Positions 1 through 64,000 of a DNA stretch of 64,000 bases are shown here, piece after piece. The position numbers were made by a program, and so were the translations under genes. Numbering within the stretch: position 1 is the stretch's first letter; each line of letters opens with the position of its first letter. The notes below the pieces were generated by a model. It ran no database searches. It worked only from the letters and a program-made list of their open reading frames with translations, and had not been told where the DNA came from. The stretch comes from Amyelois transitella (lineage: Eukaryota > Arthropoda > Insecta > Lepidoptera > Pyralidae): assembly GCF_032362555.1 (NCBI RefSeq), contig NC_083523.1, positions 7,973,501 to 8,037,500 of the forward strand. Reading direction: 5' to 3'.

Positions 1-264
1 GTGCCGTGTGGCTCCCGGCACCAATACAAAAAAGAATAGGACCACTCCAAATCTTTCCCATGGAGGTCGTAAAAGGCGACTAAGGGATAGGCTTACAAAC
101 TTGGGATTCTTTTTTGGGCGATGGGCTAGCAACCTGTCACTAGTTGAATCTCAATTCTATCGTTAAGCCAAATAGCTGTACGAGGCCATTCAGTCTTTTC
201 AAGACTGTTGGCTCTGTCTACCCCGCAAGGGATATAGACGTGACCATATGTATGTATGTATATG
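1..264 (+). repeat. Rep-A copy (about 265-bp SINE-like element), near full length
   Basis: Reference copy for the family. It starts at GTGCCGTGTGGCTCCCGGCAC, which can fold as a hairpin, and carries the blocks CATGGAGGTCGTAAAAGGCG, GGCGATGGGCTAGCAACCTG and CAAGACTGTTGGCTCTGTC. It ends in GACGTGACC plus an (ATGT)n tail. About 35 copies or fragments occur in the window on both strands. Orientation is assigned from the tail at the 3' end. Confidence 0.9.
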
Positions 265-784
265 TACGAGGTACGGCTGTGCCTACGATCCCAAGGTGGG
301 TAAAGTTAATATACCCACCTTGATTCATAGTTTTACACTAGATGAGAATACTTACCCCTTTGTCTTTTGATCTTGTGATTTGACATCCAATTAGAAAGAG
401 ATGAAAGGTTAATATTCTAAAGCTCTATCATGTAGGTTATTATCAAAGGATGGTGTAACTTATATCACTAAATTAATGTTTGCTGATTCATATCACATTA
501 CTCAGATAGGAATATTCAGAAGTTTTTGGAGTTTGCACACACACGATTATGAGGTAATCTTATCTCCATATGATTCGCACTTTCAAGGTCACGAAAATTG
601 TAAACAAAATAGTTTTGGCTTCGTGCATTGTATACTTGATGACCGGTTTGTAATTTTTCAATGAAAAATGCAGAATAATCTAGATGAGTCGCAAAAAATT
701 TCCGATTGTAATAACTTTTAATTGAAATTCTTTGATGGGAAACATGCTTATACTTGAATGTGGCTTATCATGCATATTCAAGCA

Positions 785-1055
785 CTAGCTGTGCCCGGGA
801 CTTCGTCCGCGTGGAATAGTTATTTTGGGCATCAAGGATGAATAATTTACCCCATTTTTTTTGCACATTTTCCATTATTCCTTCGCTCCTAATAGTTGCA
901 GCGTGATGTTAAATAGCCTAAAGCCTTCCGATTCCGATAAATGGTATATTTTACACAAAAAGAATTTTTCAATTCGATCCAGTAGTTCCTGAGATTAGCG
1001 TGTTTAAACAAACAAACAAACTCTTTTCTCTCTCAGAGCTTTAAAATATTAGCGT
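785..1055 (-). mobile_element. Lep1-like non-autonomous Helitron
   Basis: Minus-strand copy: the plus strand starts with CTAGCTGTGCCCGGGACTTC, the reverse of the Helitron 3' end (hairpin plus CTAG), and finishes in the (AAAC)n/CTCTT 5' part of the family. There is no coding capacity. Confidence 0.85.
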
Positions 1056-1232
1056 AGTAAGTGAAGTGTAGATACACTTTCGTAATGAACGGACGGTACG
1101 GGACGGTCCCATTGCTTTAATCATTGCGTATCAGCGGATCCCACTTTCTTCTTCTTCCTCCTGTCTTGAGCCCGGTTACATCCACACCACTCGATTCCAT
1201 ACTTATATATATATATTTTTTATTCTCAACAG

Positions 1233-3530
1233 AGGCAGTGTCCTGCCTACTGAAGGCTATTGAGATTTACACCGACATGGGCCGGTTCACAGTCGCCGCT
1301 AAACAACACCAGGTAAGATATCTTTACACACAGCTGAAACCTGCATTGGCATCGAATATAATTATGTATACGTACTTGCTGTAAAATTAAAAATTTATAA
1401 AAGAGTACACTGACTGACCTGTCAATACACAGCTCAAACTGCTGGGTCTAGAGATGTGAAATTTGGTAAATTTTGAAGGACACTATTAATTTATTTACTT
1501 TAAACTTTATTGCACAAAAGGCAAATGTACTTAATGCCGTTTGGCATTCTCTACCAGTCTACCAGCTGACCAAATAGAAAATCTTTAAGTTGGTGGTGCG
1601 ATAAAGTGCACATTAATACTGCAAAATACAGCCATTATAAACAAAATACATAACTACATGAAATACATACAAAATACATGTAACAATAAATACATATATA
1701 CATATACAAAAATAAAATACCCATTTGGATGACTTATTGTGTATGGCATGCCTCATTTCTTAAGAAATTACTTCCAATAAGCCTCCAACAAGAAAATATA
1801 AAGAAAGGCATTAGCTCCTTATATGGTCTAGGAGAGCACATTTAGCTGACTAAACATTATGCCCAATTAGGCCTGAGCATACTCCAATAATAAATATGTG
1901 TTGTTTTGTCAACAGGTCATAGCCGAGCTGTACGAGACAGATTGCGTTGATCTCGCCAGAGCAATGCAGCATTACGAACAAGCTGCGGATTACTTCCGCG
2001 GAGAGGAGTCAGTAGCCTCCGCCAACAAATGCATGTTGAAACTTGCCCAATACGCGGCTCAGATGGAGCATTACGACAAGGCCATACAGATCTATGATCA
2101 GGTAACTAGTTAAATAGATCCAGTAATTGCTTAGTCATTTGATGTCTTTATATAGGCGATGGGCTAGCGACCTGGCACTATTTGAAACTTACTTCTATCA
2201 TTCAGCCTAACAGCTGAACGTGGCCTGTCAGTCTTTCAAGACTGCTACTCCAAGGCAAGTGATCTAGACGTCATTGTATGTAATTCTTGTAGAGGTCAGA
2301 TAGGAGTGGCGTTGTTTAAAAACCTGTCTCACCCAATTCAGGATCCATGGTCAAAGGCGAACCCTAAGCTCCTCTCCAGAGTGGTGAGGATGTAACCTGG
2401 ACTAACGCCTGGAGAAAGAAGATAATATCCAATTGGCATGACTCGAGGTGCCAAACCAACAGTCTTGAAATTATGTCACAGAAATGATGGATTAAGATTC
2501 AAATAGTGGCAGGTTGTTCTCATCGCCTACAAAAATTCCAAGTTTAACATGAACATTACCCTTTTCTCCCTGTTTATGTGATTTGTAATTTATAACTTCT
2601 ACCTTCTAGATGTTCCAGTTGATATATTAAATAATTTTTATCAGACAGACTCTGAACGCCATTTTGTCTATTACAGATCTCAAAATCGGCCGTAGAGAAC
2701 TCCCTGCTAAAATATAGCGCCAAAGACTACATGTTCCGAGCGGCGATCTGTCACTTGTGCGTGGATCTTCTGAACGCACAACATGCCCTCGAGAAGTATT
2801 GCAGTATTTACCCGGCCTTCGCTGACACTAGGGAGTGCAAACTTATCCGGGTAAATTGTTGTTCTATTGTTATACTCTTGGTTATAAATTACTGTTATGC
2901 TACCTCAGCAAAAGGACCTTATGAATCATAGACATATATCTTGCTAGACCCCGCATTCGTGTGTATGTTGTTGGCGTCAGAAAAGAATTACAAATTAGCC
3001 CCTTTCCAAAATATTTCCAATCCACATTTTGAGCGTTCCAACGTTCAGAGTAAATTCTTGTAAATTGAGTAGATAGAAATGAAGATAGAATATATGTATC
3101 ATCTGATTAGACAGTTTGAATCACCAACATAGATCTAGCTAGGCACCGTGACTGTATGCTATGCGCGACAAATCCTATGGCAAACGGGTGAAAAATGAAC
3201 CTCTTCATGAAGGTTTTTCGACCTGTGTGGCACTATGAGCTGGATTATTGAAATTTGTAATTTTACTGGACTTTTACTCATGATCTTCTTGCGTTGTCTA
3301 TCCACCTTTTATTGGTCTTACTTTTACCCAATTTTTTTTTAAATCCATTTCAATAAAATCTGTTGCCTTTTTATTTCCAGGATTTAATCGAACACCTTGA
3401 AGAGCAAAACATAGACGGATTCACCGAGACCGTAAAGAATTACGATAGCATATCCCGACTGGACCAGTGGCACACGACCATGCTAGTGCGCATCAAGAAA
3501 CAGATCAGCGACAACGCCGATCTACGTTGA
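1233..3530 (+). CDS. alphaSnap: alpha-SNAP (soluble NSF attachment protein), C-terminal 195 residues, 5' exons outside window
   Basis: Exons 1233-1312, 1916-2101, 2677-2850 and 3381-3530 join in one frame, all with AG/GT borders, and end in TGA at 3528-3530. The product has the TPR-like helical repeats of alpha-SNAP, with family blocks such as [36 protein letters not shown] and [15 protein letters not shown], and ends in the conserved C-terminal ...DLR. Alpha-SNAP is a cytosolic adaptor that binds assembled SNARE bundles and recruits the ATPase NSF; the leucine next to last in the family is needed to stimulate NSF. About the first 100 residues of a usual 290-295 are missing because the window starts inside an intron. 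Rep-A and another repeat copy lie in intron 2. I see no frameshift or lost family block. Confidence is high from sequence recall; no search was run. Confidence 0.97.
1497..1580 (-). repeat. LINE 3'-end fragment (TTTATTGCAC family)
   Basis: The block ACTTTATTGCAC followed by GGCATTCTCTACCAGTC recurs in related form near 9903, 42103, 54298 and 59652. It looks like the reversed 3' end of a non-LTR element. Class is inferred only. Confidence 0.5.
2153..2284 (+). repeat. Rep-A, 3' half
   Basis: Diverged GGCGATGGGCTAGCGACCTG block to GACGTCATTGTATG, in alpha-SNAP intron 2 (window numbering). Confidence 0.8.
2286..2432 (+). repeat. Rep-D dispersed repeat copy
   Basis: Shares GAGGTCAGA...GGAGT, AAAACCTG.CTCACCCA and AGGATCCATGGTCAAAGGC with copies at 10377, 25232, 36140 (minus), 47743 (minus) and 52541. 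The class is unknown to me. Confidence 0.75.
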
Positions 3531-6500
3531 AACAACCAACGCATTTTGTCAAGTCAACGCTATCAACGCCGCGTGAGTGTCTACACATTTATATCCCTAT
3601 GGTTTTCTTGTTGAGCTCTTTTCTTGTTTAAATTGAGAACTTCACGTTCGAAATTTGTAAAAGCAATATCATATCGTTTCAATATATTAAAAAAAAAATG
3701 GACAATTCAATACAAAATTCAGTGTTTTTTGTACTGAACTGTACATTTAGATAATTTTTTTTTGCTAATAATTAATTTGTTAAGAATTTATGAACATCGT
3801 AGTAATTAATCTCAACACTAGAGTAATTGGAATATCAATTTCTGAGTTAGCAATATACATTAAAAAGCTTGTTGGTCTATAATGTTGTAATTTTTAAATA
3901 TCATTATTTATGGTATTCTATGAAAATTTTATGTATAATTGATGAAATTATTATGACAACAAAGTATTGTGATTGGATCGAACATCAATGTCGCATAAGT
4001 GATTAATGTGGGTTAAAAATTGTTACTTTTTGTAATTATGATTGTGTTTTATAATTTCTTTTGTTTATAATTTTACTGTCCAAAAGACACTAATATTTAG
4101 ACAACGAACTTTTTGCATTAAAGATAATCATTTTTAGACCATTATCAAAACATGGAGTTAACTGGTAGAGAAGAGACCTCTTACGAAAGGAGAGAAAGAT
4201 AAAATTATGAATCGTAATCTTTCTTTAAATAATGACATCAATTTAATTTCCATAATTATCTACTCTTCTTTTTTTTGTCTTTCTTATGTATATATAATAA
4301 TATCTTATAATAAAGGACGTTATAAAAATCCTCCCGAGGAATGTTAAATAACTTGGTACCTACATATTAACACGTCTATAGCCCTTGCGGGTAGACAGAG
4401 CCAGCAGTCTTGTAAAGACTGAAATGTCATGTTATGAACAATCTTGTTTTAAGAAATGATAGAAGCCATTTGTGCTCAAATGTGGATGAGAATGTTGAAT
4501 GGCGGCGTTGGGCGGTTAATTTTCTTAATTAACTTTAGTAGAATCATTATGCCTATTTCGATATAATGTTAGGCGCGTTTTACTTTGTTGCACTGTCGTC
4601 TACAAGTTAATGTTAAGATGTTCAAGTCGTTATCCTATAATGTTGATTGACATATAAGGAAGTAACGTTTTCATATTACTATTATATATTCACGACAAAT
4701 AATTTGTCGTCTTCTATTTGGGGTCTATGGTCCACTTGAAACACTTTTTATAAAACACTAGTATAGACAAGATACAGTACATATATCATGTGTTTATCCC
4801 ATGCGGGATAGTATGTAGAGATGAGATTCAGATAGGGACAAGACATGACATTATACTATTGTTATAGGTGGGTTCATTCACAATATTTAAAATAGCAAAA
4901 TATTTAGATTTTTTATACTATTTGTTCAAATCTGTACGATTTCATGTTCAATGTATGAAAATAAACCACTTCATACATATTCTTTTCATATAAGTACTGA
5001 TAATTTTGACTTCATAATGTGGCGTCAGATTATCTTTTAAAAAATCTTGGTCTTGCTGCATTCAAGAGAATAACAGATACCATCACTTTTATTCATTTCA
5101 TTCTCGACGTCAAACTGTTTTCTGAATCCTCTTTCATGAATTATTCCACGCCATTATTTGCTATATGAATGGACTGGACATTTAATTTAAAGAGTCATCT
5201 TTTTTACTTTATAAATTGATCATTGTAGTCTTATTAACATTGAGTTCCTTTAAATATATGAATGACGACAGTGTAACATAGTATTCTAGTATTCAAGATT
5301 AGGTCGTTTAAATTTAGGCATTAATTTGGGTATAATCGACGTTTTTTAATAAATAGTATCGGTACATTACGACGTTATGTTAAGTACACTAATTTGAGTC
5401 CAAAGGTACTCCTATTTAATTTATGTTCATTGTTATCACAATGTAAACCGGTTCTGTACCCTTTTTGTATCGTATATTTTATTTTTAACCGTATTTACTA
5501 AAAAACAATTGATATAAAGTCCAATCCCAATATGGCGGCGGACGCCATTTTGTTTTTACGACATTTCGTTGTACCATGGATTGGATCTATTCTCACTTAG
5601 AGTTAAATATTTATAACATTTATTTTTGTTGTTGTAAATATTGTCTGTTTCGTTATAAATAAATTTTATATTTATATTTGTTTTCTTTTTATTTTTCCTT
5701 TTTTCATCTTTCATTAGATTGTAAGCAGCTTGATTGTACTAAGGTTTCTTACACATGCGCTGTTCAATCCGTGTGTACGTTTTCTTAGATTGTAATTGCA
5801 TGGTGAATCATGGATTTACGAGAATTATTGATATTAATACTCTAAGGTACATTTGCCTTAATAGTAGGCTTAAATTTTTGGTGAAATCAGTATTAGAATA
5901 GAGCATGCGATATCGATATCGTCCGTTGTAGTCGACGTGTATTCATACTTTTTCCTATACATTTTTAACAAACATTCACATTTAATACAAAATTAATATT
6001 TTGTAATAATAATTATGTACTGCAAGTAGATAAAATATGTAAAACTTAAATTTATAAATTTTAAAGGATAGGTGATATTGAAACGTCCCAGAATTATGTA
6101 AATGAACCGAAAAATAACAAATGACACAAAAGGGCAACGACGTTAACTCAGTCATACACGAATATTTTAAAGGACTTATCCGTGCCTGAAGTAAGGCTAG
6201 ATTTTTGAATCTCTTGTTATCAAATTGTCCGCCTTATATCTGAAATGAAACAACATAAATATTTAAATTAAGAATCACCTCCCTGAGCTCCAATTGGAAC
6301 TGAACTCTGCCTGTGATTCTGCTATTAGTGTTGCCATGAATAAAAAAATATTATAACATTATTATCTGAAACAGAAAAAAATCTATGGCAGTATACTCGT
6401 ATGTTTATTTCAGAAGGCCTAGCCAGAAATTATGAGCCAGGGAATGTTAATATTTTTAAAATAATCGTTGACAGTTTGTTTTTTTTTTTAATATACACAA

Positions 6501-6740
6501 TGCGTTAGATATCGCATGCCAACAGCCTAGTATTAAAGTTTCGCATCTTTAACATAACCATAGCAAAGGCAGTTAAGTACATTGTATCGGCACATTCATA
6601 TTCGTTTATTGTAAAATAAAGTGTTAATAAAGATAAACTGTTTTATTTTTTACTGCTCTGACTGAAATATCACGTTCAGCTGGAGATGAGATTAAGATAG
6701 TGACAGGTTGTCAGCCTATCGATTTAATAAATACATAAAT
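3531..6740 (+). other. alpha-SNAP 3' UTR and downstream intergenic DNA
   Basis: No coding region is visible. AATAAA-type signals occur near 4956, 5348, 5655 and 6615, so the 3' UTR could be from 1.4 to 3 kb long; the cluster near 5650 followed by T/G-rich DNA is the likeliest end. A minus-strand Rep-A fragment lies at about 4371-4440. The rest is AT-rich unique-looking sequence. Confidence 0.5.
4371..4440 (-). repeat. Rep-A 3' fragment
   Basis: CACGTCTATAGCCCTTGCGG and AGACAGAGCCAGCAGTCTTG, the reverse of the Rep-A 3' end, lying in the presumed alpha-SNAP 3' UTR. Confidence 0.8.
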
Positions 6741-6840
6741 ACAGTCACGTCTATATCCCTTGCGGGGTAGACAGGGCCAACAGTCTTGAAAAGACTGACA
6801 GGCCACGTTCAGCTTTTTGGCTCGATGATAGAATGGATCA
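6741..6840 (-). repeat. Rep-A 3' fragment
   Basis: CACGTCTATATCCCTTGCGG to the CGATGATAGAATGGATC block, directly abutting the SINE tail at about 6841. Confidence 0.85.
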
Positions 6841-7362
6841 AATAAATAAATATATACGGGACAAAACCACCGATTGTGTTAGCCTCGAAGTAAGTTCGAA
6901 ACTTGTGTTACGAGATACTAACCCAACGATAATATATCTATACATATAATAAATCTATAGAAGGGTCAATTCTGTACATTGAAAATATTGAAAAAATAAA
7001 TAGCAGGGGGTGTTACTGGATCGATACCAAACACAAATATGTGATTAAAAAAATTTTTGTCTGTCTGTATGTTCAGGCATCACGTGAAAACTAACGGTTC
7101 GATTTTGATGAAACTTGGTATAATTATACCTTATTATCCTGGGCATAAAATAGGATACTTTTTATCCTGAAAAAATACGAAGAAAAAAAATCTTAATTTT
7201 TCAGTTTATTCATAGACGTTGTTCTGTAGAACCGCGAACACACGTTACGTTACCCGCAGTGGATTCAGCGCCGTAACCTGTAGCACCGAAAGTCGGATTT
7301 AGCTTGAACCGTTTGCGGCACACGCGGGTCGCTACTAATTACTATGAAAAAAATACTTTAGT

Positions 7363-9103
7363 CCGGTCAATCTAGACATTCGAAGCTACATTAAGCTGAA
7401 AATGAGTATAATTGTTTAAAACACAATCATAAGCATTAAGTATTTCAAAATTTCCCATGATTCCAGTTTAAGAAAAAAAATTACCCAAGGTCAAAGGTAA
7501 AAAAAGGGTGTTTCGCGATTTCCTTCAAAACGGTAAGTTTTTCAAATCGGAAAATTACCTCAGACATAAATTGTAGATCATAAAGTTATCTATGAAAAAG
7601 GTATCAATAATTTTGTTCAATAAAGCTACCGCTTCTGAGATTTAACGATGCAAAAAGTTGCAAGCGTCATAATATGTACACGTTTCCACGCCACCTCTGA
7701 GGTAGTGTACTATTAGCGCGTTTTTTTTAACATTTTTATTATTAAACTTGAAAAAGTCTGAAATAGGTTAGATTAAACACGTGTTTTCACTACGCAGTGG
7801 CACTCAAGACTAACTTACGCATTTATTATTAAAAAAAATTAGAATAACCCTAAGTGAAGAAAATCATCTTACGACAATAATAGAGATTACAATTAAATCA
7901 AATTAAAACTAAAACTACTTATAAAAAGAAAGAAGAAAGATGACTCCAAACTAAAATTTAATTTATAAATTGTACAGTCCCTGCATAGTATCAACATGCG
8001 GGAGTGTGCCCAGAAGGCTGGCAGCATTGCCAACTTGAATGGCAATGCTGATTCTCTGAGCCAGATAATTTCCAGCCCTCCGGTCAAGAGATAAGTACCT
8101 CAATCAGCTATTTGGACAATTGTCGGAAAAGCTGATGGTCAGATAGGCCCCCGGTCCCTGAGTTCTACCCCAAAAGGTTCAAAAGTATAGGTATTACCGA
8201 TACCTACATATTTGCGCCTTTTGAGGTTTTTTGCCTCATTTGAAGCAGAACCGGCCTGAGATTTAGTAACCTGAAGATGAGACGGCGCAAGTAGCATCCC
8301 ACACCAAAGGCCGCCCCAATCTCCAGGGTACCAAAATCATACCATCCGGTCTCTTGGCATCATCCCGAGCCAGACCGTTTGGCTCTAGAACGGCTGGAAC
8401 ATGGATGGTGGCAAGAGCACGGAGGATTATATTATTTAGGGCGGCATGGTGCCCTAAAAGGCCAGCACTCCTAGGGCATGAGAGGCCGTGGTGTCCATAG
8501 CCGTCAACGGTATCCCCGCAAGGACTACTATTATTAAAGACTAACGGTATTTCATGTGTTGAGCATTCTGAGATAAAGCAGGTATACGACCCTAGCCACG
8601 TACACAATTAAACAGAGAGACAGATGTTGTCTCAAGGTTTCACTACAGTATAAATGAAGGGACTGGGTTTCATTATACTTATGTATATTTTATATTTTGA
8701 ATTCAAGTTAAAATTACCGACAGAACAATATTTTTACTTATATAACTGCTACACAGAGTATATACGAGACGTGCTTATGCATATTATGACGCTTGCAACT
8801 TTTTGCATCGTTATATCTCAGCTTATTGAAAAAAAAAATTGATTCCTTTTTATAGATAACTTTATGATCTACAATCTATGTCTGAGGTAATTTTCCGATA
8901 AAACCTGCCATTTTGAAGAAAATCGTGAAAACCCCATTTTTTTACCTTTGACCTTGGGTAATTTTTTTTCCTTAAACCGGAATCATGGGGAATTTTGAAA
9001 TAATGCTTTTGATTGTGTTTTAAACAGTTATACTCATTTTCAGCTTGATGGGAATTAATGTAGCTTCATTCTTATTTTTTGGTCTAAATTAACCGGACTA
9101 CTT
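7363..9103. repeat. large imperfect inverted repeat, arms 7363-7690 and 8765-9103
   Basis: Matching blocks in opposite orientation include AAGCTGAAAATGAGTATAA, TTACCCAAGGTCAAAGGTAA and GCAAAAAGTTGCAAGCGTCA. The arms are roughly 85% alike by eye and flank a central segment of about 1.07 kb. Confidence 0.9.
7965..8607 (-). pseudogene. decayed retroelement pol C-terminus with PD-(D/E)XK-like nuclease block
   Basis: The minus-strand open stretch 8607-8263 shows [14 protein letters not shown], then [17 protein letters not shown] and, after a spacer, [13 protein letters not shown] followed about 15 residues later by VWD resembles a PD-(D/E)XK-type nuclease core. I know this block only as the C-terminus of reverse-transcriptase-like ORFs found widely in invertebrate genomes. 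Further along, in another frame, 8068-7965 reads QRISIAIQVGNAASLLGTLP and ends in a stop, the usual end of the same ORF type. Frameshifts lie between the two parts and no RT core is present. It is therefore a dead fragment carried inside the Helitron. The exact retroelement clade is uncertain. Confidence 0.6.
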
Positions 9104-9587
9104 ACTACAGAACGCGAACTCAACAGCAGTAGCTCAATAGAGGGATCTCCTTAATTATTATAGGCCTAGCCGTAATTGGGTCCAATAGATATTTATAAGA
9201 TGTCATTGTCAGAGTTACTCAAAATGGAGAAATAAACCATCCACGCGAAGACCGACATCCGCGCGGACGGAGTCGCGGGGGGAAGCTAGTTTATAATAAA
9301 TACTTATATAGATAAACATCCAAGACCCAGGCCAATCAGAGAAAGTTCGTTTCTCATCATGCCCTGGCCGGGATTCGAACCCAGGACCTCCGGTGTCACA
9401 GACAAGCGCACTACTGCTACGCCACAGAGACCGTCAAAAGAAGAATATGAGATGAGATCTACACATTATCACTACATAAGTAGTATACAGCAAAGTCGCC
9501 TCCTGCGTCTGTCCCAATGTCTCTATGTACATATGTATGCTTAGATCTGTAAAACTACGTGGATGATCACTAGTAAGAAAGAAGAAA

Positions 9588-9697
9588 AGACTTTTATTTG
9601 ACCTCAACCAATGTTGTTAAACCATACGTTTTGACAATTATTAAGCGATATGAAGTATCCTATAGTAATGAATAAAAATTTTGAATTTTGAAAAGCC
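9588..9697 (-). repeat. Rep-C LINE 3' UTR fragment
   Basis: Its reverse strand matches 35735-35830: AATTTTTATTCATTA, TATAGGATACT, ATCGCTTAATAATTGTC, then GTATGGTTTAACAACATTGG. Confidence 0.75.
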
Positions 9698-9902
9698 ATA
9701 TTAGGATTGTCGTCGTCTTGCAAAGCACGCAGTTTTAAAGCTGTCGATTAAAACTAAGAATGAGGATGCAATATAAAATCGTTATTACTGATAGTGACTT
9801 ACTACTTACCATTTCTAGTATTTTTATATCCTTGGTGCATCATATAATTTGTTGTATTGTATTTCACGTTATGGAAGAAGAATTGCCATAGGTTATTTAT
9901 TT

Positions 9903-10000
9903 ATTTAAACCTTTATTGAGCCTCAAATGTATGTAAGTATATTATGTTGACTTAATTCTCTACCAGTCAACCTTTGGAAAATACCAAACAGTTTAATAAT
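9903..10000 (-). repeat. LINE 3'-end fragment (TTTATTG family)
   Basis: CCTTTATTGAGCCTCAAATG followed by CTCTACCAGTCAACCTT, related to 1497-1580 and 59652-59775. Confidence 0.5.
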
Positions 10001-10376
10001 TCGGTGAGTATTAGGAAAGAATATTATTCTTATTTCTATGGGCTTGCCTACTTAGTATTTTGCGAACTACCTAATCATTTTGTAAAATTAGAGCATTCTA
10101 CGTAAGCGTTTGTATCGAAAATAATTTCTTTGAATCGGCCGCTGCGTCACTCTTTTCAGTCCAACTTTTTCAATAATTCATAGGGGTCGCAGGTGGTTCA
10201 TTGTTATTCTTGCGGCGGGAGTAAACACGATAAGGTTTTTTGGAATTGTCTGGATATTAGTCAAAACAGTTTTTTACTGATAATATCTAGTGCACATTTT
10301 ATCATCATCCAATGAAAAAAATATAAATTTAAGACCTTGTTGTACTGATATTATGCAAATAAAAGTTTGAATTTGA

Positions 10377-10512
10377 ATGTGGGTAGAGTTCCCCTGCAAA
10401 GGTTGCGGCATTGGATGGGAGTCGCTTCGTTTAAAAACTTGACTTACCCAGTCTAGGATCATGGTCAAAACGGACCCCGGTCTCCTCTCTAGAGACGAGG
10501 ACAAACACCAGA
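10377..10512 (+). repeat. Rep-D copy
   Basis: GGTAGAGTTCCCCTGCAAAG to the CTCCTCTCTAGAGACGAGG block. Confidence 0.75.
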
Positions 10513-12785
10513 AAGAATTAATTTTTGCACATGCACGATTCTCTGAATGTTTAGCCCACCAGCTGTGTGCTTCCGGGAGATCGTCTTAGTCCCATAATAA
10601 TGAATAGAAATTTTGAATTTGAGTATAAGATCCAGGTTACGAAGCGACTTTTGACTTGTCTGATTTTTTCTGATCGATCTTACCTTTTTTTATCGGTATT
10701 TTGGGATAGCCTTTAAGACTATTCATACACATTTATAGCTAAGGAAGGAGCCAGCCAATGGTTACAAGACACAAAGGTCACGTTTAACTGGCTGAAGTAA
10801 GATAATCCTTATTACATAATCTAAATTCTGGGGTCGTCATGACCCATCTTACACCATTTTTTCTTCTTTTTTAAATACATAGATACATTCAAACAGGAAC
10901 AAAAGAACAGGGTCAATCTGTGAACTTTAATTAATTCAGTAATTGCAGTTAATGTATCTACAATTATCTTAAACCTCTTACTAAAGCTGGTGAACATAAT
11001 AAAATGGGCAATGATCATAGCTATTTTGATCCGAAACATATGTATTTACTTCTTTTTTCATGTTTTTAACAAAAATTGGGATTAGGTAAGCAATCGGAAT
11101 AGTATAGGACTAATTAGGCCGATTTCTGTGGATTGAGTTGTTTTTGTCATTTCCTCTACCGTAAAGGCAACAGTAATAATTTTTAAACCATCTACACTTA
11201 GTATTACACTAATTCTTTCTGCCTCCTCCATTGTCGAGTGAGAGAAAGCAAAGGCGAAATAGACTACTATAATTTAGTTTTTTCTTAGAATGATAAGTTG
11301 TTTCTAGTTTACAGCTATATTGCCTCCACTCGAATCACGTCAAGAATTTAAAAAGCGTTTAGATTAGAAACTTTGATACCAGGGTGTGTAATATCGATAG
11401 ATTTTTTTTTAAGGAATAAAGAAGAGTCACATATTCTCCACCTACATCTAGGTAAGTAACTCATGCTAAAGATTTTAGACTTACTTAGGTACGTAAGTAT
11501 TTCTTTGCAAGTCTTAAGTTGAAGAACTGATGCACTCCACATTTACGAAGTCGGAAAATCAGATTATTTAATTACCAGTGACATGAATAAATGAATATAA
11601 AATACACATACAATAGAGTTGTTAACGATATGCCAGCAGTATTAGAATAAGTATTATCTTGGCCGCGAGTGCTCCAGAAAAAAAAATCACTGCATTTTGT
11701 GAACTGTTGTGTGGCGGATTGAAGAAAAAAAGTTTTTTTTTTAATCTAAAATGCATCAAGAAAGCGATGTAGGGAATAAGATCGAGAAAAATAAGTTCGA
11801 ATCTTCTATCAGTGAGTTGAAAAAGAAGAGTTTTGTAACCGCAGCGGATATTCAGAATTTTGGTGAGTTGTGTCAATTTTTCTTTTAGGCACTTATATAT
11901 TGTAAATTTTTTTTTGAGTATATCACAAAACTGTACAATATAAGTACCCAATAACGTAAGTTATCGTTATTCAATACCATAATTACAAATGAAAATAAAT
12001 AGATTAATTGTGGCAATACGAAAATATCACTGAATTCTCTCATTTAAATAAGGGGGTTTTGTAATAATCTTAGTCGCCCCTTACTTATAAGGAGTGATCT
12101 CACAGAACATACAGAGATAAAGTATTAAGATGTGTAAATGCATGACAATTTCGTTTATCTGATCATGGAACCGGGAGTGAGTCATGGGAACTCTGAAATT
12201 AAACGATATTTTCACATCGAGTTTGGACTCGTTGGTTCCATCTTGATGAATATTTTGGTGCTAGTTACCTAGGGCTGGATGATGGAGCTAAATGAAATCT
12301 ATAGTCCTGTCCTGAGCCCAAATAAGAAAAACTACAATAGTTTGATGGGCATAATGATAACTACAAGGAGTAACGTCACTACATAATAATAAACAATAAG
12401 GATTTGGTATATAAAAGGTGTGATCCTTTCCCAGCAGAACATAAAGTGTAAAATGTAGATTATACTCTATCTCTTTAAGTAGGTTCTCAAGGTCATTTAA
12501 ATACGTGACGGATAAACTTTCAAAAGTCCGACATCCTTATAAGTTGACAAAAATACAATTTACCCGTTTTTCGCTGCAAATTTCATTTCATGAACTCGGA
12601 AACAGAAAATGGAAAACATTGTTTGCCATCCCATAAAATTAAACGATTAGCAGATGCCGTTGTATCTATACGACAAAATTTATATAAGTAGAAATTTTTT
12701 ATCCCATCATTAATCTAAAGGTTGAATAGGCCATTCCATAGATACTGTTTTCTTATTGATAACTATTACCTATCTATTAATTTAG
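10513..12785. other. AT-rich DNA upstream of the first visible ACSS3 exon
   Basis: I see no convincing coding exon. A TATATAAAAG string at about 12410-12420 could be a promoter, but no mitochondrial-presequence exon follows that I can defend. The missing ACSS3 first exon should lie here or further left. Confidence 0.45.
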
Positions 12786-15700
12786 GAGAAAGCGGATTGA
12801 CCGAAGAATGTCGTCGGGCCCACAGGCGCTCCTTGGACGACCCCGAGGGTTTTTGGGGAGAAGTGGGGAAGGAACTGGAATGGACCAAACCGTGGAACCG
12901 CGTGCTGGATAACACCAGCCCACCGTTTACCAAATGGTTAGTATCGGTATAATACATACCTACATCCTACTACTATTATAAAGGCGAAAGTTTGTATGGA
13001 TGTTTGTTACTCTTTCACGCAAAAACTACTGAACCGATTAGCATGAAATTTGGTATGTTTTTATCCCAGAGTTCCCGCGGGATTGATAGGGTTTCCATGC
13101 GGACGAAGTCGCGGGCGGCCTCTAGTACATACATAAAATCACGCCTCTTTTCCGGAGGGGTAGGCAGAGACTACCTCTTTCCACTTGACACGATCTCTGC
13201 ATACTTCCTTCGCTTCATTATCGGTATAATAGTAAATCATGACGTCACGAACGATTATTAGATAATGTTTATATGTATGTCTTTTCATCTTCTCTTGGCA
13301 TTAGCCTCTCTGGAAAGGAGCTCGGGGTGAACTTATGACCATGATCTTGTATTAGGCGAACCTTACTTATGGGTATCAGATAATGGTAACACCAGTTAGA
13401 ATAGAATAGATTTATTTTCAAAATTGGATACAAGGTATCACTTATTCACGTCACATCACTTAAATCTTATTATAACTACTACTGCTTCCAAAGCGCATGT
13501 GTAGAAGAAGCGGCGGAACAAACTACACTGCAGAATTTCATCGGACGTCAATTTAGTTGCCTGAATTAGCAGGTTTCCCCACGACGTTTCCTCTCACTAT
13601 AAGAACATAGAAAGAAAATGTGGCTCAATTTCTGTACTCGCGATAATTTCGGGAAATCTCTTAGTGCACTCTATAGACTACATTATAATATCTTAATGCC
13701 AAAAAATCTCAAGACCCAGTGGTTTTGGTGCTTTGTGATGTTATGTCAATCAACAAGGCAGAACCTATGAAGTACCTGCCTATCCTATTTTACAAACATA
13801 CATACATATAATCACGTCCATATCCCTTACGGGGTAGACAGAGCCAACAGTCTTGTAAAGACTGATAGGCCACGTTCAGCTATTTGGCTTTAAGATAGAA
13901 TTGAGATTCAAATAGTGACAGGTTGCTAGCCCATCGCCTAAAAAAGAATCTCAAGTATGTAAGCCTATCCCTTAGTCGCTTTTTACGACATCCATGGGAA
14001 AGAGATGGAGTGGTCCCATTCTTTTTTGTATTGGTGCCGGGAACCACACGGCACCAATACAAAAGAGCCATCCTATTTTATGTTTAAATTTTCGCTCTTT
14101 TCTTCTCTAGGTGGGTGGGAGGCGAGTTATCAGTGTGTCACAACGCGATCGACCGCCACGTGGTGGCTGGCAAAGGAGATCAGGTCGCGTTGGTTCATGA
14201 CTCTCCTCTCACTGACACTGTGAGGAAGATCACATATGCCGAGCTGAAGTGTCAGGTATTTTATTCACATCTAATAGGTATTTAAAATACAATCAAGCCT
14301 TTATCCCAAACAAAAAAAAAAAAAAAACACAGTGAACTGAAACTAAAACTGAAAGTCATTAAATAAAAAGTTACGAAAATTTGTACAATAAAATTATAAT
14401 TGTAAACTTACGAGTAGCAACTTACCAACCATTAACAATTTTTATTTGTTTGTTTCCCTCGTTTTGTACCATAAACATCAAATCACATAATCTGAATTTG
14501 CTATCTGTTTTGGTATCTAACCAAAACATGGAAATGATACAGTCGCCTGCAGAGAAACTGTATATACCATAAGGTAACCGTACCCCTGCCCTACGCTTTT
14601 GCTTTATATTAAAACCCCCTGTTTAACCGTACGGCGACTGTACTATGACAAATCTATTATACCTATATAAACTCGTAAATGCTTTATTTTCTTAAGCTAA
14701 ACTTGCGAAAATTTACTCTCCAAAAGTCACCCGGTACAACTAAACCTATACTTCATTTATTGTCCAGGTATCTAGGATAGCTGGCAAGCTGTCTGCCCTG
14801 GGCGTGACCCGTGGCTCCAGGGTACTGATCTACATGCCCTTGATCCCTGAAGCCATCATTGCGATGCTCGCCACCAACAGACTTGGAGCAATACACTCCG
14901 TCGTTTTTGGAGGTCAGTTGAGTCATACATAACGTGACCATTTATTTTGCGTCAGAGTGGGACGCTTACGGAATTTTGTACATAAGTAAATAAAAAAATA
15001 TACTTTATACTTAATATATAAGTTAATTATGAATAATTAATTAATCTATACATATAATAAAACAGTAAAAATATTTTGTCTGTACATTTAGTATTTTTGA
15101 CTGACTGTTCTCGTCAGCGAGATTTGAGTGCGATGTTGATATAAAACAAGCATAAAAATTTGGTTCGTTTGCAAAAGCGGGACATTTTTGCTCTCGCTGG
15201 GGACAGCGGGACAGACAGCCTGAAAGCGGGACAATCCCGCCGAAAGCGGGACGTATGGTCACTTTACATACAGCTAATTTTTAGTCAGGTCATTTTGAAA
15301 AAATTTTGGAAGAATTTATCATCCAATAACTTCACTTTGGTCTTCGCCCGGCTCATACATATTTCACGTCTTTAACCATCTCGATGTAAACAATACTAGT
15401 AGTCTCGAAAAGACTTAAGATTTTTAGGAGATATTTAATTATTTATTAAGTAAACTAACCTGGATCGCGGTAGATCCCAAGATTTTCACCGAGGATAAAC
15501 GCAGGTGATGCCGCTAAAAAACAAAAGATGATGATGTGTTCTGTTTCCAGGATTTGCTGCTCGTGAACTGAGAACCAGGATAGAGCACGCGGAACCAACT
15601 GTCATCGTAGCAGCTAGTTGTGGAGTAGAGCCAAACAAAATTGTTAGGTAAGACATTAAAATATTTTTTAAATCTAGTTTAAGTTTCGATTAAAATCTAT

Positions 15701-18700
15701 TTAACACGACAAATTAAGAACGTGAATACCTAGGAAGGTACCTACCTAGTTACCAAATGTAATTATTGGTACCTATATTTCATTAATCTGTACTTTTATT
15801 AAATTAGAAAATTAACTATAGAGGTATTTGGTAGGTACTTCGTGTATTAATAAAAAATACGTAATGTAATGAAGGTAACTACCTAGTTTAATTTTATTTA
15901 CAAAAACGCGGGAAATTGTACTGTCAAAAACTTTTGAGTTGTCAGTTCAAAGAGTGTCATGTCAAATAGTTGCAATAAATTACTAAAACCAGACAAAAGA
16001 GAAAATTTCTGGTGCCACCAATATTTAGGTGGTACCAGTATTCCTACTTTCCAGGTTTATTTTTAGGTAGCGTTGACATTGTGTCGACGACAATTTATTC
16101 GCGTAGTGTAATACAATGGCTTGTTTATTTTATTATTTAAGTAAAGGATCCTTGTGTTATTATTTTAAAAGTATATAAGGTACATCTAGGATCAACTCAA
16201 GAAATTCAGGTAGAAGTTGAACCACTCGATAAACGTTTATTTTTGTTGTTATTGTTTATTTACTGAAAAGACAGATATTATGATAATAGTTGGATAGTAA
16301 AGAATTGACCTTACTTCTAAAAAGTATATAATAGGACTTTTTTCTTCTGTTATTGTTAACAGTGCCAGTGTCGTGTGGTTCCCGGCACCAATAGAAAAAA
16401 TAATAGGACCACTCCATCTCTTTCCCATGAATGTCGTAAAAGGCGACTAAGGGATTGGCTTATAAACTTGGGATTCTTCTTTTAGGCGATGGGCTAGCAA
16501 CCTTTGACTATTTGAATCTCAATTCTATTTGAAACCCAAATAGCTGAACGTGGCCTGTTAGTCTTTTCAAGACTGTTGACTCTATCTACCCCACAAGGGA
16601 TATAGACGTGATTATATGTATGTATGTATTGTTTCCAGGTATAAGGATATCTTGGATGAAGCCCTTTGTCAGAGCTCTCACCAACCCCAATGCTGTATAA
16701 TATACCAAAGGCGCAGAGTTCTTGAGTGTACTCTAGAAGAAGGGAGGGACATCTCTTGGGAAGATGCATTGGAGGCTGATCCTGTACCATGTGTGTCAGT
16801 GGAGGCCAATGAACCTTTGTATATTCTGTACACTTCTGGTAAGGGCAAACAAGATGCTTTTCACTGCTCATTTCGATGAACCTTTGTATATTCTGTACAC
16901 TTCTGGTAAGGGCAAACAAGATGCTTTTGAATGCTCATTTCGTTTTATTTTATAGATTTTCTGTATTATTTAATTCATGACAACGACACAAGGCCTTCCA
17001 GTATTTTCAATACTGTCGAGTCTGTCTATCCCGTAAAGGAAGAAGAATGGTAATATATACCTAATCTTCATTTCCAGTTCTTCAACAGTGATCGGAGATG
17101 CTATCGATGTCATGGTTAGATCTCAAGAAAGATAAGAATCTGCGTTATCTTAGGCATTCATTGCTTATTTTTTAACGGAAATAAATAATGTTTTGTGTAG
17201 GTATGTGTGAACTGAAAGTAATAATTTGGATATTTACTTTTTTAGGGACAACAGATGCTCCTAAAGGTATACAAAGACCATGTGGCCATGCAGCCACCCT
17301 CTGTTGGTCAATGCATGCAGTGTATGGCTTGAGGAAAGGTGTTTGGTGGTCCGCCTCCGACCTTGGTTGGGTAGTTGGACATTCATATATCTGCTATGGA
17401 CCACTTCTTGCTGGCCTGACTTCTATTCTCTATGAGGGCAAGCCTGACAGGACTCCGGATCCAGGACAGTATTTTAGGTAAATGATCACACCTTTTATAT
17501 TTTTGATGGCGTTCACACTTTATTGCAAACTTTGTAAGAACTGTATTAAAAATAATGTCGATATTTTTTTTCCTAATTACACTTTTAGTCACTTAATTCT
17601 CCCCTACTGGTATCCACGTGTCTTTGGCAATTAATCTGACAGTCATAATTGCATAAACATATGTAAATTACATCCATTGCAGGATCATCGAACAACATAG
17701 AGTCAATGCGTTATTCACCATACCCACGGCATTCCGTGTTCTGAAAAGGGCAGATCCATCAGCTAAATATGCCAGAAGATATTGCGGAAAGTCTTTAAAA
17801 ACGGTATTTATTGCAGGAGAGCATTGCGATCAAGATACGAGAGTAAGTTTATGTTATACTACTAAGTATTTATTATATAAGCACTACTGGACTAGCAATA
17901 AAATACTTAAATAAATAAATGTTACCGTTTAAACTGTAGATTTAAACCGTGTGCATTTTAAAATGCTAATATACTTTAACAGTGGTCTGTGAACTCCGCC
18001 CTATGACACTTTTTGTTTCCATCGCAGTAATTAGTTGTATGCTAACGTTTTTAATTAACACAAAGTACCATTTAAGTTATATTGACACTTGTCATTGCCA
18101 CGTAACAAGATTACTAGTGCGCTGTTGTAAAAGATTATAGGAATAAGCAATTATCTACATATTGCTAAAACCATGATCCAAAGTAGGTACTGTTTACGTA
18201 CGAGATACCCACTAGAGATATTCTGAACGAGTAATTTGCTGTCAAAAACAGCATAAAGAAGATACATTACATTCTGTGAAAGTATAAGCTTAGTTTTAAC
18301 TATTAGCCCACATTATCAACTTTATAATTCATTAGTATACAAGTTGTTACTGGCGATCTCTACAAAAAAAATTACAATATAACTAACTGCTATTTCTATA
18401 TGCCTAGCCAATATTTAAAGATACATACAGTAAACGTAAATATAATATTCATACGAGTATTTCATTCTAGCAATGGGCGGAACGTATATTCGGAGTACCA
18501 GTTTTGAACCACTGGTGGCAGACGGAGACAGGGTCAGCGATAACCGCAGCGTGCCTTGGTTACGGCGTGAAATCTGTACCGCCACATTCAGCAGGTTACC
18601 CTGTGCCGGGATATGATAGTAAGTCCGTAATGTATTAAAATAAAACATTGAAAACCTTTTAGCAAATATTGTACTTACAAAATATTTTCATATAATAAAT

Positions 18701-20046
18701 TTTTATTAAATTGTTTAACTCCGAATGTCAAAATGGGGATTACATGGGCCCGAACTGTGTTTTATTTTCAGTGCGAACTTTGAGAGAAGACGGAACCGAA
18801 TGTCAACCAGGAGAAGTTGGAAGACTGGTCGCAAAATTGCCATTACCACCAGGATTTGCCTCGACATTGTGGCAAGCTGATGAAAGATTCAAAAAGACCT
18901 ATTTCGAATCTTACCCGGTATGCCATTTTTTTGCCTATTTAAAAAAAGTCGCACGGGAAGAATTTATACATATAAACCTTCCTCCCGAATCACTGTATCT
19001 ATTAAAAAAAAAAAGGCATTAAAATCTGTTGTGTATTTTTTTAAGATATAAGCATACATACATACAGACGCGGAAAGTGGGAAGCAACTTTGCTTTATAC
19101 TATGTAGTGAGGAAGAGCATGGTTTTTCAAATGACTTTCATCAAAATTGTCTGTCTTGACTTGACGATAAAAGCCATTACAGGGTTATTACGACACTCAA
19201 GATGCTGGTTGGATAAGCATCGAAGGCGCCGTGTGGGTGGTGGCTCGAGCTGATGACGTCATCAACGTGGCCGGACATCGTCTTTCCACCGCAGCCCTAG
19301 AAGACGTTGTACTGAAGCACGCTAGAGTAGCCGATGCTGTAGTCGTGGGCGCACCTGATCCCACAAAAGGAGATGTACCTCTATGTCTGTACGTGATGAG
19401 ACCACCACAGGACGGTAAATATTCTTATTTTAAAATATATTTATTCCGTACTGAAACTGTGTTTAAATATTATTAGTAAATTGTTCATAAGTGTGTAAGT
19501 TATTTAGTTAAATGTATTTAGGTATATTCTTAGAACAAAAATTACCTATGAAGTATCTAAAAAGTTTTTAGATACTTCATAGGTAATTTTTGTTCCTATG
19601 AAGTATCTAAAAACCTCTATCTATTCGGTCTGATTATGAGTTTTTAGTAAAAACTCATAATCAGACCGAATAGATAGAGGTGGAAATCGACTATTAAGTA
19701 CATTAAACTTAGGGTGTCAATGGTATGTTCATAAGTAACTAATAGGCAAATCCTTTGTATTTTCACAGATGAAGAAATAGTAGCCGAGAGTACTGTGACT
19801 CAAGAGTTGATATCCCTCGTCCGTCACCTGATTGGACCAATCGCATCGTTCCGAAAAGCAGTAGCCGTGCCGGCACTTCCTCGAACCCGTTCGGGCAAAG
19901 CTCTACGCGGGACCATAGCCAAACTAGCACGCTCTCAACTTGTCAAGTTACCAGCGACAATCGAAGATCCTACTGTTTTCGGCGAAATAAAATTAGCGTT
20001 GCAAAAATGTGGTTATGCTGTTGATGCACCTGATCCTGAATTCTAA
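12786..20046 (+). CDS. Acss3: acyl-CoA synthetase short-chain family member 3 (ACSS3-type, mitochondrial propionyl/acetyl-CoA synthetase)
   Basis: Eleven exons join in one frame: 12786-12936, 14111-14255, 14768-14912, 15551-15647, 16639-16838, 17246-17477, 17683-17842, 18471-18618, 18772-18917, 19183-19414 and 19769-20046 (TAA). They give about 643 residues. The order follows the AMP-forming acetyl-CoA synthetase fold: the N-terminal block DDPEGFWG...[10 protein letters not shown], then [12 protein letters not shown], the P-loop [35 protein letters not shown], the [10 protein letters not shown] motif, the hinge [14 protein letters not shown], and [10 protein letters not shown] with the lysine needed for adenylation. 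The enzyme converts a short-chain acid, ATP and CoA to acyl-CoA, AMP and PPi. Human ACSS3 is mitochondrial and prefers propionate. The P-loop reads TTD where the family usually has TTG. The presequence exon is not identified. Introns carry Rep-A, Helitron and RTE pieces. Confidence 0.96.
12965..13125 (+). mobile_element. short Helitron (TCCTACTACTATTATAAA family)
   Basis: Starts TCCTACTACTATTATAAAGG, ends in the GCGGACGAAGTCGCGG hairpin and CTAG at 13122-13125. Related copy at 31700-31908. Confidence 0.85.
13128..13222 (-). mobile_element. RTE LINE 3' fragment
   Basis: Reverse of the RTE 3' coding end (...YPSGKEA stop) seen complete at 38321-39165. ACATAAAATCACGCCTCTTT is its reversed tail. 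Confidence 0.85.
13295..13375 (-). repeat. Rep-D fragment
   Basis: CTCTGGAAAGGAGCTCGGGG and ACCATGATCTTG resemble the reversed middle of Rep-D. Confidence 0.55.
13402..13562 (+). repeat. Rep-C LINE 3' UTR fragment
   Basis: ACAAGGTATCACTTATTCACG and CTGCTTCCAAAGCGCATGTG, then GTAGAAGAAGCGGCGGAAC. The same order appears at 30270, 39858 and, diverged, at 35800 and 51965. Confidence 0.8.
13796..14055 (-). repeat. Rep-A copy, full length
   Basis: Reversed (ATGT)n tail at the left, CCGGGAACCACACGGCAC at the right; in ACSS3 intron 1 (window numbering). Confidence 0.9.
15047..15262. repeat. Helitron 5'-like start followed by GCGGGAC short repeats
   Basis: TCTATACATATAATAAAACAG at about 15051 resembles the start of the 6937 Helitron. 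From about 15174 the motif GCGGGAC recurs several times. No clear right end was found. Confidence 0.5.
16369..16629 (+). repeat. Rep-A copy, full length, abutting an ACSS3 splice acceptor
   Basis: GTGTCGTGTGGTTCCCGGCAC to TATGTATGTATT; the acceptor TTGTTTCCAG of the exon at 16639 follows within a few bases. Confidence 0.9.
16803..16941 (+). repeat. tandem duplication of the ACSS3 exon end and its splice donor
   Basis: The exon end, donor (TTCTG|GTAAGGGC) and start of the intron are repeated once; the two donors are 67 bp apart (after 16838 and after 16905). The first keeps the ACSS3 frame with the exon at 17246. Confidence 0.92.
18965..19112 (-). mobile_element. Helitron-like fragment (GACCCGCCCCGG family, end lost)
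   Basis: ATAAACCTTCCTCCCGAATC, TATTAAAAAA and TATAAGCATACATACAGAC match 39675-39855 in order. The CTAG end is missing. Confidence 0.65.
19533..19595. repeat. perfect palindrome, 31-bp arms, 1-nt spacer
   Basis: Arm 19533-19563 is the exact reverse complement of 19565-19595. The arm contains ATTACCTATGAAGTATC. It lies in the last ACSS3 intron. Confidence 0.95.
19614..19680. repeat. perfect palindrome, 32-bp arms, 3-nt spacer
   Basis: Arm 19614-19645 is the exact reverse complement of 19649-19680 (CCTCTATCTATTCGGTCTGA...). It begins 19 bp after the first palindrome, and that gap partly repeats the first arm. Confidence 0.95.
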
Positions 20047-20346
20047 TGATTGTTAAGTCCTATTGTTTATTTAGGTGGTCAAAACATAAAAATTACAAAA
20101 AGATTGTGTAGATTTATCACAAAAAAACTGTGGTTCTCTTTGATTCACGGGTAGTAAAGAAAATTACTATTATAAAATAGAGTTAAGTAATTTAATTACT
20201 GGATATTTATAAACAGTTAAGGGTTAAGACTCTTAGTTGAAATATTTTATATGGAAGATTGAAAACGAAACTTTATCACATATCGTTTCACTATAAACCA
20301 CAAAAACTTGTAAGGCAAATGGTAACCACTAATAAATTAATTAAAA

Positions 20347-20550
20347 TTCGAATTTCTTCACGGGGTAGAGAGAGCCATCAGTCTTGAAAAGATTGAAGGC
20401 GGCTCTCAGCTGGATTGTGATTCAGATAGTGATAGCATGAAAACTTTTAATAAGTAGATGAATGTGCCAATTCCTTTAGTCGCCTTTTACGACGTTCAGG
20501 GGAAAGATGTAATGGTCCTTTTTAAGTTGCTGGGACCACATGGCACATGC
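20347..20550 (-). repeat. Rep-A copy, diverged
   Basis: CACGGGGTAGAGAGAGCCATC to TTAGTCGCCTTTTACGACG and a worn CACATGGCAC end. Confidence 0.75.
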
Positions 20551-22179
20551 AACCGATTTATTTTATCTTTAGGCATTGATTTGTTTTATTGAACCGATAT
20601 CTATTTAATTAAGTTTACTTTAAATTTATATAACTAAATAAATTTAACAAAAACATGAGTGTAATGTGTGTAATGTTTGATGAAAATATACATAAGGGTA
20701 TTGGGTTATCATGTAAATAGATTCTAAATGTTTTGGAAACTATACAGATGCTTTTATTTACAAAATGTATAAGAGTTTAATGTAAGTAATATTTAATAAT
20801 AAAAAAACTAGTAATTAAAACCGTTTAGCAGTGATCATTTGAGGCTTGTTTCTATTTTTAAGAACTTATACTAAATAATAAAGTTATTTTATATTAGACC
20901 ACACTTGTTTCATTACGGACGGATACTCTGTAGTGAATGTATCCATCACTACGGATTTCATATTTGTACTCTCTATTACATATATATTATATATGAGGGC
21001 TTACAAGAGGTTGTAAGAAGTACGAAATAAAACATTTATTATTGTTTAACTCATAAAATTATTGATTGATTTAGAAATAATTTTTATTCAGTTTCTCTAG
21101 ACAATTTATTACTGGACAAATTGTTTTAAGTGACTTCTACACGAAACGGATTTGTTTATAATTGATTTGTCAGAGAGGTACATACATGTGCCACTGTCAA
21201 GTCAATTTTTCCTTTGTCAATGTCAAAGAAAGGAAGAGTGACGCATCGGCGATCCGTGGGGTTGGTTTTCTTATGTTCGTGTTTTCCCATTTCATTAGTA
21301 AAATTATTGTTTAGGCAAATAAATACAAGATTGGCATTTAATACATTAAATTCTAAGTAAGTGCCTAATTGCCAACGTTTACTTGTGCTGTGATTAGATC
21401 TAATAAATAGGCGTTTGTGAAATTTAGGGCGTGGGAAGACCGGCTCGAAACTTGCAAGGTATTGTATAGATTTTCCGTTTTCCTTAGTTTGCGTGCTGAT
21501 AACTTTCTAGGTATCCAAATTACTACATAAATATTTAATAACTTTATTTTATTATTTGTACTTGATAAATTCATCTTAGTCTCAAAACAAGTAAATATCA
21601 CATAAATTTTAATTAAGTATGTTTTGTATTTTATTAAGTACCTATGAAGTTATTAATATTTTGACCTCGTTGATTTTATGTATTACTCATTGATTTAAAC
21701 TACAAAGTGTGTACAAATAACATGCCTTTGCCTAATTTTATCTTTTATTGTGTCAAGATAATAGATAAAGTTGTTCTGTTTTTTGCTGTAAATTAGGTAT
21801 CCATACTAACAACTAAACAATAAAATGGTATAATTGTATTCTTAAGTTATATCAACTTCATCTTCTGTTATTATTTATCCTTCCATTGGATCCATGCAAA
21901 TCTAAGTTGAAAATCTATGGTAGAGATACCAATACTGTTTGTATAGTATTGCAAAACAATTATTATCAATTTTCTTATCTGTTCATCTATAACTATTTTT
22001 TGGTGGGCACAATAATTAATCCAAATCATAAATAAATTACTGTTTAGATTATAACTGGTAAATAATAATAAATTGCTATTACCCTGATACCTAAAACTGG
22101 ACTTTTGATGCAAAATTTATTTTATTTAAGCATGACTTGGCCATACTGGACTTCATCTTGTTTACCATAAGGCTGATTG

Positions 22180-22262
22180 AGGATTCTTCCTCCTGGTTTT
22201 AGTGCCGGTTGCATCCTCACCAATCTGGCGACGAGACCTGGGCATGTTTTTGACAGGTCAAG
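22180..22262 (-). repeat. Rep-D fragment
   Basis: TTCCTCCTGGTTTTAGTGCC and GTTGCATCCTCACC match the reversed end of the copy at 36140. Confidence 0.55.
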
Positions 22263-22548
22263 GTTTTACAGGATAAGCACTCAAAATTCTAATTAAAAAA
22301 AATTTGTTCTTGACAACCAAAAACACTTTACTCTTATAGTGTGATTTATTTCTTTTATAACTGTGTACTATTTCTTGTAACTGTGAAAATGTCTGTGCAA
22401 TAAAGATATTACAAACAAATAAACTGTCTTATAGAGCAAAAGTGATTAGTTAAACACTCGCATTTTAGGGGATTTGTTCCCCTAGAATTTTAGTGTTTAA
22501 CTACTTTTTTGAACTTTTTTGCACTTTCTATCATAATTATATTTTAAT

Positions 22549-22719
22549 ACATAAAATCACACCTCTTTCTCGGAGGGGTAGGCAGACACTACCTCTTTCC
22601 ACTTGCTACGATCTCTGCATATTTCCTTCGCTCCATCCACATTCATAACTCTCTTCATGCAAGCTCAGCAGTTTCGGGTACTTTTGACCTGACCCTTTAC
22701 CAGGACGTCCTTAATTTTT
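22549..22719 (-). mobile_element. RTE LINE 3' fragment
   Basis: Reverse of the last ~50 codons and tail of the RTE at 38321-39165; ends at the reversed KDVLVKG block (CCAGGACGTCCTTAAT). Confidence 0.88.
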
Positions 22720-22788
22720 TAATAATTAAATAATATTGTTTTTATGTCTAAGAACACAATTTTCTATCATATTATATAATATTTGTAG

Positions 22789-25700
22789 ATGTGGAAAGCA
22801 ACCACGGACATCAAGCCTCCCGCTCCAGAGGAGGCAGACGAATGGGAGACCGACCCGGACTTTATTAACGATGTCACGGAGCAGGAACAGAGGTGGGGGC
22901 CTGCAGGACGCAACGTTGAGGCTATTGAGTAAGTTGCCCTTCAAAATATTTTCAAATTATATCTCATATCTATACTAATATTATAAAGTTGAAGAGTTTG
23001 TTTGTTTGTTTGAACGCACTAATCTCAGGAACTTCTGGTACGAATTGAAAAATTCTTTTTGTGTTTAATAGACCATTTATCGAGGAAGGCTTTAGGCTAT
23101 TTATCATCACACTGCAATTAGTAGGAGCAAAGAAATAATGGAGAATGTGAAAAAATACAGGGAAAGTTATTCCTTCTTGAGGGTTTCAATTATGCCCAAA
23201 ATAACTATTCCATGTGAACGAAGTCGCGGGCACAGCTAGTTTAGATATAAATCAATTACATAGTCTGCTTGCACTGGTATAGTATACTATAATAACAAAG
23301 ACGTCATATTGTCTCATGTTGTTTGACAAATTGATCACTTGGAGTCATCGACCTTAATTGCAATAAAAAATTATTATATACTGACAGGAAATGTGTGGGA
23401 GAGTCTGATGTCTGCCCCCTCTGTTTTGGGAAGTTTTTCTATTTTAAAGTGAAACGGGACAGCGATTGTTTTTCGCGCTATAAAAACGGCATCGCGCGTG
23501 CTACGGGAGTGGCGCATTACGTGCCTAGAGGGTTTTTGATTTGTATATTTAAGGGTTTTGATTTTGAGATGAGTTGTATGGAAAATAAACCAAAAAAGGG
23601 TAAATTTTGTTTATTAATTTTTAAGTGCCTAGAGGGTTTTTGATTTGTAATTTTAAGGGTTTTGATTTTGAGATGAGTTGTATGGAAAATAAACCAAAAA
23701 AAAAAGAAAATTTTGTTTATTAATTTTTATATCGGAACTAGCTTTTAAGCCGGAAACACGGCACAATAAGTAAATACATAGATGTAAAACGCGCTTATCA
23801 TTTGAAATTATGCTATCTCTATGTTGCAGTATGGCGAAGCTACGCGAAGAAGTGTTGGAATCTGACAAGTTAGAAAAACAGAAGAGATATGAACAAGGAC
23901 CCAAACCTTCATATGGGTGAGTCCCAACTACATACATACATATGATCACGCCTTTATCCCTTAGACGGGATTAGTTATCCCTTATTATCCCTTATTACGG
24001 GGTAGACAGAGCCAACAGTCTTGAAAAGACTGATAGGCGACGTTCAGCTGTTTGGCTTAATGATAGAATTGAGATTCAAATAGTGACGAGTTGCTAGCCC
24101 ATCGCCTAAAAGAAGAATCCCAAGTTTATAAGCCTATCCCTTAGTCGCCTTTTACGAAATCCATGGGAACGAGATGGAGTGGTCACATTCTTCTTTTTTT
24201 TTTAATGGTGCCGGGAACCACACGGCACAATCCCAACTATAATACTATAAATATGTGAAAGAAAGATTATTTGTTTGTAACCTCTTTACGGGTTATCTAC
24301 TAAATTAATCTACTAGAAATGTCACATATATTTATAAGGAGTCTAGAGATTGATTCCCGTGGGATTTCCGAAAAACCTGTATCCTTTGTAGGTGGCGTTA
24401 AATATGTAGCTTTTTGTAGGTGGCGTTTAATTTGATCCCTTTTTAGATGGCGCTAAATTCACGCGGGCGGAGCTACGGGTAAAAGCTAGTGAACTATAAA
24501 AGAGAAAATTCGGCTCACATTATACATGCAACATGTTGCCTTATCTATACTAATATTATAAAGCTAAAGAGTTTGTTTGTTTGTTTGAACGCGCTTATCT
24601 CAGGAACTATTGGTTCGAATTGAAAAATTTTTCTAGTAAGGCTTTAGACTATATAACATCACGCTGCAACTTTTAGGAGCGAAGAAATAATGGCAAATGT
24701 GAAAAAAAACGGGGAAAATTATTTATCTTTGAGAGCTTCAGTGATGCCCAAAATAACTATTACCCGCGGACTAAGTCGCGGGCACAGCTTGTGTGACTTA
24801 TATTATAACAACTATTAAAGGATCAAAATAAAATACGCTTATGAGATAAAGATTAACGTATGTGGATGAAGCAATGTAGATCCTGGTAGTATGAAGATAA
24901 AGCTTTTGTATTTCCCTTTGGGATAAAGGCTTGTAGGTTTATATAGTATAAATAGATAATGCAGGAATAAAATAAAATACTGTATATAAATGTAAAAGTA
25001 GTTAAAGAGTATTTATAAACAATTTATATTATATATTAAATATTATAAATAATACAGGTATTAAACGCGCACGTAATATACCTTTTTTTATCTCGTACGT
25101 TTCGAGTTCACGGATCATTGTAACATGATTCCTAACCGATGCTCTTACTGTGAGGGAAAACATCGTGAGGAAACCTACACATTCAGGCAACTGGATGTGT
25201 TATCATGATTGATCCAATACTTTAGATAATACTGGTTAGGTTTCCTCTGCAAAGGTTGCGGAGGTCAGACGGGAGTCGCTTCGTGTAAAAACCTGACTCA
25301 CCCAATCCAGGATCCATGGTCAAAGGCATACCCAGAGTGGTGAAGATGCGACCGGGACTGAAGCCAGGAGGAGCAAGAGTATAATGCAACGTCAAAGTTT
25401 AAAATCAGCTTTAGCAAAAGTGTTTGTTGACAAAGTACATACATACATGTATGTATGTATGTACTACTACATAAAATCACGCCTCTTTCCCGGAGGGGTA
25501 GGCAGAGACTACCTCTTTCCACTTGCCACGATCTCTGCACACTTCCTTCGCTTCATCCACATTCATAACTCTCTTCATGCAAGCTTGGCGGTTTCGGGTA
25601 CTTTTGACCAGACCCTTTACCAGGACGTCCTTAATTGACAAAGGACATGTTTTATATTTTTCAGTTATGGCGGCAAGTTTGGCGTTCAGAGTGACCGCAT

Positions 25701-28700
25701 GGACAAGTCTGCTGTTGGTCACGACTACGTAGGGAAAACTGAGAAACACGTCTCGCAGAAGGATTATGCTCAGGGTATGATCATATCTAAACTGTTATAA
25801 TAACATACATACATATGGTCACGTCTTTATCCCTTGCGGGGTAAACAGAGCCAATAGTCTTGAAAAGACTGAATGGCCAAGATCAGCTATTTGGCCTAAT
25901 GATAGAATCGAGATTCAAACAGTGACAGGTTGCTAGCCCATCGACTAAAAATGAATAATCCCAAGTTTTGTAAGCCTATCCCTTAGTTGCCTTTTACGAC
26001 ATCCATGGGAAAGAGATGGAGCGGTCTTATTCTTTTTTGTATTGGTGCCGGGAACCACACGGCACTTCCGGGAACCACACGGCACGGCGGTAATATAATG
26101 GTTAATAAAATAAACATTTTTTTTAAGGTTTCGGCGGTAAATTCGGCGTGCAAACAGACAGGATGGACAAATCCGCGGTCGGTCATGAGTATGTGGCCTC
26201 GGTTGAGAAGCACGCTTCACAGACTGATCATTCGAGAGGTTTCGGAGGAAAGTTCGGCGTGCAGACAGACAGAGTTGATAAGGTAAAGTACTTACCTACA
26301 ATTATCATATTATATACTAGCGACCCGCCCCGGCTTCTACTCCACAAGGGATATAGATGTGATTATACATACATATGGTCACACTATATCCCTTGCGGGG
26401 TGGACAGAGCCAACAGTCCCGAAAAGACTGAATGACCACGTTCAGCTGCTCGGCTTGATGATGGAATTGAGATCCAAATAGTGACAGGTTGCTAGCCCAT
26501 CGCCTAAAAAATGGATCGCAATTTTTTAAGCCCATCCCTTAGTCGCCTTTTACGACATCCACGGGAAAGAGATGGAGTGGTCCTTTTTTTTTTGTTTTGG
26601 TGCCGAGAACCACACGGCACCAAATATGATACTTGTAGGTAAAGTACTTACCTACAAGTATCATCATATTATATATAATTTTACAAACTTGGGATTCTTT
26701 TTTACGCGATGGGCTAGCAACCTGTCACTAGGCGAATCTCAATTCTACCATTAGGCCAAATAGCTGAACACGTTTGTAAGCTTATCCCTTAGTCGCCTTT
26801 TATGACATCCATGGGAAAGAGATGGAATTATTTACTTACTATTATTTTATGAAATAGCGCCGGGAACCACACGGCACGGCATGTAATTTTTTTATGTATC
26901 ATATAATCACATCTATATCCATTGTATCATAATAAAATAATTCCAGAGCGCAGCGGGCTGGGAACACAAGGAACAGGTAGAGAAACATCCGTCTCAGAAG
27001 GACTATTCGGTCGGTTTCGGCGGTAAATTCGGCGTACAGACAGACAGGAAGGACGCCTCGGCGGTCGGCTGGGACCACAAGGAGGACGCTCAGCATCATC
27101 ACTCGCAGAAAGGTGAATACATACAGACATTCTAAAACTCAAAGAAAAGAGAAAGAGGCGTGATTTTATGTATGTATCTAAAACTCAATTCTATCATTAA
27201 GCCAAATAGCTGAACGTGGCCATTCAGTCTTTTCAAGACTGTTGGCTCTGTCTACCCCGCAAGGGAAATAGACGTGACCACATGTAAAAGGAGAAACTGA
27301 ATTACTGACTGACATTTCAAGGAACAGCCCAAACTGCTCAAGTCCATTAAATCTATACTAATATTACAAAGCTGAAGAGTTTGTTTGTTTGTTTGTTTGA
27401 ACGCGCTAATCTCAGGAACTAATGGTTCAAATTGAAAAATTCTGTTTTCTAGGTGGCGGGCAGAGACTACATATTTCCACTTGTCACGATTCCTGCATAC
27501 TTCTATCGCTTCATCCACATTCATAATTCTCTTCATTCGGAGCTCGGTTTCGTTTTAAAACTCTTTAATATTTAAAGGGAAGCGCTACGTTTGATTATAA
27601 TTTTAATTTTATTTTAATTCTCCCGGCAGACTACGCGCTGGGTTTCGGCGGTAAGTTCGGCGTGCAGACAGACAGACAGGACGCGTCCGCAGTCGGCTGG
27701 GAGCATCACGAGAAGACGCCGGCGCACGCTAGTCAAGTCGACCACAAGAAGGTACACACATACATGCATACATATGGTCACGTCTATATCCCATGCGGGG
27801 TAGACAGAGCCTACAGTCTTGAAGACTAAATGGCCACGATCAGCTATTTGGCTTAATGATAGAATTGAGATTCAAATAGTGATAGGTTGTTAGCCCATCC
27901 CCTAGAAGAATCCCAAGTTTATAAGCCTATCCCTTAGTCGCCTTTTACGACATCCATGGGGAAAGAGATGGAGTGGTCCTATTCTTTTTTGTATTGGTGC
28001 CGGGAACCACACGGCACAAGAAGGTAATATAATTAATTTTTTTTTTTCATCCATACTCGTGACTTTTATAAGTCACATTGATAATATTCGACGGCGCGAG
28101 AATAGCGCAACCTACCGCTGAATCAAACCGCAAGAAAACTCAATAAAATAACGACCTTATTACAAGTGAATTTAACTTGAAATTCAAAAACAAATGTCTC
28201 GTGCTATCTCGCTCATAATAGCGGACAGTTCTCGGATTCAAATGACGCGCTCTGATTGGCTCAAATATTTTGCCGTATTCGCCATGCAAAAATTTGACTT
28301 CCACGCAGGTATCGATGTAATTTATTACAAGTGGTTATACTGTATTTCTTTACTCACATTACAAAGAAAAAGAAAATTATATTTTCGTTGGTAACCAATA
28401 GGTAAATTAAAAACTTATTTTGATGATATTTTGTACAACGACATACACAAGGAACATAGGATATTTTTTAATCGGAATTTTTCAAATTTAATATAAATTA
28501 GCTAAATCTTCAATTAATTCAATGTACCTATCTATTTTAACAATAACATAAACTCTTAATACTATCATCCTTAAGCAGATCAAACTTGTACATTATTATG
28601 TTCGCTGTCCTCCTCCGACTTGTGTTTGCCGTATATGTGCATCCTTTTCGCACCCTTGTTGATCATTTCATCAATTAGTGGCAATTCCTCGTCTCCATCG

Positions 28701-31700
28701 CGAGGCGTCTCCGAGTCTGCTTGCAGCATCTTAACTGGTTTGTTTAGACCCCCTGTACATACAGACATACATATACCTAACACATCCTCATATTATACGT
28801 ATATTTAGACGGCCTCTGTGGCGCAGCGGTTGTCTGTGACACCAGAGGTCCTGGGTTCGAATCCCGGCCAGGACATGATGAGAAAAGAACTTTTTCTGAT
28901 TGGCCTGGGTCTTGGATGTTTATCTATATAAGTATTTATTATAAAAATATAGTATCATGAGTTAGTATCTCGTAACACAAGTCTCGAACTTACTTCGAGG
29001 CTAACTCAATCTGTGAAATTTGTCCCGTATATATTTATTTATTTATATCTTACGATGTAGCCGTTCTAAAAAATTCGATGGCCACGTTCGGCTTGCATAT
29101 TATTCCAAGTTTGTTATCATTTGCCGTGTGGTTCTCGGCATCAATAAAAAAAAAAGTAGTACCTACCACTCCGTCTCGTTCCGATGGATGTCGTAAAAGG
29201 AGACTAAGGGATAGGCTTATAAACTTGGGATTCTTCTTTTAGGCGATGGGCTAGCAACCTGTCACTATTTGAATCTCTCAATTCTATCATTAAGCCAAAC
29301 GGGAATAATATGGAGCGGTTCTATTCTAAAGCAACCGTTAACCACACGGCATATATTTATGTATTTATTTACTAGCTGTGCCCGCGACCGCGTGGAATAA
29401 TTATTTTGGGCATCATTGAAGCCCTCAAGGATGAATAATTTCCCTGTTTTTTCACATTTTCCATTATTTCTTTGCTCCTTATAGTTGTAATGTGATGCTA
29501 TATAAAAAAGTCTAAAGCCTTCCTCGATAAATGGTCTATTCAACGCAAAAAGAATTTTTCAATTTGAATTGACCATTAGTTCCTGAGATTAGCTCGTTCA
29601 TACAAACAAACTCTTCAGCTTTATAATATTCGTATAGATTATTCATTTGCCTCGGTCTCACTTAGGGTTGAAAAAAGCGGGAAATATTCCGGTTTTTTTC
29701 AAATTCCCTCGTATTTATACAAGTTTGTTACGAAAGTTTCAAGAAAGACAAGAATGAAATATTTCATGTTTTTTATTAATAAAACGGAAAAATATGAAAG
29801 AAACGGAAAAAATACGATAGGAAAAGTATTAATTACCTTACAATATGCATCATTGTTTTAAAAATTGGTAATTATACATAGAATATATGGTATATAGTTT
29901 TCTAATCGTTTTTTTTTTATTTTTCGAAACAAACGACGAAAATCTCAATAAAACCGTTTTTTCCCCAAGGTTTTATTCTGATATATTTCAATGTAACAAA
30001 CCAATAAAACGGTAAAAAACGAATTTGTTTCTTTCGGAATTTTCAACGCTAGTCTCACTTACCATCGTCTGTGAAACTGGCATCAGTGGTTCTCCCCTGG
30101 CGCGCCGCTCTCATTCTTTGTTCTATGACGCGCAATCGAATCTCTTTAAGAAACGACGCTATTTGGTTGCCGATGTCCAACTTGCCCTCCACTTTGATCT
30201 TGTATTCCCATGTGGGGATTGGCAGAACTGAAAATATATTGTGTGTTAAAATCGTCTAATATATTTAATACGTAGAAATAGATTGATTTTTAAAATAGGA
30301 TAGGTACAAGGTATCACTTATTGACGTCAATATAAGTATAATTATTATATTTATACATACATATGGTCACGTCTATATCCCTTGCGGGGTAGACAGAGCC
30401 AACAGTCTTGAAAGGACTGAATGGCCACGTTCAGCTATTTGGCTCAATGATAGAATTGAGATTCAAATATTGACAGGTTGCTAGCCCATCGCCTAAAAAA
30501 GAATCCCAAGTTTGTAAGCCGTCAATAATCGTTATTTACCGCTTCCAAAGCCCATGTGTAGAAGAATCGGCGGATCAAACTACACTGCAGCATTTTCACC
30601 GGACGTCAATTGACAATACAATAAATCTTAAATCTAAAACGCAGACTAATGCACGTTGATTAAATTTAAAAATATTTTTATACTTTAATAATAGTATAGA
30701 AAGAAAAGATTTGTATTATTGTTTTTAAAAAATAAACCCAGAAACCACAAGAGCATTTTTGATGATATATGTATGGTCTGGATTACACGAGCGAAGTGCA
30801 ATGCAGACGCTTGTTTTAAAAAAAAAATAATGACCCAAAATATTTAAATTAAATTTTTAGAACCATTTGGCAACATAGTTAAAACGATTTGACGACAAAA
30901 AGATTTATCCGTCTGTTTTTTGTTAACGCATCACGCATTAACTTTACTTGCAACAAACTCAGTATTCATTGTTTTAGAATTAAAGGCATAATTGTTAAAC
31001 ACGAAAAATTAACATCAAACATTTACAAAATTACAAAAGTACATTCGCGGGCGGAAAGTAGTTTATGATTGAAAATAAATGCTTACATGTTATGAGACAT
31101 AAATACATGAGCATGATAAGTAAACTTTCAATGTAATCTTGCGCAGAAATATTATAATTTTAAAATTGCATTTACATTTTATCGCAATTTTACGATGACT
31201 TACAGACGACTTTGATTATTTTTCATTGTTAACGTAAGAAACCATTTTAATTAATGTTTGTTTATTTGATGCGTAGTTGCGTATGCGCAGTAAATCCTTA
31301 AAATTTGTTTTAACTTTTTTTTTTCGAAAATTTATGTACGTACTGATGAGCGTAAAGAAATCGAGAGAAATCTGTAAGATTTTAGATAGTGGAAAATCAT
31401 ACTGCCTACCATTATAGAAAACAAGCTTGAAAGTATAATTAAAAATGTCTAAACTCAAAATCAGGTCAATCATTACGGAAACCCCTACTAAATCCATATA
31501 TTTTTTTGTTATAATGAGCAAAAATTTGTATATTTGTTTCGTTACCAGAAATTTTTAGAGACTTAACCTTTAATATTAACATACTTTTATTACTCTTTTA
31601 TGACGTCATCACGGGAGCGAACTCTCGGGTAAAATTTTATTTAAGACATTTATAATAATATTAGATAGTTAGATGACAGTGCTACACACATCCTACTAAT

Positions 31701-34700
31701 CCTACTAATATTATAAATGCGAAAGTTTGTGAGTATTTCAGTATGGATGTTTGTAACTCTTTCACGCACAAACTACTGAACCGATTACGATGAAATTTGG
31801 TATGTAGGTAGCTGCGGACCCAGAATAACATAAAGGCTACTTTTTATCCCGGAGTTACCGCGGGTTTGATAGGGTTTCCATGCGGACGAAGTCGCGGGAG
31901 GCCTCTAGTAAACAAATATAACAATAGCGGATCCTTAAAACTAACACCGTGCCGTGTGGTCCCCGGCACCAATACAAAAAAAGAATAGGACCACTCTATC
32001 TCTTTCCCATGGATGTCGTAAAAGGCGACTAAGGGATAGGCTTACAAACTTGGGATTCTTTTTTAGGCGATGGGCTAGCAACCTGTCACTATTTGAATCT
32101 CAATTCTATCATTAAGCCAAATAGCTGAACGTGGCCATTCAGTCTTTTTAAGACTGTTGGCTCTGTCTACCCTGCAAGGCACATAGACGTGACCGTGAAT
32201 GTCGTAATGATCAGCGATCTTTATCATCACTAGTTGTGATTATATCTGTGGCAGGGTTTCGGCGGTAAGTTCGGCATCGAATCGGACAGGGTGGACAAAT
32301 CCGCTCACCGTTTCGATGAGGTGGAGAAAGTGGGCACCAACTACATCAAACAGAAGCCGGACATCGGTGGCGCCAAGCCCTCCACCATCAGAGCCAAGTT
32401 TGAGAACATGGCTAAAGAGAAGGAACAGGTAAGAGAGGACTGATGTTTTACGGATAAATTACATAAGCTAAATAATAATAATTAATTACACTATTAAATA
32501 AAATTAAATAAAAAGGAACTTTATTTTTTCTCCACAACAATACAATTGGTGTCTTAACTATACCATAACTAATATACATAAGTCTGTTGTGGAGAACTGG
32601 TGCCTGAACTAGGTATCCGAAGGAACCTGTCATACAGGACACCAGGCCTCCCCTCAGAGAGAGTACATGAATATTATGAATAAGTGCACACTGATACTAA
32701 TAATCTAAATTAAATTTACCTTTTAGTAGATAATGATTAAATAATTTTAAAATTAAATGTCATAACACCGGGGATGCCTGACTGGATCACCACGATTTCA
32801 CGCCCCGCAGTCTCACCTCTCGACATCCTTAGCCACCCACGCCGATGTTGCCCCTTTGTTGCTTATCATGGTGACTGATTTGAGGGGCCCATTTAGTGAG
32901 TGGCGAGTCACCACCTGCCACATAATAGTCACGTATTCATGATTATGGCAGGTGTCTGAATTTCTCCAGCATAGCCCATTTTAAATCCATCCAAACTTCA
33001 ACGCCATTAACTAATCATTCCTTTCCTTATTTTGTAATAGCTCCACCTGCCGAGACCTGTTCATGGACATATCGTCTATTGATATGCCCGGGAACGGGTT
33101 TTGGCAGGAGAACAACATAACATCAACTTCTCCAAAGGGCCTCTACGTGTTGGATTTATATCCCCACGCAAGCCTCTCAAAAATCCGGGGTGTATAGACC
33201 CGTAAAATCCAAGCGGAGAAACATAATAATAATTAAAGCTCATAGTGTGGATATTAAAAAACTAACTTAAAAAATAATAATAAAAATAATATTAAAAAAG
33301 AATAGGATCACTCCATCCCTTTCCCATGGATTTTGTAAAATACGACTAAGGGATATGCTTATAAACTTGGGATTCCTCATTTAGGCGATGGGCTAGCAAC
33401 CTGTCACTATTAGAATCTCAATTCTATCATTGCAGCTGTTTGGCAATTGGAATTGAAATTCGAATAGTGAGGTTGCCATTTGAATCTCAATTCTATCATT
33501 AAGTTGAACGTGGCCTTTTGGTCTTTTCGAGACTGTTGGCTCTGTCTACCCCGCAAGTGACACAGACGTGATTATATGTCAATCACATGGATATTGTTTT
33601 TATTGTATTAGGTGGAGAAAGTAGGTGGCTTCAACAAGCAGAGGTCCAACGTCAGTGGAGCTAAACCTTCGTCTATTGGCGCTAAATTTGAGAACATGGC
33701 TAGAGAGAAAGAACAGGTAATGTTATTTCTAGAACTTACATTTGTTTTGTGTGTTTGGTTAAATGACTCCACACTTACGTAATTAATTATTTAATAATGT
33801 ATTTTTATTTCATTAAATACTTGGATTGCCCGCGACTTTGTCCGCGTAGTTTCTTTTTTTCGCAATAAAAAGCAGTCTAGGGAGCGTTCAAGTATTACGT
33901 AACGCAATTTGGGGGGAGGGGGGGTCTCGTGAAACGTTACGATGCGTTACAAGGGCGGGAGGGGTCTTTCTTACAACACGTTACGTAACATTGTTTTTCT
34001 TAAATAAAAAATTAGGAAATTAAAACTCCCAAGTTGGCAACCCATTTACGTTTTACGGGGAATCCCTCGATTGTATATTCTGGTCGTCAATTTTACTTTT
34101 TTCTCGCAAGTTGGCAAACCTTTTCGTTTATATTTCACGGGGAATCCCTAGATTGTATTGTACGGCATTTAATGTTGTTTAGTTGGGTTTCTGTTAATAA
34201 TTGCATTGTCAAAGGTTAAAATAAAAATGTTATTTTATTTCAAGAGTTAATTATTGTGTAAAGCCAAAAATTTATAAAAAATAAACAAAATATGCAGGTG
34301 GTGCGGATTAAAAATCTCTTGTTTTTTTTAGTATTATTACCGCAAAGGCAATTAAAAGTATACCAAGGATAAAAACTATAACATAACTTTTTGCAACTTT
34401 AGGGTAAAAATGGTCACTTGAGTGTTACGTAACGTTTAGAGAGAGGGGGGGGGGGGGATACAGAAAAACGTTACGGTGCGTTACAAGGGGGGGAGGAGGG
34501 GTCAAAAATCTTCAAAAATTGCGTTACGTAATACTTGAACGCTCCCCTATATACACTGTACCAAATTTTCTAGACCGTTGGCTCTGTCCACCCCGCAAGG
34601 TATACACAGACGTGATTATATGACTTAACATAGCTAGTAATTTATATGTATAATTGTTTTCTAGGAGGCGCTAGAATCAGTACAAAAAATAAGACAGCAG

Positions 34701-37700
34701 AGAGAACAGATGGACAAAAAACTTTCAGAAAAGGTACATGTCACTTTGTCATCAATAAAAGTACGGTAGCAATTTATAATTTCTCCCATTTTATTTTTCT
34801 AATGAAAATTGAATTTTTTGGTTGTAACACGATAGACTTTCCAATTCGGACAATTCTACAAATTTTCAACAGCGAAAGTGATTTATGAATGTGGATGAAG
34901 CGAAAGAAGTATGCAGGGATCGTGGCAAGTGCAAAGATGTAGCCTCTGCCTATTCCTTTCGGGAAAGAATGCGTGGTTATGTATGTATGTTTATAACCAC
35001 GCATTCTTTCCTGAAAAGCGAGCGATAACGAAAATGTAAATTATTTTTTATATTTATACTAGCTGTGCCCGCGACTTCGTCCACGTGGAATAGTTATTTT
35101 GGGCATCCAAGCCCTCAAGGATGAATAATTTTCCCCGTTTTTTTCCACATTTTCTATTATTTCTTCGCTCCTAATAGTTGCAGCGTAATGTTATATAGCC
35201 TAAAGCCTTCCTCGATACATGCTCTATTCAACACAAAAATAATTTTTCAATTTGAACCAGTAGTTCACAAGATTAGCGCGTTCAAACAAACAAACTCTTC
35301 AGCTTTATAAGATTAGTATAGAAGTATAGATTTTTGTGAAATGCCTTGGATTATTCATTTAGTCAGCCTTGGTATCTGTGCAATGTTAATAATAATATAA
35401 TGTTTTTTTAAGGAGAAAGAACGTCTTGCGCAAGAGTCGCAAGTACAAGAGCCGCCGCCGCCCGCACATTCCAAGGCGGAGGTGCCCGCTGAAGGTAACA
35501 AAAAATCTCATATTGAATACTAGCTGTCAGTGTGTATGTCATTCATTTTCATTCGTATCATTCAATTCATTCATGTGTCATTCAAATATCGCACGATGGG
35601 CAGGCATTCCACCCGTACATGGTTGATATCATTGCCATTCGTCAAATCTTTGTGGCGAACCGCTTTGAATTGGAATTCCCTCCCTGCATCACTTTTTTCC
35701 TCCTGGCTATAGTCCTGGGTGCATCCACACCAAAATTCAAAATTTTTATTCATTATTATAGGATACTATATATCGCTTAATAATTGTCGTATGGTTTAAC
35801 AACATTGGTTGACGTCAAATAAATTACTTAAAAACTAAGTTTACTGCCGCTTCCAAGGCGTCAGTGCAGAAGAAGCGGTAACAAACTGCACTGCAGCATT
35901 TTCTTCAACAACGTCAACTTCACAATATTAAATTATACTTAGAATAGAATGTGGACGAGAGAATACATTGTTGAATTTTATATATTTATGAGATTTAATA
36001 TTGAAAAAAGAAAAATATATATATATATTATATGGATTTTATTGGACACCACTCTGGAGAGGAGATAATTGAAATTCAAGTAGGTGGTACCTAGTGGCAG
36101 GTTGCTACCCATCGTCTGAAAGAAGAATCCCAATCGCACAAATTCCGTCTGGTTTTTTGTCTTCCTCCTGGCTTTAGTCCCGGTTGCATCCTCTCTGGAG
36201 AGGAGCCCGGGGTATGCTTTTGACCGTGGATCCTGGATTGGATGAGGCAGGATTTTACACGAAGCGACTCCCATCTGACCTATCCCTTCCGCTATAGCCT
36301 ATTGAAAGACGTGCCCCCTATTTTTATCTGGACAGCGTATTGTATGTATGTTTGTCCGCGATGATCTCGCGTTTCGCTGAACCGATTTTGATGCGGTTTT
36401 CAGGAAAAGGGTTTGTTACACTTTAGAAATTTAACCGACTTAAAAAAAGGAGGATATTGATTGAAGGCGGTTCTCTTTTTACAAAAGTTATTTTTGATGG
36501 TATTTTGTAATTTGCGCGGGATAAATAACAGATGGGCACACGCTGCTTATCTTCGTAACTTTTTTATTTTTAATTCAATTAAAAACATTTTTGTGAAAGA
36601 TAATTTCGGTGGTACCTACATTGTTTAATAACAATCTGTTGTATTGTTGTTTATGCCGTGTGGTTCCCGGCACCAATAAAAAAAGAAAGAATAGGACTAC
36701 TCAATCTCGTTCCCATGGATGTCGTAAAAGGCGACTAAGGGATAGGCTTATAAACTTGGGATTCTTCTTTTAGACGATGGGCTAGCAACCCGTCACTATT
36801 TGAATCTCCATTCTATCATTAAGCCAAATAGCTGAACGTGGCCTATCAGTCTTTTCAAGACTGTTGGCTCTGTCTACCCCGTAACGGATAAAACCGTGAT
36901 CATATGTATGTATGTATGTATTGTTTCAGTTGAAGTGACGAAGTCCAAAGAAGTGGAACCTCCGAAGGAGGAGCAGCAGCCGAACTTGCCCGACGTCACC
37001 CTGGTCGGAGAACCCAAAGAGGATAGGGAAGAGGTAAACACACATCTTTGTCCAATTTTGTTAAAATAGTGAGTATGAGTGAGAGTGCCGTGCGGTTCCC
37101 GGCACCAATACAAAAAAAAAGGAATAGGACCACTCCATCTCTTTCCCATGGATGTCGTAAAAGGCGACCAAGGGATAGGCTTATAAACTTGGGATTCCTC
37201 TTTTAGGCGATGGGCTGGCAACCTGTCACTATTTGAATCTCAATTCTATCATTAAGCCAAATTGCTGAACGTGGCCATTCAGTCTTTTCAAGACTGTTGG
37301 CTCTGTCTACCCCGCATGGGATATGGACGTGACCATATATAATATGTATATGTATGTATGTGAGTATGACTAATAACGTGAAAGGCGTTATCTCGCGGTT
37401 CTGCCCCGCTGTGACCTTGAAATCTCGTTGATTGACCTTGCCGTAGGAAATCGTATATAGTGCATCCTAACCACAGATTAAAGACCTACCCTACACCACA
37501 TAAGACTTCTACATGGCAAATAGAAAATTACTATATCAGTAGTTTGAGTTCTGGCGTATTTTGTCAAAAACAATATATATATATATATATATTGTTCACG
37601 CTTCAGCCGTGTGGTTCCCGGCACTAAAGAATAGGACCACTTCACATCTTTCCCTTGGATGTAGTAAAATTCGACTATGGGATAGGCTAATAAACTTAGG

Positions 37701-40700
37701 ATTCTTCTTGTAGGTGATGTGCTAGCAACCTGCCACTATTTGAATCTCAATTGCATTATTAAGCCATACAGCTGAAAGTGGCTCTCTCTAAAGCCGTCGG
37801 TCTTAAGAGTGAAGGCCACTTTCAGCTGTCTATATCTGTCATATTTATCACGTCCATATTCCTTGCGGTGTAGGCACCCCGTGATAAATATGACAAATAT
37901 AGACGTGATAAATATAAAGATAATGTAAATAATGTATGTTTGTATGTTCATGCAGCACAATAACAATTTAACATGGTCTTGTCAGTGTTCCGAGGCTCAG
38001 TCTAGCTTATTTAGTTTAGTTTTTTCTCAGTTATCCCGGCAACCCACGATCGAAAGTTTAGCTTATTTAGTTTTTTTTCTCTCTCAATTGTCCCGGCAAC
38101 CCACGATCGAAAGTCTAGCTTATTTAGTTTAATTTTTTCTCAGTTGTCCCGGCAACCCACGATCGAAAGTCTAGCTTATTTAGTTTAATTTTTTCTCAGT
38201 TGTCCCGGCAACCCACGATCGAAAGTCTAGCTTATTTAGTTTAGTTTTTTCTCAGTTATCCCGGCAACCCACGATCGAAAGTCTAGCTTATTTAGTTATA
38301 TATTATATATATAAATATTAGATCAGGTTATACTGGCGTCATCAGCGGAGGAGTTACAGGAGATGGTAAACTGTATGCATGAAGCTTTAAAAGAGAAAGG
38401 AATGAAAGTGAACGTAAGTAAAACTAAAACACTGGTTTTTGAAATGGAGAAAGAAATGACAGCATGTAATATTTTGATTGGAGGAGAAAAAGTGGAGCAA
38501 GTGAAAGAGTTTGTATATCTAGGATCAAAGTTTACATCAGATGGCAAGTATGATAGTGATATTGAAAGGAGAGTGAACGCGGGGAACATGGTGAATGGAG
38601 CTTTGCATGCCTTTATGAGCAGTCAGAAACTATCCAAAAAGGCTCGACTGGCTGTGCACAGGGGCGTGTTGGTCCCGACATTAATGTATGGGAGTGAAAG
38701 TTGGGTATGGCAAAAGAAGCATGAAAGCAGAATAAATGCAGTGGAAATGAGAGCGTTAAGGAGTATGATGGGTGTGAAATTGAGTGACAGGATAAGGAAC
38801 AGCGTGATAAGGGAATGTTGTGATGTGAAAGAAGATGTAGTTACAGGAATAGAAAAGGGTATGTTAAGATGGTTCGGTCATGTGGAGAGGATGAATGAAA
38901 GCAGGTTGACTAAGCAGATATACAAGGAGAGTGTGGAGGGAAAGGTCGGAGTGGGAAGACCTAGACGAACGTATCTTGATCAAATTAAGGACGTCCTGGT
39001 AAAGGGTCAGGTCAAAAGTACCCGAAACCGCCGAGCTTGTATGAAGAGAGTTATGAATGTGGACGAAGCGAAAGAAGTATGCAGAGATCGTGGCAAGTGG
39101 AAAGAGGTAGTCTCTGCCTACCCCTCCGGGAAAGAGGCGTGATTTTATGTATGTATGTATGTATGTATAAATATTATATACAGACGGCCTCTGTGGCGCA
39201 GCGGTAGTACGTTTGTCTGTGACACCGGAGGTCCCGGGTTCGAATCCCGGCCAGGGCATGATGAGAAAAGAACTTTTTCTGATTGGCCTGGGGTCTTGGA
39301 TGTTTATCTATATAAGTATTTATTATAAAATATAGTATCGTTGAGTTAGCATCTCGTAACACAAGTCTCGAACTTACTTCGAGGCTAACTCAATCCGTGT
39401 AATATTTCAGATATATACACATATATTTATATATATATATTTACGATTATACTTGTGTTTCTCTCCTCAGTTGTCCCGGCAGCCCACGATCGTGGTGTCC
39501 CCCGTGGGCTGGGAGGGCGAGGCGGGCGGGGAGCAGGAGGAGGACGAGGAGTGCTACACTGCGCGTGCGCTGTACGACTACCAGGCGGCCGCGCCCGACG
39601 AGATATCCTTTGACCCCGATGACCTCATCACCAATATCGTCATGGTATATAGGATAGAATGAATTTATTATCAACTAGCGACCCGCCCCGGCTTCGCACG
39701 GGTGCAAAATTATAAATGTTATTATACATAGAAACCATCCTCTTGAATCACTCTGCCTGTTACAAAAAACCGCATCAAAATCCGTTGCGTAATTTTAAAG
39801 ATTTAAGCATACAGATAAACGGACTAAAATAGCGACTTTGTTTTGTACTATGTAGTGAAGTTGGATACAAGGTATCACTTATTGACGTCACATCACTTTA
39901 ATCTAATTGTAACTACTGCCGCTTCCAAAGCGCACGTGTAGAAGAAGCGGCTAAACAACGTAGTTTGCAGCATTTACATCGGACGTCAATATACAAATGT
40001 GGATCTCTTAAATCTACATCATGGACGAATGCACATTGTCTACATTAAAAAAACATGAATGTAGAACTAGTTATTTCAATACGAATATTATGTCAAATAA
40101 ATAAAGATAAAATGAAATATGTGCACACTGTACAAATTATGTCAACGCCATGTCAAAAATGCACAAGCATTTAAGAGGGCATTATCTCAAGCTCGGGCCA
40201 CACATGTTTATCATTAATATAATCCTCCGTGCTGTAATAGGCTTTCCTACAAATATTTCAAGAGAAATTTATTTTTTCCATACATGCATAAAATCAAGTC
40301 TCTTTATACTTGCCACGATCGCTGCATAATTCTTTCGCTCCTTCCGAATTTAAAACTGCTTCACGCAAGGTCGTCGATTTAGGGTATTCTCGACCTGACC
40401 TTTGGCCAAAATGTTGCTTATTCTGTCTCGCCCTTTCCAAATTATTGTCAGAATATAGATTGAGTTAAATGAGGAGAGATGACGAGGGTGAAATGTCCGG
40501 GGAACAGGAGGCATACGAGAAATGTTATGCTGCGCGTGCGCTGTACGGCGGCCGCTTCGGACGAAATATGATTATTGACATTGACTCATCACCAACATTG
40601 TCATGGTATATGTAGAGAGATTTTTTTTTCATACACAAAATTAAGCCTCTTCCCCGGCGGGGTAGGCAGAGACGACGTCTTTCCACTTGCTACGGTCCCT

Positions 40701-41287
40701 GCATTCTCTCTCGCTTCGTCCACATTCGTAACTCACTCCACGCGGACATGTCTTGACTTGACTTGACCTTTCACATTTAATTCTTGTTAAGAAAATAGAT
40801 GTAGTTAAAAATGAGAAATGTCATCTCAGTCTCATTCTCATCACCAAACAGCTGAACGTGGGTTATCAGTCTTTTCAAGACTGTTGGCTCTGTCTACCCC
40901 GCAATATATATAGACGTATATATATATATACATACATACATATTATCACGTCTATATATATATTTTGTTGAGTAAAGTTTTAGGGAACACTATGTTTATT
41001 GAAGGGGACATCGAATCTCCCTCTTCCTAAAGGCTTCAGGACGGGAATTCGACAAGAAACCGACTCGGAGGTTGAGAAAATAAAACACATTTATATTTTA
41101 TATATACATATATATATATATATTGGCTTTGGCTCTGTGTATGTATGTGTATGTATAACTAGACATATCATAAGGCCAATGTGACCGGCTAATTATTTTT
41201 CAGATCGACGAAGGTTGGTGGCAGGGCCTCTGCAAAGGCGCATACGGCCTGTTCCCAGCCAACTACGTGCAGTTGCAAGATAAGTGA
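22789..41287 (+). CDS. Cortactin: cortactin (Src substrate, actin/Arp2/3 regulator), complete coding sequence
   Basis: Thirteen exons: 22789-22928, 23830-23916, 25665-25774, 26128-26282, 26947-27112, 27630-27751, 32255-32428, 33612-33716, 34665-34733, 35413-35494, 36930-37033, 39471-39644, 41204-41287. All have AG/GT borders; they total 1572 nt, or 523 residues plus stop. The ATG is the first codon after an AG, so a non-coding 5' exon is expected. The N-terminal acidic part has [13 protein letters not shown], the Arp2/3-binding NTA region (DEW for the usual DDW). Then come cortactin repeats ([12 protein letters not shown] type): five full units and a degenerate sixth, which bind F-actin. A helical [14 protein letters not shown] segment and a Pro/Glu linker follow. 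The C-terminal SH3 ([15 protein letters not shown]...[21 protein letters not shown]) recruits partners such as WASP-interacting and dynamin proteins. Gene span 18.5 kb, mostly repeats. Confidence 0.97.
22969..23239 (+). mobile_element. Lep1-like Helitron, full length
   Basis: TCTATACTAATATTATAAAG start, ACGAAGTCGCGGGCACAG hairpin region and CTAG end at 23236-23239; in a cortactin intron. Confidence 0.88.
23525..23720 (+). repeat. imperfect direct repeat of about 105 bp
   Basis: GTGCCTAGAGGGTTTTTGAT ... GAGATGAGTTGTATGGAAAA occurs twice in tandem, starting near 23521 and 23625. It opens a spurious 82-codon ORF. Confidence 0.85.
23932..24228 (-). repeat. Rep-A copy, full length
   Basis: Reversed tail CATACATATGATCACGCC, with a short internal duplication of TTATCCCTTA, to CCGGGAACCACACGGCAC. 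Confidence 0.88.
24240..24489 (+). mobile_element. Helitron-like element, diverged family
   Basis: TATGTGAAAGAAAGATTATT start region, GGGCGGAGCTACGGGTAAAA and CTAG end at 24486-24489. It includes a repeated GTAGGTGGCGTT block. Confidence 0.6.
24544..24792 (+). mobile_element. Lep1-like Helitron with mutated 3' end
   Basis: TCTATACTAATATTATAAAG start; the end reads GGCACAGCTTG where CTAG is expected. Confidence 0.8.
25232..25383 (+). repeat. Rep-D copy
   Basis: TCTGCAAAGGTTGCGGAGG, AAAACCTGACTCACCCAATC, then CCAGGAGGAGCAAGAG. Confidence 0.78.
25469..25637 (-). mobile_element. RTE LINE 3' fragment
   Basis: Reversed ACATAAAATCACGCCTCTTT to CCAGGACGTCCTTAAT. It ends 27 bp before the acceptor of the cortactin exon at 25665. 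Confidence 0.88.
25804..26085 (-). repeat. Rep-A copy, full length, with duplicated end
   Basis: The last 20 bp (CCGGGAACCACACGGCAC) appear twice in tandem, ending at 26065 and 26085. Confidence 0.9.
26273..26680. repeat. duplicated cortactin exon-donor flank on both sides of a Rep-A copy
   Basis: The donor region GGTAAAGTACTTACCTAC with TATCATATTATATA at 26282-26316 recurs, slightly changed, at 26637-26675. The right copy sits in a palindrome (TGATACTTGTAGGTAA... and its reverse). Rep-A (26367-26620, minus) lies between. Confidence 0.8.
26367..26620 (-). repeat. Rep-A copy, full length
   Basis: Reversed tail at 26367, GAGAACCACACGGCAC at 26620. A short plus-strand Rep-A tail (CCACAAGGGATATAGATGTG) precedes it. 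Confidence 0.9.
26681..26877. repeat. two Rep-A fragments joined head-on
   Basis: 26681-26770 is plus strand (GGGATTC...AGCTGAACACG). 26771-26877 is minus strand (TTTGTAAGC...CCACACGGCAC). Confidence 0.8.
27186..27286 (+). repeat. Rep-A 3' half
   Basis: CAATTCTATCATTAAGCC to GACGTGACCACATG. Confidence 0.88.
27352..27452 (+). mobile_element. Lep1-like Helitron, 5' part only
   Basis: TCTATACTAATATTACAAAG to AAAATTCTGTTTT, then broken by RTE sequence. Confidence 0.82.
27453..27538 (-). mobile_element. RTE LINE 3' fragment
   Basis: Reversed GRDRDKW/NVDEAKE-coding block (CTTCATCCACATTCATAA) joined to the truncated Helitron. Confidence 0.8.
27757..28018 (-). repeat. Rep-A copy, full length
   Basis: Begins directly after the cortactin donor at 27751 and ends CCGGGAACCACACGGCAC. 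Confidence 0.9.
28580..30227 (-). CDS. unrecognised gene nested antisense in a cortactin intron, last two exons
   Basis: Minus-strand exon 30227-30063 follows an acceptor (TATATTTTCAG) and ends at a perfect donor (GATG|GTAAGTGAG). Exon 28752-28580 follows ATGTACAG and ends in TGA. The exons join in frame to give 111 residues plus a split first codon. The first reads [18 protein letters not shown], then a basic helical stretch ([20 protein letters not shown]). The second is acidic and hydrophilic ([18 protein letters not shown] ... [14 protein letters not shown]). The codon use and hydrophilic composition look coding, unlike the repeats around it. I do not recognise the family and assign no function. 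Upstream exons and the start codon were not found. A SINE, a Helitron and a Rep-A piece sit in the intron between the two exons. Confidence 0.65.
28809..29046 (+). mobile_element. tRNA-derived (Metulj-like) SINE
   Basis: GACGGCCTCTGTGGCGCAGC (A box region), a short deletion just after it, B box GGTTCGAATCCCGG, the body GGCCTGGGTCTTGGATG, and a TTTATTTATTTAT tail. Confidence 0.92.
29122..29301 (+). repeat. Rep-A, 3' truncated
   Basis: GCCGTGTGGTTCTCGGCATC to ATTCTATCATTAAGCCAAAC. Confidence 0.85.
29372..29638 (-). mobile_element. Lep1-like Helitron, full length
   Basis: CTAGCTGTGCCCGCGACCGC at left, TTTATAATATTCGTATAGA at right (reversed start). Confidence 0.87.
30270..30640 (+). repeat. Rep-C LINE 3' UTR fragment split by Rep-A
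   Basis: The left part (AGGTACAAGGTATCACTTAT) is at 30270-30345. The right part (CCGCTTCCAAAGCCCATGTG ... ACTGCAGCATTTTCACCGG) is at 30521-30640. Confidence 0.8.
30353..30520 (-). repeat. Rep-A, 5' truncated, inserted in Rep-C
   Basis: Reversed tail CATACATATGGTCACGTC to CCCAAGTTTGTAAGCC. Confidence 0.88.
31700..31908 (+). mobile_element. short Helitron (TCCTACTAATATTATAAA family)
   Basis: Ends ATGCGGACGAAGTCGCGGG then CTAG at 31905-31908; related to 12965-13125. Confidence 0.86.
31949..32195 (+). repeat. Rep-A copy, full length
   Basis: GTGCCGTGTGGTCCCCGGCAC to ATAGACGTGACCG; 60 bp before a cortactin acceptor. Confidence 0.9.
32640..33240. repeat. GC-richer block, possible LINE UTR, unclassified
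   Basis: The block contrasts with AT-rich flanks (ACCACCTGCCACATAATAGT, TATGCCCGGGAACGGGTTTT, CTACGTGTTGGATTTATAT). I vaguely recall such blocks from lepidopteran non-LTR elements. No second copy exists in this window, so repeat status is unproven. Confidence 0.4.
33292..33580 (+). repeat. Rep-A copy, rearranged
   Basis: GGATCACTCCATCCCTTTCCC to GACGTGATTATATG, with an internal repeat of the TCTCAATTCTATCATT block. Confidence 0.82.
33880..34546. mobile_element. 667-bp MITE-like DNA transposon with terminal inverted repeats
   Basis: GGGAGCGTTCAAGTATTACG at the left matches the reverse of the right end for about 30 bp. CTA flanks both sides (33877-33879 and 34547-34549), a 3-bp target duplication. 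Inside are ACGTTACG-rich subterminal parts, G-runs and a duplicated block (GGGGAATCCC). There is no transposase. A 3-bp duplication fits PIF/Harbinger, but the superfamily is not settled. Confidence 0.82.
34570..34623 (+). repeat. Rep-A 3' fragment
   Basis: GACCGTTGGCTCTGTCCACC to GACGTGATTATATG. Confidence 0.85.
34885..35018 (+). mobile_element. RTE LINE 3' fragment ending in a fold-back
   Basis: ATGAATGTGGATGAAGCGAA codes [11 protein letters not shown]; an (ATGT)n tail follows. 34995-35018 is then the reverse copy of TTCGGGAAAGAATGCGTGG, making a hairpin. Confidence 0.85.
35059..35322 (-). mobile_element. Lep1-like Helitron, full length
   Basis: CTAGCTGTGCCCGCGACTTC at left, reversed start near 35322. 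Confidence 0.88.
35575..35935 (+). mobile_element. LINE C-terminus remnant plus Rep-C 3' UTR
   Basis: Across frames the plus strand reads [17 protein letters not shown], then WNSLPASLF, a usual end of non-LTR ORF2, and [11 protein letters not shown] before a stop. The Rep-C block (ATCGCTTAATAATTGTCG ... CTGCCGCTTCCAAGGCG ... ACTGCAGCATTTTC) follows. Rep-C is therefore probably the 3' UTR of this LINE. The coding part is frameshifted and dead. Confidence 0.65.
36140..36290 (-). repeat. Rep-D copy
   Basis: CTTCCTCCTGGCTTTAGTCC, GGTTGCATCCTCTCTGGAG and TTGGATGAGGCAGG, the reverse of the other copies. Confidence 0.78.
36651..36920 (+). repeat. Rep-A copy, full length, abutting a cortactin acceptor
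   Basis: Its (ATGT)n tail runs straight into TTGTTTCAG, the acceptor for the exon at 36930. Confidence 0.9.
37085..37363 (+). repeat. Rep-A copy, full length
   Basis: GTGCCGTGCGGTTCCCGGCAC to TATGTATGTATG, 52 bp after a cortactin donor. Confidence 0.9.
37605..37790 (+). repeat. Rep-A copy, diverged
   Basis: GCCGTGTGGTTCCCGGCACT to CATACAGCTGAAAGTGGC; a reversed copy of the last part follows near 37810-37880. Confidence 0.8.
37998..38300 (+). repeat. five-copy 56-bp tandem array built on the cortactin exon-12 acceptor
   Basis: Units with TTTTTTCTCAG|TTGTCCCGGC then AACCCACGATCGAAAGTC start their exon-like part at 38031, 38088, 38144, 38200 and 38256. The real exon at 39471 begins CTCAG|TTGTCCCGGC then AGCCCACGATCG. 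Four units keep AG at the border; the 38088 unit has CAA. Each unit reads [14 protein letters not shown] in frame, against [11 protein letters not shown] in the gene. Confidence 0.92.
38321..39142 (+). CDS. RTE reverse transcriptase C-terminal part (open, truncated)
   Basis: 273 codons without a stop. Motifs: [33 protein letters not shown] (post-palm region), [29 protein letters not shown] and [13 protein letters not shown]. These are the thumb and C-terminal region of RTE-clade polymerases in insects. The endonuclease and most of the RT, including the full YADD box, are lost by 5' truncation, so it cannot retrotranspose alone. It lies in cortactin intron 11. Fragments of the same 3' end occur at eight other places in the window, mostly in reverse. 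Confidence 0.9.
   Translation, partial: DQVILASSAEELQEMVNCMHEALKEKGMKVNVSKTKTLVFEMEKEMTACNILIGGEKVEQVKEFVYLGSKFTSDGKYDSDIERRVNAGNMVNGALHAFMSSQKLSKKARLAVHRGVLVPTLMYGSESWVWQKKHESRINAVEMRALRSMMGVKLSDRIRNSVIRECCDVKEDVVTGIEKGMLRWFGHVERMNESRLTKQIYKESVEGKVGVGRPRRTYLDQIKDVLVKGQVKSTRNRRACMKRVMNVDEAKEVCRDRGKWKEVVSAYPSGKEA
38321..39165 (+). mobile_element. 5'-truncated RTE-type LINE with 11-bp target duplication
   Basis: Flanked by TATAAATATTA at 38310-38320 and 39166-39176. The single open frame starts in the RT catalytic box region ([13 protein letters not shown]) and stays open to TGA at 39142. Then comes the short 3' end with (ATGT)n. Confidence 0.9.
39182..39432 (+). mobile_element. tRNA-derived (Metulj-like) SINE
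   Basis: GACGGCCTCTGTGGCGCAGC, B box GGTTCGAATCCCGG, standard body; ends about 40 bp before the cortactin exon-12 acceptor. Confidence 0.93.
39675..39855 (-). mobile_element. Helitron-like element (CTAGCGACCCGCCCCGG family)
   Basis: CTAGCGACCCGCCCCGGCTT, the reverse of a Helitron 3' end with hairpin, then AACCATCCTCTTGAATCAC and TTTAAGCATACAGA. A fragment of the same end is at 26318. Confidence 0.8.
39858..40012 (+). repeat. Rep-C LINE 3' UTR fragment
   Basis: ACAAGGTATCACTTATTGACG, CTGCCGCTTCCAAAGCGC and GAAGAAGCGGC. Confidence 0.8.
40268..40440 (-). mobile_element. RTE LINE 3' fragment, diverged
   Basis: CATAAAATCAAGTCTCTTTA, TTGCCACGATCGCTGCATA and CGACCTGACCTTTGGCC. Confidence 0.7.
40498..40617 (+). 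pseudogene. decayed duplicate of the cortactin SH3 exon (exon 12)
   Basis: GGGGAACAGGAGGCATACGAG, TGCGCGTGCGCTGTACG, GCGGCCGC and CATCACCAACATTGTCATGG keep the order and spacing of 39531-39650. Indels and substitutions break the frame. The donor context CATG|GTATATG survives. It sits in the last cortactin intron, about 0.95 kb after the true exon. Confidence 0.88.
40630..40765 (-). mobile_element. RTE LINE 3' fragment
   Basis: AAATTAAGCCTCTTCCCCGG, GGGGTAGGCAGAGACG and TTCGTCCACATTCGTAACTC. Confidence 0.8.
40848..40922 (+). repeat. Rep-A 3' fragment with palindromic (TA)n/(CATA)n tail
   Basis: CAGCTGAACGTGGGTTATCAG to AGACGTATATAT; a reversed tail copy follows to about 40960. Confidence 0.82.
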
Positions 41288-41343
41288 ACGAATTCCTACG
41301 TAGAGAGATGTATAGTGTAGACAATATATAATATGTAGTAGCC

Positions 41344-41612
41344 GTGCCGTGTGGTTCCCGGCACCAATAAAAAAAAAATAAAGAATACGACCACTCCATC
41401 TCGTTCCCATGGATGTCGTAAAAGGCGACTAAGGGATAGGCTTATTATAAACTTGGGATTCTTCTTTTAGGCGATGGGCTAGCAACCTGTCACTATTTGA
41501 ATCTCAATTCTATCATTAAGTCAAACAGCTGAACGTGGCCTATCAGTCTTTTCAAGAATGTTGGCTCTGTCTACCCCGTAAGGGATAAAGACGTGATCAT
41601 ATGTATGTAGTA
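41344..41612 (+). repeat. Rep-A copy, full length, 57 bp after the cortactin stop
   Basis: GTGCCGTGTGGTTCCCGGCAC to GACGTGATCATATGTATG; probably within the cortactin 3' UTR. Confidence 0.9.
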
Positions 41613-41703
41613 GACTTATTTGTATTTTGCTATGGTCTATTCGTTTCGGTAAATTGTGATAGTGCGACGTAAATCATACTGCAACATTTTGTTGAAAATA
41701 CAT

Positions 41704-41974
41704 TGATAGATTTATCAATTTTATACATACATACATATAGTCACGTCTATATCCCTTACGGGGTAGACAGAGCCAATAGTCCCGAAAAGACTGAATGGCC
41801 ACATTCAGCTGCTCGGCTTAGTGATGGAATTGAGATCCAGAACGCCATCGCCTAAAAAAAAGAATCACAAGTATGTAAGCCTATCCCTTAGTCGCCTTTT
41901 ACGACATCCATGGGAAAGAAATGGAGTGGTCCTCTGATTCTTTTTTGTATTGGTGCCGGGAATCACACGGCACC
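41704..41974 (-). repeat. Rep-A copy, full length
   Basis: Reversed tail CATACATATAGTCACGTC to GGGAATCACACGGCAC. Confidence 0.9.
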
Positions 41975-41977
41975 TAA

Positions 41978-42095
41978 CAATTTTATCATTAAGTCAAATA
42001 GCGGAACGTAGCCATTCAGTATTTTCAAGACTGTTGGCTCCGTCTACCCCTCAAGGGATATAGACGTGACCATATGTATGTATGTATGTACATAG
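41978..42095 (+). repeat. Rep-A 3' half
   Basis: CAATTTTATCATTAAGTC to GACGTGACCATATGTATG; it faces the preceding minus copy. Confidence 0.85.
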
Positions 42096-42102
42096 ATAGA
42101 TA

Positions 42103-42215
42103 GATAAACTCTTTATTGCACCATAAAAAATGAAAAACAGAAAAAAAGAACCACAAGTCATGAGGTACATAGGCGGACTTATCGCTAAAGCAATCTCTTC
42201 CAGTCAACCTTAGGG
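42103..42215 (-). repeat. LINE 3'-end fragment (CTTTATTGCAC family)
   Basis: AAACTCTTTATTGCACCATA to TCTTCCAGTCAACCTTAGG; closest to 59652-59775. Confidence 0.55.
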
Positions 42216-42231
42216 TCGGAGGAACGCATAA

Positions 42232-42460
42232 TACATACATATAGACACGTCTACATCCCCTGCAGAGTAGACAGAACCTACAGTCCCGAAAAGACTGAGG
42301 GGCGATGTTTGTATGTCTAATGTAATTCCGATTCAAATAGTGACATGGTTGCTGGCTCATCGCCTGCAAAAGGAATCCCAAGCTTATCCCTTAGTCGCCG
42401 TTTACGACACCCTATGGAGTGGTTCTATACTACATAAGTACCGGAAACCACACGGCACAG
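42232..42460 (-). repeat. Rep-A copy, diverged
   Basis: CATACATATAGACACGTCTA to ACCGGAAACCACACGGCAC. Confidence 0.82.
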
Positions 42461-43790
42461 ATGTCGCTATGAAATACTTTTTTTTCTTGAATTTTTTTTT
42501 TTATTATTAATTTGTAAATTATTTAACTTTATTTAAATACGTTAACGAATGGACTATAGTAAATATTTCTGGGACGGTAAAAATACTATACAATGAGTTC
42601 TATTTAAGGTTGATAAGGATATTAAAAAAATTGATTATTTTAATTTAATGACGTAATATTTATCAAAATACGGCAACCAAAATTATTCAACAATTTTACA
42701 ATATTAATGAAATAATATTAAAATTCGTTTGTAAGGATATCTTCCATACTATAATCATAGGTCTATATACTATAAAATTATTTGAATATATGTTTGGCAT
42801 TTAGCTAGAATATTAAATTTGAAATCATATTTTGAATATAATGGGAAGTGGGTTAAATTATCACCATTTTTTTTTCTTCAAAGCTTACATCGGAACTTTC
42901 TTAATAAAAAAAAAACTTTTTTTATTGTACGTTTTTATGTGTCGAAAAAATAAAATATTGTCTTTAATGGTTGTGCAACTTTTAAAAGTGTATAGACCTG
43001 TAGACAAGTGTTAGACAGGACATATGTTTAACAGATGATACTATAATTTATATCTATTAGCTTTTTTAATTACTACATTAGTATGTAAATATTTGTATTG
43101 TGTACGCAAATTATTACAAAGTTTTCAATGTGCCGATCAATTTTATAACAAACTGACCGTGTGGAATAGAGTCAGCATTTATTTTCAAATTCAATGTCAA
43201 CTGCCAATATGATTTAATGTCTCAGTTAGAAAAATAAACAATACTAAATCAGTAACTAGTATAGCACATTCTCATATTCTCACGTCGTAGACAGAACTTG
43301 ACCTGCGAATGGTACGCACGACGCCATTTTTATCGCGCGAAAAACTATCGCTATCCAGTTTCCGCTTATAAAAAGCGAAACAGCGAGATTTTCGCGTGTG
43401 GATCTATACGCCACAAGTCATAAAATCACGCGACGCTATCAGTCTATCAAAATCAGCGAAAAGTTTAAATCGCGCAACCAAAGATTTCACGGATTGTACA
43501 TGAAATATAACGGAGTATACCTGAAACTTAAAAGTTTAAGTTGTTAATATCAAAAGTAAATGTTTTGCAAAGAAAACCATATTATTGAAGTAAAGCGGCT
43601 AAAATGAGAAAATCTAGCACTTGGTTTTCTGAATCAATTTATATTAGAAAATAATGTGACAGTTCAGAGCGGATTGGTTTTACTGCCGCGGACGAAAGCT
43701 AAGTAAATGCTTTATGCGTTTATAAAACTCAGGTATTGTCTATCCCATCAGAGATAGACATGAAAACATTTAAGTTAGTATTAATATTTA

Positions 43791-43794
<4 letters not shown>

Positions 43795-43836
<42 letters not shown>
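43795..43836. repeat. (AT)n microsatellite
   Basis: About 20 uninterrupted TA units. Confidence 0.97.
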
Positions 43837-43838
<2 letters not shown>

Positions 43839-43876
43839 TTGATATTTGGATCCTGAGGAACCTGAAGCTGAGCGTT

Positions 43877-43955
43877 GTTTATCAGTCTTTTCAACAGTTG
43901 GCTCTGTCTACCCCACAAGAGATACATTACAGACGTGATTATATGTAGGTATGTA
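43877..43955 (+). repeat. Rep-A 3' fragment
   Basis: TATCAGTCTTTTCAACAGTTG to GACGTGATTATATG. Confidence 0.82.
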
Positions 43956-45837
43956 TGTTGGCATATTTGAGTCTGGTCACTTGAATAAATAGTTTTTCAT
44001 TTATTCATTCATTCGAAAGTTGATTTTTTATTAGCACGTAAGCAACGTACTTATGATGATTAATATGAATTGTAATGGAACCTCAAAGTTGTGGAATTAA
44101 TGAATTGATTATATGTAGTTGCCTAACGCTAGACGTACCTAGTATTTACTAAGTAAATTTAGCTAAAGCACCTAGTATTTACCAAGTTATTTGAAGAAAT
44201 AACGCGGTATATTTGATTCCTTATAATAAAGTATAAAAGTTCTAACATAACTTTAGGAATTATTTTTCTATGGAATATTGACTATATATGTATATTATGT
44301 AGCATGGATTTTTGTGCTTGACTGTACTTTCAACAAATTTATTGTTATTCGCGTTGCATTATACTATTTATGAATAATAAAGGTATTAATCGTCCGAGAT
44401 GAAATTAAGGTACCTACGTGACATGCGCCTTTAATACCTGTTTTATTTATAAAAAGTATTAAATTAATTTTTTTAAGTCCAAAATTAAAGGAAAACGAAA
44501 TACTTTTTTTGAATTGAATTGTTCTTAATTTTTTTATAGAAAAGGAAAGTTTTCTCTATTTTATCTTAAATAAACATATAAATTACGACTGATTTATGAA
44601 AGTATTTGAATTATAATTTATTTGCGTTTAATTTTTGACTATAAAGATAAGTCTGAAGCTATGTTTTTTTATAACCTAAAATTGTATTATTATTTCCAAT
44701 CATATCGTTTAATATAGTCATAATCATGAAGACATCATTATATTTTGTATGATATGGTCATAGTTTATTTTAATGCCTCGTAAATAAATTTGAAATTTAA
44801 TGAGAGTATTAATTGTTTTGTATGTTACGATTACATGCTTTGACTATATATTCTTTTTATAAACTTTACTGAAATAGTGTCAGAGATACGAAGATCATAA
44901 ACAAATTTTTATCCTGTGTAAATTGTGTTTTCAAAGACAATTTATGATTTATCAATTCGTTTGTAAAAATATAACTTCGTATAAGTATGAATTACAATTT
45001 TTGCTAAATGCCCCCCACCTATTATCATGAAATGTTGAGATTTTTATAAGCTCTAAGCCACTTTTCGCCTCCATTTGATAAGTGGGTTAATGGAATCAAT
45101 TAGATAAGAATCGATCACAGATAATGTTCAGTCATTTTAATCTATGGATTTAGATAATTTCATTCATAATGGTTTGGCAACTAACTACCTATCACGTTTA
45201 CCTAGTAATGCAAGTATTGTAAATATAATAATCCCTTCTGGGGAAAAGTCCGCTATTGCGTATTATTGTTATTTAACAAACATAACACTTTGATATGCTG
45301 TTACGAAAAAAATATTACAATGAAAGGAACGAAGTGACTTACAATTAGTTTTTTTTTTTGGAAACATATCACTCTGTTAAATGTATGTTTTTTTTGTAAT
45401 TTCCTTTCTTTTATTTATATATTTTCCACTCCAAGTTTACCTTCTGGTATTCTGGGACTACAGTGGCCTGAATCTATCGTCAAGTATTGATTCTACTGTA
45501 ATATATTAAAATTGGTTTAACCTTTAATAAATTATCAAGAAATTAAAAATTGTTATTTTCAATACAAGTATAAAAATTTTCCTGAAATATTATAATGAAT
45601 TGTGTACGAGTATAAACGATGGTTGTATTAATCTTGTTTTCTCTAATGAACCAAAGCATGTAACGGTGAAAAGTGGCATATTGATATAAGCATGTTATAG
45701 TCTAATAACGTAAGGCATAAAATGCCGCACTGTTTTATATAAAACAATGTTTATAAAATAAATAAATGATTATTTTCTAGTGATTTCTTGTTTTTATTTC
45801 ATTACTTAATAATCCGGTGGAGTCTGTTGTATTTATT

Positions 45838-45985
45838 GCTTAGCGACCCACCCCGGCTTCGCACGGGTAGCATTAATAGATATGAACCTTCCTCAGAATA
45901 TCCCCTTTCTATCTTTTCAAACAGGAACAAAATCCATCCACAAATTTGACAATGAAAAGAGGACTATATAATATGTAGAGCTATA
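45838..45985 (-). mobile_element. Helitron-like element (GACCCACCCCGG family)
   Basis: CTTAGCGACCCACCCCGGCTT and GAACCTTCCTCAGAATATC match 39675-39855; the terminal CTAG is mutated. Confidence 0.72.
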
Positions 45986-46023
45986 ATGATATAAATATTT
46001 GGTAAAGGATAAAATAAAACCCT

Positions 46024-46941
46024 TTAAACCAAGAAAATTGTAATTACGACAGACAAAACATTACTCCTTACACCAAAACCTCTGTTCCTTTCAATCCAGT
46101 CTTTGTACGTTGAAACTCGAGTGAACAACGTAGTCTTATCAAAATTCTTCCCGGCTACAACTCCGACCAATATCCCTCTCGGGGATTCCCTCCATTTTTC
46201 TAAAGTTCCTTTACATACCAAAGGTCCCCCCGAGTCACCTCTAGCGACGTCAGAATAAGCCGATCTCGTACACAGAAATTGATCCATATTCATTTCCCAA
46301 ATAGTTGAACATTCACGTCTCGATAATACAAATATTTTTGCTATTAGGAGCTGTGGTGACATACTGTTTCCCTTCCAATGGACCGTTTCCCCAAACCCAC
46401 TGGCCGTACACCACGACATATAATCTGTATTAGAATGAGCGTATGATATTGGAGCCACATTATCGTTATACTGAAATCTCGCATTAACGAACACAAGAGC
46501 TATATCGTAAATTGGGAAGTGATAATCTCTGTGCGAAACTATACTATCGATATGTCGCCACTGAGTTATCCCATCACTATCTGTTATCGTATCGTGATTC
46601 AGATCAGCTTTTAATACTCCTGCAACTGTTCTTAATTTCTCTCTGTTGCTCTCTAAATTATAGTTCTTGCTTTCAAAGCAATGAGCGGCAGTAAGGACTT
46701 TCGTCGGAGCTAATATCGTGCCACCGCAAAGGCTGTTCCATATAGCATCGTTTATATTCAACCTTTGGCCTTTTTGCTTTATAGAAACCATGTAAGGGAC
46801 TTGACCCAGACTTGCAGGTTCTCCGTTCACGACCACAGGTTTCATATAGTGTCTGGAATATTTCAAAGTGGTTATAACACGATTGTCGTATGCTGCAACG
46901 TGGTATGTTATAAGGATTTGCACTAAACATTTTAAAATCAT
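46024..46941 (-). CDS. trypsin-like serine protease (S1 family), intronless, atypical
   Basis: A single 305-codon frame. Residues 1-17 look like a signal peptide, so the protein should be secreted. The S1 domain starts at about residue 36 (VVVNGEPA in place of IVGG). The catalytic triad is visible: His87 in LTAAHC, Asp146 in YDIALV, Ser237 in RGDSGGP. Asp231, six before the serine, predicts trypsin-like cleavage after Lys/Arg. Cys72/88, 178/243 and 211/224 pair as in chymotrypsin folds. The usual Cys191-Cys220 pair is absent on both sides (DVARGDSGG; VVAGKNFDKT). No Arg/Lys sits right before the mature start (KP|V...), so ordinary tryptic activation is doubtful. The C-terminus ends in a short hydrophobic run (VLSVVITIFLV). 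It is head-to-head with a paralogue at 48185. The physiological substrate is unknown. Confidence 0.93.
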   Translation of the reverse strand: MILKCLVQILITYHVAAYDNRVITTLKYSRHYMKPVVVNGEPASLGQVPYMVSIKQKGQRLNINDAIWNSLCGGTILAPTKVLTAAHCFESKNYNLESNREKLRTVAGVLKADLNHDTITDSDGITQWRHIDSIVSHRDYHFPIYDIALVFVNARFQYNDNVAPISYAHSNTDYMSWCTASGFGETVHWKGNSMSPQLLIAKIFVLSRRECSTIWEMNMDQFLCTRSAYSDVARGDSGGPLVCKGTLEKWRESPRGILVGVVAGKNFDKTTLFTRVSTYKDWIERNRGFGVRSNVLSVVITIFLV

Positions 46942-48184
46942 ATATTTGCAGACGATTTTCGGCCGTTTCGTAACATAACAAGAATTAATAAATTAAAACC
47001 TATAAAATTAACATGATTGGGTGTTGCAAGTATGACAAATTTATACTGAATTCTTGACTGAATATTTGACAGAAGAAAATAGTGTTTTTTGTTTGTGAAA
47101 AGGCAAAAGTGTACATACTCTGCTTCATAGAACATAAGCATGAAATTAGCACAAAGCAAAGAATTGGAAACCCTCCCTTAAAATTCGCCTTTTTAGATTA
47201 CCTACATACGATTTCTTTTTCTTCTCGCCGCGTATGTTAGCGTTTATGGATGAAATGCATGTTGTTTTGTCTTTGTCTTCCGCATCATCTCTATAAGTAT
47301 TTCAGTGGTATTTATATATATGGCTTTTCTATTGGGAAAGCTTAAAAAAACAACACTGTTCTTACACAAAAAATCGGTCCAAGACCCACATGTTACAAAT
47401 CTGGTTTTCTTTTTCGTAATATGTTTTTACACCAACGTCACTTCGTGCATATCTAATTCCAGTTTATTATTGGCTTTAATTTTGAGCCCATCCACAATTA
47501 GGTCCAAATGAAATATCCATCTTGTTTCGGTTTAATAACGTCTAGCCTTTAATTATAAAGCGCTTCGGTTTGTCTTTATTTTCCGAGGCGCCCCATTTGT
47601 TTGGTAAGCCGCGCTTACAAAATAATGAGAGTGACAATAGACATCTCGCTAACTTTACTTATATTGGACACAAGACTTTGCCTGTTTCTGTTTTTGTTGG
47701 GAAATAGTCGGATAGTGCTCCTGAAAATATAAGTTAAATTTTAATGTACTTCTTCCTTCTAGCGTCAGTCTCGCTCGATAACATCCTCTCAGGAAAGAAG
47801 CCGGGGTGTAATCTTGGATGAGATAAGTCAGGTTTTTACTCGAAGCGACTTCTTTCTCCATTACCTTTGCAGGGAAACTTAACCTATTCATTACACTATG
47901 AATTTCTTTAAACTTTGTTAGTATAGGTCACAGATTAAAAATATTTATATGTCTGTTGTATAGGTACTATAATCTATTGTCGTCTATTACCATAAAGTAG
48001 GAATATTCAATGTATTTGTCTGTAACATTATATCCTTAGCTTCTTTGAAGGCTGACTCGAGATTGGATCAAAGAGCTGACGTTATGTGAATTTATCTCAT
48101 GAAATAAATAGGCATCTAAGGGACAGCTTATTATTCATTCGCCAAGTAATATGTTATCAAAATATTTCGGCCACTGTTAAATTC
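46942..48184. other. 1.2-kb spacer between the divergent protease genes
   Basis: It should hold both promoters, but I see no clear TATA/initiator pair for either. A minus Rep-D copy is at 47743-47888. No RNA gene is visible. Confidence 0.5.
47743..47888 (-). repeat. Rep-D copy
   Basis: TTCCTTCTAGCGTCAGTCTC, AACATCCTCTCAGGAAAGAAG and GGATGAGATAAGTCAGG. Confidence 0.72.
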
Positions 48185-49409
48185 ATGAATATATTAACCT
48201 TTTTCGTAATTTTATTCCAAAGCGCAGCGTCCATAAACGATACGCGCATAATAACCACTCTGAAATACTCAAACTTCCGCGTGAAGCCCACAGTGGTCAG
48301 TGGGACGGCAGTGAAGATCTATGAAGTTCCATACTTAGTTTCACTAAAAGAAATAAACAAGAGAATTGATAAAATAAACTATAAATGGTCTAATCTTTGC
48401 GGCGGAAGTATCATTGGTGATTCAAGGGTCCTCACAGCAGCGCATTGCTTCGAAGACAATAACTTTTACTACGCAAGGAAATTTGAAAAACTAGGAGTCG
48501 CCGCTGGATCCGTTTACACTAATCTGGTACATGACGGCACCCCTGTAATAAATATAAATAAATAAATAAATATATACGGGACAAATTACACAGATTGAGT
48601 TAGCCTCGAAGTAAGTTCGTGACTTGTGTTACGAGATACTAACTCAACGATACTATATTTTATAATAAATACTTATATAGATAAACATCCAAGACCCAGG
48701 ACAATCAGAAAAAGTTCTTTTCTCATCATGCCCTGGCCGGGATTCGAACCCGGGACCTCCGGTGTCACAGACAAGCGTACTACCGCTGCGCCACAGAGGC
48801 CGTCCCCACGGACGTGTAACCACGGACGCTGGACAATGGAGGAAATTAGAGCAGGTTCTCATACATCCCGAGTTCTTGTTTCCTTTGAACGACATAGCTG
48901 TGGTATACGTCACTTCTGATTGGTCGTTCAATGTCAACGTGCAACCGGTTTCTTTTTCAAAAGTGAATTTGGATTATCCGAGCGAGTGCTACATTGCTGG
49001 GTATGGAAGGAAAGGTCATGACAAGTCTAGTGTCACGACGGACGTGTTGCTCACAGCCGCAATTCGCCTTTTCACGAAGTTGCAATGCACCGTCGTTTGG
49101 CAAATGAACATGGACACTTATATATGTACCGATGCTAGTTTGGGCGATGTCAGCAGTGGCGATTCTGGGGGGCCTCTGATTTGTTATGGAACGAAAGAAG
49201 CTGGTGACGCTCCGCTATTGGTCGGCGTGGTCAGCGGTAAGAATTATGATAGAACTACTTTATTCACACGAGTCGCCGCGTTTAGATCTTGGTTGGAACC
49301 CAATGGTTGTCGTAAAACGGAAGTCTCATTATTCCTGTTTATTACATCCCTGCTTTTATATCTTGCGTTTCATTCACACCATGCAATTACTGCTTTGAAA
49401 TTAATTTAA
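48185..49409 (+). pseudogene. second trypsin-like serine protease, split by a SINE (broken or newly intron-bearing)
   Basis: The best start is ATG 48185: the next 16 residues form a signal peptide (NILTFFVILFQSAAS). The frame runs through VLTAAHCFE, then enters the SINE tail and stops (ININK stop) near 48564. After the SINE (48804) a second frame resumes at VTTDAGQWRKLEQ and continues through NDIAVV, VSSGDSGGPL and TRVAAFRSWLE to a stop at 49407-49409. The paralogue at 46024 aligns across the gap. Removing the SINE with one of the flanking GTAA copies restores frame, about 319 residues. The triad and the Asp before GDSGG are kept. Like its paralogue it lacks Cys191/Cys220 and has KPTVV at the activation site. 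It ends in a strongly hydrophobic tail. As written it is a pseudogene, unless the SINE is spliced out. Confidence 0.85.
48547..48804 (-). mobile_element. tRNA-derived (Metulj-like) SINE inserted in the protease coding region
   Basis: AATAAATAAATAAATATATA tail at left, full body, reversed B box at about 48737, and CCACAGAGGCCGTC head at 48791-48804. GTAA occurs on both sides. The remaining flank match is imperfect. Confidence 0.94.
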
Positions 49410-49659
49410 AATTTAATAGCGCTTCACAAAGGCCGGCTAGAGTTATTCTATGTAAAGTGGATGTCTTTGATCGCTTGATGTAAATTATGATAGAGTTCCT
49501 GTTATTAAATGCTAGATCTGGCCCGCGGCTTAGCCTGTTTAATTTATCTGCTGAGCCCTGCAGTCTAGGGACTAGGTCGTGACAAACAAACACAATTATT
49601 AGCAATCTGTTTCTAAGGTAGGTCAAATAATTATACAAAGTTTATGTAACATAGTATAT

Positions 49660-49872
49660 ACATAAACTCACGAGTCTTTCTCAGACTTCATCTTCCATTT
49701 GACACTATCCCTGCATACTTATTCTCATCCCCATTCATAGCTCTCCTCATAGAAGCTCGTCGGTTTTGGGTAATCTTGACTTGACCTTTTGCCAGAACGT
49801 CTCCGATGTGATCAAGGTACGTTCGTCTAGGTCTTCCCACTCCAACAATCCCATCCATAATATAACTAAGTC
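49660..49872 (-). mobile_element. RTE LINE 3' fragment, diverged
   Basis: Reversed [10 protein letters not shown]-coding block (ACGTTCGTCTAGGTCTTCCC) and the KVKITQNRR-like region. Confidence 0.78.
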
Positions 49873-50132
49873 CTTAATAATGTCTTAGAAAACTTAAATG
49901 AAGTGAAACGATTTTCCAAGTGGTTTCCGATATATTGGGACCACGCCACACATACACACATATAACCACGGCTTCACATGCATAGAACGTAAACTTGACA
50001 GTCCTCATTCAGTCATACAATAGCATCATTGAAAGAGATGGCGCGTCATTGATTAGTCACTTTTGTTTACTATTTATTATTTCTACGTGACTCTTTACAC
50101 GTAAAAATATATAAGTATATCAAATCTGCCGG

Positions 50133-50392
50133 GCCGTGTGGTTCCCGGCACAAATATAAAAAAGAATAGGACCACTCAACCTCTTTCCCATGGATGACGT
50201 AAAGGCGACTAAGGGATAGGCTTACAAACTTGGGATTCTTTTTTTAGGCGATGGGCTAGCAACCTGTCACTATTTGAATTTCAATTCTATCATTAAGCCG
50301 AACAGCTGAACGTGGCCATTTAGTCTTTTTAAGACTGCTGGCTCTGTCTGCCCCGCAAGGGATATAGACGTGACCATATGTATGTATGTTTA
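50133..50392 (+). repeat. Rep-A copy, full length
   Basis: GGCCGTGTGGTTCCCGGCAC to TATGTATGTATG. Confidence 0.9.
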
Positions 50393-50692
50393 ATGGGAAG
50401 CTGCAAATAATAATAAATAAAAGCTGGTATACACTATAAGAATGCAATTTTATGGAGTCAGAGGTTTGATACAAATAAAATGAAAATCATGAACCTTAAA
50501 ATATGACCGTAAACCGATTGTAATTTTCTTCTCCACTGCCCGCTTTGTTTTGTTGAATAAATCAATGGATGACTTACGTCGCTCCATGGCGGATATAATA
50601 TGGTGACATCACGTCCCAATGCCCGTACTTACATATAAATTAATCATGAATACTGAAGCGCTGTATATATGATTTATATATACAGATAAAAA

Positions 50693-50952
50693 TGCCGTGT
50701 GGTTCTCGGAACCAATAAGGAAAGAACAGGTTCACTCCATCTATTTCCCATGGATGTCGTTAAAGGCGACTAAGGGACATGCTTATAAACTTAGGATTCT
50801 TCTTTTAGGCGATGGGCTAGCAACAGCTCATTATTTGATTGGCAATAACATATGGCATACAGCTAAATATCACCGTTAAGTCTTTGCGAGACTGTTGGCC
50901 CTGTCTACCCCGCAAGGGTGAAGTATACACGTGACTATATGTGTGTATGTAA
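50693..50952 (+). repeat. Rep-A copy, full length, diverged
   Basis: GCCGTGTGGTTCTCGGAACC to CGTGACTATATGTGTG. Confidence 0.85.
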
Positions 50953-51067
50953 ATAATAAAGATATGACATGCTTTATATTTTGTTCATGATTGAGGAGTT
51001 AATACATGCGTTTCTCGACTCCGGAATGTTCAACTTATTAAGCTTATTCGTATTCAACAATCTAACG

Positions 51068-51298
51068 AGGCACCAATAAAATAAAACGACCACTCCATCT
51101 TTTTCCATGAATACCGTAAGAGGCAACTAAGGGACATGCTTATAAACTTGAGATTCTTCTTTTAGGCGATGGGCTAACAACCTGTCACTATTTGAATCTC
51201 AATTCTGTCATTAAGCCAAACAGCTGAAAGTTGTTTTTTCAAGACTGTTGGCTTTGTCTACCCCGCAAGGGATATAGACGTGATTATGTATGTATGTA
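51068..51298 (+). repeat. Rep-A copy, 5' end lost
   Basis: GGCACCAATAAAATAAAACG to GACGTGATTATGTATG. Confidence 0.86.
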
Positions 51299-51307
51299 CA
51301 TATTTTA

Positions 51308-51420
51308 TCTTGTATATAAAATTCTCGTGTCACAATGTTCGTTCCCGTACTCGTCCGAAACGGTTTGACCGATTCTCATGAAATTTTGTGACTATATTGA
51401 GTAGGTCTGAGAATCGGCCA
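51308..51420 (+). mobile_element. Helitron-like 5' fragment
   Basis: TCTTGTATATAAAATTCTCG and GGTTTGACCGATTCTCATGA resemble starts of another lepidopteran Helitron family. No 3' end was recognised. Confidence 0.45.
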
Positions 51421-51964
51421 ACATCTATTTTTCATACCCATAGTATGCAAAAAAACGTTAATAAACCTATACCTTAAGATAAAATAATAATAAATAATTA
51501 AGTTTTTTAACCAAGCAACATATTAGCGGATATTATGATACATTGAAATGCCTACAAGGTTTTATATTGGTTGTTAGCGCGACGCCAATCCTCTTACTGT
51601 ATTTTTAGTGTGAAAATTCCTATTTTTGATTCCTAAAGATCTAATAATATCCATGCAGGTATACAAAAATGTCGCATGATTTCGTCTGTGTATGTCTATA
51701 TCTGAGTCACATATATCCACGACATTTGATTCGCAAAACTTATTGAAATTTTTCATGCTCCATTTCATAACGGTTTTTTTTTCTTTAGTTACCTACTCAC
51801 TCGTAAGGGGTAGAAGGAATTTAATATGAAGCACTAGCTTTACTTATTTTTTCGATTTTTATCATAAAATTAAAATGCATAGGTATTACGCACTGGTAGC
51901 ATTTTGATTTGCTATGTACATATAAATTTAAATTAAAAAAAAAAACAAATTCATTATTATGGGA

Positions 51965-52140
51965 CATTTCTCAAAAATCACTTAATAATTATCATATTTT
52001 TTGGTTTCACAACATTAGTTGACGTGAAAAAAATTACTTAACTACGTTTACTGCCGCTTCCAAAGCATCAGTGAAGAAGAAGCGGCAAGAAACTGAACTG
52101 CAGCATTTTCTTCAACAACGTCACTTCTCAATGTCAGTCA
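51965..52140 (+). repeat. Rep-C LINE 3' UTR fragment
   Basis: CACTTAATAATTATCATATT, CAACATTAGTTGACG, CTGCCGCTTCCAAAGCATC and CTGCAGCATTTTCTTC. Confidence 0.82.
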
Positions 52141-52141
52141 G

Positions 52142-52273
52142 TCAGTTCAGTCTTTTCAAGACTGTTGGCTCTGTCTACCCCGCAAGGGATATAGACGTGA
52201 CCATATGTATGTATGTATGTAGATGGTTTATTAAAAACCTATTTTTTTAATAAACCATCTACATACATACATA
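52142..52273 (+). repeat. Rep-A 3' fragment followed by a fold-back of its tail
   Basis: CAGTCTTTTCAAGACTGTTG to (ATGT)n. TAGATGGTTTATTAAAAA then recurs in reverse with the (CATA)n tail to 52273, giving arms of about 30 bp. Confidence 0.9.
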
Positions 52274-52540
52274 AACCCGACAAAATCCTATCACTTAAAA
52301 CCGCATAAAATTAATTACATCTAATCATAAAAGTTGCCTGACGCAGTCTTCGCTTCCATTCTTACATTTATATGCATAACCTCGGTACTTGTATTAAACT
52401 TGTTCAAATTAATATGCATAATGTCATAGTTGTTACTGTGTTGCTACACTGATAATTAGTCGACTACAAATTACACTTTGTTTGTTAACTAAATATTAAG
52501 TAAACAATGTGCTGTTTAGTTATGTAAATGCAACCAATAT

Positions 52541-52660
52541 GGATTAGGTTCCCCTGTGGAGGTCAGACGGCAGTCGCTTCGTGTAAAAACCTGATCCAGA
52601 ATGCAGCACCCCAGGCTCTTCTCCAGAAAGGTGAGGATTCAAACCCTCAGGAGGATGTTT
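52541..52660 (+). repeat. Rep-D copy, truncated
   Basis: GATTAGGTTCCCCTGTGGAG, CAGTCGCTTCGTGTAAAAAC and CAGAAAGGTGAGGAT. Confidence 0.75.
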
Positions 52661-52861
52661 AATGAGTGACACAGTTTGAAAACAAATAAATCGGAAATTG
52701 CATCAAAATTATCGGACTAAATTAAAATGAAAATTTTAAATTAATAAAGGTATTTTTAAATGTGTAATAATTTAAACTAATTAAAAAAAACTATTGTTTT
52801 CATATTTTAATATGTATCATTAAAAGGAGATTCAAACAAAAAACTTTATTCTTATTCTTGT

Positions 52862-52960
52862 GTTTAACCCTTACGGGGTAGATAGAGCCAATAGTAACAG
52901 CATCTTTAAAGCTGAATGGCAAAATGATAAAATTGAGATTCAAAGCTTTTAGGCTAAAGA
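52862..52960 (-). repeat. Rep-A fragment, badly worn
   Basis: AACCCTTACGGGGTAGATAG and GAGCCAATAG then GATAAAATTGAGATTCAAAG. Confidence 0.65.
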
Positions 52961-52999
52961 AATAACAACAAGTAATTTTATTTTAATGTATATTTTTAA

Positions 53000-53208
53000 T
53001 GACACAGACTGAGTAAGCCTCGAGTAAGAACAAATCTTGTGTTACGAGATACTAACTCCACGATACAATTTTTATAATAAATATTTATATAGATTCAAGT
53101 CTCAGTCCAATTAGAAAAAGTTCGTTACTCATCATGCCCTGGCCGAGATTCGAACCCGGGACCACCTGTGTCACAGACAAGCGCACTACCGCTGCGCCCA
53201 GAGGCCGT
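53000..53208 (-). mobile_element. tRNA-derived (Metulj-like) SINE, tail worn
   Basis: Body and reversed B box GGGATTCGAA-like (GAGATTCGAACCCGG), head GAGGCCGTC at 53208. Confidence 0.88.
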
Positions 53209-53517
53209 CAAAACCGGTATATATTTCGTTCCTAACAAGAGAAATTGAATAAAGTTTTTACTGCATCACAAATTTGTTGAACTTAACTGCACAAGTAATT
53301 ATTTTTTTTCCTTAAATGCTTTAGAGTTTAGTGTGAAAGGTAAAATATTGTAGGTAATATATTTTTGGCGGAACACTGTATTTAATTACAGATACTTCGC
53401 GTTTAAATTGCAGTAAGTAACCATTATTATGAACTTGGAGGAATGTTTCTCTAGGTTACAAAAACTAAATAACTGACTACTTATAAAAATTACCAGTTTA
53501 TAAGGACGATATTGAAA

Positions 53518-53782
53518 ACCGTGCTGTGTGGTTCCCGGCACCAAAAGAAAGAAAAAGAATAGGACTGCTCCATCTCTTTTCCATGGTTGTTGTAAAAAGC
53601 AACTAAGGGATAGGCTTATAAAATTGGGTTTCTTTGATTAGGCGATGGGCTGTCAATATATAAACCAATATGAATCTCAATTCTATCATTAAGCCAAACA
53701 GCTGAACGTGGCGTATCAATCTTTTCGAGACTGTTAACTCTGTCTACCCCGCAAGGGGTATAGACGACTGTATGTATGTAAA
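53518..53782 (+). repeat. Rep-A copy, diverged
   Basis: ACCGTGCTGTGTGGTTCCCG to ATAGACGACTGTATGTATG. Confidence 0.87.
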
Positions 53783-54054
53783 AACTATACTCTCCGTGGA
53801 AATTGCGCGGGCGATGTTGCGCGTTAAAGCTAATTGATAATTATCTGGTTCAGATAACGCACCGAATAAACTTATAAATGACAAAGGAGTAATCGCGTCC
53901 TGGCTCAACGAAAAACGCTGTGAAAAATTGCCCTTTATTACGATACGACCATATTGTTGTGCAGCAGACTGTACATTGTTGCTGCTTATTAATGTGCCAG
54001 TGTTGGCTGGCGAAAAACTATTTTCTTATATTTGTTTGTTTGTAATATCTTTGA

Positions 54055-54300
54055 CGGCCTCTGTGGTGCGGCGGTAGTACGCTTGTCTGTGACACCGGAG
54101 GTCCCGAGTTCGAATCCCGGTCAGGGCATGATGAGGAAAGAACTTTTTCTGATTGGCCTGGGTCTTGGATGTTTATCAATATAAGTATTTATTATAAAAT
54201 ATAGTATCGTTGAGTTAGTATCTCGTAACACAAGTCTCGAACATACTTCGAGGCTAACTCAATCTGTGTAATTTGTCCCGTATATATTTATTTATTATTA
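54055..54300 (+). mobile_element. tRNA-derived (Metulj-like) SINE, full length
   Basis: GACGGCCTCTGTGGTGCGGC to TATATATTTATTTATTATTA. TATCTTT occurs just left of the head and just right of the tail, a likely 7-bp target duplication. Confidence 0.92.
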
Positions 54301-54420
54301 TTTATCTTTATTGCATAGAAATTTACACAGTAACTAGAAAATAGTACATAGTTATAAAAGAGACAAATCACTTGCAATGGTGGACTCGTGCCATGAAGGG
54401 ATCTCTGGAAGTAAAAAGCG
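54298..54420 (-). repeat. LINE 3'-end fragment (CTTTATTGCA family)
   Basis: TTTATCTTTATTGCATAGAA, CACTTGCAATGGTGGACTCG and GATCTCTGGAAG resemble the 59652 copy. Confidence 0.5.
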
Positions 54421-54782
54421 GCAAGTCACTGTGTTTTTAGTAACAATGTAATAGTATACTAACGGAAATATAAATAATAGACAGATACCTACTCACTAAA
54501 TAAATATATAATTGAGAGTTGTGGTCGATTTAATAATTTATAGATATATATATATATCCTATGTATACGCAGACAAGCTTTCGCCCACGAATGATTAAAT
54601 CGACCACAACTACTATTTTTTTGTGATTCTTTCAAAATGATCCTTGACCCAAAAACGGGCGAAACCTTAGAATGTGAATTATATTGATGCATGCTGGGTT
54701 TTATCCAAGTTTTATTGAAACTATTGTCTCGAGACTAAACGACGTTTTGTACAGCATGCGTGACACGCTTTATGTAAGATGA

Positions 54783-54826
54783 CATACATACATATGTCTC
54801 TATCCCTTGCAGGGGTAGACAGAGCC
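54783..54826 (-). repeat. Rep-A 3' fragment, left half split by the LINE
   Basis: CATACATACATATGTCTCTA to AGACAGAGCC. It continues at 59239-59266 (GAAAAGACATAGGCCACG) after the LINE. Confidence 0.85.
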
Positions 54827-55163
54827 ATATCTTCGTCGTTCGCACTTAGTTCAGAGCAGACGTGTACATAGTTAAATTTAAGAATATATTTTCTTTGCTC
54901 CTTAATTTCAATTCTTAACACACTCACAATTATAGTTATTCTCGCGGAAGTGCGTTAAGTGACTTAGGCTATTTCTTTACCGTGAAGTGATTACCGCTAA
55001 CTGTGAGAGAGGGGCGCACATCTCCACGCAAGAAAAAGAAGGTGACATTTTTTATCCCTATCGATGCACACACTGACAATCCATCGTGAGGTAGGAAAAA
55101 ATAAATCACTACTAGTATAGTCGAAGATCACACGCATACTTTTGCATTGAAAAATTATAGACC

Positions 55164-56165
55164 ATGAGCCTACTGCGTTCACCGACTAAAACAACTACTG
55201 GTGGAGGATCACAACCCGACTTATCTAAAATAAATCCTGATCTGATGGACCAACAAATCACATTTCGCAAAAGAAAGCAACCCGATGACCACTGCGATTG
55301 CAATAAAGAAATATCAAATCTTCGAACTGAAATATCAAACATATCTTCTCTTCTGCAGAACTTTATAAGCTGCCATGAACAAAATACCGATACACTACGT
55401 GAAGGTTTCACTGATATAAAAAACGAAATCAAAGAAATAAACTCGACACATGAGAAAACCGTAGCTTCAATCCAGGATCTAAAAGTTCATATCAATGATG
55501 TCAAATCCACTATATCAAACTTAGCATCGAAGCAAGGGCATCTTGAGTCCCAAATTACTGAGCTGGATAAGAAACTCGTTGTAGGTGAAGGAGAAGTATT
55601 CGCAATAAAAGCCGAGCTAGATAAAATTAAATCAACCTTACCATCTACATCCTCTCCAACCAAGGTGTCAAGAATGATTTATAATGAAGAAATACTCCGA
55701 GAAATCCAAGAGCGTAATAACAGACAGAGAAATATTATAGTTGTGGGAGTTGCGGAACAGAAAACTAAAGACCACAAAGAACGTTTGGCGAGAGACGAAG
55801 CCGAAGTCATGCATATTCTTACAAATGCAACTACTGAATATTCTATACCTCAACCAACTAGTGTTTTTCGTTTAGGAAAATATACTCCGACCAAAAATCG
55901 CCGATTGAAAATTTGCTTCGAAAACAATGACATTCCGCTTAGACTCTTACGAACTAAACTCAATCTGCCTGATGGCATCAGAATATATTCTGACCAAACG
56001 CCCGCGCAACAAAAACTAATGCGCAATCTAAAGGACGAACTAACTAGGCGTCAGGAAGATGGTGAGAAAGATCTGATAATAAAATATGTAAAAGGAATTC
56101 CGCAAATAACTAAACCCGAGTCAAAAAACTTAAATTGTCTCAATCAAAATCAACAACCACTATAA
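55164..56165 (+). CDS. LINE ORF1: coiled-coil nucleic-acid-binding protein
   Basis: 333 residues, open throughout. Residues about 45-170 are rich in heptad-like patterns (EISNLRTEISNISSLL, DLKVHINDVKSTISNL), predicting a coiled coil for multimerisation. Residues about 187-315 (RNIIVVGVAE... SVFRLGKY... GIRIYSDQTPAQQ) resemble the RRM plus C-terminal domain of LINE ORF1 proteins. No CCHC zinc knuckles are present. In LINEs this protein coats the RNA in the retrotransposition particle. It overlaps ORF2 by 31 bp, with ORF2 in the -1 frame, suggesting coupled termination and reinitiation or frameshifting. Its start is the first ATG after the 5' UTR in this frame. Confidence 0.88.
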   Translation: MSLLRSPTKTTTGGGSQPDLSKINPDLMDQQITFRKRKQPDDHCDCNKEISNLRTEISNISSLLQNFISCHEQNTDTLREGFTDIKNEIKEINSTHEKTVASIQDLKVHINDVKSTISNLASKQGHLESQITELDKKLVVGEGEVFAIKAELDKIKSTLPSTSSPTKVSRMIYNEEILREIQERNNRQRNIIVVGVAEQKTKDHKERLARDEAEVMHILTNATTEYSIPQPTSVFRLGKYTPTKNRRLKICFENNDIPLRLLRTKLNLPDGIRIYSDQTPAQQKLMRNLKDELTRRQEDGEKDLIIKYVKGIPQITKPESKNLNCLNQNQQPL

Positions 56166-59059
56166 ACACACCTAGTAATAACTTTTCCATTGTTAACAAG
56201 TACACTGATATCCATACCTCTAAGTCTGGTATAAATTTCTTTTACATGAATGCCCGGAGTATAAGTTCTAAAGGAAGATTTGATGAATTACAATGCATAC
56301 TGCGGATAATGACTCATACAGTACATGTAGTCTTGCTCACTGAAACATGGTTTAAAAATGAAGAACATGCCCTTAAATACCAAATTCCTAATTATACTCA
56401 CCATTACAATATCAGAACAGACAAAACTGGAGGTGGAGTTTCTGCTTTTATTCACAATGATTTGAAGCACTGCGTAATTGAATCGCTGTACTCTGGCGGT
56501 AATAACTATTTATGGATTAAGCTAGAGAAACTGGCGCTGGAGATTGGTTTGGTGTACTATCCCGGTGATACTAATATAAACGATTTTCTAGATGCACTCG
56601 ATACACAGTTACAATCACGAAAAAGAGGTCTACTCTTTGGAGACTTTAACATCAACTTATTGAAAGAGAAGACAGTTGAAAAAGAAAATAGGACAAAAAA
56701 GAAACGAAAGTCATATCTAGATATCCTTAAAGAATCAGGCTACAATATACTAAATAAAATTAAAACTCAGTACTGTACAAGAGAAACCACAACAAAACAA
56801 TCTATCATTGATCATATCAGTTCTAATCTTAAAAATAATACATACAATTTTACTATCATTGAATCACCACTGACTGACCATAAACAGATACATTTTGAAC
56901 TCAAGAGGTATAAACCTCCTCCAAAGCAACGTGTTGTTTACAAAGGGCTAAACTATGATAAACTATACAAATTTATGGAAAATACTATTAATGATAGAGA
57001 TAAGATAAGTATTGCTCAACTTGAAACAAAGATTAAAGAAAGCATCAACCAAAGCAAAGACACAAAAATCAAAACACTAAACTTACCCCGAAATGACTGG
57101 ATACAAAGCAGTATTTTACAAGAAATTAACGAAAGAAATGTGCTTTGGGCGAACTTAAAAAATGATCCGAAGAACAAAATTCTGCAAGAAGCTTATAATA
57201 GGAAAAACGACTCTGTGGCTGCTGAGATTAAAAACAAAAAGGCAGAGTATTACTGCGACGAATTTAGAAAATGTGATAGAAAGCCGAAGAAGACGTGGGA
57301 ACTTATAAATCATCTTGCTAAAAATGAAATTAAACAGAACTGTGCTCCCCCAAAACTATCAATCAAAAATAAAACTATTGTCGATCCTTTAGAAATTTGT
57401 AATACATTTAATGAATACTTCTCCACAATTGGTTCACTATTGGCAAATGAAATTATCTCAAAAAACTCGCACCGAAACCAAACAAATATGCACACTCAAT
57501 CAACAACAAGCATCAATGGCCTCACAACTTTAACGCCTTGTACTGTTGATGAAATATCTGAAATCATTGACAGTTTGGATTCTAACACTAGCACTGGTAT
57601 CGACGGAATTAGTACTAAAGCACTAAAATGCCTAAAACCACTTATAGTCGATAAACTCACTGCCTGCCTTAACGATCTCTTAAGCATAGGATACTTTCCC
57701 GAATCAATGAAAACAGCCAAAGTTACCCCAATACACAAATCAGGCTCCAAAGCCGATCCCGGAAACTATAGACCGATCTCTGTCCTGCCAGTATTGTCAA
57801 AAATATTAGAAAAAGTTCTTTACAAACGCCTAATAGAACATTTAGATTCACATGAAATAATATCGGAACGTCAATTTGGCTTTAGACCCAAAAGTAATAC
57901 ATTGGCAGCTACAGTAGACTTAGTCACAAAAATCAAAAGCAATATAGATGGAAAGAATGTGGTACTTGGTGTTTTCATTGATTTTAAGAAGGCTTTTGAC
58001 ACAGTTAGTCATGAAATTTTACTGAAAAAACTTCAACGGATCGGTATAACAGGCATTGCCCTTAAAATGTTCGAATCTTACCTTAGGGATCGCAGTCAAA
58101 TTGTCAAAATTAATGAATATGAAAGTACACCACTTCCGGTTACATATGGAATCCCTCAAGGATCGATCTTGGGTCCATTACTCTTTCTCGTTTATATCAA
58201 TGATGTGCAAGATTTAGGGCTACAAGGTCATCTTACTCTATACGCAGATGATACGTGCTTATTTTATTTTGGCCCTAAGATAACTGAAATAATTCCATGT
58301 GTTCAACAAGATCTTGACGTTCTTTTTAGCTGGCTTCAAACTAATCTTCTCACGATAAATATATCTAAAACCTCATATATTATTTTCAAAGCTAGAAACA
58401 AACAAATTCCACTATACAATAAATTAACTATTAATAACATCCCCTTGAATGAAAAATCAAATGAAAAATATCTAGGTTTGAGAATAGATAACCAACTGAC
58501 ATGGCAATTTCAAATTGATTATCTAAAAAAAAAACTATCGGCACTAATGGCTTCACTACGCGGAGTTGTTCGTTGTTTCCCCCGAAAATTACGATTATCT
58601 ATCTATAATGCTACGGTAAAATCACATCTTATATATCTGATTGAGATATGGGGTACCGCCTCAAAAACTAGACTTGCCAAACTACAAATTGCACAAAATA
58701 AAATTATAAAATTGTTATTTCATTATCCATATCTTAGCTCTTGTACTAAAATCTATAAAGAAACCAAACTTATGACTCTTCAACAATTGTATAAATACCA
58801 CACATGCATACTCGTACGTAAAGTATTAAACAAGACCATCCACACCTCGATCACACTTACACAAACAAAACATGTGACTAAGCGACTCACACGACGGGCT
58901 AGTTATCTTGTTCTACCCAAAGTTCGCACAAAGTATGGCAAGCGAATGTTTACGTTTGAGGGAGCACAGATTTTTAACAAACTACCATCAGATATAAAAA
59001 ATATCAAATCTCTTGGAGCTTTTAAAAGCAAATTAGCCCAGCATATTGTAAATTTATAG
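56135..59059 (+). CDS. LINE ORF2: endonuclease-reverse transcriptase
   Basis: 974 residues with no stop or frameshift. The N-terminal APE-type endonuclease has NARS (39-42), ETW (70-72), GDFN (169-172), IDH and LTDHK near 250. The RT domain covers about 530-800: KVTPIHKSGSKADPGNYRPI, ISERQFGFRPKSNT, FIDFKKAFDTVSHEILL, GIPQGSILGPLLFLVYIND, and the catalytic LYADDT at about 702-707. A thumb and C-terminal part ends with MFTFEGAQIFNKLPSDIKNI, a common LINE finish. It would nick the target DNA and prime cDNA synthesis there. All core residues I can check are present, so the copy may be active or very recently inserted. Confidence 0.95.
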   Translation: MSQSKSTTTINTPSNNFSIVNKYTDIHTSKSGINFFYMNARSISSKGRFDELQCILRIMTHTVHVVLLTETWFKNEEHALKYQIPNYTHHYNIRTDKTGGGVSAFIHNDLKHCVIESLYSGGNNYLWIKLEKLALEIGLVYYPGDTNINDFLDALDTQLQSRKRGLLFGDFNINLLKEKTVEKENRTKKKRKSYLDILKESGYNILNKIKTQYCTRETTTKQSIIDHISSNLKNNTYNFTIIESPLTDHKQIHFELKRYKPPPKQRVVYKGLNYDKLYKFMENTINDRDKISIAQLETKIKESINQSKDTKIKTLNLPRNDWIQSSILQEINERNVLWANLKNDPKNKILQEAYNRKNDSVAAEIKNKKAEYYCDEFRKCDRKPKKTWELINHLAKNEIKQNCAPPKLSIKNKTIVDPLEICNTFNEYFSTIGSLLANEIISKNSHRNQTNMHTQSTTSINGLTTLTPCTVDEISEIIDSLDSNTSTGIDGISTKALKCLKPLIVDKLTACLNDLLSIGYFPESMKTAKVTPIHKSGSKADPGNYRPISVLPVLSKILEKVLYKRLIEHLDSHEIISERQFGFRPKSNTLAATVDLVTKIKSNIDGKNVVLGVFIDFKKAFDTVSHEILLKKLQRIGITGIALKMFESYLRDRSQIVKINEYESTPLPVTYGIPQGSILGPLLFLVYINDVQDLGLQGHLTLYADDTCLFYFGPKITEIIPCVQQDLDVLFSWLQTNLLTINISKTSYIIFKARNKQIPLYNKLTINNIPLNEKSNEKYLGLRIDNQLTWQFQIDYLKKKLSALMASLRGVVRCFPRKLRLSIYNATVKSHLIYLIEIWGTASKTRLAKLQIAQNKIIKLLFHYPYLSSCTKIYKETKLMTLQQLYKYHTCILVRKVLNKTIHTSITLTQTKHVTKRLTRRASYLVLPKVRTKYGKRMFTFEGAQIFNKLPSDIKNIKSLGAFKSKLAQHIVNL

Positions 59060-59238
59060 TTGTAACAAAATATTCATTTAATTTTTTTTTTTTTTCCTTT
59101 TTATTAATTGTTATTAAGTACATAGTGATCTGTTCTTTATTAAGTGTTTTGAACATTATTATCAACCTAAAATTAATTCTCATGTAAGTGGCGTTGTAAA
59201 AGTCTTAATGAGAATAAAGTTCTTTAAACCGATATCTT

Positions 59239-59479
59239 GAAAAGACATAGGCCACGTTCAGCTATAGGCATCTCTTTCCCATGGATGTCATAAAAGGCGA
59301 CTAAGGGATAGGCTTATAAACTTGGGTTTCTTTTTTAGACGATGGGCTAGCAACCTGTCGCTATTTGAATCTCAATTCTATCATCAAGTCAAACAGATGA
59401 ACGAGGCGTTTCAGTCCTTACAAGACTGTTGGCTCTGTCTATACCGCAAGGGATAAAGACGTGACAATATGTATGTATA
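59239..59479. repeat. right half of the split Rep-A (minus) joined to a plus Rep-A
   Basis: 59239-59266 is minus-strand Rep-A. 59267-59479 is plus strand (CATCTCTTTCCCATGGATGTC to GACGTGACAATATGTATG). This is the same head-on arrangement as at 26681-26877. Confidence 0.82.
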
Positions 59480-59651
59480 GAATAGACTTTCACCAAGTCA
59501 GTTGTTCTATCATAACACATGCGGTACTCCAAAGAACTCCTTCCTTGTCTTTATGACGTCACCCTATTATAGAACGTACGTTTGATAAGGGTGCGAACAA
59601 GCATACCTTAATTGTTACGTTACTAGTTTTTTTAGTTTGTTTGTTTGTTTG

Positions 59652-59775
59652 TTTGTAAACTCTTTATTGCACATAATAATAAATAAAACAAATTACAAAA
59701 CAATTATTGGATTTAGAAGAATATGTACAATGGCGGACTTATCCCCAATGGGATTTCTTCCAGTCAACCAAAATA
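59652..59775 (-). repeat. LINE 3'-end fragment (CTTTATTGCAC family)
   Basis: GTAAACTCTTTATTGCACATA to GGGATTTCTTCCAGTCAACC; (TTTG)n precedes it. Confidence 0.6.
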
Positions 59776-60074
59776 TAAAGGGAAATCCATATTTAAAAAG
59801 GCAGCGCACATAGGTAAAAGACATTGAGATGCAGTAAAATAAACAATAAATTAATAATGTTTATATAAATATATTAGTTATATATTAATAATGCAGCATT
59901 AGTGACGAAGATCATATAATTAATTTAAAAAACTCTATATTCGTTTACTTTTTTATTTTTATTTCTAGCACTGTAAGGATGTATTTCTCGAGGATATCGG
60001 GAAAAGAACTTGCTAAAAGCAATATCGTCTCATGCAAAAAACATCCAACATAAGAAAGGTCATAATTACCTTAT

Positions 60075-60270
60075 GCGGTAGTGCGCTTGTCTGTGACATC
60101 GGAGGTCCCGGGTTCGAATCCCGGCCAGGGCATGATGACAAAGGAACTTTATCTGATTGGCCTGGGTCTTGGATGTTTATCTATATATATTATCTATATA
60201 AGTATTTATTATAAAATATAGTATCGTTGAGGTAGTATCTCGTAACACAAATCTCGAACTTACTTCGAGT
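60075..60270 (+). mobile_element. tRNA-derived (Metulj-like) SINE, both ends truncated
   Basis: GCGGTAGTGCGCTTGTCTGTG, B box GGTTCGAATCCCGG, body to CTCGAACTTACTTCGAG. Confidence 0.9.
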
Positions 60271-60981
60271 TGAATTATCAGTTATCTTTCTTTTAGACAA
60301 ATTACATTTGAATATCTTTAGTAAAGTATAGAATTTTTTATTCAATCTTAATGACTTGAAATTATGAAATAACAATCTTTGATTAAAGTACCATTACTTT
60401 TAATGTATTATATAATATTTAAATAACTTTAAATCTTGAGTGCAGACTATTAAGATTGCCATATAATTTAATTATACAATATTAAAACTAACTGGTTTAT
60501 TCTTCTTTTGAGCCTTGTTAGAATAGATTGCTTCTCTTTTTACCCGACTGTCAAGTAGGGTTAATATACTCGTATAACTATGTAATATTCTTAATAATAT
60601 AAGAGACAAATCATAAAATATTTTTTTCGAATGACATTGTGCCTTTGAAGTAGTTTTTTGTTTTTTTTTAATTAGGTTCACACTCTTTTAATGAGCATAC
60701 TTTAGAGGTTTCATTCGGTCTCTTTTAGTGGCCATTTCTACTCAATTCGTTTTTATCTGTGCATCTTCTCAACGCTGACGTTCTGGGGCGTTAGTTGTTT
60801 TTAAACTCTTTTTAACCCACTACGAAAAAGGAGCATATCAATATGGCCGTTAAGCTAATTGAATACTTACAGATGTATCTACATATCTCCGAAATGTTCC
60901 CACAGTCATCAAGTCAACACTTGGAGATACCAAGGACCTTCAATAATTTCGAAATTTAACTTTTAGTATTAAAGCAAAAAT
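60271..60981. other. AT-rich DNA without recognised features
   Basis: No coding region, RNA or repeat was recognised. Confidence 0.5.
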
Positions 60982-61236
60982 TTCATACATACATACATAT
61001 GGTCACGTCTTTATCCATTATAGGGTAGACAGAACCAACAGTCTGGTAAAGACTGAATGGCCACATGTGGCTTAATGATAGAATTAAGATTCAAATAGTT
61101 ACAGGTTTCTAGCCCATCGCCTAAAAAATAATGCAAAGTTTGTAAGCCTATCCCATAGTCGCCTTTTACGACATCCATGGGAAAGTGATGGAGTGGTCCT
61201 ATTCTTTTTGTATTGGTGCCGGGAACCACACGGCAC
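60982..61236 (-). repeat. Rep-A copy, full length
   Basis: Reversed tail CATACATACATATGGTCACG to CCGGGAACCACACGGCAC. Confidence 0.9.
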
Positions 61237-61528
61237 AAATTTCATAAGATTTGAAATTAGTTGCATGTTTGAATGAATAATAGTTTTATAGCACGATATG
61301 AAAGAAATTTTGTGATTCAATTGTCAAGCTTAAAATAGCGTTTAGACAAACCTAAATAACGTCATTCACATGTTGATTTCTGAAAACGTGCGTGGACTTT
61401 TTGGGTGGTTTTAATTTAGAAATGCATTTAAATTGAGAATTGGAAATACCATATTTTTCCCCCTTGGAACTTAGACATTATCTCTTTCTAAAAAGTTAAT
61501 TGTTACCAATATCAATGTAAAGTCTAAG

Positions 61529-62458
61529 GTGTCTACTTATTTCAATCAGGTATATTTACAGGCAAAAAAAAGAAGTTTACTATTCTAGTACCATGAAAAC
61601 TCATCACCTATATAAACAAATTTTTTAACATTGATCTAAAGCCGACTTGTCAGATGTCCATATAAAAGACCTAATTAACCTACTGGTTCCTAATATTGAG
61701 GTACCAGAACCTCAGAAATCAAAGGTGTCGGCTACTTTCAATTAGCGTAGAATCAAAATCGAAAACCGAAAAAAAACAGAAGAACACCTACTAGTTTCTA
61801 ATATTAAGGTACCAGCTACTTTCAATTGGCGTAGCATTTTTGTAGGCGTGGAAATATTATCTAGAATCAAAAAGTACAAACTAGAATCGAAAACCGAAAA
61901 AAACAGAAGAAAACACCCACTAGTTTCTAATATTAAGGTACCAGGACCTCAGAAATCAAAGGTGTACTTTTAATTGGCGTATCATTTTTGTAGGCGCAGA
62001 AATATTATCTAAAATCAAAAAGTACAAACAAACTTGAATCGAAAACCGATAAAAACCGAAGGAAACACCTACTAATTCTAATATTAAGGTACCAGGACCT
62101 CAGAAATCAAAGGTGTACTTTTAATTGGCGTATCATTTTTGTAGGCGCGGAAATATTATCTAGAATCAAAAAAATACAAACAAACTAGAATCGAAAACCG
62201 ATAAAAACCGAAGGAAACACCTACTAGTTTCTAATATTAAGGTACCAAGACCTCAGAAATCAAAGGTGTACTTTTAATTGGCGTATCATTTTTGTAGGCG
62301 CGGAAATATTATCTAGAATCAAAAAGTACAAACAAACTAGAATCGAAAACCGATAAAAACCGAAGACAACACCTACTAGTTTCTAATATAAAGGTACCAG
62401 GACCTCAGAAATCGAAGGTGTCTATTTATTTCAATCAGCGATATTTGCAGGCATGCAC
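61529..62458 (+). repeat. tandem array of about 152-bp units upstream of a TATA promoter
   Basis: GGTACC marks unit starts at 61700, 61808, 61937, 62088, 62241 and 62393 (spacings 108, 129, 151, 153, 152). Unit landmarks in order: GGTACCAGGACCTCAGAAAT, TTTTAATTGGCGTATCATTT, TTGTAGGCGCGGAAATATTA, AATCGAAAACCGATAAAAAC and ACACCTACTAGTTTCTAATA. The array is bracketed by direct repeats of AAGGTGTCTACTTATTTCAA (near 61529 and 62419). The first two units carry internal deletions. Confidence 0.93.
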
Positions 62459-62487
62459 TAGAGGGGGGACCGTGGGCGCCTCTACAA

Positions 62488-62564
62488 TATAAAAGCTGCT
62501 ACGCGGCTGCCGCGGCACTCTCGTAGCTCTACGCACTTCGTAGCCGTCGTAGCAACTCGTAGCA
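62488..62564 (+). promoter_or_regulatory. TATA-box core promoter and 5' UTR
   Basis: TATAAAAG is at 62488-62495. An initiator-like CACTCTCG lies about 27-30 bp downstream (62516-62523). The short leader to the ATG at 62565 repeats CGTAGC/TCGTAG five or more times. The spacing fits a strong, regulated insect promoter. Confidence 0.72.
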
Positions 62565-62575
62565 ATGGCTGTCTG
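62565..62575 (+). CDS. first coding exon of a gene continuing beyond the window (possibly cuticular or other secreted protein)
   Basis: ATGGCTGTCTG runs into the consensus donor GTAAGTGAC at 62576, giving M-A-V plus a split codon (phase 2). A TATA promoter, very short leader and first exon of only about 11 coding bases followed by a long intron is the usual layout of insect cuticular-protein genes. That identity is inferred from architecture only, because no second exon is seen before 64000. Confidence 0.6.
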
Positions 62576-62900
62576 GTAAGTGACTTTTTTGAAGTTTTTT
62601 TTTTTAATGAAATTTGATGGTTTTTCTTTTTCAATGTTATTTTGTTTGAGGTTTGTATCATTATAAATTAAAAATAAGATGGAAAATAAAAAAATACTTC
62701 AAATAAATACGAAATGAAAATCGTAGTGAAATTTTTACATCTCAACGAATTACGAAGATACCAATTCGTTAAAAAAACTTTTTAAAAATTAAAAAGGTTA
62801 CATGGCGAGTATTAAAATATCTATTTTTTTTAAAGACTCAAGATTACTTCAACTGGTTACGATTAGGTATAAAATAATATTACAAAACATTTTATAGAAG

Positions 62901-62978
62901 GTTACCAGGAATTGAACCTAGGACTGGTGGTCGTTATCAGAGGTTAAATGTTACTGTTATACTACAAATCATGGAAAC
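62901..62978 (-). pseudogene. tRNA-like remnant (pseudogene or SINE head)
   Basis: On the minus strand GTTTCCA and TGGTAAC pair in six of seven acceptor positions. TAGGTTCAATTCCTGG forms a good T arm with a B box. AGTATAACAGTAACA is D-loop-like. No proper anticodon stem can be drawn, so it is not a functional tRNA. Confidence 0.45.
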
Positions 62979-63234
62979 TGTCAATTAAATATAAAGATCG
63001 ATAATAAATAAAAAAAGTCGCTTAATTTGTTCAACAGAATTCGAACGATTATATTATTAAAAAAAGAAAAATAAAAAGAATGAAGGACTTTAAAAAGAAT
63101 TAAATGTAAAAAAAAAACAAAAATAAAATTCAATATTAACAATCAATTTTACTGTAACGCAGGATGTCAAATCCCACGTCTAGAAATCTTTATCTAAAAT
63201 TGTATTGCCAACATACTCGTATATTCTGTACTGT

Positions 63235-63375
63235 AATAAACCGTCCATACTGACATTATTAATGTGAAAGTGTGTCTGTCCGATTTCCATAAAATTTTGC
63301 ATACATTTATTGTGAAGTACGAAGAAGGACAATATACGGTTCTTATAACGCGGGCGGAGCCGCAGACAAAAGCTT
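63235..63375 (+). mobile_element. Helitron-like remnant
   Basis: CATACTGACATTATTAATGTG, CTGTCCGATTTCCATAAAAT and GCGGGCGGAGCCGCAGAC keep the order of short Helitrons; the final CTAG is lost (GCTTGTG). Confidence 0.6.
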
Positions 63376-64000
63376 GTGGTAAATAAATTAAATAATAATT
63401 TTGACACTTTCTGCTGTTTTTGCTAACTTGAGAAGTAGAAAATACACATTTCTATGAAAAAAAAACAGAAGACAAATTTCGAAAACTAATTTCTAGAAGT
63501 TCCTAGTTATTTATATTTTTTCCAAAACATTCCGATACGACTAAGCTTTATAAGTCATATCTAAGAAAGTTCAATACAAGTTAAGTAACTTTACAGAGAC
63601 TTTGCTAGAAGGATTAGACGTCAGTTTCCCGAGTTAATACCAAATTTTATAAAAAATTTACTTAGTGAAATAATCAAGAGAGAGGCATTTTTTAGCCATA
63701 ATCAAAATACATCTATGGTTTCTTTTAATATTTATATAAATAAACAAAGAATCTTTCCATAAACATTCATAAATTGTAAAAAATGCGACAATTACCGGTA
63801 ATTTCAGCCGATTTACTTCAATGTACTTGTATGTTACTTAATTTAACTATAGGCACAACCCTAAAAAGTTAACTTTACCGTGAGAAGGAAATATCAAAAA
63901 GATAACCGTAATATTATCTTTCATTTTCCTTTTATTTTCATCTAAATGTTTACAATTTATATCTTTTATAGTAGCACTATTGTATACTGATGGATCTCCA

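Follow-up and report, generated by a model that had tools for sequence, protein, structure and literature searches.

An array of cortactin splice-boundary units in a moth intron appears to be a mirage-type minisatellite

Why should the acceptor of a coding exon recur several times in the very intron that it terminates, and are the additional sites of any consequence for splicing? The cortactin gene of the moth Amyelois transitella raises this question. The gene lies on the + strand at about 22.8-41.3 kb of the window, the 64,000-nucleotide stretch of DNA that was analysed, which belongs to an assembly of 327 Mb in 33 contigs. The gene is identified by a Pfam profile search in which its exon peptides, once joined, match SH3 and, in six stretches, HS1_rep, the HS1/cortactin repeat (1.5e-101). 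Exon 11 (36930..37033, + strand) was assigned by frame and splice consensus alone and has the donor GAAGAG/gtaaac, and the true exon 12 (39471..39644, + strand) was assigned by frame, consensus and the match of its peptide, in a genome search, to just one place in the assembly. The intervening intron 11 (37034-39470) contains the array of splice-boundary units that is described here.

Structure of the array and its match to exon 12

TRF reports a single array in intron 11, at 37999-38297 on the + strand, with a period of 56, 5.3 copies and 93% matches. Alignment of the units with one another and with exon 12 resolves this array into five boundary units and a partial sixth, all in + orientation. 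Specifically, unit 1 (38000-38055), unit 3 (38113-38168), unit 4 (38169-38224) and unit 5 (38225-38280) are each 56 bp long, and their exon-like parts begin at 38031, 38144, 38200 and 38256, respectively. Unit 2 (38056-38112) is 57 bp long, with an exon-like part from 38088, and AA replaces AG at its acceptor. The partial sixth unit (38281-38297) comprises 17 bp. Each of the five full units presents the same order of parts: the end of the intron with its polypyrimidine tract, the motif CTCAG (CTCAA in unit 2), a 22-bp stretch of exon 12, and AAA.

Two differences separate the 22 exon-derived base pairs from exon 12, one of them fixed in the array and the other variable from unit to unit, and both are silent in frame. 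Over the 27-bp boundary, compared with 39466-39492, two units match at 26/27 positions (96.3%) and three at 25/27 (92.6%). A chance resemblance between the array and exon 12 is excluded because the best other place within the window carries 9 mismatches. Units 1 and 5 are identical to each other, as are units 3 and 4, a pattern that fits a homogenising array, and unit 2 is divergent. The DNA of the array, like the peptide of exon 12, is found at a single place in the assembly by genome search. No other gene copy need therefore be invoked, and a retrocopy or a second cortactin gene is rejected as the source.

Most of what the initial annotation had said of this structure is confirmed. It described an exon-12 acceptor, amplified together with the start of its exon into a five-unit tandem array in the preceding intron, and the content of the units and the boundary match of 25-26/27 bear this out, with the partial sixth unit besides. 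As claimed, every one of the five units carries the peptide LSRQPTI in frame, AG is kept in four of five, and the acceptor of the last unit lies 1,215 bp from the start of exon 12, in keeping with the stated distance of about 1.2 kb. The remaining details require some correction: the unit length of 56 bp holds for four units, the polypyrimidine tract is present in all but the CTCAG in only four, and the exon start in each unit extends over 22 bases rather than about 25.

Mobile elements and the origin of the array

Of the 1.2 kb that separate the array from exon 12, about 1.1 kb is made up of a LINE and a SINE with their target-site duplications, all annotated on the + strand. The first of these elements is a 5′-truncated LINE fragment (38321..39165), which is flanked by an 11-bp target-site duplication (left copy 38310..38320, right copy 39166-39176). 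It is followed by a tRNA-headed SINE (39183..39411), which is flanked by an 8-bp duplication (left copy 39175..39182, right copy 39412-39419) and is repeated elsewhere in the genome. The head of the SINE (tRNA-like part 39187-39258) is recognized as tRNA-like by ARAGORN and scores 34 bits with the Rfam tRNA model, compared with a gathering score of 29. The name LINE for the other element is suggested by its copies elsewhere and by a weak match to the reverse-transcriptase profile RVT_1 that falls under Pfam's cut-off.

Eight other copies of the LINE were compared with the fragment. It shows 0 differences in 845 positions from L003-L006, and 2 from L007 and L008; the remaining copies are L009, which begins 20 bases later, and L010, which has 20 differences. 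Judged by its identity to four other copies over 845 bp, the LINE fragment is very young. The SINE is probably older, because the matches inside it (at least six among the matches listed) have 79-95% identity, whereas four LINE copies are identical to the fragment.

When the LINE and the SINE are left out, 80 bp remain between the end of the partial sixth unit and exon 12. A whole unit can then be aligned with this tail at 48/53 positions if one AT-rich gap of 66 bp is allowed, such that the partial unit provides the first part and the true acceptor and exon start provide the rest, although the 5′ part of this alignment is partly AT-rich and loose. Thus, an array that today stands 1.2 kb from the exon boundary would, without the two elements, adjoin it save for 66 bp of AT-rich DNA. 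The earlier placement of the amplification far inside the intron is therefore probably wrong. A caution is that the partial unit could end where the homology to the exon starts by coincidence, which an arbitrary end would bring about, by our reckoning, with a probability of roughly 10/56.

An origin in place, and the order of events that follows, is most likely on the evidence of these alignments. A tandem duplication would have begun across the boundary between intron 11 and exon 12 of cortactin. It would have grown to about six units, with the real acceptor in the last one. AT-rich DNA would later have split this last unit, and the insertion of the SINE and of the very young LINE fragment would have put 1.2 kb between the five spare acceptors and the exon downstream. 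The array would then have persisted as a near-neutral by-product of local duplication, a process that touches other exon ends too.

Alternatively, the boundary might have been copied, for instance through a template switch in the course of repair, to a distant point of the intron, where it was amplified without ever having been joined to exon 12. Such an event would suit the present distance of 1.2 kb as well as the AAA at the unit junctions, which has no source in exon 12 and also speaks against the in-place account. We nevertheless regard distant copying as quite improbable, since the distance is largely that of two insertions with target-site duplications, and since without them only 80 bp remain and the partial unit makes up one whole unit together with the true acceptor. 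Although tandem repeats commonly attract assembly error, it is very improbable that this array is an artefact, given that it is only 299 bp long with units that differ among themselves, that the flanking elements have intact target-site duplications, and that the assembly comprises just 33 contigs.

Arrays of this general kind have been described before. 'Mirage' minisatellites were named in amphioxus, where the examples include the globins BflGb6 and BflGb9 and Adh3 (PMC3087553), with TnC and PGBD5 as further cases (PMC3902484). In these two papers, the mirage unit spans an intron-exon boundary, both acceptor and donor sides are known, and copy-number variation and the splicing outcome were tested, with splicing reported to be undisturbed. 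Like the amphioxus mirages, the cortactin unit joins the end of an intron to the start of an exon in the original order and is present several times. As in the amphioxus arrays described there, many units keep the splice dinucleotide (AG in 4/5 for cortactin) and the units are homogenised. Unlike them, the cortactin array resides in an insect gene and has a LINE and a SINE between itself and its exon; and whereas copy number and splicing were tested for the amphioxus arrays, the cortactin array is known from the sequence of one assembly alone. Among the matches listed in the open-licence literature, we found no insect example of a splice-boundary repeat.

The cortactin array therefore appears to be a mirage-type splice-boundary minisatellite, with an apparent detachment by mobile elements as a twist. 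The complete account, in which a mirage was built in place, was detached by the SINE and the LINE, and left its spare acceptors as a near-neutral by-product, is in our judgement probable.

Strength and possible use of the spare acceptors

The units of the array are potential splice sites that stand between exon 11 and the true acceptor. Acceptors were scored with a weight matrix built from 22 acceptors that belong to two genes of the window, from which the true exon-12 site was left out; the boundaries of these 22 acceptors and of 20 reference donors were assigned by hand on the basis of frame and consensus alone. The four intact units score 12.4-14.0 bits and unit 2 scores 2.7, compared with 6.1 bits for the true exon-12 site, and the best of the 22 reference acceptors reaches 12.45 bits (leave-one-out). 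Translation from each of the five unit acceptors stops after 14-33 codons. With regard to sequence, then, a poison or decoy site would be expected to offer what is found here, namely acceptors stronger than the true site in four units and a premature stop.

An exon that extended from a unit acceptor to 39644, the donor of exon 12, would measure 1,389-1,614 nt. Donor-like sites are present in the LINE after 38365 (8.13 bits), after 38413 (4.57 bits) and after 38858 (9.7 bits), and unit 5 could be combined with such sites to form potential cryptic exons at 38256-38365 (110 nt) or 38256-38413 (158 nt). Use of a spare acceptor would thus demand either an exon of at least 1.4 kb that reaches the donor of exon 12, or a donor in the LINE. 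On these sequence features the array is most likely near-neutral, with spare acceptors that are mostly unused. The counterpoint is that four units outscore the true acceptor, which argues against a spliceosome that ignores them.

For this last reason, use as decoy or poison acceptors keeps some probability, though we consider it unlikely. In that event, some cortactin pre-mRNA would be spliced from exon 11 into the array, which would lower or tune cortactin production through a truncated and probably degraded mRNA without the SH3 domain, and the LINE donors could close a cryptic exon. The strength of the unit acceptors (12.4-14.0 versus 6.1 bits) and the in-frame stops that follow them are what such a role would entail, and the LINE donor-like sites of 8.13 and 4.57 bits are within the spread of scores of the 20 reference donors. 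Given the youth of the LINE, however, any role that depended on it would be recent, and a cryptic exon that ended at a LINE donor would have arisen by accident and not as an adapted device. Moreover, five nearly identical units give no legible sign of selection, and the amphioxus mirages are reported not to disturb splicing.

Of the three roles that the initial annotation proposed (decoy acceptors, micro-exons or neutrality), the second, in which the units would be spliced in as exons of 25 nt, is scarcely credible: GT does follow the exon-like part of each unit, but this donor-like site scores 1.67 bits in four units and -1.95 in one, under all 20 reference donors (lowest 2.62), such that no usable donor follows the exon-like part, and a 25-nt exon would break the frame.

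Splice-boundary copies elsewhere in the gene and genome

The array is accompanied by other boundary copies, two of which are on the + strand of cortactin itself and were delineated by alignment. In intron 12, the later part of exon 12 and its donor recur as a decayed copy (40484..40605) that has lost the frame. An exon-like copy of the end of exon 8 with its donor (33612..33716, 'E9') is in frame and free of stops; in the alignment, its acceptor ATTAG falls on the exonic ATGAG of exon 8. Its differences from exon 8 are mainly silent (dN 0.17 and dS 1.7, rough values from 35 codons). By these features, 33612-33716 is an old copy that looks like a conserved exon, and it was possibly born from a boundary duplication.

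In an AMP-binding gene of the window, a 67 bp x 2 repeat (16809..16942, + strand; TRF, Pfam and donor sites) includes an exon end with its donor, and the site CTG/GTAAGG occurs twice, after 16838 and after 16905. The window also holds a 152 bp x 4 array at 61817-62421, in whose unit no coding boundary was seen by inspection.

To extend the comparison to the genome, exons were sampled through SH3 and SH2 matches. Of 48 SH3 matches, cortactin's own was dropped to leave 47 (30 + 17), and 25 of 33 SH2 matches were examined, the other 8 being left out; some matches come from one gene. Local copies were accepted at ≥25 bp, ≥80%, E 1e-3 and a three-letter complexity of ≥0.6 within 700 bp, thresholds that were fixed only after the first matches had appeared. 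Direct local copies of sequence from the exon or its edge accompany 8/72 exons (SH3 6/47; SH2 2/25, from 0/10 and 2/15), whereas an inverted copy accompanies 0/72 of these sampled SH3/SH2 exons. This difference points to local duplication in direct order.

By eye, the copied stretch includes a clear splice junction at six of the eight loci (L028, L037, L049, L055, L082 and L084), and L026 and L047 are unsettled. At L037 (G000:C1:12998661-12998804 with flanks), an SH3 exon end forms a 102 bp x 12.3 array that is 99% alike, in which the donor CAG/GTACAC occurs 12 times; the period is divisible by three, and the frame is open for 497 aa. The SH2 exon of L082 has a donor array of 135 bp x 5.3, in which the copies read GTCAGT versus GTGAGT at the true site. 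Shorter arrays are found at L049 (149 bp x 2.4, at a donor) and at L084, an SH2 exon with a 100 bp x 2 acceptor array plus a separate donor copy.

A preference of local copies for exon edges is not supported by these data. SH3 cores are positive in 6/47 cases versus 4/94 for flanks (p = 0.08), and inclusion of SH2 gives 8/72 (p = 0.13); the 94 flank segments come from SH3 loci only, and two of their four positives are in loci that are also core-positive. Tiles of 220 bp across the window contain a local direct copy in 29/282 cases, a rate like that of the exons, and many of the positive tiles are mobile-element pairs and the arrays themselves. Exon copies may be recognisable for longer than intron copies. 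For a regular weakening of the spare sites, the outcome is mixed: in 10 donor pairs the copy is weaker in five, equal in four and stronger in one, and the cortactin acceptor copies are stronger than the true site in 4/5.

The initial judgement that such an amplification is unusual must be tempered, since the kind is known from amphioxus and similar repeats occur at other exons of the same genome. Related phenomena have been reported in several organisms. Human segmental-duplication paralogs carry internal tandem repeats at exon-intron boundaries, some of which activate cryptic splice sites (PMC2812944). These units are of minisatellite size like those of cortactin (on average about 30 bp x 4 in human), but they are variable, belong to recent paralogs and were found by comparing exons with RNA, whereas exon 12 of cortactin is single-copy. 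The transcript of an earthworm metallothionein gene lacks the exon-4 duplications that the gene contains (PMC12783039).

Intron gain by tandem duplication has been described in Drosophila (PMC2891723) and potato (PMC4974935). In the gain of introns or exons by this route, the local duplication brings along a splice signal and an exonic AG can become an acceptor, and the exon-like copy at 33612-33716 fits this course. The same copy also fits the model of the amphioxus globin paper, in which a boundary repeat gives rise to an exon. Unlike the intron-gain cases, the cortactin array itself has, by its sequence, made no new intron or exon.

We tentatively suggest, while regarding the generalisation as somewhat doubtful, that this genome recurrently copies splice boundaries in tandem, and that cortactin displays a fresh array, a decayed copy and an old copy turned conserved exon. 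If true, mirages would be actively supplying new exons beyond amphioxus. A genome with boundary arrays of different ages would offer a natural test of how the spliceosome chooses among near-equal sites, and such a genome would also test the idea that boundary repeats seed new exons and introns.
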